Part shown: positions 1-42,225 of the stretch, one piece after another | Numbering within the stretch: position 1 is the stretch's first letter | How the letters are laid out: each line of letters starts with the position of its first letter | NCBI GenBank assembly: GCA_012269745.1 | Contig: JAAXJR010000021.1 | Span: forward strand, 1-42,225 | Length of the DNA stretch: 42,225 nt | Direction of reading: 5' to 3' | Source: Flavobacteriales bacterium | GTDB lineage: Bacteria > Bacteroidota > Bacteroidia > Flavobacteriales > Schleiferiaceae | Translations under genes and position numbers: made by a program | The notes under the pieces: generated by a model | What the model saw: the letters and a program-made list of their open reading frames with translations, nothing else | Told to the model about the DNA's origin: nothing | Database searches by the model: none

Positions 1-9
1 CATTTTTCT

Positions 10-43
10 AAAGCCCATTCTAGCAATAGAGTGGGCTTTTTTT
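10..43 (+). terminator. Intrinsic terminator of an upstream gene outside the window
   Basis: An inverted repeat AAAGCCCATTC / GAGTGGGCTTT (one mismatch) with an 8-9 nt loop is followed by a run of seven T on the + strand, the form of a rho-independent terminator. It would end a + strand gene lying left of the window. Confidence 0.8.
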
Positions 44-87
44 ATACCCGAAACTCAGTATTTACGCGTTATTGCAGCATTATTGAT

Positions 88-95
88 TAAGTTTA
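88..95 (+). promoter_or_regulatory. Near-consensus -7 box for the porin gene
   Basis: TAAGTTTA lies 7 nt before the ATG at 103 and differs from the Bacteroidota -7 consensus TAnnTTTG in the last base only. If used, the leader would be almost absent. No -33 TTTG is visible at the expected spacing. Confidence 0.35.
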
Positions 96-102
96 CGCCT
101 GT

Positions 103-2019
103 ATGAGGCCCTATCTACTTTCATTATTCGTATTGCTTTCAACCTCCATGGTTGGCCAGATGGATTCAACTGTTGTGGAAGATGCTGATACAGTGGAATT
201 ATTGCCCAATTTTGGGGTCAAAGCCCAGTATCCTTATAATAGTAAGGGGTATTACCTGTACCAAAATCAGCGCTGGGATTCTTTGACAGTATTATTGGAT
301 GAGCGCGCGGAAGACCAAATCTGGTTGAAGGATTCATGGAATTGGACCCAAAGGGAAAATTCAGCTATTGGTGGACTTAATTATAATTCTTTGGAACCTA
401 TTGTGCGATCGGGTCTAGACGGTTGGCATAGATTTTCCAAAAGTTATTTGCAGATGCCACTAGCTTATCGTTCTTCTTCTCCGCGCTCGGATTTGAGATT
501 ACATACTGGAATCGGTGGCGGCCAAGTATTTGGAATTACAGCACTCGCGCCGGTGGATTCAGCCAAGCAGTTGTACGTTGATTACCTGCGTAACAATACA
601 CTAGGATTATTTCGTAATGAAGGTACGGATGGCCATGAGCTACAATTTTCTTTGAAGCAATTGGATTCATATAATATTTCGACAGAATCGAAATTGGAGG
701 TATCGTATTTTAATTCGAGATCAGGTCAGAATGGAGGTTTATCTTCTCCTAGTTTATTCGAAGGCAATGTACCAACGTTAAGACGCAATTACGCTATAAG
801 CGATGCTGTAGGTAAGCTCTTTGAAGAAGATTTAAATGTTAAGTATTGGACAAAACGTGATCTAAGTAATAACCAGGACTTAGTTGCTAGTATTTCTTTC
901 AATTCAAGAAGCTGGGCTGTAAATAATGCAAATTCAGCATCAGAATACTTTTGGGACAGCACCGGAATAGCACCTGTGCTGGAACAACGAACTTTAAGGT
1001 ACTCTGATTCTTTAAGGTTGTCCAAGGCTCAGGTGGATTTGGATTATGTTAGATTTTTTCAATTGAACCCTATAGGCCAGGCACTCGTTGTACAAACTGT
1101 TTTTTATACAGGCTTTGAATATTTACAGAGTAACTCCTTAGGATGGGATGGATTTAGAAGTGATTCCATTCATTATACGGAGTCATTTAGTTCGGAGGTT
1201 ACCCCGTTTTTAAGAGGGCATGTGATGCTTTCTACAACTCATCAATCATTAAACAGATACAGAGTTATTCTTAAATACAACGCTATAGGCTACAACGCAG
1301 GCGCTGTTGATGCAATGGCGCGTGCAAAGTTGCGGGTTGGCTCTGGGAAGCTAGAGTTGCAATGGAACATTCTGCACCAACCCCATATGTACCGTTTTGA
1401 GCAGCTATATGGCTATTCGTACGACTTGAGAACCGTTGATGTGCCCTATTTCAAGAATGAGGGGAAAGCACATTGGGTATCTGGGGACAAATGGATAAAG
1501 GAAGGCGTATTGTACGGTGCTCAGATGAGTGGTATGCGTTACCTCGAATCCTTTGATGAATTAGCGACTTGGGACGGCAGCTATTCTCGTGCACAAGTAG
1601 GAATTACAAGTGATAGGAAAGGATTAAATGTTAGTGTTCAGGGATACGGCGCGTACAAGTCCTCTTTTGGAGGGTTTGCTACACCGAATTGGGGCGGTTT
1701 TACAGAGGTGAATTATAAAACGAGTATTGGAACAAGGTTTGAGCTGAAGGCTGGAGTTAATGTGAGTATTGAGGACGCTTTCTATACGCCAACGTATTTG
1801 GTAGGTGTGCCTATCTGGGCCATGCAAACCGATCATTTGGCGGGGAGTTATCCTTGGGCAACTGCCTTTTTTGAAGCACGAATAGCCAATTTTATAGCTG
1901 GCCTACGCGTCGTAAATGCCCTAGAGGGATTAGCAGATTATAATTATTATGCTTTCGGTGCAACACCGAGAACAGACCGTTGGGTGCAGCTGAGTGCTCG
2001 ATGGACGCTATTTAACTAG
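103..2019 (+). CDS. Putative outer-membrane porin (Bacteroidota Porin_10-like)
   Basis: The 638-residue product starts with a signal peptide (residues 1-18, cleaved before Q19). The rest is typical of a large beta barrel: alternating hydrophobic and polar strands, many Tyr/Trp/Phe, long stretches of Ser/Asn/Gly, no cysteine-based or nucleotide-binding motif, and a C-terminal strand ending WTLFN. The N-terminal part (PNFGVKAQYP, YYLYQNQRWDSL) and overall length fit the 'putative porin' family of Flavobacteriia, which is assigned by structure rather than by a tested substrate. It should sit in the outer membrane and pass small solutes. It appears monocistronic, preceded by a terminator and ending in a TAG that overlaps, on the other strand, the stop of the convergent gene. 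Family call is from memory of the family, so function stays general. Confidence 0.72.
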   Translation: MRPYLLSLFVLLSTSMVGQMDSTVVEDADTVELLPNFGVKAQYPYNSKGYYLYQNQRWDSLTVLLDERAEDQIWLKDSWNWTQRENSAIGGLNYNSLEPIVRSGLDGWHRFSKSYLQMPLAYRSSSPRSDLRLHTGIGGGQVFGITALAPVDSAKQLYVDYLRNNTLGLFRNEGTDGHELQFSLKQLDSYNISTESKLEVSYFNSRSGQNGGLSSPSLFEGNVPTLRRNYAISDAVGKLFEEDLNVKYWTKRDLSNNQDLVASISFNSRSWAVNNANSASEYFWDSTGIAPVLEQRTLRYSDSLRLSKAQVDLDYVRFFQLNPIGQALVVQTVFYTGFEYLQSNSLGWDGFRSDSIHYTESFSSEVTPFLRGHVMLSTTHQSLNRYRVILKYNAIGYNAGAVDAMARAKLRVGSGKLELQWNILHQPHMYRFEQLYGYSYDLRTVDVPYFKNEGKAHWVSGDKWIKEGVLYGAQMSGMRYLESFDELATWDGSYSRAQVGITSDRKGLNVSVQGYGAYKSSFGGFATPNWGGFTEVNYKTSIGTRFELKAGVNVSIEDAFYTPTYLVGVPIWAMQTDHLAGSYPWATAFFEARIANFIAGLRVVNALEGLADYNYYAFGATPRTDRWVQLSARWTLFN

Positions 2020-3290
2020 GTCTTCTGCGGCGGTTTCTTCGCGGCAGGGAAAAGAATGTTGTTAAGAATCAAACGATAACCTGCGCTATTGGGGTGATTC
2101 ATTAAATCAGTAGGCTCATCGCCCACGCGGTGCTGGTAATCCTCTGGATCGTGACCGCCGTAAAACGTCCAATACCCCTCCCCAAACGTGCCGTGAATGT
2201 AACGGGCCGCTTTATCAACTTTATTAGTTCCAAGTATCGTAGTTGATGGCTTTATAGTCTCAGGGTTGTATGCTGTTGTTTGACCATAGAAACTTTTAAC
2301 AAGAGACGTATGGTTTTGCACCAAGATGGTCGGTACTACGTCGTATTTCGCTGAGAAGTCGAAGAGTTCGAAATAGTCCTGATTTTCTTTCATTCTACGA
2401 ACCCGTTTTTCCGTGATATCTATGGAAGAGTATTCGTAGCGTAGCGGATTGGTTTCTAGTTGGAAGTTTTCAAATGCAAAGCACTTTGAATGATCGATTT
2501 TGAGCGCTGCTCCTGGTGCGGATGGGTCACCGTCGAACATGCTTTCGCAGATATCGATACCTTCTGCCGCTAAGGCGATGTCATAGGAATCGGTGGCGGA
2601 ACACATTGCGAAGAGAAAGCCTCCATTATTAACGTACGATGAAATGGTTTTTGCCACAGCACCTTTCACTTGGCTGACCTTAGAATAACCCAATGCGCGT
2701 GCATCAGCTTCGAACTGGGCTTTTTGATTGATGTACCATGCCGCATCTCTGTATGCCCCGTAGAACTTACCGTATTGTCCAGTAAAGTCTTCGTGGTGGA
2801 GGTGGAGCCATTCGTAATTATTGAGGTCACCGTTTAGAATAGATTCATCGTAAATGGTTGTGAAGGGGATTTCCGCATAAGTAAGCACGAGAGTTACAGC
2901 ATCGTCCCAGGGCTGTTTGCCTTCTGGGGAGTACACTGCGATTCGTGGTACTTGCTCTAGTTCTATGGTGTTGGTATTTGTACTGGGGCTTTTGAGCTCT
3001 GCCATGAGGTTCAACAAGGCTGATGCACTTGAACTTTCGTAAGAAATCCCTTTAAGAAGAGCTTGTTGGATGAGTTGCTGGTCGGCATCGAGTATGGCAA
3101 AGGAACCGCCGCGATAATTTAAAAGCCAATGACAATCGTAACCAGATGAAATGGCTTGGTAAACGAGGCCGTAAGCTTTGAGATGGTCGCTTTGCCCTTC
3201 ATAGTCCATGGGAATGAGGACCTGGCCGTAGCTTGGGGCCAAGAAAAGGCAAAAGAATAGAGTGCTGATGTATTTTTTAAAACGGAACAT
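2016..3290 (-). CDS. Secreted protein of the family usually labelled 'asparagine synthetase B' in Flavobacteriia
   Basis: The 424-residue product has an N-terminal signal peptide (cleaved after G22, before Q23), so the mature protein is exported. Close relatives in Flavobacteriia carry the name asparagine synthetase B, but I see neither an N-terminal Cys2 glutaminase domain nor the SGGxDS pyrophosphatase motif of AsnB. Conserved-looking blocks are IPMDYEGQSDHLKAYG (near residue 27), WDDAVTLVLTYAEIPF, WLHLHHEDFTGQYGKFYGAY, GGFLFAMCSATDSYDIALA and FYGGHDPEDYQHRVGD. The GG-hydrophobic-C-S-A segment and the HED and GGHDPE motifs recall class I glutamine-amidotransferase/ThuA-like folds, which is inference. 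The start overlaps the end of dnaB by 14 nt, so it is probably the last gene of the tgt-dnaB run. Function unknown. Confidence 0.7.
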   Translation of the reverse strand: MFRFKKYISTLFFCLFLAPSYGQVLIPMDYEGQSDHLKAYGLVYQAISSGYDCHWLLNYRGGSFAILDADQQLIQQALLKGISYESSSASALLNLMAELKSPSTNTNTIELEQVPRIAVYSPEGKQPWDDAVTLVLTYAEIPFTTIYDESILNGDLNNYEWLHLHHEDFTGQYGKFYGAYRDAAWYINQKAQFEADARALGYSKVSQVKGAVAKTISSYVNNGGFLFAMCSATDSYDIALAAEGIDICESMFDGDPSAPGAALKIDHSKCFAFENFQLETNPLRYEYSSIDITEKRVRRMKENQDYFELFDFSAKYDVVPTILVQNHTSLVKSFYGQTTAYNPETIKPSTTILGTNKVDKAARYIHGTFGEGYWTFYGGHDPEDYQHRVGDEPTDLMNHPNSAGYRLILNNILFPAAKKPPQKT

Positions 3291-4809
3291 CTCCGCCGTC
3301 TAATCCTGGGGTAGGAAGGTTGGTGTAGCCATCATTGGAAGGAGGGAATCCGCCACCAAAGCCATCGTTGCCTCCGTCATTCATTTTGCTTTCCATCATC
3401 ATCGTAGAGCCTTGGTCGAGATCAGCAAATTTTGCAAGCTCACCGATGAATCGCAGACGAACATCTTCTAAAGAACCATTACGGTGTTTTGCAATGATGA
3501 TCTCGGCTTGGTTTTCAGAAGGATCACCATCTTCCCATTCTTCGATACCGTAGTATTGCGGGCGGTAGATGAAGCTTACGATATCCGCATCCTGCTCGAT
3601 CGCTCCAGATTCACGAAGGTCACTGAGCTGTGGACGCTTGGAAGTTGAACGGGTTTCAACAGCACGTGAAAGTTGTGACAGTGCGATAACAGGAACGTTT
3701 AATTCTTTCGCAATCGATTTCAATGAACGAGAAATGGTTGAGATTTCCTGCTCACGGTTTCCTTGGGTCTTCGATCCGCCCACAGTCATGAGCTGCAAGT
3801 AATCAATAATAATTAAGTCCAGTCCTTGAGTACTTGCTAGACGACGCACTTTTGCTCGAAGATCGAACACGGAAAGTGCAGGCGTATCGTCAATAAAAAG
3901 GTGTGCTTTTTCGAGATCCTTTACCCCAGATGTGAGTGAATTCCACTCTCTATCTGTAAGATCACCTTTACGCAGCTTTTCAGAGCTCAGTCCAGTCTCT
4001 GAGGAGATGATACGGGTGATGAGCTGAACAGATGACATCTCCAAAGAGAAGACGGCAACTTTTTTCTGGTGCTCTACCGCCATGTTACGAGCCATCGATA
4101 GAACGAAGGCGGTCTTACCCATACCAGGACGAGCAGCGAGGATAATTAAATCTGAAGGTTGCCATCCCGAGGTCACACGGTCTAGTGCGGAGAACCCTGA
4201 AGGAACTCCAGAAAGTCCTTCTTGCTTTGAGATGTTTTCAATCTTATCAATGGCTTGACGGATCAAATCCTCAGCACTTTCGTAGTTACGCTTTAGGTTA
4301 CCTTGGGCAACTTCGAAGAGCTTTTGTTCTGCGTTATCTAGCAGTTCTAGAACGTCTGTAGTTTCATCAAAAGCACTTTCAATAATCTCTGATGAGATGC
4401 GCACGAGTTCGCGCTGAATGTGTTTTTGAAGAATAATACGGGCGTGGTACTCAATGTGTGCACCGGAACTTACTTTTTGGCTCAATTGGGCCAAGTAAGA
4501 TTCGCCACCTGCCTTTTTTATTAGACCTTCTTTTCTCAATTCAGAGGCAACAGTAAGAATATCTACGGGCTGGTTATCACCAAAGAGAATGGTAATAGTA
4601 CGATAGATGTTCTTGTGTTGGTCCTTGTAGAATGCATCTGGGTGAAGAATGTCAATGACCTTCGCCAATGCATTTTTATCGATTAGAAGTGCGCCCAATA
4701 CAGCTTCTTCCAAATCTACAGCTTGAGGAGGAACGCGTCCACCGGCCGTTAGATTGGTTGTTTGACCAAGATTTCTTGGTGCTTGATTACTGTATTGCGG
4801 GTCTTCCAT
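3277..4809 (-). CDS. dnaB: Replicative DNA helicase DnaB
   Basis: The 510-residue protein is a full-length DnaB: primase-interacting N-terminal helical domain (about residues 27-130), linker, and a RecA-fold C-terminal domain with Walker A ARPGMGKT (226-233), Walker B IIIDYLQLM, and the DLRESGAIEQDADIV block of motif H4. It unwinds DNA 5'-3' at the fork as a hexamer. No intein interrupts the usual insertion points. After the fold there is a glycine/asparagine-rich tail ending LDGGDVPF, which resembles the acidic tip of SSB (DDDIPF). The gene lies 5 nt after accA and overlaps the following secreted-protein gene by 14 nt, so it is cotranscribed rather than paired with rplI as in many bacteria. 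Confidence 0.98.
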   Translation of the reverse strand: MEDPQYSNQAPRNLGQTTNLTAGGRVPPQAVDLEEAVLGALLIDKNALAKVIDILHPDAFYKDQHKNIYRTITILFGDNQPVDILTVASELRKEGLIKKAGGESYLAQLSQKVSSGAHIEYHARIILQKHIQRELVRISSEIIESAFDETTDVLELLDNAEQKLFEVAQGNLKRNYESAEDLIRQAIDKIENISKQEGLSGVPSGFSALDRVTSGWQPSDLIILAARPGMGKTAFVLSMARNMAVEHQKKVAVFSLEMSSVQLITRIISSETGLSSEKLRKGDLTDREWNSLTSGVKDLEKAHLFIDDTPALSVFDLRAKVRRLASTQGLDLIIIDYLQLMTVGGSKTQGNREQEISTISRSLKSIAKELNVPVIALSQLSRAVETRSTSKRPQLSDLRESGAIEQDADIVSFIYRPQYYGIEEWEDGDPSENQAEIIIAKHRNGSLEDVRLRFIGELAKFADLDQGSTMMMESKMNDGGNDGFGGGFPPSNDGYTNLPTPGLDGGDVPF

Positions 4810-4814
4810 AATTC

Positions 4815-5768
4815 TTATTCAGCGTATACACCCATATTGAAGAATTTTTCCATGCGTTGTTCCACGCGTTCTTCTGGGTTTAGCTTGCTTAATGCCTTGG
4901 TATGCTTGATGATGGCTTTCTTTACCTCTTCGAACATAAGTTCTGGCTGAGCGTGAGCACCACCCAGTGGCTCTTTGATGATACCGTCTATCAATCCGTT
5001 CTTTTTCATGTCGGTAGCCGTCAATTTAAGGGCTTCAGCCGCTTTTTCTTTGTGGTCCCAAGACCTCCAAAGGATTGAAGAACAGCTTTCAGGAGAGATT
5101 ACTGAGTACCAAGTATTTTCTAACATCAGTACTTTGTCACCAACGCCTATACCGATGGCACCACCTGAAGCTCCCTCACCGATAATGATACAAATTACAG
5201 GTACCTTGAGGCGAGACATTTCCATGATATTCTTGGCAATTGCTTCACCTTGACCACGCTCTTCAGCTTCTAGTCCTGGGAATGCCCCAGGTGTATCAAT
5301 TAAGGTCACGATTGGTCGGTTAAACTTTTCAGCTTGCTTCATAAGACGAAGAGCCTTGCGGTACCCTTCTGGATTCGCCATACCGAAGTTGCGGTACTGG
5401 CGCATCTTAGTATTTACACCTTTTTGTTGGCCAATGAACATGTAGGTCTGTTCACCGATTTGCCCCCAACCGCCAATCATGGCCTTGTCGTCCTTTACAC
5501 CGCGATCGCCGTGAAGTTCGATGAAGTTACCCTCAGTAAGGGCCTCTATATATGCTTGAGTATATGGGCGTTGAGGATGACGAGACAATTGTACTCTTTC
5601 CCAAGCGCTCAAATTCTCATAGATCTCTTTTTTCTTATCCACTAGCTTTTTGCGAATGTCGTCAATGGTTTTTGCCATGTCGACACCGGTTTCGTCTGCT
5701 AGTTCAAGAGCCTTAGTTAGTTGATTTTCAAGCTCTTCAATTGGCTTTTCAAAAGAAAGATATTCCAT
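4815..5768 (-). CDS. accA: Acetyl-CoA carboxylase carboxyltransferase, alpha subunit
   Basis: This 317-residue protein matches AccA in length (E. coli 319) and layout: an N-terminal coiled segment starting [15 protein letters not shown], then the crotonase-like carboxyltransferase core with [37 protein letters not shown] and the oxyanion-hole stretch [15 protein letters not shown]. With AccD it moves the carboxyl group from biotin on AccB to acetyl-CoA, giving malonyl-CoA, the first step of fatty-acid synthesis. AccD is not in this window. The gene stands 45 nt after the EamA transporter gene and 5 nt before dnaB, so it is probably cotranscribed with both. Confidence 0.97.
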
Positions 5769-5813
5769 GTTTCATGTGTTTTCACAGCTCGCAAAATACC
5801 AAAACAAATTGCT

Positions 5814-6743
5814 TTAGCCTTTTCTTTTGCGTGCTTTTATAATACCATTGGCGATTACCGTTCCTAGGATGATAATTACTCCAATGTAAAATTGAGGAGA
5901 CATACTCTCTGAAGCACCGAAGAAAAGGGCTGCCAGAAGAATGCCATATACCGGTTCGAGATTGATGGCAAGCATGACGCTAAAGGGCGAAAGTCGCTTG
6001 AGAAGTTCGACGCTTTTAATGAAGGGATAGGCGGTACAGGCGAGGGCGAGAATAGCGATGTAGATCCAATCAGAATTTTGAGTCGCCCACAGGTTCATAG
6101 GATTGTTACCAATGACGAAGGAGTAAATTACGATGGAAAAGAATGCAAATGTGAGCTCCCAGAATGTGACCTGGACGGGTTTCGGATACCGAGTGACCAG
6201 TTGTTTATTTAAAATGCTGAAGGATGCGCTTAGCATAGAGCTGAATAAAGCGATGATGAGGCCCCATTGGAAATTGGTCAAATAAATTCCAAAGTAGCTT
6301 AGTTCACGAATGTCTGCCGCATTGGGCTCCTCGTAAAAAACAATGCCTATTCCTAAAATCACTAAAAGTCCTAATAAAAGTTCTATAGGATCGAATTTTG
6401 TTTTGGAGAGGACAGGACTCAATAAGGAAGACCAAAGAGCACCCGTGGAGACGCCCGCAAGTGTGATACTTACGTTAGAAATTTTGATGGCTCCAAAGAA
6501 GGTGATCCAATGAATGGCGATTAGAATCCCACAAAGCCACATGAAGAGAAGGTCCTTGAAATTGGCTTTAAAACCTCTTTTTAGAACAAGTAGATAGATC
6601 CCAATGGCCACTGAAGTCAAAGCCGTTCGGTTGTAAACCAATGCCAAAGCATCTATGCTTATGAACTTACCGAGGATTGCGGTGAAGCCCCATATAAACA
6701 CGATGAAGTGTAGATTGAGTTGATCCTTGGTGTATGAATTCAT
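5814..6743 (-). CDS. EamA/DMT-family membrane transporter
   Basis: The 309-residue product has about ten hydrophobic segments arranged as two repeats of five, the form of drug/metabolite (EamA) transporters. The first half opens with LNLHFIVFIWGFTAILGKFI; the second contains NLEPVYGILLAALFFGE-like sequence (here NLEPVYGILLAALFFGASES), a hallmark of the second EamA repeat. Substrate cannot be read from sequence. I chose the ATG at 6743 over one 24 codons upstream, because the upstream extension lies inside the lptF/G-type gene and is not membrane-like. The chosen start sits 1 nt after that gene's TAA, which suggests coupled translation. Confidence 0.88.
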   Translation of the reverse strand: MNSYTKDQLNLHFIVFIWGFTAILGKFISIDALALVYNRTALTSVAIGIYLLVLKRGFKANFKDLLFMWLCGILIAIHWITFFGAIKISNVSITLAGVSTGALWSSLLSPVLSKTKFDPIELLLGLLVILGIGIVFYEEPNAADIRELSYFGIYLTNFQWGLIIALFSSMLSASFSILNKQLVTRYPKPVQVTFWELTFAFFSIVIYSFVIGNNPMNLWATQNSDWIYIAILALACTAYPFIKSVELLKRLSPFSVMLAINLEPVYGILLAALFFGASESMSPQFYIGVIIILGTVIANGIIKARKRKG

Positions 6744-6744
6744 C

Positions 6745-7869
6745 TTATTTCGGCGCTTTATTGTACCGCCAAACAGCGATGATTGCGAATAATAGATTAG
6801 GCAGCCAAATTGCAAATTCTGCAGGTTGAATGTGAATCCACATCAATGTTTTTCCAAGCCATTTGTCTGAGGATAAAACTCCAGTAGTTGCAAAGGTTTG
6901 AGAAATCTGCATGGCAAAAACGTAAATGGCACAGATTACGAGTCCTATAGCGATATTAATGCCAAGTCCCCCTCGTTTTTTCTGACTTGCCAAGGATACG
7001 GCGAGCAGTACAAAGACATAAGAGCTAAGCGGGTAGGAGGATCGGCGCTGCATTTCCATTTGGTAGGAGGCGATATTTTCGTTCCCAGTAATTTCTTCTT
7101 GTGCAATAAAGGCACTGAGTTCTTTTGAATTCATGGTAGCAATAGAGCTCAGTTTGGGTGCAATTTGCTCTGAAGTGAATTGAAGAACTGTGTCTAATCG
7201 TCTGCCCGTTGCAATAAATTCGTTGCCGAGGCTGTCTATGGTTCTTAGGCGGTAGTTGTCTAGTCGCCATTCTCCGGTAGCTGTATCCAATCGTACAAAA
7301 TCTGCACTCAATTTTGATATTAGCTTGTGATCATTGAAGGTTTCGTAAGTGAACTGGTAACCGCTTTGACGAAGGCCTGAGAAGGTTTCGAAGTATACGT
7401 AATGTCCCGGCAGTACTTGCCTGTGGACCTTTTGATTGATGGGACGATTCACCCCCGTGATGTATTTCTCCTCGAAGGCAATCCGCTTGATATTGGTTTG
7501 CGGTACCAACAAGTGATTTAGTGTCAAGGATAGGATACAGATGATGGTAGCCCCGATAAAGTAGGGGCGAAGGAGTCGATTAAAGCTGGTGCCTGAGGTG
7601 AGGATGGCCACTACTTCCGTGTTTGAGGCTATTCGTGAGGTGAACCAGATGGTCGATATGAAGAGGATGAGTGCGCTAAAAAGGTTGCCGTAGAAGGCGA
7701 TGAAATTGATGTAATAATCAAAGACAATTTCATTCATGGTCGCGCCGTTTTGGAAATCATCGATCTTTTCACTGATGTCGAAAACGATAGCAATGGCCAA
7801 GATTAAAATCATGGTCAAAAAGAAGCTGCCCATGAATTTGCGCAGTATGTACCAATCCAGCTTGTTCAC
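6745..7869 (-). CDS. LptF/LptG (YjgP/YjgQ) family permease, LPS export
   Basis: The 374-residue protein begins NKLDWYILRKFMGSFFLT, the usual first membrane helix of YjgP/YjgQ permeases, has two more helices by about residue 120, a soluble jellyroll-like periplasmic domain (about 130-270), and three C-terminal helices. LptF/LptG with the LptB ATPase draw lipopolysaccharide from the inner membrane and pass it to LptC/LptA. Which of the two subunits this is cannot be told, and its partner is not here. The start codon is GTG, placed 2 nt after the tgt stop (TAG-TA-GTG); no ATG lies nearby and the N-terminus fits the family, so I accept it. Confidence 0.9.
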   Translation of the reverse strand: MNKLDWYILRKFMGSFFLTMILILAIAIVFDISEKIDDFQNGATMNEIVFDYYINFIAFYGNLFSALILFISTIWFTSRIASNTEVVAILTSGTSFNRLLRPYFIGATIICILSLTLNHLLVPQTNIKRIAFEEKYITGVNRPINQKVHRQVLPGHYVYFETFSGLRQSGYQFTYETFNDHKLISKLSADFVRLDTATGEWRLDNYRLRTIDSLGNEFIATGRRLDTVLQFTSEQIAPKLSSIATMNSKELSAFIAQEEITGNENIASYQMEMQRRSSYPLSSYVFVLLAVSLASQKKRGGLGINIAIGLVICAIYVFAMQISQTFATTGVLSSDKWLGKTLMWIHIQPAEFAIWLPNLLFAIIAVWRYNKAPK

Positions 7870-7871
7870 TA

Positions 7872-9002
7872 CTACAATCTACGCTCTAATTTCGGAACCA
7901 TCTCATTTTTCCAGCTTGCAAAATCACCGGCGATGATGTGTGTGCGCGCTTGTTCTACCAACCATAGGTAAAAGCGTATGTTGTGCATGGAGGCAATTTG
8001 GGCACCTAGGCTTTCCTTGCTATGTATAAGATGGCGCACGTACGCCTTGGTATATTGGCTGTCCACTAAGCTTGTTCCGTTCGGGTCAAGAGGCTCGTGC
8101 ACATTCTCCCATTTTTTATTGCGGATGTTCACGATGCCTTCGCTGGTAAATATTTGTCCATTACGTCCATTGCGAGTGGGCATCACACAGTCAAACATAT
8201 CTACTCCTAGGCTGATGTTTTCCAAGATGTTTGCTGGCGTTCCCACACCCATGAGGTACCGCGGTTTATCTTTTGGCAAGATGGCACATGCACCTGCAGC
8301 ATGTTTGTACATTTCTTCAGCGGGTTCACCAACGCTAAGGCCTCCAATGGCATTACCGTCCGCATTTTTACTCGCGATATATTCTGCCGATTCATTTCTG
8401 AGGTCCTCGTAAGTAGAGCCTTGGATGATCGGGAATAGCGTTTGGTTGTAGCCGTATAAGGGTTCTACTTGGTCGAGACGGGCGAAGCAGCGATCGAGCC
8501 AACGATGGGTCATGTGCATGGACTTCTTAGCGTACTCGTAAGTGCTTGGATAGGGCGGACATTCGTCGAAGGCCATGATTATATCTGCACCAATCTCACG
8601 CTGGATGTCCATAACTCGTTCAGGCGTGAATAGGTGTTTTGTGCCGTCAATATGAGAGGCAAACGTAGCGCCTTCCTCAGTGATCTTGCGTTGGTTGGCA
8701 AGACTGTAGACTTGATAGCCGCCGCTGTCGGTGAGAATAGGTCGATCCCAACCGTTGAATTTATGTAGACCGCCTGCATCTTTCAATATCTCTGTACCAG
8801 GACGTAAGAACAGGTGGTAGGTATTGCCCAAGATGATCTGAGCTTTGGTATCCTCCTTCAGGTCTTTGGTGTGCACACCTTTCACAGTACCCGCAGTTCC
8901 TACAGGCATGAAGATGGGTGTTTGTATTTGACCGTGATCTGTGGTGATGGTTCCTGCGCGTGCAGAACTCTTTGGATCGGTATGTTCGAGTTGGAATTTC
9001 AT
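7872..9002 (-). CDS. tgt: Queuine tRNA-ribosyltransferase
   Basis: The 376-residue protein is a tRNA-guanine transglycosylase, swapping G34 of GUN-anticodon tRNAs for preQ1 on the way to queuosine. Visible family motifs: SSARAGTITTDHG, FMPVGTAGTVKGV, TDSGGYQVYSL (catalytic-site D92), FDECPPYP, GGLSVGEP, YLMGVGTP and FDCVMPTRNGRNG with the nucleophile Asp. The zinc-binding CxCxxC that normally follows PLDP is absent: the stretch reads PLDPNGTSLVDSQYTKAY, although the later His of HNIRFYLWLV stays. I recall the same loss in other Bacteroidota. The start at 9002 (MKFQLEHTD) is used; a longer frame would run through the promoter. It heads the six-gene minus-strand run. Confidence 0.96.
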   Translation of the reverse strand: MKFQLEHTDPKSSARAGTITTDHGQIQTPIFMPVGTAGTVKGVHTKDLKEDTKAQIILGNTYHLFLRPGTEILKDAGGLHKFNGWDRPILTDSGGYQVYSLANQRKITEEGATFASHIDGTKHLFTPERVMDIQREIGADIIMAFDECPPYPSTYEYAKKSMHMTHRWLDRCFARLDQVEPLYGYNQTLFPIIQGSTYEDLRNESAEYIASKNADGNAIGGLSVGEPAEEMYKHAAGACAILPKDKPRYLMGVGTPANILENISLGVDMFDCVMPTRNGRNGQIFTSEGIVNIRNKKWENVHEPLDPNGTSLVDSQYTKAYVRHLIHSKESLGAQIASMHNIRFYLWLVEQARTHIIAGDFASWKNEMVPKLERRL

Positions 9003-9008
9003 TGAGGA

Positions 9009-9016
9009 CAAAAGTA
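9009..9016 (-). promoter_or_regulatory. -7 box for tgt operon (near-leaderless)
   Basis: TACTTTTG on the minus strand, an exact TAnnTTTG, ends 6 nt before the tgt ATG. A transcript starting 4-6 nt after the box would have a leader of about 0-3 nt. No -33 element is evident. Confidence 0.6.
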
Positions 9017-9030
9017 CCAACTGCCGGGCA

Positions 9031-9038
9031 TATCTTTG
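9031..9038 (+). promoter_or_regulatory. -7 box for rsmG (near-leaderless)
   Basis: TATCTTTG, an exact TAnnTTTG, ends 4 nt before the rsmG ATG at 9043, so the mRNA should begin at or next to the start codon. It is divergent to the tgt box 14 nt away; the whole tgt-rsmG gap is 40 bp. Confidence 0.6.
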
Positions 9039-9042
9039 CCAC

Positions 9043-9708
9043 ATGTATACAGCTGAACTTATTTTCGAGCACTTTCCAGAATTGACCCCGAAACAGAAGG
9101 AGCAATTCGAGCGCCTTGGACCCCTCTATGAGGAGTGGAATGCAAAGATCAATGTCATTAGTCGCAAGGACATGGAGTCCTTTTACCAAAAGCACGTCTT
9201 ACACAGTTTAGGCATTGCAAAGGTCTATGATTTCTTGCCGGGGCAGGTTGTTCTTGATGTGGGTACAGGTGGTGGTTTTCCAGGTATTCCATTGGCCATT
9301 CTTTTTCCAGAAACAGAATTTCATTTGGTCGATTCCATTGGCAAAAAAATCAAGGTTGTTAACGCGGTAGCAGAGGCGCTTGGATTGGAGAATGTGGAAG
9401 GCTCGCATGTTCGCGCTGAGGAATTGAAGTACCAATATGATTTTGTCGTCTCTCGTGCGGTGACTCATATGCAACGCTTTATACCATGGATCAAAGGAAA
9501 ATTGGCCAAGAAAAACTTTGACGATAAGCGTCCAAACGGCTTGTTGTATTTGAAAGGTGGAGATTTGGCAGAGGAGCTTGGACCGCTAAAGGCACAGCTC
9601 ACCCATCTGAACCAATTCTTCTCGGACGAGTTCTTCGAAACTAAGAAGGTAGTGTATCTTACAAGAAAAGAGATTCAAGGATTTCATGCGCCAAATAAAA
9701 AGGCATAG
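9043..9708 (+). CDS. rsmG: 16S rRNA (guanine527-N7)-methyltransferase RsmG
   Basis: The 221-residue protein (E. coli 207) has the GidB/RsmG layout: N-terminal helices (LTPKQKEQFERLGPLYEEWNAKINVISR, here shortened in quotation as YEEWNAKINVISR), then a Rossmann fold with the SAM motif VLDVGTGGGFPGIPLAI and acidic loop HLVDSIGKKI, and the VVSRAVTHM block. It methylates G527 of 16S rRNA; loss of function gives low-level streptomycin resistance in other bacteria. The frame extends 34 codons upstream, but that part overlaps tgt and lacks family similarity, so I start at 9043 (MYTAELIFEHFPEL), immediately after a good -7 box. Confidence 0.95.
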   Translation: MYTAELIFEHFPELTPKQKEQFERLGPLYEEWNAKINVISRKDMESFYQKHVLHSLGIAKVYDFLPGQVVLDVGTGGGFPGIPLAILFPETEFHLVDSIGKKIKVVNAVAEALGLENVEGSHVRAEELKYQYDFVVSRAVTHMQRFIPWIKGKLAKKNFDDKRPNGLLYLKGGDLAEELGPLKAQLTHLNQFFSDEFFETKKVVYLTRKEIQGFHAPNKKA

Positions 9709-9738
9709 TATTCGCATAGGAAAAGAAAACACCCAAAT

Positions 9739-10365
9739 ATGAAACTTAAGTTCACCTTTTTTGCCATTTTTCTTGCCTCAGCTTCTTACGGACAGCAATT
9801 GGTTCAACCTGGGCTACAGATTGTTGATCGATACAAGCCAAATGTGCCTTCGCTCGCGATCAAAGCTAATCCATTGACTTTGTTGGGGAGTTACATTGAT
9901 GCTGGGATAGAGTATCGCAACAAGAATACAGGATGGGTGCTGATGAATCACAGTTTCTTCAGCGACGAGAATTCTGTGCGTTATACAGCGTTAAATGAAA
10001 ATTATACTGCTACTACCGGGTATATTAGGTTTGAAGCAGCGCACCGTTGGTACAGACAAAATTCAACCTTGTTTAGAGCGAATGTCGAGCGATACAATGG
10101 TATTTACTTCACAGCAGGAGGTTCATCTTTCGTCACTTCAGATAGTTATGACATCGACCCGAACGGCAATTTTGTTTTTTTCTCGCCACTCACTGAAGGG
10201 TCGAGAATTGATCTCATAGTGGGTGCCGAGTTTGGAAGAACTAGAAATTATTTCGGTCAATCTTCTCCCCTATACGCGGAGACCATGTGGAAATTAGGAT
10301 ACAACCTAGGTGCACGTGTTCCACAAGTGCTGTATAGTCTTCGATTTAATTATAAAGCAAATTAG
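9739..10365 (+). CDS. Secreted hypothetical protein, probably a small outer-membrane barrel
   Basis: The 208-residue product has a signal peptide (residues 1-18, cleaved before Q19). The mature chain opens with SLAIKANPLTLLGSYIDAGIEYR, shortened here to IKANPLTLLGSY, which resembles the first strand of DUF3575-like outer-membrane proteins. It continues with alternating strands rich in Tyr, Phe and Asn and ends LRFNYKAN. No catalytic motif is seen. It lies 30 nt after rsmG without a recognisable promoter of its own, so it is probably read through from rsmG, and it is closed by a strong terminator. The DUF3575-type assignment is tentative; the export and barrel-like character are more secure. 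Confidence 0.7.
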   Translation: MKLKFTFFAIFLASASYGQQLVQPGLQIVDRYKPNVPSLAIKANPLTLLGSYIDAGIEYRNKNTGWVLMNHSFFSDENSVRYTALNENYTATTGYIRFEAAHRWYRQNSTLFRANVERYNGIYFTAGGSSFVTSDSYDIDPNGNFVFFSPLTEGSRIDLIVGAEFGRTRNYFGQSSPLYAETMWKLGYNLGARVPQVLYSLRFNYKAN

Positions 10366-10399
10366 ATCGATTTGCCCCGCAGGGCGAAGTCGAGAGCAT

Positions 10400-10430
10400 A
10401 AAAAAGGGCGCCCATCGGGCGCCCTTTTTT
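10400..10430. terminator. Bidirectional terminator between convergent genes
   Basis: AAAAAAGGGCGCCC and GGGCGCCCTTTTTT pair perfectly around a 3-nt ATC loop. T runs are present on both strands, so it can end both the rsmG unit (+) and pruA (-), whose stop lies at 10445. Confidence 0.93.
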
Positions 10431-10444
10431 AGTTAATCTTTAGA

Positions 10445-12070
10445 TTATCCCAAGAATGGGTAACGGTAATCCGTTGGAGGAACCAAACACTCTTTTATCG
10501 TGCGAGCATTTACCCAACGAAGTAGGTTCATGTAAGAACCGGCCTTGTCGTTTGTTCCGGAGCCGCGGCTTCCTCCAAACGGTTGCTGTCCAACGACTGC
10601 ACCTGTTGGCTTGTCATTGATGTAGAAATTACCGGCAGCATTTTCAAGTGCGTTCGTTGCTTCGATAGCAGCATAGCGATCGGCAGAGTAGATTGCGCCT
10701 GTAAGGGCATAATCAGAAGTGTTGTCGACCAACTCTAGAGTTGCAGCCCAATCGGCATCCTCGTAAACGTAGATGGTAAGCACAGGGCCGAAGATTTCTT
10801 CAACCATAGTGCGGAACTTAGGATTTGATGTGACTACTACAGTAGGCTCTACAAAGTAACCTACGCTCTTGTCGTAGCTACCACCTGCGATGATTTCCGC
10901 ATCATTTTGTTCTTTAACAAAATCGATGTAAGAAGCAATTTTATCAAAAGCACGCTCGTCAATGACTGCATTGATGAAGTTGCCCATGTCTTCAGGTGAG
11001 CCCATTTTGAAAGTTGCAAGGTCTGCAAGTAATCCTTCTTTTACTGCTGGCCACATACTTGAAGGAATGTAAGCACGAGAAGCAGCCGAACATTTTTGAC
11101 CTTGGAATTCAAAAGCACCACGCGAGAGCGCCGTAACCACTTGCTCTGCAGGTGCTGACGGATGTGCAACTACAAAGTCCTTACCACCAGTTTCACCTAC
11201 GATACGTGGGTAAGCACGGTACTTGTCAATGTTCGTTCCAATGGTCTTCCACAAGTGCTGGAAGACCGCTGTAGATCCAGTGAAATGTAGACCAGCGAAG
11301 TCTCTGTGGCTGAAGATGTAATCTCCCGCAACAGGGCCATCTACGTAAATGAGGTTGATGACACCGTCTGGTAAACCAGCCTCTTTAAAAATTTCCATAA
11401 CTACGTTGGCAGAGAAAATCTGGCTGTCTGCAGGTTTCCATACCACAGTGTTCCCCATGAGTGCTGGTGTTGCAGGAAGGTTTCCAGCGATAGCTGTGAA
11501 GTTGAACGGTGTTACAGCGAAAACAAATCCTTCAAGCGGGCGGTATTCTAAACGGTTCCAAATGCCAGGAGCACTCTCAGGCTGGTCGCTGTAGATTTGC
11601 GTCATGTATTCAACGTTGAAGCGCAAGAAATCTGCAAATTCACAAACGGCATCAATCTCTGCTTGGAAGCAGTTTTTACCTTGCGCAAGCATGGTGGCAG
11701 CATTGATTTTGTAACGGTATTTCGTACTGATCAGCTCAGCGGCTTTAAGAAAGATTGCAGCTCTGTGCTCCCAAGGCATAGCGCCCCATTGTTTACGCGC
11801 AGCAAGAGCACTGTCTACTGCAGCTTTTACGTGGCTTTCGTCTCCAATGTGGTAGTGACCCAAAACATGGGCGTGCTCGTGTGGAGGCGTCAGTTTACCT
11901 AAGTTTCCTGTACGTACTTCTTCACCGCCAATGTACATGGGTACATCTACAGTTGCAGCATATTGCTCTTTGTATGAAGCAAGAAGCGCTTCTCTCTCTG
12001 GTGTGCCTGGTGCATAATCATAGATAGGTTCGTTCGATGCAACCGGTACGTTGAAAATTCCGTTAGACAT
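10445..12070 (-). CDS. pruA: L-glutamate gamma-semialdehyde dehydrogenase (P5C dehydrogenase)
   Basis: The 541-residue protein is a monofunctional P5C dehydrogenase of the ALDH4 type (usual length about 540). It oxidises glutamate semialdehyde to glutamate with NAD+ in proline breakdown. Visible: FVFAVTPFNFTAIAGNLP, the NAD-binding FTGSTAVF, general-base Glu in VGETGGKDFVVAHPSA, the nucleophile Cys in FEFQGQKCSAASRAYIP, VEEIFGPVLTIYVYED and the C-terminal KPTGAVVGQQPFGGSRGSGTNDK (quoted in part: PFGGSRGSGTN). No proline dehydrogenase domain is fused and no putA/prodh gene is nearby. It is a single-gene unit with its own promoter and terminator, divergent from serC. Confidence 0.97.
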   Translation of the reverse strand: MSNGIFNVPVASNEPIYDYAPGTPEREALLASYKEQYAATVDVPMYIGGEEVRTGNLGKLTPPHEHAHVLGHYHIGDESHVKAAVDSALAARKQWGAMPWEHRAAIFLKAAELISTKYRYKINAATMLAQGKNCFQAEIDAVCEFADFLRFNVEYMTQIYSDQPESAPGIWNRLEYRPLEGFVFAVTPFNFTAIAGNLPATPALMGNTVVWKPADSQIFSANVVMEIFKEAGLPDGVINLIYVDGPVAGDYIFSHRDFAGLHFTGSTAVFQHLWKTIGTNIDKYRAYPRIVGETGGKDFVVAHPSAPAEQVVTALSRGAFEFQGQKCSAASRAYIPSSMWPAVKEGLLADLATFKMGSPEDMGNFINAVIDERAFDKIASYIDFVKEQNDAEIIAGGSYDKSVGYFVEPTVVVTSNPKFRTMVEEIFGPVLTIYVYEDADWAATLELVDNTSDYALTGAIYSADRYAAIEATNALENAAGNFYINDKPTGAVVGQQPFGGSRGSGTNDKAGSYMNLLRWVNARTIKECLVPPTDYRYPFLG

Positions 12071-12100
12071 ATTTGTGGTTATTTAGTTCTAAATGATGAC

Positions 12101-12108
12101 CAAAGTTA
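12101..12108 (-). promoter_or_regulatory. -7 box for pruA
   Basis: TAACTTTG on the minus strand, an exact TAnnTTTG, ends 30 nt upstream of the pruA ATG and predicts a leader of about 25 nt. No clear -33 TTG at 17-23 nt. Confidence 0.6.
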
Positions 12109-12234
12109 CGGACTACGGCTTAGAATAAGCAGTTATTTGTCATGGCTCTAATAACTGAATGACTTTTGTGGAAAGCTCGTGAATATTAACCGAAACTTTT
12201 CCACTCTTATAGGCTTATTGGTTATAGAACAATT

Positions 12235-12242
12235 TAGATTTG
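12235..12242 (+). promoter_or_regulatory. -7 box for serC-serA
   Basis: TAGATTTG, an exact TAnnTTTG, ends 22 nt before the serC ATG. The nearest upstream TTG (12218-12220) is only 14 nt away, shorter than the usual 17-23. Confidence 0.6.
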
Positions 12243-12264
12243 TAGCTCATTAATTTTAGCAAAA

Positions 12265-13335
12265 ATGAAAACCCATAATTTCTCTGCTGGACCGTGTATT
12301 TTACCTCAAGAGGTCTTCAAAGAAGCATCTGAAGCATTGATCAACTTTGACAACTTAGGGTTGTCTGTTATCGAAATTTCTCACCGTAGTAAGAGCTTTG
12401 TTGCGGTTATGGATGAAGCGGTAGCCTTGGTAAAGGAACAGCTGAATGTCCCTGATACACACGAAGTACTCTTTTTACAAGGCGGTGCTTCCATGCAGTT
12501 TGCGATGCTCGCGTTCAACTTTTTGAGTGAAAATGGTAAAGGTCAGTACTTGGATACAGGTGCTTGGTCTTCAAAAGCATACAAGGAAGCCGCAGGGTTA
12601 GGGAATGCGGAAGTAGTAGCCTCGTCAAAGGAAGCCAACTACAATTACATTCCGAAAGGTTACGCGATTGATGATAACGCCGACTACTTCCACTGTACAT
12701 CGAACAACACTATTTACGGTACACAAATCAAAGAGTTCCCTAATAGCGAGGCGCCATTGATTTGTGATATGAGTTCAGATATATTCTCGCGTCCTGTAGA
12801 TGTGAGCAAATTCGATTTGATCTATGCGGGTGCTCAGAAGAACTTAGGGCCTGCAGGAGCGACGTTGGTTATTGTGAAGAAAGACGCATTGGGTAAATCG
12901 GGCCGTTATATCCCGACCATGTTGGACTACAACACGCACATTTCTAAAGGAAGTATGTTTAATACGCCACCTGTATTCTCAGTGTACGTAAGCATGTTGA
13001 CATTACGCTGGTTGAAAGCCAATGGTGGAGTAGAAGCTGCTAAAAAGCGCAATGAAGATAAAGCCGCATTGCTCTACAACGAGATTGACCGCAATCCATT
13101 GTTTGTGGGTACTGCAGCTGTAGAAGATCGTTCGACAATGAACGCATGTTTCTTATTGAACGACGAGGCAGCACATAAAGAAGCTTTTGATGCGATGATT
13201 GCTGAGAAGAACATCTCTGGTGTGAATGGCCACCGTTCTGTAGGCGGATATAGAGCTTCCATGTATAATGCTATGGACTTAGATAGCGTTGCGGCCCTAG
13301 TTGATTGTATGAAAGAACTTGAAAATAAATTCTAA
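12265..13335 (+). CDS. serC: Phosphoserine aminotransferase
   Basis: The 356-residue protein matches SerC (about 355-360 residues) from its start, [17 protein letters not shown], through [23 protein letters not shown] and the PLP-lysine block [16 protein letters not shown], to the C-terminal [16 protein letters not shown]. It converts 3-phosphohydroxypyruvate and glutamate to phosphoserine and 2-oxoglutarate, the second step of serine synthesis, and may also act in vitamin B6 synthesis. Its TAA is directly followed by the ATG of serA, with no spacer, so the two are made as a coupled pair. A -7 box lies just upstream. Confidence 0.98.
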
Positions 13336-14274
13336 ATGAAAGTATTAGCTAACGACGGAATCTCAGCTTCAGGAGCTGCAGCTATTCAGGCCTCGGGCCA
13401 CGAGCTATCAACCACAAAAGTTGCCCAAAATCAACTGGTCGATTATATCAACCAGGAGCAAATCGATGTAATTCTTGTGCGCTCAGCTACCACAGTGAGA
13501 AAAGATATGATTGATGCATGTCCTTCGTTGAAAGGCATTGGTCGCGGTGGTGTTGGTATGGACAATATTGATGTAGAATATGCTCGTGAGAAGGGATTGA
13601 AAGTATTCAATACACCGGCAGCTTCATCAGATTCTGTAGCAGAATTAGTGATGGGGCACATGAGATCTTTAGTGCGCTTTATGCACGATTCAAACCGTCA
13701 GATGCCGCTAGAAGGCGATTCGAAATTTGGTGCTTTGAAAAAGAGCTATGCGAAAGGTGCAGAGTTACGTGGACGAACGCTCGGTATTGTAGGATTTGGC
13801 CGTATCGGTCAAGCACTTGCTAAGCTTGCCATTGGAGCAGGGATGAAGGTTGTGTTCTCTGACATCCACGAAGATAACGTAGATGTAGAATTGTCTTTCT
13901 TCGACGGTCAATCGGCAAAGTTCACTTGTGAAAACGTAGGTTTTGATCGCGTTCTAACCGAGAGTGATTTCATTTCTGTACACGTTCCAGGAGGCGATTT
14001 GATAGGCGCCAGTGAGTTGGCAAAAATGAAAGACGGTGTTGTATTATTAAATGCTGCTCGTGGTGGTGTCATCAACGAGGAAGCATTATTGGATGCTCTT
14101 GAAAGCGGAAAGGTTGCAGGTGCAGGTCTTGATGTGTTTGTTAACGAGCCTACTCCAGCAGTGAAGGTTCTGATGAACGGTAAATTGAGTGTTACACCGC
14201 ATATTGGTGCAGCGACACTAGAGGCGCAAGATCGTATTGGCACTGAATTAGCAGCGCATATAGACGCGATATAA
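13336..14274 (+). CDS. serA: D-3-phosphoglycerate dehydrogenase (short, no ACT domain)
   Basis: The 312-residue protein is a D-2-hydroxyacid dehydrogenase with the NAD motif LGIVGFGRIGQALAKLA, the catalytic Arg in LLNAARGGVINEEALL, the Glu in VFVNEPTP and the His in VTPHIGAATLEAQDRIG. It oxidises 3-phosphoglycerate, the first step of serine synthesis; that substrate is inferred from direct coupling to serC. The chain stops right after the catalytic domain, lacking the ACT and ASB regulatory domains of longer SerA forms, so serine feedback through ACT cannot occur. A strong terminator follows 24 nt later. Confidence 0.94.
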   Translation: MKVLANDGISASGAAAIQASGHELSTTKVAQNQLVDYINQEQIDVILVRSATTVRKDMIDACPSLKGIGRGGVGMDNIDVEYAREKGLKVFNTPAASSDSVAELVMGHMRSLVRFMHDSNRQMPLEGDSKFGALKKSYAKGAELRGRTLGIVGFGRIGQALAKLAIGAGMKVVFSDIHEDNVDVELSFFDGQSAKFTCENVGFDRVLTESDFISVHVPGGDLIGASELAKMKDGVVLLNAARGGVINEEALLDALESGKVAGAGLDVFVNEPTPAVKVLMNGKLSVTPHIGAATLEAQDRIGTELAAHIDAI

Positions 14275-14297
14275 AGAGCTCAAGACGATTAAATTTG

Positions 14298-14327
14298 AAG
14301 GCCTGTGTACAACGCAGGCCTTTTTTT
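14298..14327 (+). terminator. Terminator after serC-serA
   Basis: AAGGCCTG and CAGGCCTT pair around a 9-nt loop, followed by a run of seven T. It separates serCA from the histidine kinase gene. Confidence 0.92.
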
Positions 14328-14360
14328 GTACTAAACAGAAGTGTAATCGACGCTTTAGAG

Positions 14361-14368
14361 TATTTTTA
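14361..14368 (+). promoter_or_regulatory. Near-consensus -7 box for the histidine kinase gene
   Basis: TATTTTTA differs from TAnnTTTG in the last base and ends 18 nt before the ATG at 14387, downstream of the serA terminator, as expected for an independent unit. Confidence 0.35.
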
Positions 14369-14386
14369 CTCAGTTAAAAGTGCTAA

Positions 14387-15616
14387 ATGAAAAGGCTCGA
14401 TTCAGTTTCTGTATTTCTCTTCAAAAATCTCATCAATGTAAACTTGTTCGTTTCCATAGGAGTACTCTTGATATGTATTTTGACTGGTAGACCAGGATCT
14501 ATAGTCTTTGGGTCGATTCTATTCACTTCTACACTAGGCGTGTTTATGTTGGCCAATTGGCATGATACCTGGTACTTAGAGTCGGGAAAGAAGATTTCTT
14601 ACGTAGGGTTGGGAGCAATGATTCTTCTTTCACTTTTTGCGAATTCTACAGCCTTTACCTTCGGAGTAGTCATTGATATTATTGTCGCAGATATGCTCTT
14701 TAGTCGTTATGTGACCACATATAGGACCAAGCAGAATAAAGTACCTATGTACATAATTTCTGCAATTTTGATAGTAGTATTCTTGGATACTGTGTTTAAT
14801 ATCGTTCATCCAGATTTGCATGTCTACTCGAAATCTGTTGACGTAATCTTGTACCTTTTTGTAATTGCTAAAATCATCTACACCAGTTCCATTTTATACT
14901 CAGAAAGTAGGAGAATGGCAGCTCAACGGGTAAAAGAGGAACTCTTCATCGATTACAGTGCAGAATTCAATAATTTTTTCTCTCATTACATAAATACACC
15001 ACTTACAACAGCATTGAGCAATATTGAAATTGCTCGATTGAAGATAAATCGTACGAATCCGGATGTCTTAGATGAAAATATTTTGAAGCATTTTAAACGT
15101 ATAGATGAAGGCTTATCCAATGTCAGTAAGACCACGAGGGAGCTAGCAAATATTCATTACATCCGATCTGAAGTATTGCGTTCAGGGGCATCTAAGGTCG
15201 ATATCAAGAAAATGACGTTCGAGCTTGTTAATGAGTATGACGCGGATCTTGAGCAGGTGATAGATGAGTGGCCAGAGGTAATTATTCCAGTACCAATGTT
15301 GCAGTTCACTTTAAGTCAAATGCTAAAGAACGCACGTAGTTATGCTGAAATATCGCATAATCCAAGATTAGTCGTTCATGTAGAGAAAGAGTATTTGGTG
15401 TTGAGTGTCTTTAACAAGGGAAATATTCCGGAATTATCTTCTGATATCCTTCATCCATTTAAGCGCGGTGTAAACACATTAGAAGGCACTGGTACAGGGT
15501 TGGGCTTATCATTGGTAAATGATTTAACAGACGATTACAATTGCTCTTTTTCTCTTGAAAATGTAGGAGGCTATACTCGTTGTCAATTAAAACTTCCTTT
15601 GGAAGTAAGAGTATAA
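14387..15616 (+). CDS. Membrane sensor histidine kinase, orphan
   Basis: The 409-residue protein has about six hydrophobic helices in residues 12-170, then a cytoplasmic kinase core. The likely phospho-acceptor is H200 in NFFSHYINTPLTTALSNIE, an H-box with the HxxxxPL form. The ATPase part has an N-box-like LSQMLKNARSYAEI, a G1-like FNKGNIPEL in which the usual DxG aspartate position is occupied by Asn, and a clear G2 loop GTGTGLGLSLVNDL. There is no periplasmic loop of note, no PAS or HAMP, and no response-regulator gene near it, so the signal and partner are unknown; the membrane domain probably senses something within the bilayer. The stretch looks more AT-rich than its neighbours. It stands between serA and DUF1015. 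Confidence 0.88.
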   Translation: MKRLDSVSVFLFKNLINVNLFVSIGVLLICILTGRPGSIVFGSILFTSTLGVFMLANWHDTWYLESGKKISYVGLGAMILLSLFANSTAFTFGVVIDIIVADMLFSRYVTTYRTKQNKVPMYIISAILIVVFLDTVFNIVHPDLHVYSKSVDVILYLFVIAKIIYTSSILYSESRRMAAQRVKEELFIDYSAEFNNFFSHYINTPLTTALSNIEIARLKINRTNPDVLDENILKHFKRIDEGLSNVSKTTRELANIHYIRSEVLRSGASKVDIKKMTFELVNEYDADLEQVIDEWPEVIIPVPMLQFTLSQMLKNARSYAEISHNPRLVVHVEKEYLVLSVFNKGNIPELSSDILHPFKRGVNTLEGTGTGLGLSLVNDLTDDYNCSFSLENVGGYTRCQLKLPLEVRV

Positions 15617-15646
15617 TTGAAATCAGTGCGGTTTGCTGTAACTTTC
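15617..15646 (+). promoter_or_regulatory. Candidate promoter for the DUF1015-yggS-exonuclease run
   Basis: TTG (15617-15619), a 19-nt spacer and TAACTTTC (15639-15646) match the Bacteroidota -33/-7 pattern except for the final base of the -7 box. The ATG follows 25 nt later. This is the only unit here with a -33-like TTG at a good distance. Confidence 0.4.
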
Positions 15647-15671
15647 ACCTACCTAATTACAGAAAACCAAC

Positions 15672-16826
15672 ATGCTAAAACCACTAAGCGCTTATCGCCC
15701 TGAGGGAAATAAAGCGCATCTCGTCCCTAGTAGGTCAGTAGATGCTTATACGCCTGCTCAGCTGTTTGATAAACTCGAGAACAATCCTTATTCGTTCCTG
15801 CAAATTATTCGACCGGAGACAGAAATTTTAATGACCAATGAAGATAGGTTTGAGCGTGTAAGACTGCGATTAGATCAATTTATCTCGAAGGGCGTTTTCA
15901 AATTGGACAAAGAGCCTTCCTATTTCTTATACGAACAATCTGTTGCTGGACGCACGTATACTGGGATTATAGGACTCCTTGATGTTAATAAGGCTAAGAT
16001 TCATTTGCATGAAAAAACGCTGGAAAGCAGGGAGGATTTATTCGCAGAGTACTTGAAAATCACAGGGTTTCAAGCAGAGCCTGTATTGGTCTTTGGTAAA
16101 GCAACACAGAGTCAGAAAGACATAGTCTCCGAAATTAAGAAGGGTGGGCCCACGTTCGACTTTTATACGACAAATGAAATTGGCCACAGACTATGGACCG
16201 TTTCGTCCGACTTGTGCAATAGCCTCCAAGAGGCACTTAAAGACCAACAAGAGTATTTTTTGGCTGACGGTCATCATAGATATGGTAGCACCTGCAAGGT
16301 CGCTAAAGCGCTCGTAGGTAATAAGGCCGCGCAGTGCATCCTAACCATGTATATGGATGAGGAGGATATAGGTATCGATTCGTTTGAGAGATGGTTAGAT
16401 ACGACTGGATTGGATATTGGACTAGAGGCATTTGAGCACAACTTTAGTATCTCAAAAAAGACCGATGATTTTGAATCGGTGGATGCGGATCTTGAATTAT
16501 TCACGCAAGGACAATGGTACTGTTTGAACTATAGAGGGCGATTGGATAAATCGCTGCCACCTGCCTATCTAATGTCTGAGGTTTTAGAACCAATTTTTGG
16601 AATTAAAGACGCTAAAAAAGATAAACGAATCACCTATCTACATCAAGAACCCTTCGATCAAAGTTCTGTTATGCTATCAAAGGGATTGAATTTGGGATTT
16701 CGCCTTCCTCCAGTCAGTGTAGAAGTATTGAAAAAAACGGCTTTGGAAGGAGGGACAATGCCGCCGAAAAGCACCTATATTGAGCCAAAACTAAGAAGCG
16801 GTATGTTGCTTCATCTTTTTAAATGA
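15672..16826 (+). CDS. DUF1015 family protein
   Basis: The 384-residue protein belongs to DUF1015 (COG4198), recognised by YRPEGNKAHLVPSRSVDAY-like opening (quoted in part: AYRPEGNKAH), SFLQIIRPE, and above all the signature FLADGHHRYGST (ADGHHRY at residues 198-204). The family has no proven activity. In Bacteroidota it is usually found beside serC and serA, and here it is close to them, parted by the histidine kinase. No phosphoserine phosphatase lies here, so a role in serine-phosphate metabolism is possible but only inferred. It is slightly shorter than the usual 400-415 residues. Its stop overlaps the yggS start (ATGA). Confidence 0.88.
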   Translation: MLKPLSAYRPEGNKAHLVPSRSVDAYTPAQLFDKLENNPYSFLQIIRPETEILMTNEDRFERVRLRLDQFISKGVFKLDKEPSYFLYEQSVAGRTYTGIIGLLDVNKAKIHLHEKTLESREDLFAEYLKITGFQAEPVLVFGKATQSQKDIVSEIKKGGPTFDFYTTNEIGHRLWTVSSDLCNSLQEALKDQQEYFLADGHHRYGSTCKVAKALVGNKAAQCILTMYMDEEDIGIDSFERWLDTTGLDIGLEAFEHNFSISKKTDDFESVDADLELFTQGQWYCLNYRGRLDKSLPPAYLMSEVLEPIFGIKDAKKDKRITYLHQEPFDQSSVMLSKGLNLGFRLPPVSVEVLKKTALEGGTMPPKSTYIEPKLRSGMLLHLFK

Positions 16827-17470
16827 GCATAGCGAATTCTATTAGGAAGTACAGAGAGGAATTAGGCGAGGTCCAGCTTGTAGCTGTCAGTAAAACCAAG
16901 CCTTCCTCTGATATTCTGGAAGCTTATAATGCTGGCCAACGCCATTTTGGGGAGAATAAAATCCAAGAAATGGCGTCCAAGTTCGAAGAGCTGCCTAAGG
17001 ATATTTGTTGGCATATGATTGGTCATATTCAGACGAATAAAATCAAGTACATGGCGCCTTTTGTGCATCTTGTCCACGGGGTAGATCGCAGAAAAGTGCT
17101 GGTAGAACTCAATAAACAAGCGGCGAAGCATAATCGTGTGATTAATTGTTTGCTTCAAATTCACATTGCTAAAGAAGAAACTAAGTTTGGTTTGGACCAA
17201 GATGAACTTGATAGTATCATTTCTGAGTTATCTGACTTTTCGAACGTTAAAGTTGTTGGTCTTATGGGAATGGCGACTAATACCAAAGATGAAGAAGTAG
17301 TGGACGGCGAGTTCAAAGTTTTGAAATCGCTCTTCGATACTTATTCGGCTGCTTGCGGATGGACCACTCTTAGCATGGGGATGAGTGGTGATTATAATTT
17401 GGCCATTAAAAACGGCTCTACTCATGTTCGCATTGGTTCTGCTATTTTTGGAGCGAGAAATTATTCGTAA
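16823..17470 (+). CDS. YggS/PLPBP family pyridoxal-phosphate homeostasis protein
   Basis: The 215-residue protein is a single-domain alanine-racemase-like barrel that binds PLP but has no known catalysis; family members (YggS, PROSC) buffer PLP and affect amino-acid and B6 levels. The PLP lysine is K24 in LVAVSKTKP. Other family blocks: GQRHFGENKIQEM, WHMIGHIQTNKIKYM, LMGMATN, SMGMSGDYNLAIKNGSTHVRIGSAIFG (quoted in part: SMGMSGDYNLAI). The ATG overlaps the preceding TGA by 4 nt, and the stop is followed directly by a GTG start, so translation of the three genes is coupled. Slightly shorter than E. coli YggS (234). Confidence 0.94.
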   Translation: MSIANSIRKYREELGEVQLVAVSKTKPSSDILEAYNAGQRHFGENKIQEMASKFEELPKDICWHMIGHIQTNKIKYMAPFVHLVHGVDRRKVLVELNKQAAKHNRVINCLLQIHIAKEETKFGLDQDELDSIISELSDFSNVKVVGLMGMATNTKDEEVVDGEFKVLKSLFDTYSAACGWTTLSMGMSGDYNLAIKNGSTHVRIGSAIFGARNYS

Positions 17471-18802
17471 GTGAGATTTTCAGTAATTGATATAGAGTGT
17501 ACCGGAGGGACTTGGGGTGCTGAGAAGATTATAGATGTTGCCGTCTTCGTTTTAGAGGATGGAGAGATCGTTGATCAATTTGTTTCCCTAGTAAACCCTG
17601 AGATGTCCATAGACCCTTACGTAACCAAGCTTACTGGCATTACGAATAAAATGGTACGCACTGCGCCGAAGTTCTACGAGCTGGCAAAGCGATTAGTTAA
17701 AATCACCGAGGGGACCACTTTTGTAGCTCATAACATTGGTTTTGATTACCGCGTTTTTCAGCAAGAGTTTGAAAATTTAGGTTTCGATTATCATCGAGCT
17801 ACTTTGGATACCATTCCGTATTGCGAACGTATTTTTCCTGAGTGGGAGAATTATGGATTGAAGACTGTAGCGAAAGAGCTAGGGTTGGTGAATTCAGCGC
17901 GGCATCGTGCGGAAGGTGATGCAAGATTAACAGCTGAATTGCTACAAATTTTACTTCAGAAGGATAGAGAGAGTTACCTGGATAAGGTATTCGTTTCAAA
18001 ATCGGCCAGTGAAAATAGAAATCCTTTTAAAGAGCAGGTGAAGAACTTGCAGAACAGGGTGGGTATCTATTACATCTACAATGAAGCCGGTGAGGCTATT
18101 TATGTAGGGAGCAGTAAGGATTTGCAGAATAGTGTGAACCGCCATTTTGTAGCCGACAATAAACTGGCACTTTCACTTCAAGCTGAGGCTACTCGGTTGG
18201 AAATTGAGGATATTGGTAACGAGGCCATTGCTCAGATTCAGTTCAAACGAACTGTGGAGAATATTAGGCCGATTTACAATAATTCCAAGAAACGTAACTT
18301 CTTAAATTTCGGACTTTTTACAGAGCCTAAGAAAAGTGCTATGGTGGAGTTTGTTCGAGTTTATCCAGTCCGGCACAAGGCGCCACAATTCTATTTTGAA
18401 GGTCCCAAGGCAGTTTATGAATTCTTACAGCGGGTGATGATGAACGAGGCTTTAGATCCTTTTACTTTTTTGTTGGATAAGGATAGAGAGCATTATTTCA
18501 AGCATACTAAAAATCTTCAATGGAAGGCTAAAGTGAAGGAAGTGGCGTTAAGCACTTTGCGTGATTATATGTACCCTACAGAGGCAACGCTAGTCGGTCC
18601 CGGAAGAAAGGATAATGAGAAATGTGCCATTCTCATTGAAGGTGGTCGCATCTTGGGCTATACGTACTTTTATTTAGCTACGGACGGAATTGATAGAAGT
18701 CAATTGAAAAAAAGAATGGTGCACCTTGAACACGACGCATACGCCGCAGGTATAGTGCACCATTTTTATAGCAAAGGTTACCTAAAGCTTCTCGAAGTCT
18801 AG
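17471..18802 (+). CDS. DEDD exonuclease fused to a GIY-YIG (UvrC-N-like) domain
   Basis: The 443-residue protein joins two nuclease-type domains. Residues 1-165 form a DnaQ/epsilon-like 3'-5' exonuclease with Exo I DIE (D7, E9), Exo II HNIGFD (D92) and Exo III HRAEGD (H145, D150). Residues 195-280 match the GIY-YIG domain of UvrC: VGIYYIY (G198-Y200), YVGSS (211-215) and the late NIRPIYNNSKKR. The C-terminal 160 residues have no motif I know. Similar fusions occur in other bacteria, generally unstudied; a role in DNA repair or in removing flaps or lesions is inferred. The start is GTG, directly abutting the yggS TAA; the family N-terminus begins there. It ends 2 bp before a convergent gene. 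Confidence 0.9.
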   Translation: MRFSVIDIECTGGTWGAEKIIDVAVFVLEDGEIVDQFVSLVNPEMSIDPYVTKLTGITNKMVRTAPKFYELAKRLVKITEGTTFVAHNIGFDYRVFQQEFENLGFDYHRATLDTIPYCERIFPEWENYGLKTVAKELGLVNSARHRAEGDARLTAELLQILLQKDRESYLDKVFVSKSASENRNPFKEQVKNLQNRVGIYYIYNEAGEAIYVGSSKDLQNSVNRHFVADNKLALSLQAEATRLEIEDIGNEAIAQIQFKRTVENIRPIYNNSKKRNFLNFGLFTEPKKSAMVEFVRVYPVRHKAPQFYFEGPKAVYEFLQRVMMNEALDPFTFLLDKDREHYFKHTKNLQWKAKVKEVALSTLRDYMYPTEATLVGPGRKDNEKCAILIEGGRILGYTYFYLATDGIDRSQLKKRMVHLEHDAYAAGIVHHFYSKGYLKLLEV

Positions 18803-18804
18803 GC

Positions 18805-19458
18805 TTATTTGAAGAAGTAAGCGACGCTAACAACCAACTGTGCCCTGCGCTGATCTAGATTGAAATCGTAATCAGTGCCGTTGTAGTTGTAGTTCACATT
18901 GCCGGCTAGCATTCCGAATCCACTTTCGTATTTCACTTCACCCAGCAATCTCCAAAGCTTCACACCTGCATGTATGTGCCATCCCCAGGTGAATGCAGCT
19001 TCCTGATCTGGCGTCCATAAATCACTTGCGTTAGATAGGGGGATAGAAGGGGTAGCACCTAAACCGGCGAATGCTGGCCCTAGTTTTGCTCCTGCTGAGA
19101 TAGGGAAATCTAATCGCTGAATGGTGGAATTGATCGTGAAATCTTCGCTGCCATCGGTAATAGCGATTGTTTCGTCAAACTGTGTGTACAGTGCTTCGCC
19201 GTGTACATATACCGGGACTAAAGGAAGGCTTACACGAGCTACGAGGCCGGCGTTAAAACCGTCGCTAAACTCTGTCTGAATGTTGGAAATGTCGTACGTC
19301 TGGTTGTTAACGATATCATTGATGTCGTTCAAGCTTAAGGTCTGCTGAGGTAAGTTCATACCTCCTTTCACACCAAACTTTACGATTTTCAGTTGGGCAA
19401 AAGCGCTAGAAGAAACAAGCATTAAGGCTAGGAGCCCAAAGGATTTAAGGCGTTTCAT
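18805..19458 (-). CDS. Outer-membrane beta-barrel protein (OMP_b-brl type)
   Basis: The 217-residue protein has a signal peptide (residues 1-21, AFA then Q22) and a mature part that begins FGVKGGMNL, the usual first strand of Bacteroidota PorT/OMP_b-brl_2 barrels. Further strands alternate hydrophobic residues (FNAGLVARVSLPLVPVYV, LDFPISAGAKLG, WHIHAGVKLWRL, LVVSVAYFFK) and the chain ends in an aromatic strand. A loop of Asp/Glu/Asn residues lies near 85-105. Function is unknown; these barrels are often structural or assembly factors. It follows purC by 45 nt, but a perfect inverted repeat with a -7-like box in its spacer suggests separate control. Confidence 0.82.
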   Translation of the reverse strand: MKRLKSFGLLALMLVSSSAFAQLKIVKFGVKGGMNLPQQTLSLNDINDIVNNQTYDISNIQTEFSDGFNAGLVARVSLPLVPVYVHGEALYTQFDETIAITDGSEDFTINSTIQRLDFPISAGAKLGPAFAGLGATPSIPLSNASDLWTPDQEAAFTWGWHIHAGVKLWRLLGEVKYESGFGMLAGNVNYNYNGTDYDFNLDQRRAQLVVSVAYFFK

Positions 19459-19461
19459 AAT

Positions 19462-19500
19462 ATTTGAATTGGTTAGATTACTAAAAGTACCAATTCAAAT
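19462..19500 (-). promoter_or_regulatory. 11-bp inverted repeat enclosing a -7-like box
   Basis: ATTTGAATTGG (19462-19472) and CCAATTCAAAT (19490-19500) are perfect complements with a 17-nt spacer. The spacer holds TACTTTTA on the minus strand (19482-19489), one base from TAnnTTTG, at 23 nt before the barrel-protein ATG. There is no T run, so it is a poor terminator for purC; an operator around a promoter or a leader hairpin is more likely. Confidence 0.5.
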
Positions 19501-19503
19501 TAT

Positions 19504-20454
19504 TTATTCCCAAACAGTAGCTAAATACTTCTCTACGTTTTCCTTAATGCGTACTTCAGCACCTTCCAAAGGCGCTTGCTCGAAAGACTTTCCTGTGATC
19601 TTCTCGAACAACTCACGGTAACGAGTACTTACAAGATTTACGAAATCGTCTGTCATTTCAGGCACCTGCTGGCCTTCTTTTCCTTGGAATCCGTTTTCCA
19701 TAAGCCATTCACGAACGAACTCTTTGCTAAGCTGACGCTGTGCTTCGCCTTTTTCTTGGCGCTCTGCATAGCCTTCGCTGTAGAAGTAGCGCGAGCTGTC
19801 TGGCGTGTGAATCTCATCAATTAATACAATAGTGCCGTCTGATAACTTCCCGAATTCGTATTTGGTATCTACTAGGATAAGTCCACGCTCAGCAGCCATC
19901 TCAGTACCGCGTTGGAATAAGGCACGTGTATATTTCTCGAGCTGCAGGTAATCTGCCTCGCTTACGATGCCTTTTGCAATGATGTCCTCACGTGAGATGT
20001 CCTCGTCATGATCGCCATGCTCAGCTTTCGTTGCAGGGGTGATGATAGGTTCCGGAAAGGCGTCGTTTTCCTTCATGCCTTCTGGAAGAGCTACACCACA
20101 TAATTCACGTAGACCGCTTTTGTAGGTACGCGCAGCGTGGCCCGCAAGATACCCGCGAATCACCATCTCTACTTTGAACGGCTCGGCACGCTGACCAATA
20201 GTTACCTGAGGATCTGGGGTGACCGCTCGCCAGTTAGGGACGATATCTTGGGTGGCTACTAAAAAGTGCTCGGCAATCTGATTCAACACTTGGCCTTTTC
20301 CTGGAATGGGACGTGGTAAAACCACATCGAAAGCGGAAATTCTATTCGATGCCACCATCACCAACAAATCTTGGCCTATGGTATATACGTCGCGAACCTT
20401 TCCGCGGTAAAAGTTGGTCTGTCCTGAAAATTGATACGTTGGCTCCTGATTCAT
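19504..20454 (-). CDS. purC: Phosphoribosylaminoimidazole-succinocarboxamide synthase
   Basis: The 316-residue protein is SAICAR synthase of the longer type. It joins CAIR and aspartate with ATP in purine synthesis. Visible blocks: [70 protein letters not shown] and [14 protein letters not shown] (aspartate and ATP sites). I begin at the ATG at 20454, 2 nt after the phoH stop; a TTG two codons upstream overlaps that stop and is less likely. It is cotranscribed with phoH, an arrangement without obvious functional logic. No other pur gene is here. Confidence 0.97.
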
Positions 20455-20456
20455 GA

Positions 20457-21401
20457 TCAATCTTTTTTCTCGTAAGCGGTTATAATCTTTTTTACTAATG
20501 GGTGACGGATCACATCTCGACCGTCGAGGTGTACAAATCCAATTCCTTTAACACCATTTAAGGTGGTGATGGCCTCTTTGAGCCCACTTTTCTGGTGTTT
20601 TGGCAAATCGATCTGTGAGGTATCTCCTGTAATAATGAAGCGTGCATTTTCGCCCATACGGGTCAAAAACATCTTCATCTGGGAAGTAGTCGTATTCTGA
20701 CTTTCATCGAGAATGACATAGGCATCGTCAAGCGTTCTACCGCGCATGAAGGCAAGTGGAGCGATTTCGATAGTTCTGTTTTCCAGGTAGAATTCAAGCT
20801 TTTCCTTAGGAATCATATCTCGCAGCGCATCGTAGAGCGGTTGCAAGTACGGGTCCAATTTTTCTTTCAAATCCCCAGGTAAGAATCCCAGATTTTCACC
20901 GGCCTCTACAGCAGGACGCGTCATAATGATTCTACGCACCTCCCGGTTCTTTAGTGCCGCAACGGCTAAAGCAACTGCAGTATAGGTCTTCCCCGTTCCT
21001 GCGGGACCTATGGCAAAAACGAGGTCATTGGTCATGGCACTCTCCACCAATTTGTGCTGATTGGTGGTCTTTGCCTTAATAATTCGGCCCTGAGGTCCAT
21101 GAAGGATAACTTCGTCTTTCAACATGGTGTACTTCGCACGAGCAGTATCCTTTGCTTGAATGAGCTCTTCTAAAGCTCTGTCGTCAAGGCGCTTGTTTTT
21201 GCTGACATAAGCAACGATTGCTTCGAGCTTATCCTCAAATTCCTCAATGGTTTCTAGAGGTCCACTCACTTTAATCTCATGGCCACGAGCCACGATTTTA
21301 AGTGCAGGAAAGTAAGCGCCAATCTGTTTGAGATAGGTGTTGCTTGGTCCGTACAACTGTGCCGGATCAGCCCCAGTGAGTTCGAAAACTTTTTGTGTCA
21401 A
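20457..21401 (-). CDS. PhoH-like ATPase
   Basis: The 314-residue protein is a PhoH-family P-loop protein: N-terminal KH-like part (residues 15-70, [17 protein letters not shown]), Walker A GPAGTGKT (132-139), Walker [12 protein letters not shown], and [11 protein letters not shown]. PhoH2-type proteins act on RNA in an ATP-driven way and PhoH-like proteins often sit beside ybeY; ybeY is not seen here. An in-frame TAA directly precedes the TTG at 21401 and no ATG or GTG follows until about residue 93, so TTG is the only start that keeps the conserved N-terminus. The upstream region is shared with the divergent DUF62 gene. Confidence 0.9.
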
Positions 21402-21443
21402 TTACTGCTGTGTTGAGTACTGTTTTAGAAGGCGGAATTGCCT

Positions 21444-21460
21444 TACTTTTGACAAAGTAA
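21444..21460. promoter_or_regulatory. Divergent -7 boxes with a dyad, phoH / DUF62
   Basis: TACTTTTG (21444-21451, +) is an exact TAnnTTTG 52 nt before the DUF62 ATG. On the minus strand TTACTTTG (21460-21453), one mismatch from consensus, would serve phoH. The two overlap in a short palindrome, TACTTT-4 nt-AAAGTA, so binding of sigma on one strand should exclude the other. Confidence 0.5.
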
Positions 21461-21502
21461 CTACATTTTCACCAATACACCGCGCACGCAGGTGGAGCAT
21501 CT

Positions 21503-22291
21503 ATGGGATTAATCACCTTATTATCGGATTACGGTCTACGAGACAACACGGTTGCCCGACTAAAGGTTCGTCTGATTCGTCGCATTGAAGGTGCACAGCT
21601 GCTCGATATCAGTCACATGGTGGAGCCGCACAACATCCTTGAGGCGGCGCATATGCTTAGGGGCGTATACCGCGATTTCCCTAAGGGTACCATACACTGT
21701 GTCATGATTGGAACCTCCCCAATGGAGGGTGGAGAGTACATCTGTTTAAAAGCCTGTGGCCAATTCTTTTTAGGTACGAACAACGGTTTGCTCACCAGTG
21801 TCCTGAAAAACGAGAAAATAACCGGTGCGAGAATGTTAGATATCCGGGGGATCGACCCCAACGATGAAAAGGAGTTGTTTGCGGCCGCGGCATCACACCT
21901 GTTTAGCGGCGGAAAGATAGAAATGCTTGGTCCAGCCATCACTTCAGTTAAGAAGGTGAAAGAGCCGGCTGCTGGCATCGGCGATTTTGCCATTAGTGGC
22001 AACGTAGTGTACATCGACCGCATGGGAACATGTGTAACGAATATTTCTCGCGAGAGTTTCCAAAACCAATTGAAGGGCAGGACCTTCTCAGTGGAATTGG
22101 CCCGCAATCGAAACATGAAGAAGATTTACGACCGCATTGCTGATGTACCGCAAGGAAAATTAGCGGCCCTTTGGAACGAGGAAGGCATGCTTTCTATCGC
22201 CGTGGGTAAGAGCGGTGGTGAACATATCAGAGGGAGTAATGAATTAATCGGAATGAAAATTCACGATTGGGTACGCATTGACTTTGTATGA
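21503..22291 (+). CDS. DUF62 (SAM hydroxide adenosyltransferase-like) protein with altered active site
   Basis: The 262-residue protein has the two-domain DUF62 plan: N-terminal ITLLSDYGLRDNTVARLK, DISHMVEPHNILEAAHML, GTIHCVMIG, FFLGTNNGLLTSV, then a C-terminal barrel (VVYIDRMGTCVTNIS, GSNELIGMKIHDWVRIDF). Family enzymes hydrolyse S-adenosylmethionine to adenosine and methionine with an Asp-Arg-His triad from DPGVGxxR and an FHGRD-like segment. Here those places read IGTSPMEGGEY and NDEKELFAAAASHL, so I see none of the three. Bacteroidota relatives are also divergent there. It may be a binder or use other residues. The ABM gene starts inside its stop codon (ATGA). Confidence 0.85.
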   Translation: MGLITLLSDYGLRDNTVARLKVRLIRRIEGAQLLDISHMVEPHNILEAAHMLRGVYRDFPKGTIHCVMIGTSPMEGGEYICLKACGQFFLGTNNGLLTSVLKNEKITGARMLDIRGIDPNDEKELFAAAASHLFSGGKIEMLGPAITSVKKVKEPAAGIGDFAISGNVVYIDRMGTCVTNISRESFQNQLKGRTFSVELARNRNMKKIYDRIADVPQGKLAALWNEEGMLSIAVGKSGGEHIRGSNELIGMKIHDWVRIDFV

Positions 22292-22584
22292 TAGAACGCA
22301 TTGTGAAATTAGCCATTGACCCGAGCTCGGAACAGGGAACTGCCTTTCGTGCGATTTTTGCCGAAAGCAAAAATCGCATCGCTGAACAGCCCGGTTGCCA
22401 CGGTGTACAACTGCTCGAGAGTGAAGGACATTTCTTCACCTTCAGTCATTGGGAAACTGAAGAAGATTTAAACGCTTACCGCCAAAGTGCGTTATTTGGA
22501 GAGGTATGGCCTAAAACCAAGGCGTTATTTTACGATAAACCCCAGGCATGGACGTGCCATAAGACCGACAGCAGCGAAGCATGA
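22288..22584 (+). CDS. Antibiotic biosynthesis monooxygenase (ABM) domain protein
   Basis: The 98-residue protein is a single ABM/ferredoxin-like fold: strand IERIVKLAI, helix, the QPGCHGVQLLE turn, FFTFSHWETEEDLNAYRQS and a closing helix with FGEVWPKTKALF. Family members include quinone oxidases, haem-degrading enzymes and many of unknown role; the haem-binding pattern is not evident. It overlaps both neighbours by 4 nt (ATGA at each end), so it is tied to production of the DUF62 protein and the GldF-GldG fusion. Function unknown. Confidence 0.82.
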   Translation: MIERIVKLAIDPSSEQGTAFRAIFAESKNRIAEQPGCHGVQLLESEGHFFTFSHWETEEDLNAYRQSALFGEVWPKTKALFYDKPQAWTCHKTDSSEA

Positions 22585-24995
22585 TTGCACAACTAAAGAA
22601 AGAACTACAGCTCTACTTTTCGGGCATCTTAGGCTATTTGATCATTGGCATTTATTTGCTTGTGAACGGCTTGATGCTCTGGATTTTTAACGGACCCTTC
22701 AACCTATTGGAAGGCGGCTACGCTTCATTGACCAACTATTTCGGTCTTGCGCCGTGGGTGTTCTTGTTCCTCATCCCAGCGGTAAGCATGCGGGTCTTCA
22801 GCGATGAGATTCGTTCAGGCATGATGGAGCTATTGGCGGTTCGTCCAATTTCAACGACTCAACTAGTCGTCGCTAAATACCTCGGAACACTTTCTGTCGT
22901 GGTATTGAGCATTGCCCCCACGCTTATCTACCTCTGGAGCATGAGCGCTTTAGGCTCGCCTGTAGGAAATTTGGATTGGGGCGCAGCTATTGGGTCATTT
23001 ATTGGTCTTTTTGCCTTGGGTGCAGCCTACACTGCGGTCGCACTTTTCGCCAGCGCACTTACCTCGAACAATGTGGTAGCCTTCGTTCTAGGCGTAGCCC
23101 TTAACATGGGCATGTACCTTGGATTCGAAGCACTGGCAGATATCTATAAATTCAGCGGTTGGGAACTCACGATGCGCCAGTTCGGATTTAACGAACATTA
23201 TACTTCTGTGTCTCGTGGTGTATTGGATGGCCGCGATTTAGGGTACTTCATTGGCGTAGTGCTGCTGTTTCTCTCCGGAACATTCATTGTACTCAGCAGA
23301 CGCCACCTTCACGCGACAGCTCGTACCAAAACAGCCTACTTTGTGGGTGCGTTATTGGTTATTCTTATTAGCCAAAGCGTACGTTTTAGAATAGATTTAA
23401 CCGAAGAGGGAAGGTATTCACTGAGCGAAGGGACAGAATCTTTGTTGGACCAGGTGGAAGAGCCCATGCTCATCAAGGTCTACCTCGAGGGCCAATTCCC
23501 TGCGGGTTTTGAGCGCCTAAAGCTTGAAACGCAATTCATGCTCGAAGAGTGGAGTGCACGCAACGGCAATGTATTCTTTGAATTCATCAATCCAAACGAG
23601 GCTGAAAAGCAAGCGGAGTTTAAGAACCAATTGGCCACCAAAGGCATAAATGCCGTGCAGCTTCAGGTGAAAACGAAGGACGGCGAGAGCGTGCTCAATG
23701 TCTTTCCAGCGGCGGTGATGAGCTATAAAGAGAAAGAAGAGACAGTCATTCTTTTGGAAGACGTGATGGTTTTCGATCCAGCAGAACAAGTAAACATTAG
23801 CATACAACAACTTGAGTTCAATTTGGCGCGTTCACTCTCTGCACTGCTGCAAACCGAACGTCAGAAAATTGCCATGATTACCGGACACGGCGAGCTTACG
23901 GCCTCACAGACGGCGGGTATAGGATTGGCCTTGAGTGAACATTATGCGGTCGAACGATTCTCTATGGAGACCTACAAGGCAAAGGCCGACGGTTCACCGG
24001 ATATCGAGGACATGGTGCGCCGCTTGAATAGTTTTGACCTGGCGGTGGTTGCTAAACCTACGAAGGCCTTCTCGGAATTGGACAAATATCTATTGGACCA
24101 ATTCCTCATGGGGGGCGGACACCTCATGTGGTTTGTGGACGGCGTTCATGCAGAAATGGATAGCTTGAGCTTCGGTCCAGAATTTTTGGCATACCCCACC
24201 TATTTCGACCTGAACCTTACTGATCTGCTTTTCAAATACGGCGTACGCGTTAACACCAACCTCATTCAAGACATACGTTGCGTAGGGATCAACGACAGAC
24301 GCAGCATCAACCCTTGGGTCTATTTCCCATTATTGGGGCCAACTGCCCATCCTGCGGTAGCCAACCTCAATGCGGTCAAAGGAGAATTTACGAGCACACT
24401 AGACACTTTGGAGGCTCCTGGTATTCTGAAAACCCCATTGTTGCTAAGCTCAACCAATGCCAAGAGCACACCTGCGCCGCACACGGTGAGTTTAGAAACG
24501 TTGTACAATCGTCCGGACCCACGCACCTTCCGCAGCAAAGACCTGCTAGCAGGTGTGCTCCTTGAAGGAATTTTTGAAAGTGCCTATGCCAATAGGATTG
24601 CGCCGCGTACTGCGGGTAATGCATTGCCTCAGATCAAAGAGAGTGCACCAACGAGCATTGCTGTTTTCAGCGACGGAGATATCATTCGAAACCAGGTGAA
24701 CCTCATTAACCCGGAGCTCCCTCGAGGTCAACCTTTACCGCTGGGCTTTGATCAGTACACCAACATTCAATACGGCAATGACGATTTGCTTTTGAACCTT
24801 ACAGACTACATGTTGGACGATCGCGGACTGATGGAAACGCGTACGCGCGACATCAAATTGAGATTGCTCAGCGAAGAGAAATTGACCAATGAAGCAGCCA
24901 AGTGGAAAGCAATTAATGTGGCCTTACCTGAGGTGCTACTGTTGCTTGTTGCCGGTATGTTGACCCTATACAGAAGAAGAAAATATGCACGTTAA
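22581..24995 (+). CDS. Fused GldF-GldG ABC transporter membrane protein
   Basis: The 804-residue protein looks like GldF and GldG in one chain (separate forms are about 241 and 561 residues). Residues 1-243 are the permease: MIAQLKKELQLYFSGILGYL, six helices, VFSDEIRSGMMELLAVRPIS. From about 247 a new helix (TAYFVGALLVILISQ) leads into the GldG opening FRIDLTEEGRYSLSEGTESLL, then the soluble domain with PMLIKVYLEG, KIAMITGHGEL, QFLMGGGHLMWFVDG, and a last helix at about 780-797. With GldA ATPase it forms the transporter linked to gliding in Flavobacterium; in related non-gliders its role is open. GldA is not here. There is no stop or frameshift at the join (near 23310). It overlaps the ABM gene by 4 nt and the lipoprotein gene by 11 nt. 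Confidence 0.9.
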   Translation: MIAQLKKELQLYFSGILGYLIIGIYLLVNGLMLWIFNGPFNLLEGGYASLTNYFGLAPWVFLFLIPAVSMRVFSDEIRSGMMELLAVRPISTTQLVVAKYLGTLSVVVLSIAPTLIYLWSMSALGSPVGNLDWGAAIGSFIGLFALGAAYTAVALFASALTSNNVVAFVLGVALNMGMYLGFEALADIYKFSGWELTMRQFGFNEHYTSVSRGVLDGRDLGYFIGVVLLFLSGTFIVLSRRHLHATARTKTAYFVGALLVILISQSVRFRIDLTEEGRYSLSEGTESLLDQVEEPMLIKVYLEGQFPAGFERLKLETQFMLEEWSARNGNVFFEFINPNEAEKQAEFKNQLATKGINAVQLQVKTKDGESVLNVFPAAVMSYKEKEETVILLEDVMVFDPAEQVNISIQQLEFNLARSLSALLQTERQKIAMITGHGELTASQTAGIGLALSEHYAVERFSMETYKAKADGSPDIEDMVRRLNSFDLAVVAKPTKAFSELDKYLLDQFLMGGGHLMWFVDGVHAEMDSLSFGPEFLAYPTYFDLNLTDLLFKYGVRVNTNLIQDIRCVGINDRRSINPWVYFPLLGPTAHPAVANLNAVKGEFTSTLDTLEAPGILKTPLLLSSTNAKSTPAPHTVSLETLYNRPDPRTFRSKDLLAGVLLEGIFESAYANRIAPRTAGNALPQIKESAPTSIAVFSDGDIIRNQVNLINPELPRGQPLPLGFDQYTNIQYGNDDLLLNLTDYMLDDRGLMETRTRDIKLRLLSEEKLTNEAAKWKAINVALPEVLLLLVAGMLTLYRRRKYAR

Positions 24996-26013
24996 AAACA
25001 GTCTTTATAGCCTATTATTGGCCCTAGTCGTGGTCAGTTGTGGTTCACCCACCCAAAGCGACGGTATGGAAGAACTTAAGGCACAGTACGACTTTGCTAT
25101 TGCCGATACGGCGAGTATTACCAAGGTTGTGATTAGCGATAAGAAACCTTCACAGGTAGTTCTTGAACGCACGGAAAGTGGCTGGTTGGTAGACGGGCAG
25201 CATCCCGTTCGTAAGGATGCTATTGAGGTATTGTTAGAAACCTTAGGCAGTGTAACGCTGAAGAACTTTGTTTCTAAAAGCGCGGTTCCGGCCGTAAATC
25301 AGCGCATGGAAGTGTACGGCAAATGGGTTGAGGTATATAGCGGAGAAGAGTTAGTGAAAAGCTACATCGTGGGGACAGAGACCCCGGATATGCTAGGTAC
25401 CTATTACCGCATGGTCAATTCAGAATTGCCCTTTTCCGTCTACATCCAAGGTTTTAATGGGTATTTAACCACTCGATTCTTTACAGAGCCTTCTATGTGG
25501 CGCGACAGAACCATATACGGCCTTGCTCCAGGGCAAATTGAAAGTATTGAGATGAATGTCAATGGACCTGAGGGCTTCTTTTGGATGATTACCCGCAAAG
25601 AGGGTGATGAATTGAAGGCTCCTGCAAATGAGGCAGGTAGTTGGTCTTTGGTGGGGGGTGAGTTCGAGCCATTGCCCTTCAGCAATCCACAACTGCTCTA
25701 TTCAGCAGTGGCTGCTGTTCGTACATTGAAGTACGAGGGTGCTGTTGTCTCCACAGATAACATTTGGGAGAAGAAAGACAGTATTTTTAATTCGACCCCA
25801 GCTTTTTCATTCTATGTCCATACCATCGACGGAGAGATCTTGGAGACGCGCGCATTTTACAAGAAAACCGAAGGCATCTTGATGGGAGAAGACGGTACAC
25901 CGCACGAGTGGGATCCCGACAGATTCTATGCGGAGTTACCGGACGGTAGAATGGCACTTATACAGCGCTACGGCTGGCGTAACCTCATGTTGACCCCTTG
26001 GGAATTTAACTAG
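24985..26013 (+). CDS. DUF4340-like lipoprotein, Gld transporter partner
   Basis: The 342-residue protein has a lipoprotein signal (LALVVVSC, acylated C19) and a periplasmic or outer-membrane-facing body. The pattern SITKVVISDKKPSQVVLERT then GWLVDGQHPVRKDAIEVLLETL fits DUF4340, a domain often encoded beside GldG-type ABC transporters. Further repeats of 'I-x-S-I-E-M-N' style strands and the TTRFFTEPSMWRDRTIYGL segment support the call. It starts 11 nt inside the gldFG frame, so it is coupled to it and probably works with the transporter. Exact role is unknown. Confidence 0.78.
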   Translation: MHVKNSLYSLLLALVVVSCGSPTQSDGMEELKAQYDFAIADTASITKVVISDKKPSQVVLERTESGWLVDGQHPVRKDAIEVLLETLGSVTLKNFVSKSAVPAVNQRMEVYGKWVEVYSGEELVKSYIVGTETPDMLGTYYRMVNSELPFSVYIQGFNGYLTTRFFTEPSMWRDRTIYGLAPGQIESIEMNVNGPEGFFWMITRKEGDELKAPANEAGSWSLVGGEFEPLPFSNPQLLYSAVAAVRTLKYEGAVVSTDNIWEKKDSIFNSTPAFSFYVHTIDGEILETRAFYKKTEGILMGEDGTPHEWDPDRFYAELPDGRMALIQRYGWRNLMLTPWEFN

Positions 26014-26078
26014 CGGTTATTAACAAAAGCCTGTGATTAAAAAAAGAATTGGACACAGAGAAAAGATAGCTGTCCGAT

Positions 26079-26086
26079 TATCTTTG
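26079..26086 (+). promoter_or_regulatory. -7 box for dnaN
   Basis: TATCTTTG, an exact TAnnTTTG, ends 29 nt before the dnaN ATG, in the 102-nt gap after the lipoprotein gene. No terminator is seen in the gap, so dnaN may also receive read-through. Confidence 0.6.
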
Positions 26087-26115
26087 TTTACTATCAATCG
26101 ATAAGACGACCTATT

Positions 26116-27237
26116 ATGAAATTCATCGTATCTAGTTCTAAGCTGTTAAAGCAACTCCAACTCATTGGAGGAATTATTCAGAGCAATAACACTTTGCCAA
26201 TTTTGGACAATTTCCTGTTTGAGTTAAAACAAGGGGAGTTAACAGTGAGTGCTTCTGATCTTGAGACTACGATGAGTGTCAATCTAGAGGTTGAGACTGA
26301 AGATACTGGATCAGCAGCAGTACCGGCGAAAGTATTGATGGATACGTTGAAGACCTTCCCGGAGCAGCCGTTGACCTTCACGTTTGACGAGGGGTCGCAC
26401 ACGATTGAATTATCTTCAGATTACGGTAAATACTCGTTGGCCTTTATTGACGGTGACGAGTTTCCGAAATTTCCTGAGCTCGAGGACGCCACATCTACAA
26501 CACTTCCTGCTGAGGTCTTGGTTACTGCCATTGGTAAAACGTTGTTCGCAACAGGAAACGACGAGCTTCGTCCAGTGATGAGTGGTGTTTTCTTCCAGTT
26601 CGATTCAAACGGATTGACCTTCGTAGCTACTGATGCACACAAGCTTGTGCGTTACAGAAGAACAGACCTAGGTGCAGAGAGCACTGCTGAGTTCATTATG
26701 CCGAAGAAGCCGTTGAACATGCTTCGTGGTTCATTGAGCTATGATTCTTCAGAGGTGAAGGTGGTTTACAACAACACCAATGCACAGTTCTCGTTTGATA
26801 ATGTGGTTATGGTATGTCGACTAATTGACGGTAAATACCCGAATTACGAGGCAGTTATCCCGCAATCGAACCCGAATGTGATGTTGGTAGATCGCAGTGC
26901 GTTCTCTTCTTCAGTGAAGCGTGTGGCTATCTTCTCAAATAAAACGACGCACCAGATTCGTTTGCGTATCGCAGGCGCAGAAATGGGCATCAGTGCAGAA
27001 GATCCAGATTTCAGCAACAAAGCGAACGAACGCTTGGCTTGTGATTATCAGGGCGATGACATGGAGATTGGCTTTAACAGCCGTTTCCTGTTAGAAATGC
27101 TCGGCAACCTAGGTTCTGATAACGTGCGTATGGAGATGAGCGCACCGAATCGTGCAGGTATTCTTATCCCAGCGGATGGTGTAGACGAAGGTGAAGACCT
27201 ATTGATGTTGGTAATGCCTGTGATGCTTAATCACTAA
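26116..27237 (+). CDS. dnaN: DNA polymerase III beta sliding clamp
   Basis: The 373-residue protein is the beta clamp, three repeated domains of about 120 residues, matching the usual 366-375. Visible: MKFIVSSSKLLKQLQLIGGII-like start (quoted in part: VSSSKLLKQLQLIGG), NTLPILDNFLFEL, DLETTMSVNLEVE, RPVMSGVFFQF, FVATDAHKLVRYRR, DGKYPNYEAVIP, FNSRFLLEML and the C-terminal LLMLVMPVML. It forms the ring that holds polymerase on DNA. It is not beside dnaA or recF; instead it follows the gldFG/DUF4340 genes. It converges on the next minus-strand gene with an 11-nt gap and no visible terminator. Confidence 0.98.
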   Translation: MKFIVSSSKLLKQLQLIGGIIQSNNTLPILDNFLFELKQGELTVSASDLETTMSVNLEVETEDTGSAAVPAKVLMDTLKTFPEQPLTFTFDEGSHTIELSSDYGKYSLAFIDGDEFPKFPELEDATSTTLPAEVLVTAIGKTLFATGNDELRPVMSGVFFQFDSNGLTFVATDAHKLVRYRRTDLGAESTAEFIMPKKPLNMLRGSLSYDSSEVKVVYNNTNAQFSFDNVVMVCRLIDGKYPNYEAVIPQSNPNVMLVDRSAFSSSVKRVAIFSNKTTHQIRLRIAGAEMGISAEDPDFSNKANERLACDYQGDDMEIGFNSRFLLEMLGNLGSDNVRMEMSAPNRAGILIPADGVDEGEDLLMLVMPVMLNH

Positions 27238-27248
27238 ACACTCAGCAA

Positions 27249-28118
27249 TTATTTTCTGGGATCCAAGGTAGTTGGCACCCTTCCATTGGTTGGCGCTACC
27301 TCTAGGTTTTGAACGAGCGGATAGGCTTCCTGAATCTGCCATTTCCCTTTTTCCCAATACACACGGTCGTAAGAAAAGTCCGGGCCGTAGGAAAACCATT
27401 TTTCTTTCAGATTCTCTTTCGAAGGTGCAAGGTGGTCACAAATGATTCCTGCGTGTTTCCCGTCCCAACGCACAGCAGCAGAAAGTGAACTGTTGTATCG
27501 AAACTGTATTCTATACGGACGTCTCGCATAACGTTCGTCACCGTTGCTTCGAATATTGAAGATGCGTGAACCAAAGTGGAGTTGCTTTCTAGAACTGCCT
27601 AATTCTACAGCGTCAATGTATTTTGTGTGGTAGGAGCGACCTGGCCTGAAAGTAAGTAGGGTATACACTTTCTTGCCCTTGCTCTTTTTGGTGATAATGT
27701 CGTAGCATATGCCACCAACCCATGATCCGCCTTTAAGCCAGCGATAAGCAGCGTCTTCTGTACCGTAGTCTTCTAAAACTATACGTTTAGGTCCTTTCCA
27801 ATCGGGATTCCATAAAAAGCCGTGGTAAGTAAAACCACCATTTGGCTGGGGAACGATCCAGGTATAGAGCGCGAAACTTTGGTCTGCGGGTAGTTGAACA
27901 CTCAAATTTCTGACGGAGGAAAGCGTTTTACCGTAATTCTTATCGATGCTAATGAACGACCATAGACTATCGGCGAATACTTCAGCCAATGAATCTGCAA
28001 TTGAGGCATTCGAAGGTTGCAGGTATTCGTTTCCTAACCTTTGTAAAGATTGTTCTTTGGGTTGAGCGGCGGCGGTTAGACTAAAGAGAAGAAGCGCAAA
28101 TAGGCTATCCTTCAACAT
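27249..28118 (-). CDS. Conserved secreted protein of unknown function
   Basis: The 289-residue product has a signal peptide (residues 1-18, AAA then Q19). The mature part has DKNYGKTLSSVRNLSVQLP, DQSFALYTWIVPQPNGGFTYHGFLW (quoted in part: SFALYTWIVPQPNGG), YRWLKGGSWVGGICYDI and YTLLTFRPG. The pattern of short strands with 'S-F-x-x-Y-T-W' looks familiar from uncharacterised Bacteroidota proteins, but I cannot assign a domain. I use the ATG at 28118 because it starts the signal peptide; a longer frame to 28181 gives a basic, non-signal extension. It overlaps the ferredoxin gene by 14 nt and so is coupled to it, although it is exported and the ferredoxin is cytoplasmic. Confidence 0.7.
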   Translation of the reverse strand: MLKDSLFALLLFSLTAAAQPKEQSLQRLGNEYLQPSNASIADSLAEVFADSLWSFISIDKNYGKTLSSVRNLSVQLPADQSFALYTWIVPQPNGGFTYHGFLWNPDWKGPKRIVLEDYGTEDAAYRWLKGGSWVGGICYDIITKKSKGKKVYTLLTFRPGRSYHTKYIDAVELGSSRKQLHFGSRIFNIRSNGDERYARRPYRIQFRYNSSLSAAVRWDGKHAGIICDHLAPSKENLKEKWFSYGPDFSYDRVYWEKGKWQIQEAYPLVQNLEVAPTNGRVPTTLDPRK

Positions 28119-28458
28119 GCATGAAGTCTTTTTTCGCCATAAGTTCTTCTTCCGTCTCTTCATTGTCTTCGTCCGGTACACAGCAGTCTACAGGGCATAC
28201 TTCAGCACATTGAGGTTCTTCATGGAATCCAATACACTCCGTACACTTATCAGTTACAATGTAGTAAACGTCGTAATCAACAGGCTCTTGTGCTTCATCG
28301 GCATCATATTTATTCCCGTTAGGGGTAATAATGTTACCGCTGAGGTCGGTTCCTTCGCTGAATCGCCACTCTAGTGCACCTTCGTATATCGCGTTATTCG
28401 GACATTCCGGTTCACAAGCACCGCAATTAATGCATTCGTCAGTGATTTTAATAGCCAT
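28105..28458 (-). CDS. 2[4Fe-4S] ferredoxin, Allochromatium type
   Basis: The 117-residue protein has two cluster sites: CINCGACEPEC (C9, C12, C15, C19) and C72-x2-C75-x8-C84-x3-C88. The long x8 spacing in the second site and the acidic C-terminal tail (PDEDNEETEEE) fit the Allochromatium vinosum-type or YfhL-like ferredoxins, which have low redox potentials. A middle insert of about 50 residues (22-70) separates the sites, longer than in clostridial ferredoxins. It is divergent from acyl-CoA reductase with a 49-bp shared promoter region; a working link between the two is possible but not shown. Confidence 0.93.
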   Translation of the reverse strand: MAIKITDECINCGACEPECPNNAIYEGALEWRFSEGTDLSGNIITPNGNKYDADEAQEPVDYDVYYIVTDKCTECIGFHEEPQCAEVCPVDCCVPDEDNEETEEELMAKKDFMHVEG

Positions 28459-28473
28459 ATAGCCCTGTTGTTT

Positions 28474-28481
28474 TAGCTTTG
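28474..28481 (+). promoter_or_regulatory. -7 box for acyl-CoA reductase
   Basis: TAGCTTTG, an exact TAnnTTTG, ends 26 nt before the ATG at 28508. Confidence 0.6.
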
Positions 28482-28493
28482 CAATTCTTAACG

Positions 28494-28501
28494 CAAATGT
28501 A
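28494..28501 (-). promoter_or_regulatory. -7 box for the ferredoxin gene
   Basis: TACATTTG on the minus strand, an exact TAnnTTTG, lies 35 nt upstream of the ferredoxin ATG and 12 nt from the divergent box. The two start regions would face each other across the shared gap. Confidence 0.55.
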
Positions 28502-28507
28502 GCGCCA

Positions 28508-29542
28508 ATGTTTTTTACTGACCATAGGATTGAAGCAGTTTCCCAATTAGGATTGTTTATTCGAGAATTCGTCCAAGGGAAATCTATTTCTAACGGTCAC
28601 GAAGATCTTGCAGAAGAATTGCGCGCTGCCATTACACGTTCCTTTCGACACAACGGTTGGTTCGTGGAAGAAAACACCATGCAGGCGCTTGAAGCGTGGG
28701 GCAATGAGCTCACCAAGGAGAACCTAGAAGCATGGCGTGAACGCGAGGGTGGAACTGCAGAAGTTAATCGCACGAGAGTGGGTATTGTAATGGCAGGAAA
28801 CCTGCCGCTGGTAGGCATGCACGATTTTTTGAGTGTATTTCTCTCGGGCCACTTTGCACTCATTAAAATGAGTAGCGACGATCAATACCTCTTGCCAGTG
28901 TTGGTAAAAGTGTTGCTGCGCTTTGACGAGCTCTTTGAAGGCGATTGGATTTTTGTCGAGCAGCTCTCAGATATGGGTGCTGTTATTGCGACGGGAAGTG
29001 ACAATACTTCGCGTTATTTCGAATACTACTTTGGTAAATACCCTAACATCATCCGCAAAAACAGAACCTCGGTTGCTGTTTTGACCGGAAATGAGTCCGA
29101 AGAAGAGCTTAAAGGACTCGGGGCAGATATCTTCTCCTACTTCGGTATGGGGTGCAGAAATGTAAGTCACTTGCTCGTTCCTGAAGGGTACGACATTCAA
29201 AACGTCTTTGCCAATATTGTGGACTACAGCGATGTGGTAAACAACAACAAGTACGGCAACAACTACGACTACTACCGTGCATTATTCTTGCTGAACCAAG
29301 ACGATTTCTTAGAAAACGGCTTCATCATTGTTCGCGAGAACGAAGAGCTGCACACACCCGTGTCCATACTTCACTACAGCACTTATCCTGAGTCGGGGCC
29401 ACAGGCACGTCTCGAGGCTTGGGGAAATAGCGTTCAATGTGTTGTGGGGCAGGGGTACCTTCCGCTTGGCACTGCGCAGAAGCCTCGTTTATGGGAGTAT
29501 GCCGATGGGGTGAATACCCTAGAGTTTCTTAAAAATATTTAA
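28508..29542 (+). CDS. Acyl-CoA reductase (LuxC-like)
   Basis: The 344-residue protein fits the acyl-CoA reductase family found in Bacteroidota and related to LuxC. It has an ALDH-like fold with VGIVMAGNLPLVGMHDFLSV and HFALIKMSSDD near the cofactor site and a likely catalytic Cys at 216 in YFGMGCRNVSH. Such enzymes reduce acyl-CoA or acyl-enzyme to the aldehyde with NADPH. It is shorter than LuxC (about 480) and lacks partners LuxD/LuxE here, so its substrate is unknown. It ends in a TAA that shares four bases (TTAA) with the stop of the convergent gene. Confidence 0.85.
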   Translation: MFFTDHRIEAVSQLGLFIREFVQGKSISNGHEDLAEELRAAITRSFRHNGWFVEENTMQALEAWGNELTKENLEAWREREGGTAEVNRTRVGIVMAGNLPLVGMHDFLSVFLSGHFALIKMSSDDQYLLPVLVKVLLRFDELFEGDWIFVEQLSDMGAVIATGSDNTSRYFEYYFGKYPNIIRKNRTSVAVLTGNESEEELKGLGADIFSYFGMGCRNVSHLLVPEGYDIQNVFANIVDYSDVVNNNKYGNNYDYYRALFLLNQDDFLENGFIIVRENEELHTPVSILHYSTYPESGPQARLEAWGNSVQCVVGQGYLPLGTAQKPRLWEYADGVNTLEFLKNI

Positions 29543-31038
29543 GGACGTTCCAAAGCGCCAATCGTGGCAGGGGTGCTTCTACCAGTACCTCCAAGATCGA
29601 GCAGCGGACTAATGGCAGTTGCCTTCGCTTTGCTGAATAATAAGGAAGCAGAATCGGGTAAGAATCTCCACTGGTCTTCAGGTACCCAAGGGGTGGAGGA
29701 GAAGCCCCAATTCAAGTTAAATTCACAATCCTTGAACATAGCCGTATCGGTCAATGTGTAATGACCGGCCTCTGGATTTGGTTCGATTTTTAGCGCGCTG
29801 TTTTCAAATCGCACATCAAAAACCTCGTTGTTATCAATGCCCATAGCCACTTCGCTGGCTAGATTACCTCCAATGTAAGTATTGGTGAATGTAGCACTGA
29901 GGCTTCTAGTATAACGGTTGCCTGCGGCGTCTTCAAAGAAGTTGACCATGCCGATACCAGTGCCGCCTCTAGAGGAGAAGCTCCATGTGTTGTTGATGGT
30001 GCTGTGGTCAAATCGATAGTTCCCTCCTAAACCGTAAAAACCATACACCCCACTAGGACCTATGGCCAGGTTTGTTCCTAAAATGTTTCCGTATCCGCCG
30101 TACAGACCCACTCTCGAGCTGTGGGTTATGATGGTGTTGTTTACAGTAAGATTGGGAAAGCTTCCCCAAGCACTATCAACCCGCAATGCAGTTGATGAAT
30201 TTTTAATAATGAGGTTGTTGAGTATTGCTTTGGATTGCGCACCACCTTGTATGAATACGCCGCCTAGCAGTCCGCCCCACTGACCGGGTACCCACTCGTA
30301 GGAGGGTTCCAAACGGTCCCCTTGAAATACTACAGCGTCGTCCATACTACCCGTCTCATTTGGATCGACATACAGCTCGCCGTCGCGGTATACCCAAAGA
30401 CCACTACCGGCATGGAAATGAACTTGAGTTCCGGGCTCAATGGTTAATCGGTGTGCACTGTCGACGACTGCATAGCCATAAACAACGTGCGGTTTAGTAT
30501 TGTCCCAAACTTCGTTTTCACCCAACACGGAATAGGCAAGTTTCAAAGGCGGGAGCGGTTCCGGTCGATTAATAGTCAGCACATTTGTAGGGAAATGATA
30601 TACAGCGTCCCAAACGGTTGTAACTAGATCCACGTGTTGCTGTATACCGCCATTCTCAAAAAGAATACTGTCCTTATAAACTAGTTCTGTCGACCCTGCC
30701 GCATCGGGACTAATCTCAATGAAGATATAGGTGCTGTCTTTGGCCAATACCTCTACGTTTTCTACGTCTTTGCCGCTTATTCCATCCACGTTCATGCGGT
30801 AAAAACTCGTGGCACCTCGGCCCAAATACACGCGATCGATGGTGATATTCTCATCCGACGGGTTAAAGATCTTCAGGGTACGCGTCGAGCTGGCCAAACC
30901 TGTAAAGACTGTATCGAGATAAATAGTATCAGACGAAAAGCCCAATTCTACATTGGTCCCCGGGAATTCTACCGTATTCCTACAACCGACAACGGTCGTA
31001 ATCAGCGCGAGCGATATAATAATTTTCAGGATTTTCAT
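29539..31038 (-). CDS. Lipoprotein with right-handed beta-helix
   Basis: The 499-residue protein has a lipoprotein signal (ITTVVGC, acylated C19). Residues about 30-150 look like an Ig/MSP-type beta domain (LDTVFTGLASSTRTLKIFN), and from about 200 the chain has repeated short strands with Asn/Ser ladders (LTIEPGTQVHFHAGSG, AILNNLIIKNSSTALRV, LTVNNTIITHSSRVGLYGG), the pattern of a right-handed parallel beta helix. It should be anchored in the outer membrane, perhaps facing outwards, where such helices bind or cleave polysaccharides; no catalytic residues can be named. It is a single gene with no clear -7 box. Confidence 0.8.
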   Translation of the reverse strand: MKILKIIISLALITTVVGCRNTVEFPGTNVELGFSSDTIYLDTVFTGLASSTRTLKIFNPSDENITIDRVYLGRGATSFYRMNVDGISGKDVENVEVLAKDSTYIFIEISPDAAGSTELVYKDSILFENGGIQQHVDLVTTVWDAVYHFPTNVLTINRPEPLPPLKLAYSVLGENEVWDNTKPHVVYGYAVVDSAHRLTIEPGTQVHFHAGSGLWVYRDGELYVDPNETGSMDDAVVFQGDRLEPSYEWVPGQWGGLLGGVFIQGGAQSKAILNNLIIKNSSTALRVDSAWGSFPNLTVNNTIITHSSRVGLYGGYGNILGTNLAIGPSGVYGFYGLGGNYRFDHSTINNTWSFSSRGGTGIGMVNFFEDAAGNRYTRSLSATFTNTYIGGNLASEVAMGIDNNEVFDVRFENSALKIEPNPEAGHYTLTDTAMFKDCEFNLNWGFSSTPWVPEDQWRFLPDSASLLFSKAKATAISPLLDLGGTGRSTPATIGALERP

Positions 31039-31101
31039 CTATTAGCGAAGCTACATCACTATTTTTGCACCACCAATTAAGCGGCGTGCGAACATTTAAC
31101 T

Positions 31102-31109
31102 TATATTTG
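31102..31109 (+). promoter_or_regulatory. -7 box for rpmE2
   Basis: TATATTTG, an exact TAnnTTTG, is followed by a leader of about 57 nt, the longest of the units here. A second match, TATTTTTG (31060-31067), lies further upstream. The long leader could hold control of a ribosomal protein gene, but no defined structure stands out. Confidence 0.6.
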
Positions 31110-31170
31110 CCGTCCGAAATAACGGAAATGGGGTCTGGGCAAAAACTCAGGCTATTAAATACAAAACGAA

Positions 31171-31419
31171 ATGAAAACAGGAATTCATCCAGAAAACTAC
31201 CGCTTGTGTGTCTTCAAAGACATGGGTACAGGCGATCAATTCATCACTAAGTCTTGTGCTGATGCGAAAGACACTATCGAAGTAGATGGTGTTGAATACC
31301 CACTAATCAAAATGGAAATTTCTAGCTACTCTCACCCGTTCTACACTGGTAAGGTGAAGCTTGTTGATACCGCAGGTCGTGTGGATAAATTCCGCAGCCG
31401 TTACGGTAAGAGAGGATAA
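31171..31419 (+). CDS. rpmE2: 50S ribosomal protein L31, type B
   Basis: The 82-residue protein is the type B L31: [35 protein letters not shown] (quoted in part: [13 protein letters not shown]), [21 protein letters not shown]. It lacks the CxxC zinc pairs of the type A form, so it needs no zinc. It binds the large subunit near the 5S rRNA and helps bridge the subunits. It has its own promoter and a strong terminator, so it is a one-gene unit. Confidence 0.97.
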
Positions 31420-31441
31420 GATACTCACAGTATCAAATTTG

Positions 31442-31470
31442 AAGACCCGCTGTGTGCGGGTCTTTTTTTT
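31442..31470 (+). terminator. Terminator after rpmE2
   Basis: AAGACCCGC and GCGGGTCTT pair around a TGTGT loop, followed by a long T run. It isolates rpmE2 from the next gene. Confidence 0.93.
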
Positions 31471-31474
31471 GCCC

Positions 31475-31482
31475 TAAATTCG
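31475..31482 (+). promoter_or_regulatory. Near-consensus -7 box for the GlmU-like gene
   Basis: TAAATTCG differs from TAnnTTTG in one base (TTCG for TTTG) and ends 21 nt before the ATG at 31504, directly after the rpmE2 terminator T run. Confidence 0.35.
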
Positions 31483-31503
31483 AACGAACCAATAAAGCAC
31501 CGA

Positions 31504-32652
31504 ATGAAGATTCAACTTGTTGACGGTAAACACCGCTCTCACCTACTTCCCTTAACCTATACAAGACCTGTTGCAGAGTTGCGTTGCGGCATTATCACCA
31601 TTGCTGAGAAATACATGAAGCGTGGTCATGAAATAGGCTACGGTACTGAAGACTACCTATGTCAAAAGTATCCTTCTATTGAATCTGAGGTATTGGTAAG
31701 TGGTAGTGTGTGTCCAACAGATGCCTTTTTGAAGGCTGTTGCTGGTTTAAGTAGCGGTCAAGCCCTTATACAAGGCGATGAGTTATTGGCCTTAAAAGGC
31801 GACAAGTGGGAAGATGAACCGACTGAAATTATTCCATTTAATGGCGCTTTGAACCTCATTACCCGTCCTTGGGATATCTGGAGTAAGAATGCTTCGGAAA
31901 TGAATCTAGATTTTGATCTACTTACAAAGGACCGTTTTAGTGCACCGATTGATGCTACGAACACAGTTATTGGAGATCGAGTATTCTTGGAGGAAGGAGC
32001 GAAAGCTACCGCAAGTATTCTTAATTCTACCTCGGGACCTATTTATCTGGCCAAGAATGCTGAAATCATGGAAGGTTGTATCGTCCGTGGTGGTTTGGCA
32101 TTAGGTGAGAGTAGTGCTTTAAAGATGGGGGCTAAAATTTACGGAGCAACCACTTTAGGTCCACATTGTAAAGTGGGTGGTGAAGTCAATAACAGCGTAA
32201 TTATCGGCTATTCGAATAAAGGCCATGACGGTTTCTTGGGCAATAGTGCCCTGGGTGAATGGTGTAATCTGGGTGCAGATACCAACAATTCAAACCTTAA
32301 AAACAACTACGACGAAGTAAAGGCATGGTCATACGTTGACGGTCGATTCGCCAAGACGGGACAGCAGTTTTGTGGCCTCATTATGGGCGACCACAGTAAA
32401 TCAGGCATTAACACGATGTTCAATACAGGTACGGTCGTAGGTGTAAGTGCAAACGTTTATGGTGCAGGTTTTCCACGCAACTTCATTGCCTCGTTCACTT
32501 GGGGCGGACCACAAGGTACTATGGAGTATCGTATCGATAAGGCTTTAGATACAGCGGACAGAATGATGAAACGCCGCGGTCTAGAGGTAGACGAAGTAGA
32601 AAAGGCAATTCTCGAACAGGTGTACGCGCTTAGCGCAGAATACCGTCGTTAA
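31504..32652 (+). CDS. GlmU-like sugar nucleotidyltransferase / left-handed beta-helix protein
   Basis: The 382-residue protein has two parts. Residues 1-150 resemble a reduced nucleotidyltransferase head (IQLVDGKHRSHLLPLTYTRPVAELRCGI), shortened here to LLPLTYTRPVAELRCGI; a classical GxGTRM nucleotide loop is not seen. Residues about 150-330 are a hexapeptide (left-handed beta-helix) repeat: TVIGDRVFLEEGAK, IYLAKNAEIMEGCIV, IYGATTLGPHCKVGGEV, SVIIGYSNKGHDGFLGNSALG (quoted in part: GHDGFLGNSALG). Bacteroidota copies are named GlmU-family or glucose-1-phosphate thymidylyltransferase-like and sit beside rpmE2. Substrate is unknown. It meets the rpe gene stop to stop with no spacer. Confidence 0.82.
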   Translation: MKIQLVDGKHRSHLLPLTYTRPVAELRCGIITIAEKYMKRGHEIGYGTEDYLCQKYPSIESEVLVSGSVCPTDAFLKAVAGLSSGQALIQGDELLALKGDKWEDEPTEIIPFNGALNLITRPWDIWSKNASEMNLDFDLLTKDRFSAPIDATNTVIGDRVFLEEGAKATASILNSTSGPIYLAKNAEIMEGCIVRGGLALGESSALKMGAKIYGATTLGPHCKVGGEVNNSVIIGYSNKGHDGFLGNSALGEWCNLGADTNNSNLKNNYDEVKAWSYVDGRFAKTGQQFCGLIMGDHSKSGINTMFNTGTVVGVSANVYGAGFPRNFIASFTWGGPQGTMEYRIDKALDTADRMMKRRGLEVDEVEKAILEQVYALSAEYRR

Positions 32653-33306
32653 TTAGAGTTGCTTAAGCGCTGCAATAGTCGCTTTCGGATCTTCGCTCTT
32701 GAAGACAAAGGAACCGGCAACCAAGGCATCCGCGCCAGCAGCTACTAATCGAGCGCCCGTTTCAAGATTCACACCTCCGTCAATCTCGATAATCGCTTTC
32801 GAGCCACTTTTATCCACTAATTCACGTGCTTGAGCCGTCTTTTTGATGGTGTTCTCGATGAACTTTTGACCGCCAAATCCAGGATTCACACTCATCAGCA
32901 ACACCTCGTCCAAATCTTGAACGATATCTTCCAATACGCTCACCGGAGTATGTGGATTCAACGCCACACCTGCCTTCATTCCTGCATTATGAATCTCCTG
33001 AATGGTACGGTGCAAGTGTGTACATGCTTCGTAGTGTACAGTGAGAATATCTGCGCCACAGTCTTTGAACGTTTGAATGTAACGCTCGGGCTGAACGATC
33101 ATCAAATGCACATCCATGACCTTATCACAATTATCCGCCATGGTTTTAACCACTGGCATTCCGTAGCTGATGTTAGGAACAAATACGCCGTCCATGACAT
33201 CGATGTGGAACCAATCAGCCTCGCTTTCATTGACCATTTGACAATCGCGTTGCAGATTGCCGAAATCCGCGGCTAGAAGAGAAGGAGAAATGATAGGTGA
33301 TGCCAT
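32653..33306 (-). CDS. rpe: Ribulose-phosphate 3-epimerase
   Basis: The 217-residue protein is a TIM-barrel epimerase that interconverts ribulose 5-phosphate and xylulose 5-phosphate. Metal and catalytic blocks: SPSLLAADFGNL, WFHIDVMDGVFVPNISYG, MDVHLMIVQPE, LLMSVNPGFGGQKFI and IIEIDGGVN. I start at the ATG at 33306; the frame extends 12 codons upstream, but that part holds the -7 box and is not family-like. It is read from its own promoter, which overlaps the T run of the rpoD terminator. Confidence 0.97.
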   Translation of the reverse strand: MASPIISPSLLAADFGNLQRDCQMVNESEADWFHIDVMDGVFVPNISYGMPVVKTMADNCDKVMDVHLMIVQPERYIQTFKDCGADILTVHYEACTHLHRTIQEIHNAGMKAGVALNPHTPVSVLEDIVQDLDEVLLMSVNPGFGGQKFIENTIKKTAQARELVDKSGSKAIIEIDGGVNLETGARLVAAGADALVAGSFVFKSEDPKATIAALKQL

Positions 33307-33328
33307 GACGATGCTCTTATTGTTTGTA

Positions 33329-33336
33329 CAAAAATA
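33329..33336 (-). promoter_or_regulatory. -7 box for rpe, within the rpoD terminator T run
   Basis: TATTTTTG on the minus strand, an exact TAnnTTTG, lies 22 nt before the rpe ATG. It is also the T-rich tail of the hairpin that ends rpoD, so one sequence seems to serve two jobs. Confidence 0.55.
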
Positions 33337-33366
33337 AAGCACCCCATCCGGCTGGATGGGGTGCTT
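33337..33366 (-). terminator. Terminator after rpoD
   Basis: AAGCACCCCATCC and GGATGGGGTGCTT pair perfectly (13 bp) around a 4-nt loop, followed on the minus strand by TTATTTTTG. It lies 25 nt after the rpoD stop. Confidence 0.88.
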
Positions 33367-33391
33367 GGGAAAAAAGTTCTTACCTAGTTTA

Positions 33392-34255
33392 TTAACCGAG
33401 GTAGGTCTTTAAGATTTTACTTCTAGAAGTGTGCTTCATGCGGCGAATTGCCTTCTCTTTGATCTGGCGAACACGCTCACGAGTCAAATCAAACTTCTCA
33501 CCAATCTCTTCAAGAGTCATTGGGTGTTGACCGCCTAGACCGAAGTACAAACGGATTACATCACCTTCTCTAGGAGTTAAGGTAGCTAAAGAACGCTCTA
33601 TTTCCGTGCGCAAAGAATCCATCATCAAATCCTCATCAGGATGCGGAGAGTCTGAAGAGTTCAGTACGTCGTACAAGTTGCTGTCTTCACCTTCAACTAA
33701 AGGAGCATCCATACTTACGTGACGACCGCTGTTACGCATGCTTTCCTTCACATCAGATTCGCTCATCTCAAGGTGCTTAGAAATTTCTGCAGCACTAGGT
33801 GGACGTTCATGCTCCTGTTCTAGATAAGCATATGCTTTATTGATCTTATTGATCGAACCAATCTTGTTCAATGGAAGACGAACAATACGGCTCTGCTCTG
33901 CCAATGCCTGTAGAATACTCTGACGAATCCACCATACAGCGTATGAAATGAATTTGAAACCACGAGTCTCATCGAAACGTTGTGCAGCCTTAATCAATCC
34001 CAAGTTTCCTTCGTTGATCAAATCCGGAAGCGTCAAGCCTTGGTTTTGGTATTGCTTAGCCACAGAAACGACGAAGCGGAGGTTTGCCTTGGTTAATTTT
34101 TCCAATGCGATTTGGTCACCAGCCTTAATGCGCTGCGCCAACTCCACTTCTTCTTCCGCAGTAATCAATTCAACCTTACCAATCTCCTGTAGATATTTAT
34201 CTAAGGATGCCGTTTCACGGTTGGTAACCTGTTTTGTGATTTTTAACTGTCTCAT
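33392..34255 (-). CDS. rpoD: Primary RNA polymerase sigma factor, short Bacteroidota type
   Basis: The 287-residue protein is the primary sigma of Bacteroidota. It begins [20 protein letters not shown] and has region 1.2 ([20 protein letters not shown]), region 2 ([27 protein letters not shown], quoted in part: [30 protein letters not shown]), region 3 and region 4 ([21 protein letters not shown]). Region 1.1 and the long non-conserved insert of E. coli sigma70 are absent. This factor reads the TAnnTTTG boxes seen throughout the window. I start at 34255, not at 34285, as homologues begin MRQLKIT. It follows pnp by 67 nt, with an 11-bp perfect hairpin between. Confidence 0.98.
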
Positions 34256-34276
34256 GGTAGAGAAATGTTTTAATGA

Positions 34277-34306
34277 GCGAACCAATTACGAGCGCAATTG
34301 GTTCGC
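34277..34306. repeat. Perfect 11-bp inverted repeat in the pnp-rpoD gap
   Basis: GCGAACCAATT (34277-34287) and AATTGGTTCGC (34296-34306) are perfect complements around an 8-nt loop. On the minus strand it is followed by TCATTAAAACATTT, not by a T run, so full termination is unlikely. It could be a processing or stabilising hairpin, or partial attenuator, between pnp and rpoD in a shared transcript. Confidence 0.75.
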
Positions 34307-34322
34307 ATAACTTATTCTAAAA

Positions 34323-36458
34323 TTAGCCTTCTTGCTTATCGCCGTCCTTTTCAGGCTTTGGCAACAATACCTTACGAGAAAGCTTCATCTTACCTGCTTT
34401 GTCAACATCTAAAAGTTTAACGCGCACTTTGTCGCCTTCTTTTAGTACGTCTTCAACATTTTTGATACGCGTCCAATCGATCTCAGAGATGTGTAGCAAC
34501 CCTTGAACCTTTGGAGCAATCTCGATGAATGCGCCGTAAGTCTGAACTCCGCGAACGATACCTTCGTAAGTTTCACCTACTTCTGGCTCGAATGCAATAG
34601 CACGGATCATTTCCAATGCTTGGTTCATCTTGTCGTAATCCTTACCAGAGATTTCGATATGACCGCGCTCGTCGATTTCCTCGATAGTTACAGTCGTACC
34701 GGTATCTGCTTGGATGCCTTGGATGTTCTTACCACCAGGACCAATGATAGGACCAATGAATTCTTTCTTCACGGTCAAAGTCATGATCTTAGGAGCATTT
34801 GGTTTCAATTGCTCGCGTGATGCTGGCATCGTCTTTAACATCTCACCTAGGATGTGCATACGTCCTTCACGGCTCTGCTTCAATGCGTTTACCAAAATTT
34901 CGTAGCTCAAACCTTTGATCTTGATATCCATCTGACAAGCAGTAATACCCTTCTCAGTACCGGTTACTTTAAAGTCCATATCACCTAAGTGATCTTCATC
35001 ACCCAAGATATCTGAAAGTACAGCATAGTTCTCGCCGTCAGAAATAAGACCCATAGCGATACCACTTACCGGACGCACCATTTGAATACCTGCATCCATC
35101 ATTGCTAGTGTACCCGCACAAACGGTTGCCATCGAAGATGAGCCGTTTGATTCTAAGATATCACTTACTACACGGATAGTATATGGGTTGTCTGGGTGTA
35201 CCATTTGGTACAACGCGCGCTGTGCAAGGTTACCGTGACCAACTTCGCGACGGCTTACACCACGAATAGGGCGAGCCTCACCTGTAGAGAACGGTGGGAA
35301 GTTGTAGTGCAAGTAGAATTTCTCTTCGCCAGTAAATGTAGCATCGTCAATTCTATTCGCATCCAAAGAAGTACCCAAGGTAACTGTAGTCAACGATTGA
35401 GTTTCCCCACGCGTAAATACTGCAGACCCGTGTGCACCTGGAAGGTAATCTACTTCTGACCAGATAGGACGAACCTCTGTGGTATCACGACCGTCCAAAC
35501 GTTGGCCGTCGTTCAATACCATGCTACGCATAGCTTTGTACTCCACATCGTGGAAGTAACGCTTAGCGAAGCCAGTGTTCTCTTCTAACCAAGCTTCATC
35601 TTTGCCCTCGAGGTACTCGTTCAACACGGCTTTGAAACCTGCTGAACGCTCGTGCTTAGGCAAACCGCTCTTGGCAACTTCGTATACTTTATCGTAAGTA
35701 GCAGCCATAACATCTTCACGAACTTCTTCGTTGTGAACCTCGTGACTGTACTCGCGCTTATTCGCAGAAGCAGGTACTTGTGCAGCGAGACGTTGTTGCG
35801 CTTCGATCTGTACTTTGATGGCGTCGTGAGCGTATTTAATCGCTTCTACCATTTCTTCTTCTGAAATTTCTTTCATTTCACCTTCAACCATCACGACGCT
35901 ATCCATCGAAGCACCGATCACCATATCAACTTCTAGATCTTCGATCTGAGCAGGGGTTGGGTTGATGATAAGTTCACCGTTAATGCGACCTACGCGAACC
36001 TCTGAAATAGGGCCGTCGAATGGGAGGTCACTAACAGCGATTGCTGCAGAAGCAGCGAGACCTGTAAGTGAAGTAGCTTCAACTTCAGGATCGTAAGAAA
36101 TCATTTGGATCATCAATTGGATCTCAGCGTGGTAATCCTTTGGGAACAAAGGACGCAATACGCGGTCGATCAATCTCATCGTTAAGATTTCGTTGTCTGA
36201 TGGACGACCTTCTCTTTTGAGGAAGCCTCCTGGTACGCGACCATTAGCCGCGAATTTTTCACGGTAATCTACCGTAAGCGGAAGAAAGTCTACGCCGTCT
36301 TTCGCTTCTTTGCTAGACACAACAGTGGCTAACAGCATTGTACCACCACACTTTACAACAACAGATCCATCTGCTTGCTTGGCTAGTTTGCCAGTCTCAA
36401 GAGTGATCTCTCTGCCGTCTGGAAGAGTAATGGTTTCGATAATTGCTTTAGGAATCAT
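34323..36458 (-). CDS. pnp: Polyribonucleotide nucleotidyltransferase (PNPase)
   Basis: The 711-residue protein has the full PNPase plan: first RNase PH domain from [19 protein letters not shown], helical linker, second RNase PH domain ([46 protein letters not shown], quoted in part: [15 protein letters not shown]), KH domain ([16 protein letters not shown]) and S1 domain ([25 protein letters not shown]). It degrades RNA 3'-5' with phosphate. I start at 36458 ([13 protein letters not shown]), since the longer frame to 36491 crosses the terminator hairpin after rpsO. The rpsO-pnp order is conserved widely. No -7 box is clear for pnp itself. Confidence 0.98.
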
Positions 36459-36483
36459 ATATAGTGTAAATAGATACTTTTTT

Positions 36484-36524
36484 ATACGCAAAAAGGCAAT
36501 TGTAAAAATTGCCTTTTTGTGTAT
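36484..36524. terminator. Bidirectional terminator or attenuator between rpsO and pnp
   Basis: CAAAAAGGCAATT (36489-36501) and AATTGCCTTTTTG (36507-36519) pair perfectly; the stem extends by ATAC/GTAT with a G-T pair. T-rich tails exist on both strands. In many bacteria a leaky hairpin here lets some rpsO transcripts continue into pnp and is cut by RNase III; that use is inferred. Confidence 0.88.
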
Positions 36525-36538
36525 CCGCTAGTTTGAAA

Positions 36539-36808
36539 TTATTTTCTCAAACCTAGTTTCTCAACAATCGCACGGTAACGTGTGATGTCTGTTTTCTTCA
36601 AGTAGTTCAGAAGTTTTCTTCTTTTACCTACTAGAGCGATTAGAGAACGCTCCGTGTTGTGGTCTTTTCTGTTTTGCTTCAAATGCTCTGTCAAGTGAGA
36701 GATGCGGAAGCTGAACAATGCGATCTGCCCTTCTGCAGATCCTGTGTCTGTTGCAGATGCTCCGAATTCAGCGAAGATTTCTGCTTTTTTTTCTTTTGTT
36801 AGGTACAT
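36539..36808 (-). CDS. rpsO: 30S ribosomal protein S15
   Basis: The 89-residue protein has exactly the usual S15 length when started at the ATG at 36808 ([16 protein letters not shown]). Blocks [24 protein letters not shown] (quoted in part: [12 protein letters not shown]) and [23 protein letters not shown] (quoted in part: [14 protein letters not shown]) bind 16S rRNA helices 20-22. An upstream frame to 36850 adds 14 residues that overlap the promoter and are not S15-like. S15 often represses its own mRNA; the leader here is about 35 nt and contains a short ACAT/ATGT stem, too small to judge. Confidence 0.98.
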
Positions 36809-36847
36809 ACCAAAATCACATTTAGATGTTTGTAATGCTTTAAGCGG

Positions 36848-36855
36848 CAAAGATA
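36848..36855 (-). promoter_or_regulatory. -7 box for rpsO
   Basis: TATCTTTG on the minus strand, an exact TAnnTTTG, ends 39 nt before the rpsO ATG, in the gap after the DUF192 gene. Confidence 0.6.
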
Positions 36856-36886
36856 CATAAATAAAATTGGCCGCCGAAGTGAACTA

Positions 36887-37420
36887 TTAATTATCTGACC
36901 AAGTGATTTTAGTTCCTTTCTCTATGCCCCAGGTCGCTGCAGTACCTCCTAGTACTTCGAGCACATAAGAGGCCGGAGCTTCACTCGGAAGGCTAGTTGT
37001 ATTTAATGGTTGTGCATTCGCTTGGATGCTCACCACCTCGTTATTGGCGTTGATGTAGATGATATCCAAGCTTACTAAGGTGTTTTTCATCCAGAAACTG
37101 CGAGGGCGATCCCCTCCGTCCATAAAGAAAAGCATGGCCATATCAGGACTTACTGAGCGGCGGTACATCATTCCAATCTCAATACTCTCTGGAGTTTGAG
37201 CATATTCAGTTCTAAACGTCGTTACAGTATCAATGCCATTTACAGCATATACAGTTCCGTCTTGACGGAAGGGTGGTTCGTAAGGCTCGCTAGCTTGTGG
37301 CTTTACTGTTGGTTGAGAGGAAGAACCAATTTTGCCTATTCCACTAATCACTGAAGGGATAATAAATGCAGCAAGACCGAACGCTACGATCCAGACTGCA
37401 TACTTGCGCATTGCATTCAT
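36887..37420 (-). CDS. DUF192 protein, membrane-anchored
   Basis: The 177-residue protein has one N-terminal hydrophobic helix (about residues 6-27) that probably anchors it in the inner membrane, a Ser/Pro linker, and a DUF192 domain: EIGMMYRRSVSPDMAMLFFM, RPRSFWMKNTLVSLDIIYIN, ASYVLEVLGGTA. DUF192 proteins are small periplasmic beta folds without a known task. The ATG overlaps the lgt stop (ATGA), so the two are coupled; it is the last gene of the folE-lgt run. Confidence 0.9.
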   Translation of the reverse strand: MNAMRKYAVWIVAFGLAAFIIPSVISGIGKIGSSSQPTVKPQASEPYEPPFRQDGTVYAVNGIDTVTTFRTEYAQTPESIEIGMMYRRSVSPDMAMLFFMDGGDRPRSFWMKNTLVSLDIIYINANNEVVSIQANAQPLNTTSLPSEAPASYVLEVLGGTAATWGIEKGTKITWSDN

Positions 37421-38490
37421 GAGTTATGTTCTTTAGATGTAAGCATCAAATAAAGTCCTGAAAGTACCAACGGGATGCTTAACCATTGGCCCATGTTTAA
37501 CGACATAGAGTTTTCAAATCCAACTTGGATCTCTTTGTAGAATTCAATGAAGAATCGGAAACCAAAAACACATACTAAAAAGGTGCCGAACAAGAAACCT
37601 CTGCGTGCGCCGACGTTCGTTTTTAGATACAGGAAGGCTAATAGTACAAAGATGAGCCAATATGCCCCCGCCTCAAACAGCTGCGTGGGGTAACGAGGAA
37701 CGCCCAAAACTTTTATTTCTGCGTATCCGCCATTGGCATCGGAAAAACCTTCGGCCTTTGCACCAGGATAAGGAAGCAAATTGCTATTGTCTTTCGAAGA
37801 AGCGGTTAGAATTCTGCTCAAGTAGGTGTTGGTATATTCTTCAGATTGAACATCGCTAAGATTAAAAAAGCGCAGTTGAGCTGTGAGCACAGGATAGTTT
37901 AGTGAATCGGTTTCGAATACCTCTTCTGTACTTTCAAAATTCACCTCTTCCAAGTTAAGCCCGTAGCCTCTGCCAATAGATGTTCTTCCTGCTTCTAAGA
38001 ATACTGTTTGGACTACACTGTTTGCAGGTGCCCCGTAAATCTCACTGTTGAACCAGTTCCCCATACGGATAAAACCGCCAGCCAGCGCCACTACGATCAC
38101 AATGCGATCCATAGTCCAAAGCGTATGCTTCTTTGCTATGCGCGTTGACCACCAATACATGGCCAGAACTATAGAAATTGCCGCTCCGTGAGAAGCGAGA
38201 CCTCCTTTCCATACCATTAGAATTTCTCCAATGTGGTTCTTATAGTATCCCCAGTCGTAAAAGAAGACATGGCCTAATCGAGCACCAACAATGGTAGCTC
38301 CCACCATCCAATAAACGAGGCTGTCCATCAACTTCGGATTGACATTTTCCTTCTTGAAAATGTATTGCATCCCGTATTGTCCTAGGACAAAAGAAATGAT
38401 AAACATCAAGGAGTAGAACCTCAGTTGAAATCCAGCGATAGGGATGTGGTTAGGAAAGTCCCAAAGAATGGTGGCGATCATAGTATTCAT
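37417..38490 (-). CDS. lgt: Phosphatidylglycerol-prolipoprotein diacylglyceryl transferase with a large insert
   Basis: The 357-residue protein is Lgt, which adds diacylglycerol to the lipobox Cys of prolipoproteins in the inner membrane. Signs: RFYSLMFIISFVLGQYGM, GARLGHVFFYDW, WKGGLASHGAA, the Lgt signature GGFIRMGNWFNSEIYG (138-153) and VPRYPTQLFEAGAYW. Between the signature and the PRYPTQLFEA block lies an extra segment of about 95 residues (about 165-262), rich in Glu/Ser/Asn and probably periplasmic; E. coli Lgt is 291 residues in all. Longer Lgt forms occur in Flavobacteriia. It directly abuts the propeller lipoprotein gene upstream. Confidence 0.94.
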   Translation of the reverse strand: MNTMIATILWDFPNHIPIAGFQLRFYSLMFIISFVLGQYGMQYIFKKENVNPKLMDSLVYWMVGATIVGARLGHVFFYDWGYYKNHIGEILMVWKGGLASHGAAISIVLAMYWWSTRIAKKHTLWTMDRIVIVVALAGGFIRMGNWFNSEIYGAPANSVVQTVFLEAGRTSIGRGYGLNLEEVNFESTEEVFETDSLNYPVLTAQLRFFNLSDVQSEEYTNTYLSRILTASSKDNSNLLPYPGAKAEGFSDANGGYAEIKVLGVPRYPTQLFEAGAYWLIFVLLAFLYLKTNVGARRGFLFGTFLVCVFGFRFFIEFYKEIQVGFENSMSLNMGQWLSIPLVLSGLYLMLTSKEHNS

Positions 38491-39588
38491 TTATTCTTTC
38501 CAATCTACAATAAACAGATTGGTTGCTCTTCCTCCACCGTTGTTTCTGTTCGAAGCAAAAACTAATTTTTTACCGTCCGGCGAGAACATAGGGAAGGAGT
38601 CGAATGCTTTATCAAATGAAATTTGCTGTAAATTCTTTCCATCAGCATCAATCATAAATAGGTTAAAAGGAAAGCCGCGTTCACTATGATGGTTTGACGA
38701 GAACACAATTTTCTCTCCACTCGGGTGATAAAACGGCGCCCAATTCGCTTGTCCTAACGAAGTGATTTGCTTCAGGTCTGAACCGTCTATGTTACATGTG
38801 TAGATTTCCATATTTGTTGGCTCTACTAATCCTTGTTCAAGAAGGCCTTTGTATTTAGAAATCTCTTCTTCCGTCTGAGGACGTGAGCTTCTGAACACCA
38901 ATTTCTTTGAATCTGGGCTAAAGAATGCTCCGCCGTCATACCCCAATCCAGTGGTTACTTGCTTGATGTTGGATCCATCGATGTCACAAACGTATAATTC
39001 CAAATCGCCTGAACGTGTCGAAGTGAATACGATGTGCTTACCATCCGGACTTACCGTAGCCTCAGCATCATAACCAGGACCACTAATCAAAGTATCGATG
39101 AGGTTTCCTTCTAAATCGCTTACATAAATGTCGAAGTCTTCGTAGATCGGCCAAACATAAGCGCCCCCTTCACCACGCTCCGGCACAGCAGGACAGGCAC
39201 TATCGCCAGTGAAGGTAGAAGCGTAGAGGATGGTTGTATCACCTGGTAGGAAGTACGCACAAGTTGTTCGTCCTAATCCGTTTGAGATCATTTGAGGTTC
39301 GTTCTCTAAAATGGTGTCTGTATCCCAGTTAAAGGCATAGATCTGATCACACTCATTGCCCCATTTCTCTGCATTGCTTTGGAAGGTGAGCATGGTCCCA
39401 TCAAAACTAAAGTAGGCTTCCGCATTATCTCCACCATCAGTGAGCTGACGCATCCCATAAAAGTGGTCTTCGCCTTCATAATTGAGTTCACTGACCCAAG
39501 TTGCACCGCTTGAAGCATCTGCTTCTTCCGCTTGGTTACATGCTAACACTAGCAAGCTAATGGCAGAGAAGAGAATTAATTTTTTCAT
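38491..39588 (-). CDS. TolB-like beta-propeller lipoprotein
   Basis: The 365-residue protein has a lipoprotein signal (LLVLAC, acylated C17) and at least five PD40/TolB-type blades with the repeat SPDGKxxxFxSxR: FSFDGTMLTFQSN, VSPDGKHIVFTSTRSGD, FSPDSKKLVFRSSRP, HPSGEKIVFSSNHH, FSPDGKKLVFASNRN. Each blade is followed by a 'x-L-Y-V-C-D-I-D-G-S' style strand. It is a separate lipoprotein, not TolB, as it lacks the TolB N-terminal domain. Partner and task are unknown. Its stop abuts the lgt start; lying next to the enzyme that would lipidate it may be chance. Confidence 0.88.
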   Translation of the reverse strand: MKKLILFSAISLLVLACNQAEEADASSGATWVSELNYEGEDHFYGMRQLTDGGDNAEAYFSFDGTMLTFQSNAEKWGNECDQIYAFNWDTDTILENEPQMISNGLGRTTCAYFLPGDTTILYASTFTGDSACPAVPERGEGGAYVWPIYEDFDIYVSDLEGNLIDTLISGPGYDAEATVSPDGKHIVFTSTRSGDLELYVCDIDGSNIKQVTTGLGYDGGAFFSPDSKKLVFRSSRPQTEEEISKYKGLLEQGLVEPTNMEIYTCNIDGSDLKQITSLGQANWAPFYHPSGEKIVFSSNHHSERGFPFNLFMIDADGKNLQQISFDKAFDSFPMFSPDGKKLVFASNRNNGGGRATNLFIVDWKE

Positions 39589-39591
39589 TGT

Positions 39592-39861
39592 TCAGAGGTT
39601 TTTGTTTTTAAGTTCTTTTTCTAAATCGCTTCCTGGAACAGGATCCCATCCATGTCCGCCCCAAGGATGGCACGAAGCAACGCGCTTTGCCGTTAAAGCG
39701 AATCCTTTAAATGGACCGTGAAGTTGCACGGCTTCTTTAGCATAGGCACTGCAAGTAGGATTGTAGCGGCAAGCGGGTGCGGTTAATGGTGATATGAGAT
39801 TTCTGTATACCCAAAGAATAAGTAGAAGGGGAGCACCCAATATGTATTGGAGTACCTTCAA
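39592..39861 (-). CDS. yidD: Membrane protein insertion efficiency factor YidD
   Basis: The 89-residue protein has the YidD motifs [20 protein letters not shown] (quoted in part: [16 protein letters not shown]), [32 protein letters not shown], with the conserved cysteines, and an N-terminal amphipathic/hydrophobic helix. It helps YidC place proteins in the inner membrane. Elsewhere it sits between rnpA and yidC; here it is between cysS and the propeller lipoprotein gene. The start is TTG, 2 nt after the cysS stop; no ATG keeps the conserved part, and homologues begin with the same M/K-hydrophobic run. Confidence 0.94.
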
Positions 39862-39863
39862 TT

Positions 39864-41345
39864 CTAAATTTCGTACGAAGTACCCTCCGCACCGTCTTTA
39901 AGTTTGATTCCAGCAGCGGACAATTGATCGCGGATGAGATCTGCGGTTCCCCAGTCTTTGTTTTCACGGGCTTTTGCTCTCAACTCAATGACGAGATCCA
40001 TAGCCTTATCTAGGGCCTCACTGTGTGCAGAACCTCCCTCTTCAATTTGAAGACCGAGAATATCGAACACAAATGCATTCATCTTCTCTTTGAATATCTC
40101 TAAATCAGCGTCGTTCAGCGCGATGCTTCCCTCGTTTTGATTAATCAATTTGATAGCTTCAAAAAGGTGGGCAATGAGAATAGGGCTATTGAAGTTGTCA
40201 CTTAGACTTTGGTAACATTTGTCAATCCATGCTTGAAGGTCGAAATCGCCATTACCTGAGGCTTTTAATCCTTGCAATTTGCTCCAAGCAGCCAGTAGTT
40301 TGTCGTGTCCCTTTTCGGCAGCTAAAAGTGCTTCGTTAGAGAAATCAAGTACGCTGCTGTAATGTGCTTGCATCATAAAGAAGCGGACCACAGAAGGACG
40401 GAATCCTTTGGCTAGCAATGGGTTGTTTCCGCTGAATAATTCACCCGGTAATATGGTGTTCCCAGTGCTCTTGCTCATGCGTTTACCGTTCAGGGTAAGC
40501 ATGTTGGCGTGAAGCCAATACTTCGCACCTTTGTTTCCGCTAGTGGCAGTGTTTTGTGCGATCTCACATTCGTGGTGCGGGAATTTTAAATCCATACCGC
40601 CGCCGTGAATATCAAACTCCTCACCGAGGTATTTGGTGCTCATTGCAGAACATTCGAGATGCCATCCAGGAAAACCGACGCTCCACGGCGAAGGCCAACG
40701 CATGATGTGTGCAGGAGATGCCTTTTTCCAAAGTGCGAAATCGGCTGGATTTCGTTTTTCCTCTTGACCGTCCAAAGCACGAGAACCACTTTGCAGCTCG
40801 TCCATTTTACGGCCTGATAAAACACCATAATCTCCACCATCACGGTTGTAAGCGTCTACATCGAAATATACAGACCCATTACTCTCGTAGGCCCATCCTT
40901 TGTCGATAATGGCCTGCGTCATTTCAATCTGCTCAACAATATGACCGGTAGCTGTTGGTTCAATGGAGGGAGGGAGGGCATTTAGACGCTCCATCACCTT
41001 GTGGAAATCAACAGTGTAGCGCTGAACAATCTCCATAGGCTCTAATTGCTCCAAACGTGCCTTCTTGGCAATCTTATCCTCACCTTCATCTGCATCATTC
41101 TCTAAATGTCCTGCATCCGTTATGTTGCGGACGTAGCGAACTTTGTAGCCCAAATGGCTTAGATAGCGAAAGATGAAATCGAAAGAAGTGAATGTTCGAG
41201 CATTGCCGAGGTGCACATCGGAGTATACAGTAGGGCCACAGACATACATACCTATACGACCTTCACTAACAGGGACGAGTTGCTCCTTATCGCCAGTGAG
41301 GCTGTTTTCAATGTGAACGGGATACCTGCTGTACAATGTGTCCAT
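39864..41345 (-). CDS. cysS: Cysteinyl-tRNA synthetase
   Basis: The 493-residue protein is a class I synthetase. Zinc ligand C36 in [15 protein letters not shown], the HIGH-type motif HLGN (45-48), [26 protein letters not shown] (quoted in part: [20 protein letters not shown]) and KMSKS-type [10 protein letters not shown] are all present; the C-terminal helical domain ends with [15 protein letters not shown]. It charges tRNA-Cys. Its ATG overlaps the folE stop by one base (TAATG), so the two are coupled. Confidence 0.98.
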
Positions 41346-42028
41346 TATGCGCCGAAATCGGTCTTTAAGTTAATGTAGTCAAGGAATTCTTTCTTCTTGG
41401 CATCTTCTTGGAATACGCCACCAAACTCTGCAGTAACAGTCGAGCTTTCTATATCTCTAATACCTCTCGAGTTTACGCACAAGTGTTTAGCATCGATCAC
41501 ACAAGCGACATCTTTGGTGCCGAGCACCTCTTGAAGTGCTTGTACTACCTGACGTGTGAGTCGCTCTTGAACCTGAGGGCGCTTTGCGTAATAATCTACA
41601 ATGCGATTCATCTTACTCAGTCCCACGACTTTGCCTTTAGAGATGTAGGCAACGTGAGCGCGACCAACGATGGGCAACAAATGATGCTCACATGTTGAAT
41701 ACAAAACAATGTTCTTTTCAACGAGCATTTCGTCATAGCGGTACGAATTTTCAAACGTACTCATGCTTGGCTTACGATCAGGATGAAGACCGCCAAAAGC
41801 CTCATTAACATAAAGCTTTGCTACTCGTTTTGGAGTGCCTTTTAAGCTATCATCTTCCAAGTTCATGCCCAAGGTCTCAAGGATTCCCTTGACATGCTCG
41901 GTGATGATGGCGATTTTCTCTTCGTCACTTTTCTCGAAAGCATCCGCTCTCAGTGGAGTGGTCGCCGAGAAACTCTCGTGTGCGTCGCCGATGGCTTCAA
42001 TCAATGCTTCGTCTATGTTATCAGGCAT
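41345..42028 (-). CDS. folE: GTP cyclohydrolase I, type IA
   Basis: The 227-residue protein (E. coli 222) makes dihydroneopterin triphosphate from GTP for folate. Family blocks: [20 protein letters not shown] (quoted in part: [15 protein letters not shown]), zinc ligands in [20 protein letters not shown] (CEHH), [20 protein letters not shown] and [18 protein letters not shown] with the second Cys. The N-terminal 35 residues vary among species. It is the first complete gene of a run folE-cysS-yidD-propeller lipoprotein-lgt-DUF192 and has a -7 box just before it. Confidence 0.98.
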
Positions 42029-42052
42029 AAGTACTGCTCAATTTTAGGGGCG

Positions 42053-42060
42053 CAAAGTTA
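42053..42060 (-). promoter_or_regulatory. -7 box for folE
   Basis: TAACTTTG on the minus strand, an exact TAnnTTTG, ends 24 nt before the folE ATG; it lies 6 nt after the stop of the truncated upstream gene. Confidence 0.6.
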
Positions 42061-42066
42061 CATCAA

Positions 42067-42225
42067 TTAGTCCCAAAAAGGAACGCCTTGTGCAGCTGCT
42101 TTTTCTTCGAGTTGATCGATAGCTTCTCCGATTGTATCCAATGCTTCCTGCGCGTCTTTCATCATCGCTTTAGCATCTTCCATCATGTTGCGCATTGAAC
42201 CCGTAGGTGCTCCGCGGTGGTTCCA
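42067..42225 (-). CDS. C-terminal end of an unidentified gene, cut by the window edge
   Basis: The minus-strand frame open to the window end gives the last 52 residues of a protein: WNHRGAPTGSMRNMMEDAKA, then a charged helix (MMKDAQEALDTIGEAIDQLE) with heptad-like spacing, ending QGVPFWD. It looks like a coiled-coil or amphipathic helical tail. No family is recognised. The frame is in phase to the last base, so the start lies outside. It is upstream of folE on the same strand, but folE has its own -7 box. Confidence 0.65.
   Translation of the reverse strand, partial: WNHRGAPTGSMRNMMEDAKAMMKDAQEALDTIGEAIDQLEEKAAAQGVPFWD

Follow-up and report, generated by a model that had tools for sequence, protein, structure and literature searches.

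On the forward strand of the window, meaning the whole 42,225-nt stretch of Schleiferiaceae DNA that was analysed, positions 22581 to 24995 form a single uninterrupted ATG-to-stop frame of 804 codons, exactly the extent proposed in the first-pass annotation; the minus strand of the same interval has stops throughout. ORF reading and matches to NCBIfam and Pfam models identify this gene, here called gldFG, as a fused GldF-GldG ORF with a product of 804 aa. All features given below lie on the forward strand.

The GldF half (residues 1-239, 22581..23297) matches the NCBIfam model TIGR03518 over profile positions 1-238 of 240 with 281.2 bits (E 9.1e-84), about 7 bits below the curated cut-off of 288.5. 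The GldG portion matches TIGR03521 at residues 255-803, covering profile positions 9-552 of 552, with 534 bits (E 4.2e-160) and surpasses its cut-off of 389.85 by 144 bits. Assignment of the two halves to GldF and GldG, as the first-pass annotation had it, was right, with the caveat that the GldF model, matched along nearly all of its length, scores under its threshold. As controls, split GldF proteins from five members of the family scored 300-330 bits against TIGR03518; of five other fused forms, four scored 302-360 bits and one, from genus g17, fell below the cut-off at 259.5 bits. Judging from these scores, the GldF shortfall is a near miss of the divergent genus g1, to which our genome belongs. 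The gene segment directly 5' of GldG encodes an ABC-2 type permease (Pfam ABC2_membrane_3, residues 53-179) with approximately six predicted helices, a count that is an interpretation of overlapping hydropathy segments. Within GldG, the domains DUF7088 (PF23357, residues 275-380, 23403..23720) and ABC_transp_aux (PF09822, residues 427-739, 23859..24797), the latter predicted from hydropathy to be extracytoplasmic, are flanked by an N-terminal membrane helix (residues 251-269, 23331..23387) and a C-terminal one (residues 778-796, 24912..24968).

In most loci of the family the gene order is purC and phoH (opposite strand), SAM hydrolase, ABM, gldF and gldG either fused or split, DUF4340 and dnaN. 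The surroundings of gldFG in the window follow this order and so agree with those of split-gene relatives. Upstream of gldFG lie two conserved neighbours recognized by Pfam and synteny, a SAM hydroxide adenosyltransferase (SAM hydrolase; 21503..22291) and an ABM-domain protein (22288..22584) that overlaps gldFG by 4 nt. Downstream, a gene for a DUF4340 protein of 342 aa (24985..26013; PF14238, synteny) starts 11 nt before the end of the gldFG stop; the protein opens with a hydrophobic stretch ending in VVSC, read here as a lipoprotein-like N-terminus. The DUF4340 gene and gldFG are likely part of the same operon. The DUF4340 gene is followed by dnaN (26116..27237; NCBIfam, synteny), the usual downstream neighbour of gldG, in line with the gldF-gldG-dnaN order described for Flavobacteriia (PMC5682007). 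In family f3, presumably Flavobacteriaceae, five loci (L079-L081, L088 and L089) differ from the present one in that no DUF4340 gene was found between gldG and dnaN. Outside our own family, DUF4340 relatives were found at L090-L094 and L097 (families f7, f10, f12, f13 and f14), and none was found at E 1e-4 in the stretches around L079-L089, L095, L096 and L098 (f2, f3, f4, f5, f9, f16 and f17). Altogether, six families have loci in which DUF4340 separates gldG from dnaN, and in f3 and six others it was not found. At two loci, L035 (G061, g18) and L050 (G038, g16), gldF and gldG lie outside the purC-phoH...dnaN neighbourhood and none of these neighbours was matched.

The junction between GldF and GldG

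Hydropathy of the gldFG product outlines six GldF helices, a loop at residues 239-250, the helix at 251-269, about 506 further residues, the helix at 778-796 and a basic tail. The first-pass annotation had regarded the helix after the junction as a new, added linker helix. This is wrong, because the GldG profile begins there, starting at profile position 1-10 in all six fused proteins scanned, and because the same helix is present in split GldG proteins, where it lies after the start and before the R-x-D-L-T motif. The membrane helix at about 251-269 is the native N-terminal one of GldG and not an insertion. The true linker (approximately residues 240-250, 23298..23330, delimited by hydropathy, junction sequences and dN) is only some ten residues long and basic, with four K/R and no D/E in the loop 239-250, and its sequence varies even inside the genus. 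At one locus of genus g14 (L028), the usual GldF ending SRKW is retained and runs directly into the GldG N-terminus. Charge patterns of GldF loops 4 and 5 and of the inner loops give no clear marking.

Four pairs were compared at the codon level, of which only the window versus L067 is unsaturated in dS. For this pair the dN/dS values are 0.028/0.86 in GldF, 0.101/1.468 in residues 231-268 and 0.023/1.116 in GldG, so that the dN of residues 231-268 is about four times that of either half. In this comparison, strong purifying selection acts on both halves, and the join is less constrained.

Occurrence of fused and split forms

The genome carrying the window (2.27 Mb, 87 contigs) has one copy of gldFG. 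At E 0.01 it contains no separate GldF or GldG, the sole other match being a weak ABC-2 permease (E 9.6e-4). Among 25 genomes of genus g1, 22 are fused across the junction (20 full-length and 2 partial) and three hold fragments that do not span it; all 22 informative genomes are therefore fused, at identities down to 73%, which disposes of the concern that a stop codon near 23310 had been lost through an artefact. Contigs from GTDB supplied 14 named loci, 73-99% identical, whose titles refer to MAGs of Cryomorphaceae, Schleiferiaceae, Flavobacteriales or Bacteroidetes bacteria. Thirteen are stop-free across the junction and the other (L077) covers only residues 405-804, downstream of it; at least six of the 14 are records already in the family survey described below, and the set adds names and sequencing projects rather than an independent sample. 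The gldFG gene is a genuine, selected gene fusion and no sequencing error.

The first-pass annotation had also proposed a survey of fused versus split genes, and both forms were found. In 88 genomes of the family, counted by hand from the match table, 37 have fused genes (22 in g1, three in g5, three in g14 and nine in g17), 39 have split genes, seven have only in-frame stops between the halves (three in g17, two each in g6 and g18), four hold fragments not spanning the junction (G046, G065, G083 and G086) and one is without a match (G035). The split genes of the family resemble the present one: the halves are approximately 42-50% identical, the neighbourhood is the same in most loci and GldG has the same first helix. 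They differ in being two genes, with a 1-nt stop/start overlap in 9 of the 34 split rows of a 72-row junction table. Six rows of this table have no resolved junction (L036, L041, L053, L056, L084 and L093), and spacings were left out for several split rows in which the ATG chosen by the script lies inside a membrane helix.

In wider surveys, 223 of 296 genomes of the order gave matches at 1e-60 and 106 of 247 genomes of the phylum at 1e-30. Among the matches listed, fused genes occur in the order outside our own family in G144, G152 and G184 (f3), G088 and G102 (f2), G090 (f4) and G095 (f9), and outside the order in G410 and G511 (f16) and G350 (f17). These surveys comprise the matches listed, so that further forms of low score, fused or split, may exist. 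Fused forms thus extend to at least four other families of the order and at least two families outside it. The fusion is not unique to this organism and is common to the related marine bacteria examined. Other fused GldFG proteins (g5, g14, part of g17, f2, f3, f4, f9, f16 and f17) share the architecture described here, with stop-to-stop frames of 785-887 codons. The five of them that were scanned (g5, g14, g17, f3 and f16) match both NCBIfam models, the g17 protein again below the GldF cut-off. They differ from the window's protein in linker sequence, and those of f16 have gldA nearby.

A 72-locus tree, with 31 fused, 34 split and 7 in-frame rows, requires at least eight changes of the fused state, seven of them forced by supported branches. 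Three are needed in a 46-row tree, from which 26 rows were dropped as near copies, for their long branches or for coming from outside the order. Both trees were computed under LG+G4, with no mixture model, and the larger one includes the long fused branches of G095, G350, G090 and G088. The fusion recurs in several separate lineages, and gains and losses are indistinguishable on these trees. The alternative topology in which the fused rows of our family form one clade was rejected by the AU test (p 2.7e-101 under LG+G4, with 12 fused versus 34 rows).

In-frame neighbours of gldF and gldG exist also in g6, g17, g18, f5 and f10. At L032, L033, L034, L035, L061, L097 and L098, the two genes share a frame and are parted by one or two stops and a few codons. 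The step from split to fused can therefore be small, such in-frame neighbours being one small step away.

We also considered the fusion as a cause of faster evolution. This is unsupported, as GldF distances to the outgroup fail to track fusion (0.84-0.89 in fused g1, 0.78-0.82 in split g17 and 0.57 in fused g14), and GldG distances overlap. The stem of g1 in the tree is long (0.72).

GldA and the gliding machinery of the same genome

As the first-pass annotation had stated, gldA is not adjacent to gldFG. It was found elsewhere in the genome, on contig C54 (L014:1447-2142), where the best GldA match scores 332.5 bits, below the cut-off of 402.6. Unlike the GldA model with its 301 positions, this GldA is a complete ORF of 231 aa that covers model positions 1-218 and misses approximately the last 80. 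The next-best ATPase (188.8 bits, contig C58) adjoins the weak ABC-2 permease match mentioned above. Since the GldA model gave matches in all 14 control genomes, none of them over the cut-off, weak GldA matches mean little.

GldA was matched at 1e-75 in 48 of a chosen set of 51 genomes; 24 of these proteins are short and 24 reach the end of the model (23 over the cut-off). Full-length GldA is present in 8 of the 24 fused-gldFG genomes with a match, and short GldA also accompanies split genes in g15, g19 and part of g17. A link between fusion and short GldA did not hold up: among the tree rows, GldA is short in 16 of the 23 with fused genes and in 8 of the 24 without, and the four independent pairs on supported branches give a non-significant result. 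In family f16, the fused gldFG is preceded by gldA at a distance of approximately 1.2-1.4 kb, and at L086 it is followed by dnaN.

The genome also encodes core components of the gliding and type IX secretion (T9SS) machinery, for which the first-pass annotation had recommended a search. GldM, SprA and GldJ score over their cut-offs, and a GldB candidate reaches 189 bits against a cut-off of 190. In the window itself, 18805-19458 encodes a small outer-membrane beta-barrel protein with a weak PorT/SprT match (16.8 bits against a cut-off of 125).

A probable single-chain transporter and its alternatives

The gldFG product belongs to the same two families as GldF and GldG of Flavobacterium johnsoniae (Fjoh_2722 and Fjoh_2721), which work with GldA; this likeness is judged by the NCBIfam equivalog models, with GldF just below its cut-off, and extends to the order ahead of dnaN as described for Flavobacteriia and to the T9SS/gld genes that the genome carries. 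It differs in that the two proteins form one chain here. We consider it very probable that gldFG encodes a GldAFG-type transporter with GldF and GldG in one chain, doing the job of GldAFG in Flavobacterium.

The product is expected to have eight membrane helices, namely GldF helices 1-6 followed by the two helices of GldG, with GldF acting as the permease and GldG as a membrane-anchored extracytoplasmic auxiliary protein. A short basic linker in the cytoplasm would join GldF helix 6 to GldG helix 1, after which the approximately 506 residues would lie outside the cytoplasm. With the GldF end and the GldG start both predicted to be cytoplasmic, the two proteins would be joinable without altering the topology of either. 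At the level of the primary product, the fusion would fix a 1:1 ratio of GldF to GldG, and the chain is expected to combine with GldA, the ATPase encoded elsewhere in the genome, into (GldFG)2(GldA)2. Such a transporter would serve the machinery of gliding and type IX secretion that depends on GldJ/GldK. Its topology and stoichiometry, the partnership with GldA and the function are all inferred here. An AlphaFold model of the product built on an 11-row alignment has a mean pLDDT of 43.4, too low to be usable, and sequence and profile searches of the PDB with the gldFG product matched no solved structure.

The end use of the transporter may nevertheless differ, and it is a serious possibility, if short of what we expect, that the cell does not glide and retains a true GldAFG orthologue for the sake of T9SS stability and secretion. 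Such a reading overlaps with the preferred one, from which it departs in end use alone, and is consistent with the T9SS parts GldM and SprA. It also agrees with statements that GldAFG is tied to secretion indirectly, through stabilization of GldK (PMC10202324), and that GldF is required for GldK stability (PMC9127263). Against it stands the presence of GldJ and of the GldB candidate, as both proteins appear in PMC5682007 among those needed for gliding in F. johnsoniae.

It is improbable that the fused frame yields two proteins, by an internal GldG start or by cleavage of the linker, which would then work as the split form does. The variable linker would suit such processing, and at least one ATG occurs between the GldF core and the GldG motif in 8 of 12 g1 rows, directly before the GldG helix in L004 and L005. 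However, the window's own segment from the GldF core motif to RIDLT, the GldG motif, contains no ATG, its possible starts being five GTG/TTG codons, and the positions of start codons are unconserved in the genus.

It is very unlikely that gldFG encodes another kind of ABC-2 transporter, one that carries a GldG-like auxiliary domain and has no relation to gliding. The missed GldF cut-off would allow for it, as would the weaker matches to the GldF profile (TIGR03518) that are present in genomes outside the class, but it is at odds with the margin by which GldG passes its equivalog cut-off, with a gene order common to the split gldF-gldG of the family and, up to dnaN, to family f3, and with the T9SS/gld genes of the genome. 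Finally, an error that erased the stop between two separate genes, conceivable in a draft genome and given that in some relatives a mere in-frame stop marks the junction, where one substitution could mimic a fusion, is rejected as vanishingly improbable since separate assemblies, including all 13 named loci that span the junction, read through it.

The DUF4340 lipoprotein is a candidate fourth GldAFG component. A broader proposal, which we make tentatively and consider doubtful, is that the repeated fusions reflect an obligate 1:1 partnership of GldF and GldG, that the complex of many lineages has a fourth member in this overlapping DUF4340 lipoprotein, and that, as its gene was not found next to gldG in f3, presumably Flavobacteriaceae, the F. 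johnsoniae model would represent a reduced GldAFG.

No paper on a GldF-GldG fusion was found in the open-access literature, to which the search was largely confined, and an earlier mention is possible. Where 'gldFG' is used in passages of PMC4832164 and PMC5879114, it denotes two genes or an operon. Passages in PMC5879114 and PMC10202324 call the part that GldAFG plays in gliding largely unknown or unclear, and instability of GldJ in gldA, gldF and gldG mutants is reported in PMC9870892. What we describe is a known transporter in fused form and no new system. Recurrence of the fusion provides natural evidence for GldF and GldG acting as one unit, and the fusion hints at where their ends meet, namely in the cytoplasm. 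Since searches by sequence turned up no solved structure of a related protein, a single-chain GldFG would also be a practical construct for structural work.
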